Part shown: positions 1-12,230 of the stretch, in pieces
Layout: each line of letters opens with the position of its first letter
Numbering within the stretch: the stretch's first letter is position 1
Origin: Thalassiosira profunda
Taxonomy: Eukaryota; Bacillariophyta; Thalassiosirophyceae; Thalassiosirales; Thalassiosiraceae
Assembly (NCBI GenBank): GCA_036939355.1
Contig: JALLAP010000534.1
Location: forward strand, 1-12,230
DNA length: 12,230 bases
Direction of reading: 5' to 3'
Program-made: the position numbers and the translations under genes
Notes under the pieces: model-generated
What the model saw: only the letters and a program-made list of their open reading frames with translations
What the model was told of the DNA's origin: nothing
Databases searched by the model: none

Positions 1-1677
1 TGTGCATTCCGATCCGACGCCGAGAAGAAAGAATCCGAACTGCCCCACAACTGCCGATGATCATCTGCCCTGGCCAGCTCGACGGACAGACCATCCTGCA
101 TGCAGGATTCACCCCAAGACAGTTCTGATCCGCACCAGACGCCATCCAGATGCCCACATTTCTGTGGCGTGGCAAGCTAGCGACGAAACTGACCCTTGAA
201 GTTTTCAAGGTGATGGTACCGTCTCATCTCGTCCCCAGAAGCGAGCATGGGATCGGGGGAGGAAAGATTCAATCGGCGGGAGATTGGAAGCAGGCAGAAG
301 ACCGAACTGTGTTGCTGGGGAAGAGGTCTCAGAAGCTGGCCACGGGGTTGCCTCGATCTGATAGATTGCAGATGTTACTCGTCTCGCCGCTCTTCCTTTC
401 ATACCAATCCTCGCTGCAAATAAAGCTCTTTCGAAAGACGGATGCCTCAACGCCGCATCCCTCACGTGAAACGAGTCCGCTCTTCATTCCTTGGCCGGCT
501 CCCCCTTTCCTCTTGGCGCGCTCTACCGCGTCATCGTACGCCGCTGGTCCTTCAGTCGTTGGCCACGAACCTCTTAACGCTGCGCAATCACCCTCCATTT
601 GCCGCCCAGGTCGCGGGTCTATCACATACGCATCCTCCTTTCCGGAGAGGGTGTTTGACGAGCCACATATCTCGAGCGCCCGTTCATCGCTCGCGGACGC
701 TCTCCCGGAAGGTCCTTCGCTACGGCTACCCATTTTGCAATAAGGGGCGTGACGCGGTGGCAGACACTGCTGTCCTCCTCGTCCGTCCAGGCTGGACCCC
801 GGCTCATCAGGAAGATTCCTCTTTCGTTCCATCCGTGCTCTACACACTGGTGCGTATGCCCGCGGCCGCTGCTATGTGCCAAAGGGCGTCCGCTGTTGTC
901 CACTCTGTCGTTGATGCGCAACCGAACCGCCCCCGAAGATAAAACTCGCCAGTTGTGTCGCATTCGTTCCTCTGGGCCATACAATATGCGTGCTGCATCC
1001 CCTGCACACCCGCACTGCGCCTCCAACAGAGGCCATTGGATGAAGGGGCGCCCCGCCCCACTATCGAGGAAGCAGAGTCCAGAGTCCTCCCGGCCCCGCC
1101 TCCCCGTGGCGCACTCCCCCCTTTTGCAACCGGTGTCCGACGCGAAACTGGAAATCTCTCCCACCGCTGACCACGAGGGTGCACCCATCGCTGCAACATT
1201 ACTCCCGAGGCGCATGCCCCCCCGGCGATGCGTTTGTTGCAGAGTTGCTGTCTCTTCTAATACTGAGGCGTCGTCTGCCAGCACATTCCCCTGCGTCGTT
1301 TTTCACTGCACCCTTCAATGCATAACTTCTATTTTTGTAAGGATTCGGTTGCCGCATATACTTCTGCCCCCCTTTCTGACTGAATTAGGGGTGCATTTGC
1401 AATGGGACGGCCGTATTGTGGCGGTGCGCGGCAAGCCGGTGGGGCACACTGATTTGCAATGTGCATATCTTGTACATCTGCGTCGCTCTCGGCTCTCCTG
1501 AACGACCCTGGCGCTGCGCGCCCGGGAAATCCCGGCGGGGGTGGCATGTAGATAGATGGAGTGGTTGCGAAGATGGGGAGGCCGTCCGGCTGGGGCTCCG
1601 TGGGGCGTGAGGAGCTAGCGCCATGTCTCCACGCTTTGCCGAGCCGCCCCTCCATCCTTCCCTCCCTCCGCCTTACC

Positions 1678-1695
1678 CTCCTCCTCCTCCTCCTC
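1678..1695. repeat. CTC microsatellite
   Basis: Six uninterrupted CTC units lie inside a longer pyrimidine-rich tract (about 1648-1696). A simple low-complexity repeat; no function is implied. Confidence 0.8.
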
Positions 1696-1791
1696 GCCAC
1701 TGAGCCACCCGGGTGAGTGCAGGGTGAGTGCGGGGCGACGATTTGCAACCACTAAATTACTCGGTTTATAGTTTTTGTATCTAAGAACATA

Positions 1792-2030
1792 CTACGTAGA
1801 GGTCAATCGCGGACCGCGTCCTTTAGTAGATCTTTGACCATTACGTTTGCAAGAACTAGCCAAATTGAATCGCAAAATACAGCCGTTCCGTAGCCCACGC
1901 ACCTGCCCGAGGATGGTTCGGCTGTATTTTGCGATTCAATTTGGCTCATCCTTGCACAAACAGCACCGCAATCTGAGTCTCAGGGGACTCAAGAACTCAC
2001 TGACGCTCGGGTACCTAATTCCTACGTAGA
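1792..2030. mobile_element. Possible small foldback element between 9-bp direct repeats
   Basis: CTACGTAGA occurs at 1792-1800 and again at 2022-2030, enclosing 221 bp that contain the hairpin. A 9-bp direct repeat is the size expected of a Mutator-type target-site duplication. However, the inner ends (GGTCAATCGC on the left, GAATTAGGTA read inward from the right) do not form clear terminal inverted repeats. Most of the repeat is an 8-bp palindrome, which weakens the case. Tentative. Confidence 0.3.
1858..1946. repeat. Near-perfect hairpin (28-bp inverted repeat)
   Basis: Bases 1858-1885 (AGCCAAATTG...TACAGCCG) are the exact reverse complement of 1919-1946, separated by 33 nt. After a two-base internal bulge the stem continues by about four pairs (1888-1891 with 1913-1916). 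Outward, TTTGCAAG at 1846 pairs imperfectly with CTTGCACAAA at 1951, so a weaker arm reaches about 1845-1961. It could be a foldback/MITE-type element or a small-RNA precursor. It has no open frame. Confidence 0.9.
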
Positions 2031-2285
2031 CTTTTTCGCCGTGTCACGTTACTTACGGATGTGACCTCGAGTGACTTTGCTGACCTTGCTTTCTCGCGAT
2101 GAGCGTGCAAAACTAAAGGACGGACGGGACGTGGCGCGCGCTCCCTCCTGGCCTGCTCCTTCTGGCTCCTTCCCAGACCCGACGACTCGCTCGCCTCCCA
2201 GCCTCTTGGCCCAAACGGAGCCAACGGCAACTCATCAGCGGCATCGGGCAATCTTATTCAACCGGAGGAGCGCGGAGGGGCCTCG

Positions 2286-2294
2286 TTTTTGCAA
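2286..2294 (+). promoter_or_regulatory. TTTTTGCAA element upstream of the zinc-finger gene
   Basis: A T-run followed by TTGCAA ends 34 bp before the chosen ATG at 2329. The same TTTGCAA core is triplicated before the rightward transposon gene. I infer an initiator-like or proximal promoter element; nothing in the sequence proves it. Confidence 0.3.
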
Positions 2295-2328
2295 CTTGAG
2301 CGAGAGAGGGCACAAGCCGGGAGCCCTG

Positions 2329-3830
2329 ATGGACATCACACACATCATGAGCGGAGCTGACTTTCACGTCCCCGGCCTGCCTCCCCTGGGGCCGAACAAT
2401 GCCCCCGGGCTCTGCCTTCCAGTGGCCGCGGCGCCGCCGGTCGCGCAAGACATTCATTCTGTTGCAAACGAGCCCGCTCGCCGCCGGCGCTCTCCTGCCG
2501 GGGCGTCGAAGCGGGTCCGTCCCCTGTGCGAAGTGGAGGGGTGCACCAGCCACGCCCAGAATGGGGCGCGGTGCCGTAAGCACGGGGCCCGGGTGAGGCA
2601 GTGCGGGGCGGAGGGGTGCGAGAACAACGCGGTCAAGGGGGGTGAGTATATTTGGTGCAGGGGTATTGAGTTTCAATATTGATGTCACACACTCACATGA
2701 ATCGTTGTGGCAGGGGTGTGCAAGCGCCACGGAGCAAAGGTGGACCGGAAACAGTGCAGTGCGCCAGATTGCACCAACAACGCGAAGAGGGGCGGCGTGT
2801 GCATCAGGTGAGGGGAGCTGCTTTGCTTTGCTGCCTTGGACGGACATTATCAAAATGCTGATTGTCTACGCAACACAGACACGGGGCCACGAAGAAGAAG
2901 TGCAGCTACGCCGGGGGATGCGATCGGGTGGAGCATAAAGGTGGATTGTGCTCCAAACATCAACTAGCGCACGAAGAAGGATTGCAATCAGCGTCATCGC
3001 TGCAGATGACAAAGAAGGGAAACCAGAAACGGCAAAGGGAATTGACGAAGGCGGGGGAGGGTGCTCCGAAGAAGAGGAAACGTCCTTGCTGCACCGTGGA
3101 AGGCTGCCAAAGCTTACGAAAAAAGGATGGCGTGTGCGTTCGGCATGGCGCCAAGGTTGGCAAGCAATGTTCCGTCGAAGGCTGCACAAACAGAGCCAAG
3201 CAACGTGGAGTCTGCGTTCGGTGAGTGAAGTCAGATATGAGAGAGCATCCCTTTGTGCAAACCGCATGGCTTGGTCTAACGCTCTCGCTTGCTCTAACAA
3301 AGGCACGGCGCGGAGCAAAAGCGCTACGAACACAGATGCACGTTCGAGGGATGCAACAAGCGGTCCTATTCCGGACAGCCCTGTGCCATGCACGGTGGCC
3401 AGCCGGTCAAATCGTATGCAAAAGTGTGCTCGCACGAGGGTTGCTCGTCGGTGGTCGTGCCCCGGTTTGATGTCTGCGTCAAACATGGCGCCAAGCGAGA
3501 GTTCAAGAAGTGCACAGTCCCCGACTGTGAATCGTTTGCTCAGAAGGGCGGGCTGTGCATCCGGTGCGTCTCGTTTTATCTATCTCCGTTGTTGCCCCTT
3601 GGCCTGTATATGTGTACATCTTACATTTTGCTTGCTTGAACAGGCATGGAGCCAAAGTGAAGACATGCCGGATCGAAGGATGCCCAAACAATGCAAGGAG
3701 AAACCAGTTGTGCATCAGGTGAATATGAAAGTGTCTGCAGTCTCATCTCAGCCTTTGGTTGCATGTGTCATGTCTGACGTTCGGCTCAATCCTCAGGCAC
3801 GGGGCAAAGTTTGCAACGCAAACGGTTTAG
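2329..3830 (+). CDS. WRKY19-type zinc-finger repeat protein (six exons)
   Basis: Exons are 2329-2641, 2714-2807, 2879-3220, 3303-3563, 3644-3718 and 3797-3830. All five introns are GT-AG and 71-82 nt long, and the joined frame gives 372 residues ending at TAG 3828-3830. The protein has a short N-terminus with a basic patch (RRRRSPAGASKR), then ten fingers of the form C-x4/5-C-x(8-9)-C-x2-H, usually followed by G-A-K. This is the pattern of stramenopile proteins annotated WRKY19-like. A classic basic nuclear signal, PKKRKRP, sits between fingers 4 and 5. A nuclear DNA- or protein-binding role is inferred only. Introns 2-5 all split the Arg codon in [VI]R-HG. The frame is open upstream to an ATG at 2071, but 2329 follows the TTTTTGCAA element and starts a cleaner protein. 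ATG 2347 is an alternative. Confidence 0.85.
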
Positions 3831-4000
3831 GGCAAGTGAGAAGATGGCTCAGGCTACTGCTGGCTCTCGAAAGGATCCAACAACAAGTTGGACAGGATTG
3901 GAGAGGGAGAAGAGGTTGGCTGGAGCAACTCTCCTTCCAGCTTCAGGGCCCTCGCGAAAATCTCGCCAATAATAAGCGATCATTTTATCGCCAAAACCGG
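3831..4000. other. 3' flank of zinc-finger gene up to transposon end
   Basis: Presumed 3' UTR and terminator region of the zinc-finger gene. No further finger unit, open frame of note or clear polyadenylation signal is seen. Its last nine bases (3992-4000) are the left candidate target-site duplication. Confidence 0.5.
3992..4000. repeat. Candidate left target-site duplication
   Basis: CAAAACCGG directly precedes the left inverted repeat. The nine bases after the right repeat are CCCAACCGG, matching at 7 of 9 positions. Nine bp is the usual MULE duplication length, but two mismatches make this only suggestive. Confidence 0.35.
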
Positions 4001-4130
4001 CAGCCTCTAACGATACCCTCTTTTTGGGCGCGCCAAAACTGGTGTCCGTCGAAGCCGCCCTTTTGCTCGCGGACACTTCCATTCTTTTGACGGAGAACCG
4101 TCCGGGAGAAGACACGGAGAATTATCCGTG
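4001..4130 (+). repeat. Left terminal inverted repeat of the MULE
   Basis: Reading inward it begins CAGCCTCTAACGATACCCTC and TTTTTGGGCG, then GGACACTTC at 4071 and a palindromic CACGGA-gaatta-TCCGTG at 4113-4130. The right end, read inward, shows the same blocks in the same order with gaps. A CGGAGAACCGTCCG-like block at 4091 makes the left repeat longer than the right. Confidence 0.75.
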
Positions 4131-4353
4131 AGAATCCTCTTCTCCCTCACCCCCCACAACAACAACACTCGCCGCGCGCATCTCTCCAATCCACACCCCC
4201 ACTCCCTCCATCGCCCCTCCCGCCGGCGGCGCACGGACGCCTCTCTCGCGTCAGTGTCAGCGCGTCTGTGCGCGGCAGGCCTCCCTCGCACTCCCGCCCG
4301 CCCCTTGCAATCGCCGCGGCTGCTCTCCGCCAGCACGCCCCCGCTCAACCCCG

Positions 4354-4416
4354 CGCCGCCTCCGTCGCGTCACCCTCACGTCGCCGCGTCGCCGCCTCCG
4401 TCGCGTCACCCTCACG
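4354..4416 (+). repeat. 27-bp direct repeat, two copies
   Basis: Bases 4354-4380 are repeated exactly at 4390-4416 (36-bp period). Each begins CGCCGCCTCC and ends CACCCTCACG. They lie in the C-rich subterminal region before the rightward gene. Subterminal repeats are common transposase-binding sites in DNA transposons, but this role is inference. Confidence 0.85.
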
Positions 4417-4448
4417 CCGTCCGCCCGCGCTCTCGTAGCTGCGGCGCC

Positions 4449-4477
4449 TTTGCAACTCCTTTGCAACTCCTTTGCAA
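4449..4477 (+). promoter_or_regulatory. Tandem TTTGCAACTCC repeat, likely proximal promoter element
   Basis: The 11-bp unit TTTGCAACTCC occurs at 4449 and 4460, with a third partial copy at 4471 (TTTGCAA). It lies 68 bp before the ATG at 4545. The same core lies just upstream of the zinc-finger gene. Spacing of one helical turn suggests repeated protein contacts. The regulatory role is inferred. Confidence 0.4.
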
Positions 4478-4544
4478 ATACAAGAGACGCGGCACCACGG
4501 CCCGCCTCTCCCTCGGCCCCATCCACACCGCCCCAATATTTATT

Positions 4545-6277
4545 ATGAGCGACGCGGGTGACGAGCCAGCGGCGCCGGCGCGCGACGAGCCAGAGGCGAC
4601 GTGCGGGGGATTCCCCTCTCCAGAGGACTTCGCAGTGGCGGTCCAGAAGGATGCTGTGCTCGGACCGGAAGTGGGAGGCAGTGTAACCGTGGCGGACAGC
4701 ACCAAAGGCTGCATCAAAGCCATCTGCACAAAGCTGGAGAAGTTCGGGCTGCACCCAACAACCATGACCAATCATACCAATCTCGCGGCCATCCGCAACA
4801 TCAAAGGGGACGCCAGCTACGGAAGGAACCACCAGAGTGTTTGCTACAAACCTGGCAAAAACCGCACCCCGATCATCCATTTGTATTGCAAAAAGTGCAT
4901 GAACATCAATACGCCCGACCCAGACCTTTATCGCGCGAGCCTCGTGGCAATTGTCTCCGTCACAACAATTGACGATCCGCACCAGATCAGTGCAAATTTA
5001 TTGGCTGTCTACCCCCATTGCAGCGAGTGTGATAAGCCGCACAAATTGAGGACCAGCTACCTGATGGACAAAGAGAATGGGGGAGATGGATGGGCGAAGC
5101 TGACCGCTCCAGTGGATGACATCGTTGGCGAAACCTTGTCCCCCATTGTTGAGAAATTGAGGGACATTCCTTGGGATGCCGGCGAAGAGGAGCATAAAGG
5201 TATGTTCTTGTGCTCTTGAGACACAGTTCCTTGATCAGCCGCCAACCCTCTCTTCACAACAACCCTTCCCTCTCCAGGTACTAGAATCGTGAATAAGCTC
5301 AAACAGCAAATGCCCGAATGGGAGTGGGATTTGCGATGGTATCTGCCTCTCTTCGGAACCAAAGAGGAGCCGGGCGTTCCCAAGGCAATCCGCGACTTCT
5401 ATTCGCTGGGCGACGACATCGAAGAGGAGCTCAATCGCATGAGGCTCAGGCTTACACTCTTTCTCGCGAACACGTTGAACGCGCCTACCGAGTTCGCCCC
5501 CATTCCAGAGTTTTTTATCCGGAAGTACGCCGCGCCCACTCCCGTCTCCATCGAGAACGCGACAAAAGACTCTACGGGGAACCACAGGACGCGCATGTGT
5601 CTCTGGAGAGGGACTCTGTCATCGCCGGGGGATTCCAATGGCAGGGCAAGCTTACAAACCAGCCAGACCACTTCGACATGCAGAACATAGCTTCCGGGAA
5701 ACTTCAGCCAAAGGAATACTCTGTCACGGAGAATCCTGCCCTCAAAAACCACATCAAGCCATTCAGCACGTCGATGCCTTTGAGCGTGGAAGGCCGGCGC
5801 ATGATCATCAACTATCGGGAAGTGCAGATTAACTATGGAGAACTGGTGGTTTTTGCGGGCGACGTGAGCCACGCCGGTTACACTCTGCATAAGACCAAGA
5901 TCCCACGAACCAATTATTGGTCCCCCACCTACCACTGTTACTTCACGTCCACCCGTCACGCGATCGATTTGGACAAGTTTGTGATTGATGTGGAGGGTTT
6001 GGCGCGGCGCCAGCCACATTTGTTGGGATACGCGTTGGCGAAAGTTGCGGTGGCAGAGTTGAGAAAGGCGAGCACCAGGCTGTGCCAAGGCCTTGAAGCT
6101 GCGCGGCAGAATGAAGGCGGGAGCGTGTCCATCGATAATATTATTGATGAAACGATTGTCAAATTGCAGCGCATGCGGCCCGCGGCCGAGACAACGGGGA
6201 CAGAGGGTGGAGAGGCAGGTTCGGAGGAGGCGGCAGAGGGCGTCAGCACTCGTGCCCGAAAGCGTCGGCAGAACTAG
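4545..6277 (+). CDS. 2OG-Fe(II) dioxygenase-like protein of the MULE (frame broken once)
   Basis: Exon 1 is 4545-5199 and exon 2 starts at 5278. The 78-nt GT-AG intron is phase 1 and joins EEHK to GTRIVNK. Residues 1-218 include two CxxC pairs (CKKC 115-118, CSEC 159-162), possibly a zinc ribbon. The C-terminal half has an HxD (HFD, codons from 5669), then GELVVFAGDVSHAG, with the distal His at 5870, 67 residues on. This is the classic iron-binding layout of 2OG dioxygenases. Iron and 2-oxoglutarate binding are inferred; the substrate is unknown. The frame shifts between about 5525 and 5590. Either one base is missing at the G4 run 5576-5579, or a 44-nt intron (GT at 5525, AG at 5567-5568) is spliced out. 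Total about 550 residues. An Arg 12 residues after the distal His could bind 2OG. It ends 41 bp from the convergent transposase stop. Confidence 0.65.
5976..6030 (+). repeat. 55-bp segment duplicated at 9713-9767
   Basis: This piece of the rightward dioxygenase gene (AGTTTGTGATTGATGTGG... to ...TTGTTGGGATA) recurs exactly, same orientation, at 9713-9767 next to an N. It is most easily explained as a misplaced read or contig end. Confidence 0.9.
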
Positions 6278-6317
6278 GGATTTGAAAGATAAATGTTATT
6301 CTAATTGATACAGTTTA

Positions 6318-9055
6318 CTAGTTACGCTTCCTTGCCCTCTTCCCTTTCTTCTTGGTCGGACTGCTGGCCTTTTTCTCACGTTCGTGAGTACAATGGTTCA
6401 GGCTTTCGCCGAGTCCAGCCTTCTTTGATCTTGAGTCCCGTCGGGCCCGTGCGGCCATCAAGTCGGTTCTCATTTTCCGCAGCCCATCCCGCAGTATATC
6501 CTTCCCTTCCTCTCCAAGACCCTTGCCGAGCTTGGTCACCGTCTCGTACATTGGCATAAAGTCGTGGTAATGCTTGCCCGTTGTTTTTTCCTTCCAGTCC
6601 AGGTCACCCATCTCACAGTCGCTTTCTTCGTCCGACCCAAAACCTCCCGCCGCCGCGCCGCCGTAACTAGCGTCCGAGCCATTTCCATCCCCTGTTTTGC
6701 CACCAATTTGCGACGGCACCTTGTAGTTGTCGCTGCAGTTGACGTCCTGCTCGACACCGATTGGGGCGGCTGGGACGTTGCTCTTGACTGGCTTCCTTGA
6801 CAGAGCCCATCTCTCGGATGCGGTGGATACCTCGCCTCCCTCCGAGCAGGGGGAACAGCCAAGCATCTCAGCATCGATGCCAAGGTCCGCCCGAACGATC
6901 CTGTCAGAAATGGTCTGCCAGTAGTTCGGGCCGCGGAGGCAGAGCGTTCCCAAACTGCGTGTGAAGTACTCGACTGGAGGCGGAGACGAAGCCATAACTT
7001 ATTAACCATAACATTGCCTGTTGTGGCACATTCGCCGATCTCAAATGCTTGGTCTATATCTGCCCATTCTTCGGCCGTAACGGGCACTCCTTCCTGATCA
7101 CACTCTTCTCGTATCTTGATCAGTTCCTTCGACAGAGTGTCGTTCCTCCCGTAGTAGTAGCTGTAGGCGATCAGCCATCGCAGTTTGGCGTCCTGCAGCT
7201 TCGGATGGCGCCGCAGCACCCTATAGATGTGGCGACATGCCTGGCCGCGTTTCTGGAATCTCTTGCAGTCGCAGATCATGACCTTCTCCCCCGGCCGTTT
7301 TCCGCGCTCAAACCTAGGTATCACTTTTTTCATTGTCCGGTTCAGCACAGTTTTGTATGCGCCCAGTGCATGCTTGTTGTCGCTGAATACCTTGTCTTTG
7401 CATTTTGCCAGAGCCTTCCTGGCCTTTTTTCGCGGCGGAGGCCGTGCAGACGACTCTAGGGAATCCCGGTTCAATTCCTCCAGAATAGTTGCGGCATGAT
7501 CGTCAACATCAAGCTGATCGAAAAGAACGTCGCAGACGCGGGCTGGCAGATCCAAGTCCTCCTCCGGGGTAGTTTCGTGATCAAAATATACGCGTTTGAC
7601 GTAGAACTCCGACGCGGAAGCTCGATGCAGACAGTATTTAGGGCTCTGCCCATGCTCGTGGAGGAGTTGTTGGCCCGAATGATCCGTCAGACGGTCGTCC
7701 GTCTCGTCCCGTTTTGCCGCTTTTCCTACTCTTCCTCGCATGTCAGCGGCAACCTTTCTGGATTTGGCTGCTTCCTTGTCTTTGTTTATTTTGTTGATCT
7801 TTCCGGCCGCGACGGCAACGTCGTCGTTCGGCTTCGGCCCCTGGCAGTGTCTCTTGTATACGCGGTGCTCGGCCTCGTTCACACCGGTGGTGCAATTTCC
7901 AAGAGTCATGAGCCCGTCGAACTCGCACTCGAACAATTTCGTTCGGTTGCAGAAGAAGCTTTTGGCGAGGAAGACTCTAATGGCCTCCCTGACGTTTTCT
8001 TCGATTTGTCCGTGGTGGTCCGCCTGTGATTCCGTCATGTAGAGATCCATTAACTGCTGGGCCACCTTGACCTCCTCGTGACTTTCGTAGTACTTGATGA
8101 AGTACCAGAGCCAGCGCACCAACAAATCCACCTCGATTGAGGCCTGCCAGGACCGTTTGCGGGTAGCCGCCAGCTTTGATTTGTATTTGGAATCCTCGGT
8201 AAAGTTGCGATTGACTTTGTGCCAGGCGCAGTGACGATGGAAGGCGTTTGGAAACACTTTGTGCATCTCTCTTCCCCTTCCGCAGACGCTGTCGGCCGCC
8301 TTGGTTTCCTGTTGGTCAGCGTCCGTGATGAATTGCTCGACGCGCTCCAGAGCCGTGCCCGGATGGAGTATGGGCATGGCGTTTCCAACTTTGGACGGCA
8401 TGAAGCACCATGTGTGTCCGAAAGACTTATTCATATTATCTTTCCCGCACATGGTGTAGAGTGGCCGATCCTCCGAGTTGGTTTCCTCGGTATCGTCCCC
8501 TCCCATGAATTCAGGAAACATGTCGAACTTTCGGCGGGCGTCCGCATTGGTCCAAGCAATGGCCAGCACAATCTTTCCGTTGGAAGTCTTCCGTAGATTG
8601 GTGCGCGATCTCTGATAGTCCTCGGCGAAATTCCTGGGATTGTCGAATTCGTCGCCGAGGTCCTGGAGGAAATCTTCCTCTTCCTCGATCTTCTCTGCAT
8701 TTTTGACTGCCTTCTTTTTTTCTTTTAACGTGAGAAGGTTCGAGTCATAGTCGCCGTATAGAACCACAAAGGAGCACTTTTCATCGCTCTCCAGCTCAGC
8801 GATGAGGCGGTCAACTGCTGTTGCGTCCTCTGGGTCGATGTTTGGGTCGGCAGTCATCACTAGATCGTCCTTTCTTTTCCGGTTTAGGTACCGCAACTGG
8901 TGTGGTTCTAGGTGCAGGCCAGTTCGCTTGTTGTATAGACTACCGGCAGCCGCAGGCGGAACGTAGCATCCCATAGCATCAGTGCAAACCTGCACTTCGG
9001 TTTGGTTGCCAAGATGAGAATGCATTCGGAGCAGCTCTGGGTTCTCATGACTCAT
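6318..9055 (-). CDS. Mutator-like (MULE) transposase with SWIM zinc finger
   Basis: From ATG 9055 the frame gives about 680 clear residues. The order fits FAR1/MULE transposases. An N-terminal region (1-160) precedes a core with DDTEETN (first Asp about 187-188), FITDAD (second Asp 245), VFPNAFHRHCAWHKVNRN (268-284), and TTGVNEAEH (Glu 394 or 396), the likely D-D-E triad. A SWIM finger CxC...CxH follows (C595, C597, C607, H609). The role is cutting and joining the element ends in the nucleus. After about residue 675 the plausible protein continues in another frame (from about 6995 to TAG 6320-6318), with HYHDFMPMYETVTKLGKG and a basic Lys/Arg tail. A short intron would restore the frame (GT near 7036, AG at the TAAG or CTCCAG sites); a frameshift is the alternative. 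The start overlaps the upstream dioxygenase stop by 11 nt. Confidence 0.85.
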
Positions 9056-10774
9056 GAATGTGAAAACAATGCGACAAATTGCCTCGCTGCTTGTGTGGCA
9101 AAAACCACCTCTTTTTGTCCCCATCCCAGAAGACGCGTGCAATGAGCCCCTTCCCGCCATGCTGGAAAAAGGTGGGGTGTTTTGTGTCAAAGTGTTTCCT
9201 CAGGATTCGCTCTTCGTCTTTGGGATGCAGAACAAACAAGTCCCCGTGGTTAAAGTGAAACTCCTGATCACCATCTGGTATGCGCACGTGTGAGTGCTTC
9301 TTCTTCCCACTCGCTTTGTGCACTTTGCGTTCCTCCTTAGTTTTGTGACGCATCAGCTGGAATTGCAAGATCCTGGCGTCAGCGACGACAAGAATGAAGG
9401 TGGGCGAGTATTGCATTTGGCAGTTCTCATTCTGAACGAAATCACCGTCTGGCGAATTTCTCTGATCTCTGTGGAATCGGATGTTCTGCCTGTTCCCCCA
9501 ACTCCGCGTAAATGCGACCCCAACAGTCGAATTCGGATAAAGAATTTTCATCTCCTTGTCGTTGGCATATTCGACATCCGCCCAATCCTTTACCGTTGAT
9601 GCTACAATATCATGGTCGCTAGTGTATTTGAGATATGTTAGATGACTGCAACGCAGCGATTTGATTTGTTAGGAACGACACAGTGAGACGAAACTGATCA
9701 ACACGCACGAANAGTTTGTGATTGATGTGGAGGGTTTGGCGCGGCGCCAGCCACATTTGTTGGGATAAATCCTTTACCGTTGATGCTACAATATCATGGT
9801 CGCTAGTGTATTTGAGATAAGTAAGATGACTGCAACGCAGCGATTTGATTTGTTAGGAACGACACAGTGAGACGAAACTGATCAACACGCACGAAGAATG
9901 CTCACTGTTTAGGGATGCCATGCGTTCTAATTCCAGAGCCGGTGCCGTACGTTGCGCGGTATGCTGTCTCAGGGTTGTTTGTTTCCTTACTTGGGTCGTC
10001 CTGCCCAAGGTTCAAACACAAGTAGGCGGGTCTCTCCAAACTCAGGAGTGGGTATGTTGTACCAATAGGGTTGTCAGCGGTAACAGGGAACCCGGGCCCC
10101 TGCTCGGATGGACCGCGGACTCCGTGCAGAAACATACCATCAAAGATGCTCACCAACGGAACATTCAACTGAGGGAAGTCACTGAGCCAATCCTTCCACA
10201 CATGCGACTTGAGTTGCCCGTCAAAGTCATCGATCGTCCCATTGGTTGGGCTGCATCCCATCTTGCTCTCGTCGCGCCCAACACCATTGCATTGCTTGGG
10301 ACAGGCAGGCCCATCTTTGGACGAGTGCTCTGTCTTTAGACGTTTGGGTTGTGTTGCATCATTAACTTCCTCGGACGGTATGGTAGCATCCGCGACAACG
10401 ACCCTTGTGTAAGTGCCATCACGAAGCTTTGGGGGGCCCGCTTTAAAGCGACGAAGAATCCTCTTCCTGAACTCATCGTCACTCATTGCAATCCACCCCC
10501 CTTGATTTTTGTTGTATTGGAGAACCCGTCTGGTTTTCTTCAATGATAAAACCATCCCCAATACAAATTGTTTCTTCAGTTTCTTCTGGCCCTTCTGCTT
10601 GCCCAGATTTTTGTATTCCTCTCTTCTGCTTTCGCAATAATCCCGATAGAAAACACTTCCCGGATGATACTTTGCTTCCTCTCCATGTGAAATTAGGATG
10701 TCTTCCTCCTTAGGTATGAGTATGACATCGCTCCCCGCGGGCTGAGGGCGTCCCTCCGTTGCTATCGCCGCCAT
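9045..10774 (-). CDS. DUF6824-like / 2OG-Fe(II) dioxygenase fusion protein of the MULE
   Basis: Exon 1 is 10774-9906 and exon 2 is 9645-9045; joined they give 489 residues. The donor GTGAGC (9905-9900) and an acceptor TTGCAG preceded by CTAAC give a phase-2 junction. Residues about 22-112 (EEDILISHGEEAKYHPGSVF, later GGWIAMSDDEFRKRILRRF) resemble DUF6824, though the usual GRG of that family is absent. Residues 320-470 look like a 2OG-Fe(II) oxygenase: HRD (H348, D350), SPTFILVVADARILQF, FNHGDLFVL, distal H452 and R460. Metal and 2OG binding follow from the fold; the substrate is unknown, with modified DNA or RNA bases a guess from AlkB- and TET-like relatives. The acceptor exists twice because 9584-9711 and 9768-9895 are duplicated. 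Using the nearer copy gives a 76-nt intron, matching other introns here, but that copy's exon is cut at 9768. The ATG at 10774 was chosen for its context; ATG 10876 is possible. Confidence 0.65.
9584..9711. repeat. 128-bp direct repeat, copy 1
   Basis: Identical to 9768-9895 except for two substitutions (9636 and 9640, T versus A). It covers the acceptor, branch-like CTAAC and first codons of exon 2 of the minus-strand dioxygenase gene. Both differences fall at third codon positions (CTA ACA versus CTT ACT, Leu-Thr in both). Confidence 0.95.
9712..9767. other. Ambiguous base and misplaced 55-bp fragment (probable assembly join)
   Basis: Position 9712 is N. Bases 9713-9767 copy 5976-6030 exactly, on the same strand. 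The flanks are the two 128-bp direct repeats. This is the signature of two contigs joined without merging their overlap, with a chimeric read end left in place. A true duplication cannot be excluded. Confidence 0.8.
9768..9895. repeat. 128-bp direct repeat, copy 2
   Basis: Second copy of 9584-9711. It is the one physically continuous with the donor at 9905, giving a 76-nt intron, but its exon is interrupted at 9768 by the misplaced fragment. Confidence 0.95.
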
Positions 10775-11202
10775 TGCAGCGGGTATCGGACGGACGCGAC
10801 GGCGCGAGCGCGCGATCCAATCCGAGCCGCAACCCTGCCGCGACACCCGCGAGGCGAGGGCCGGCAGCAAAGACAAAGAGGGAGAGCCTCGGCGTCGCCG
10901 TTTACAAGGGCGTGACCCCGCCGCCGGCCTTTGTGCTGTATGCTGGAGGCGTCGCAGGGGGCCACACGCGGGGGAGGGGAGGGCGACGGCGAGGACGGCG
11001 TCGCGCGCGATGGGCGATGATCTACTGCGATTTGTACGTGCAAATAGCCGGTGCCGGCCGGCAGGCGTTGAGCCGGAGGTGCGGAGGGGGCCTGGGCGAG
11101 GTGGGGTGTTGGTTGGGGCGGTTGTTATGGAGCAACGGCGGCGGCGCTACGAGGGCGGATGGCGACGGTCTGTGGTGGAGAGGGGGGGGCGAGGGGCGAT
11201 GT
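10775..11202. other. GC-rich right subterminal region of the MULE
   Basis: Presumed promoter and 5' UTR of the leftward dioxygenase gene. The top strand is G-rich with long G runs (for example near 11181). Long open frames here are typical GC-rich artefacts and have no recognisable domain. No TTTGCAA repeat like that of the left end is seen. Confidence 0.5.
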
Positions 11203-11287
11203 CCCGGAAAATCCTCCGTGAAAAGAAGTGTCCGGCCACAGGCCGCGACAGTCTGACCGTCGCCCGAAAAGAGGGTTTTAGAGGCTG
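11203..11287 (-). repeat. Right terminal inverted repeat of the MULE
   Basis: Read inward from 11287 it begins CAGCCTCTAAAACCCTCTTT, then CGGGCG, GGACACTTC and CACGGAGGATTTTCCG. These are the same ordered blocks as the left end, shortened by gaps. The match to the left end is clear over about 30 bp at the tip and over the GGACACTTC/palindrome block. Confidence 0.75.
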
Positions 11288-11296
11288 CCCAACCGG
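11288..11296. repeat. Candidate right target-site duplication
   Basis: CCCAACCGG follows the right inverted repeat; its left counterpart is CAAAACCGG (7 of 9 identical). Offered only as the best-fitting pair at the repeat boundary. Confidence 0.35.
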
Positions 11297-11482
11297 CGCG
11301 GCCCTCACCCCTACTCGGCCTGCGCCCCATAGGTTGGGGCTGCGCTGCGTGCGGCGCCCAGGATGTCCCATCATCGCCGCCTCTATCTCCACTTGCGGTT
11401 TCCCAGGCCTGATTTGCATCCGTCGGCGCGGAACCACCGCCCATCAAACTCGTCACTTCGCAGAGGAGAGTGGCGGCGGTCC

Positions 11483-12230
11483 ATGCACCACGTCGCCGCC
11501 ATGGAGGGCCGGCTGCGGGAACAGCTGGATCGTCGGCGGCAGGAGGGCACGCTGCGTTCGCTGATGCCACTTCCAAAGTCTGGACAATCGATCGACAGTA
11601 TTGGCACTGCAATTGCCGATCAATCCTCATCGCCGCCCGTCATCGACTTTGCGAGCAACGACTATCTCGGACTCGCCCGCGATCGCAACCAGCACGATTT
11701 GGTCGAAGCCGCCTATCAGAAACTATTTTCTCAAAACAACAATTCCAACACATCCGCGCCACTGCTTGGAGCGACCGGAAGCCGTCTTCTGTCCGGGGAT
11801 TCGAACCTCGCCCGATCGCTCGAGGCGCAACTGGCACGGATCCACAATCGTCCCGAGGCCCTGCTTTTCAATTCCGGATACGATGCAAATTTATCCATTC
11901 TGTCGAGCTTGCCTTATAATGAGAACGATGCAATCGTGATGGACGAGCTGGTGCACAACAGCCTGGTGATGGGCGTGCGGATGGGCCGATTGCACGAGAA
12001 GCGGGTGTTTTTGTTTCGGCACAATGATGTGGCAGACTTGACAAGAGTCCTAAAGGAGGTGGCATCGTCGTCGCCGCAATCGTCAACGTTGGTGGTGGTT
12101 GAGAGCGTCTACAGCATGGACGGGGACATCGCTCCACTGAGGGAGATACTGGATTTGGCTCACCAGATGGGCGCTGGAGTGATGGTGGACGAAGCACACG
12201 GGTTGGGAGTATACGGACGCACAAATATCG
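11483..12230 (+). CDS. bioF: 8-amino-7-oxononanoate (KAPA) synthase, BioF type, 5' part
   Basis: A pyridoxal-phosphate alpha-oxoamine synthase. KAPA synthase condenses pimeloyl thioester with L-alanine in the first committed biotin step. The 249 residues in view run without introns and are cut by the window edge. From Met 11483: IDFASNDYLGLA (54-65), GATGSRLLSG (96-105), LLFNSGYDAN (127-136), DELVHNSLVMG with cofactor-stacking His158 (154-164), VVVESVYSMDGD (204-215) and VDEAHGLGVYG with Asp236 and His239. The catalytic lysine lies beyond the edge. The frame is open to a stop at 11330, and an upstream ATG at 11363 would add 40 residues that are Arg/Ser-rich with few acids, like a mitochondrial presequence. 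A TTTGCAT at 11413 favours the later start. The related enzymes KBL, ALAS and SPT fit less well, but the call rests on motifs only. Confidence 0.88.
   Translation, partial: MHHVAAMEGRLREQLDRRRQEGTLRSLMPLPKSGQSIDSIGTAIADQSSSPPVIDFASNDYLGLARDRNQHDLVEAAYQKLFSQNNNSNTSAPLLGATGSRLLSGDSNLARSLEAQLARIHNRPEALLFNSGYDANLSILSSLPYNENDAIVMDELVHNSLVMGVRMGRLHEKRVFLFRHNDVADLTRVLKEVASSSPQSSTLVVVESVYSMDGDIAPLREILDLAHQMGAGVMVDEAHGLGVYGRTNI

Follow-up and report, generated by a model that had tools for sequence, protein, structure and literature searches.

Does a DNA transposon of a photosynthetic alga carry, besides its transposase, an enzyme of its own that could act on marks of DNA or RNA? This question was raised by a stretch of 12,230 bases, here referred to as the window, which is the entire contig C533 of an assembly of 21.8 Mb in 1366 contigs. 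The original prediction saw in it a Mutator-like element (MULE) whose inverted repeats enclose a MULE transposase and two different putative 2OG-Fe(II) oxygenases, one of them joined to a DUF6824 domain. The features found in the window are listed in Table 1.

Table 1. Position, strand and basis of the features found in the window
Feature	Position	Strand	Details and basis
Possible 9-bp target-site duplication, left copy CAAAACCGG	3992..4000		right copy CCCAACCGG at 11288-11296
Left terminal inverted repeat	3999..4112	+	outer 12 bases GGCAGCCTCTAA; core ACCCTCTTTTTGGGCG at 4015-4030; end-to-end alignment
Gene 1	4545..6277	+	exon 1 4545-5199, intron 5200-5277 (by reading), exon 2 frame-broken; ORFs
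MULE-type transposase	6318..9199	-	main frame 9199-6539; Pfam SWIM and MULE; 42% identity to C178:12570-10552
Exon 2, AlkB-like 2OG-Fe(II) oxygenase domain (9645 to about 9141)	9045..9645	-	alignment with relatives
Probable scaffold join	9584..9895		duplicated 128-bp piece, N, copied 55 bp
76-nt intron, GTGAGC...TTGCAG	9830..9905	-	same place as the intron of the C178 gene (by reading of the sequence)
Exon 1, DUF6824 domain (10702-10457) and linker with TYGTGS segment	9906..10774	-	Pfam; linker common to C178
Right terminal inverted repeat	11202..11289	-	end-to-end alignment and C867 match

The region from 3999 to 11289 is a decayed Mutator-like DNA transposon of 7.3 kb with both of its inverted ends. 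The outermost bases GGCAGCCTCTAA at 3999-4010 were the same in reversed orientation at 11278-11289 (12/12), which sets the ends two bases outside of those predicted. Further inward the shared blocks followed in the same order at both ends, namely ACCCTCTTTTNGGGCG and then the GGACACTT..TTTT.ACGGAG block. When the two 300-bp ends were aligned locally, the best score was 126.8. As a control, 300-bp pieces were paired at random (587 pairs, with repeats and shared stretches left in); two of these pairs exceeded the score of the ends (134.4 and 223.8), and none of the others went above 121.8.

The decisive check on the reality of the ends, stronger than the alignment score, is an independent element of 959 bp on contig C867 (7732-8690), whose ends are the same as those of the window element. 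Its own two ends matched each other at 47 of 48 bases. The left end in the window matched the C867 right end at 84% over 129 columns, and the right end in the window matched the C867 left end at 86% over 64 columns. Within the 21.8-Mb assembly the core pattern ACCCTCTTTTNGGGCG occurred four times, exactly at the four ends of these two elements, and a control pattern was found 0 times. The predicted end similarity thus persisted in the alignment and recurred at a second element. None of the ORFs in the C867 element was recognised as a transposase, and the element therefore looks like a non-autonomous derivative. The possible target-site duplication in the window matches at 7 of 9 bases, which is expected by chance in about 1.5% with three offsets per side; at the C867 element no target-site duplication was visible.

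As predicted, a MULE transposase is located inside the ends. Its main frame encodes 887 amino acids, and a comparison of the ORFs with those of a second locus on contig C178 suggests that the C-terminal part continues in another frame (6998-6318). The Pfam SWIM domain reached 20.6 bits (cut-off 19.6), and the MULE domain stayed under its cut-off of 27.6 (E 0.0079, 17.1 bits). In the C178 transposase SWIM was above the cut-off as well; its MULE domain had 29.1 bits in the genome search (cut-off 27.6) and 27.1 bits by hmmscan, just under the cut-off. The motifs DDxxxTN, the second Asp, CxxH, NEA and CxC...CRH were kept in both transposases, and the identity between them given in Table 1 refers to query residues 50-724. 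We consider it the best explanation that the MULE lineage of C178 and C533 has inverted ends of about 90-115 bp on which a SWIM-type transposase acts.

At least seven places in the genome had a MULE domain at E up to 0.1, and among these C178 and C533 were the only members of this transposase lineage found. The places on C74 and C46, which are 24% and 22% identical to the window transposase, respectively, fall into a different lineage, and no oxygenase was seen in about 9 kb of each. Additionally, the oxygenase family described below had no match on the other five MULE contigs (C74, C46, C186, C1309 and C262). A search of viral contigs and genome contigs found no relatives of the transposase alignment, and no KDZ transposase was present among the Pfam matches of the window and C178 transposases.

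The part of the prediction that concerned an oxygenase joined to DUF6824 held. DUF6824 domains are typical of diatoms, and 56 matches were found in this genome at E up to 0.01. The domain in the window was above the Pfam cut-off (32.9 bits, cut-off 27), and in exon 2 the gene goes on to a domain which shows the pattern HxD...H...R. The HxD...H triad for Fe(II) was present in 8/8 alignment rows of the oxygenase family. A Ser-x5-Arg after the last His was found in all seven rows with that column, the window copy having a gap here. None of 27 candidates in the protein collection was a relative of the window oxygenase, and no relatives of the oxygenase alignment were found in viral contigs and genome contigs. 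Neither the oxygenase exon nor its relatives had a match to an oxygenase family in Pfam.

The DUF6824 oxygenase is not a single-copy gene. With the C178 oxygenase as query the family comprised four loci in the genome: C178, C533, C32 (37%) and C347 (32%). A fifth candidate on C659 (E 1.15) was taken as chance.

At C178 the order of the gene is unbroken, with DUF6824 (40 bits), the TYGTGS linker, an intron at the matching place (by reading) and an oxygenase exon (8958-9764). This exon is open, carries all conserved residues and looks intact. The other copy of the transposase was therefore not found to lack the oxygenase: at both of the two loci (window and C178) a transposase of this lineage adjoins a DUF6824-oxygenase gene, even though the proteins of the two loci are only 42% and 31% identical. 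The C178 genes are convergent and about 230 bp apart, whereas the pair in the window lies on one strand. The best candidate for inverted ends at C178 had arms of 18 bases (17 matching, E 0.08) with no convincing extension and was rejected. Since no inverted ends were recognised there, only adjacency points to co-mobility at C178. Two chlorophyll a/b-binding genes are located on the same contig and identify the source as a photosynthetic eukaryote.

The contigs C32 and C347 had neither a MULE-domain match nor a DUF6824 match. The oxygenase gene of C347 starts with a Cys-cluster, CCHCKTKKLGC...CQNC (by reading), and has a KYGSG version of the shared segment. It is convergent with an ORF of at least 875 residues less than 90 bp away. 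This ORF had no family match (including NCBIfam), its PDB sequence search gave nothing better than E 0.44, and a profile comparison with the transposase described here showed no relation (E 0.47). It contains D, D, CxxH and NNQHSE segments, a layout which we take to be transposase-like as in DDE transposases. Taken together, the pairing at C178, the recurrent ends and the oxygenase family with four loci support a MULE lineage carrying a DUF6824-oxygenase.

Which kind of oxygenase is encoded? An RxxxxxR after the last His is the signature of AlkB. The oxygenase family found here is like the AlkB-family demethylases in the HxD...H and the final Arg, but it has a Ser for the first Arg of RxxxxxR, is fused to DUF6824 and has no match to PF13532. 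Because the RxxxxxR signature is not present, we refer to the enzyme as AlkB-like and not as a member of the AlkB family. None of the six sequences of alignment A2 matched PF13532 at E up to 5, and the 11 matches of a PF13532 genome search at E up to 10 included neither C178 nor C533. The window oxygenase alone gave no match to the host AlkB profile (E 0.087), and a PDB sequence search with the C178 oxygenase and its alignment found nothing better than E 0.44.

The structure model of the C178 oxygenase was poor (mean pLDDT 44.8). The best fold matches of this low-confidence model were AlkB, ALKBH1/2/3/6 and FTO, and in the fold comparison an AlkB-family protein was found in 50/50 among the matches listed. 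Neither TET/JBP nor KDZ nor any further oxygenase family appeared by name in the VIA-align matches listed, an absence which excludes none of them. Foldseek gave no match at E 0.001 for the model, and unrelated proteins took ranks 3, 8 and 12 with lower probability (0.28-0.44). By this low-confidence model the accessory oxygenase would resemble AlkB-family demethylases.

The copy in the window shows several signs of decay. Directly after the last His its oxygenase is shorter than the other seven rows and has neither the Ser194 column nor the C-terminal part. The exon then runs in frame into RVFWDGDKKRWFLP (about 9137-9054), which is a transposase segment at C178, which suggests that the oxygenase lost its end, the transposase lost its start, and what was left of the two became joined. 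A 7-bp tandem repeat (9044-9057) then interrupts the frame, and the transposase frame is broken a second time at about 6992-7011. Because of the lost oxygenase end, its joining to a shortened transposase and the broken frames the window copy is probably inactive, and its shortened oxygenase is probably dead.

Furthermore, a 128-bp piece is present twice (9584-9711 and 9768-9895) with two differences and an N at 9712. Between the two copies, beside the N, lies a 55-bp exact copy of 5976-6030, which is part of gene 1. The N and the duplicated piece are probably a scaffold artefact of two contigs that were scaffolded without merging. Neither the N join nor the broken frames were mentioned in the original prediction.

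The second of the two predicted oxygenases, here named gene 1, was not confirmed. Its exon 2 is frame-broken between about 5530 and 5640, before the HxD. No second copy was found in the assembly, including C178 (next match C681, E 0.90). Pfam gave nothing better than E 0.14, NCBIfam no match and the PDB sequence search nothing better than E 0.44. Relatives were found neither among 4408 candidates in the protein collection nor in viral contigs, and the structure model failed (pLDDT 38). The HxD...H motif itself is weak and prone to chance: its layout arose in 710 of 5000 shuffles of gene 1 and was present in 27/132 ORFs of at least 150 residues from nine stretches of sequence. Gene 1 was therefore not counted as an oxygenase, and of the two different enzymes the one joined to DUF6824 stands.

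On balance we lean slightly towards the explanation that this MULE lineage encodes, besides its SWIM-type transposase, a DUF6824-AlkB-like oxygenase as an accessory gene which erases methyl groups for the element. The transposase would move the element by its inverted ends, as expected from its family. The oxygenase would be brought to the DNA or the transcripts of the element, DUF6824 as the targeting domain being a guess, and going by the nearest fold it would take methyl groups off DNA or RNA by oxidation. Demethylation might then keep the element expressed or might lead to the repair of its intermediates. In this way the enzyme may help the element to escape silencing, and the nearest fold, the AlkB family, fits such a role. 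The poor fold model, the differing orientation of the genes and the two loci without a MULE-domain match (C32 and C347) count against this explanation, as do the negative Pfam and PDB sequence searches, the missing RxxxxxR, the unrecognised ends of C178 and the shortening of the window oxygenase.

The oxygenase could instead be a passenger, a host DUF6824-oxygenase gene which was taken up by a MULE and has no role for the element. MULEs often capture host genes, and DUF6824 forms a large family here. The window copy has been shortened and its frames are broken, and the contigs C32 and C347 carry the oxygenase without a MULE match. However, the pairing with the transposase was kept at two loci whose proteins have diverged as described above, and at C178 the exon has an open frame and every conserved residue. 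This pairing at diverged loci together with the open exon looks like long retention under constraint, and we regard passive capture as unlikely. It would be quite improbable in our view, though in keeping with the top fold matches, which include AlkB and ABH2/3, that the oxygenase serves transposition itself, for instance by the repair of alkylated single-stranded intermediates or by RNA modification. AlkB and ABH2/3 are alkylation-repair enzymes on DNA or RNA; nothing found here, however, separates such a role from the anti-silencing one.

The original version with two active oxygenases, which together edit nucleic-acid marks, has in its favor that gene 1 is enclosed by the ends, that its intron is plausible and that it shows one HxD...H layout with a GDVSHAG segment. 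A gene without relatives, second copy or usable model, with a broken frame and a chance-prone motif, and not found at C178, makes this version very improbable. Finally, chance neighbourhood or a false scaffold join may have put the oxygenase beside the transposase, given that the N join and the duplicated 128-bp piece are inside the DUF6824-oxygenase gene. We give this hardly any weight, since the exon order and (by reading) the intron position are the same as at the unbroken C178 locus, the adjacency occurs twice and the genes of the window lie between both element ends.

With considerable doubt, the explanation of an accessory eraser can be extended. It is possible that algal transposons of more than one kind repeatedly took up an AlkB-like eraser behind different putative DNA-targeting domains (DUF6824 and the Cys-cluster of C347), which would be a second invention, independent of the fungal TET/JBP transposons. 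If true, an N-methyl base mark (6mA or m6A) would be indicated as a silencing signal in these algae.

The anti-silencing protein of plant VANDAL elements is VANC. According to the accessible part of a recent report, these elements are MULEs with a gene that is presumed to affect epigenetic control (PMC12730594), and MULEs with SET domains are known from oomycetes in the available text of an earlier survey (PMC6446971). As far as these texts go, both have a gene of this presumed kind, but it encodes a histone methyltransferase in the oomycete elements and an anti-silencing protein in the VANDAL elements, not an oxygenase.

A DDE transposase with CxxH and a SWIM finger, as in MULEs, is present in the window and at C178. 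Terminal inverted repeats, also a feature of MULEs, are present at the window element; none were recognised at C178. MULEs have target-site duplications of 8-11 bp as well, for which the window offers the match of 7 of 9 bases, too little to be convincing. Pack-MULEs are non-autonomous with gene fragments only; the window element differs in having a transposase between its ends. The MULE-Diatoms (group 37, Dupeyron and others 2019, PMC6446971) have a SWIM finger, ends of 123-124 bp and one ORF, and in the part of the survey available their entry reads 'No TSD and not indicated' and names no extra feature. The window element is like these in being a stramenopile MULE with a SWIM finger, but, compared with the entry available, adds the DUF6824-oxygenase gene.

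Fungal DNA transposons with TET/JBP dioxygenases include Kyakuja, Dileera, Zisupton, Plavaka, hAT, EnSpm and others (Kojima 2025, PMC12730594). The accessible text of this report places TET/JBP genes in 11 transposon lineages, none of them a MULE, and escape from silencing was proposed for these elements (PMC12730594). A word search of this paper found AlkB, diatom, stramenopile and Mutator 0 times and MuDR twice, in the introduction. To the extent covered there, the fungal transposons are alike in having a 2OG-Fe(II) nucleic-acid oxygenase beside a transposase, in several unrelated lineages. They differ in the TET/JBP enzyme and the fungal hosts, compared with an AlkB-like enzyme, a MULE transposase and an algal host here. 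TET/JBP-carrying KDZ transposons have a KDZ transposase; the window transposase matches SWIM and MULE instead.

In the open-licence literature neither an AlkB-like enzyme in a MULE nor DUF6824 was found, and where host ALKBH5 genes and MULEs occur in one paper, the text available names them apart. We judge the AlkB-like enzyme in a MULE to be new, whereas transposon-borne 2OG oxygenases and SET-carrying MULEs were already known. A MULE lineage of this kind would suggest a part for N-methyl marks on DNA or RNA in the silencing of algal elements, and it would add a further enzyme family, transposon superfamily and branch of life to the mark-erasing transposons, which are known for fungal TET/JBP.

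The Cys-repeat genes, which adjoin the MULE-type element in the window, flank the locus on both sides on C178, the contig with the only other transposase of the element's lineage that was found; on C178, one of them overlapped the start of the transposase frame. Two Cys-repeat gene pieces were tested, one each from the window and C178, and both matched Pfam Zf_WRKY19.

Within the DUF6824-oxygenase gene of the element, the segment listed below as a join is probably a scaffold artefact. An aminotransferase class I/II gene begins immediately past the element's right end. Numerous telomere-like runs (CCCTAA/TTAGGG) were found on both strands of a separate element of 959 bp (C867:7732-8690), which shares the ends of the window element.

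Features of the window and of related loci
Feature	Position	Remark
Inverted repeat, 38 bp, 92%, 33-bp loop	window 1848-1956	outside element
Cys-repeat genes	window 2339-3830; C178:4388-6997; C178:12945-14279	
Probable join: N, 128-bp piece present twice, 55-bp copy of 5976-6030 (gene 1)	window 9584-9895	
Aminotransferase class I/II gene, start only	window 11333-12229	Pfam PF00155
AlkB-like gene, then ORF	C32:28596-31214	
AlkB-like gene and neighbouring ORF	C347:692-5000	convergent

Two further loci carried AlkB-like oxygenase genes. The gene on C32 was a single open frame and was followed by an ORF of 509 aa without family match; a near-palindrome of approximately 52 bp (~C32:28469-28520) was located immediately upstream of this region. 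On C347 the N-terminus of the AlkB-like gene was a Cys-cluster, and the unclassified ORF convergent with it (at least 875 aa) had a motif layout that appeared transposase-like from its sequence.
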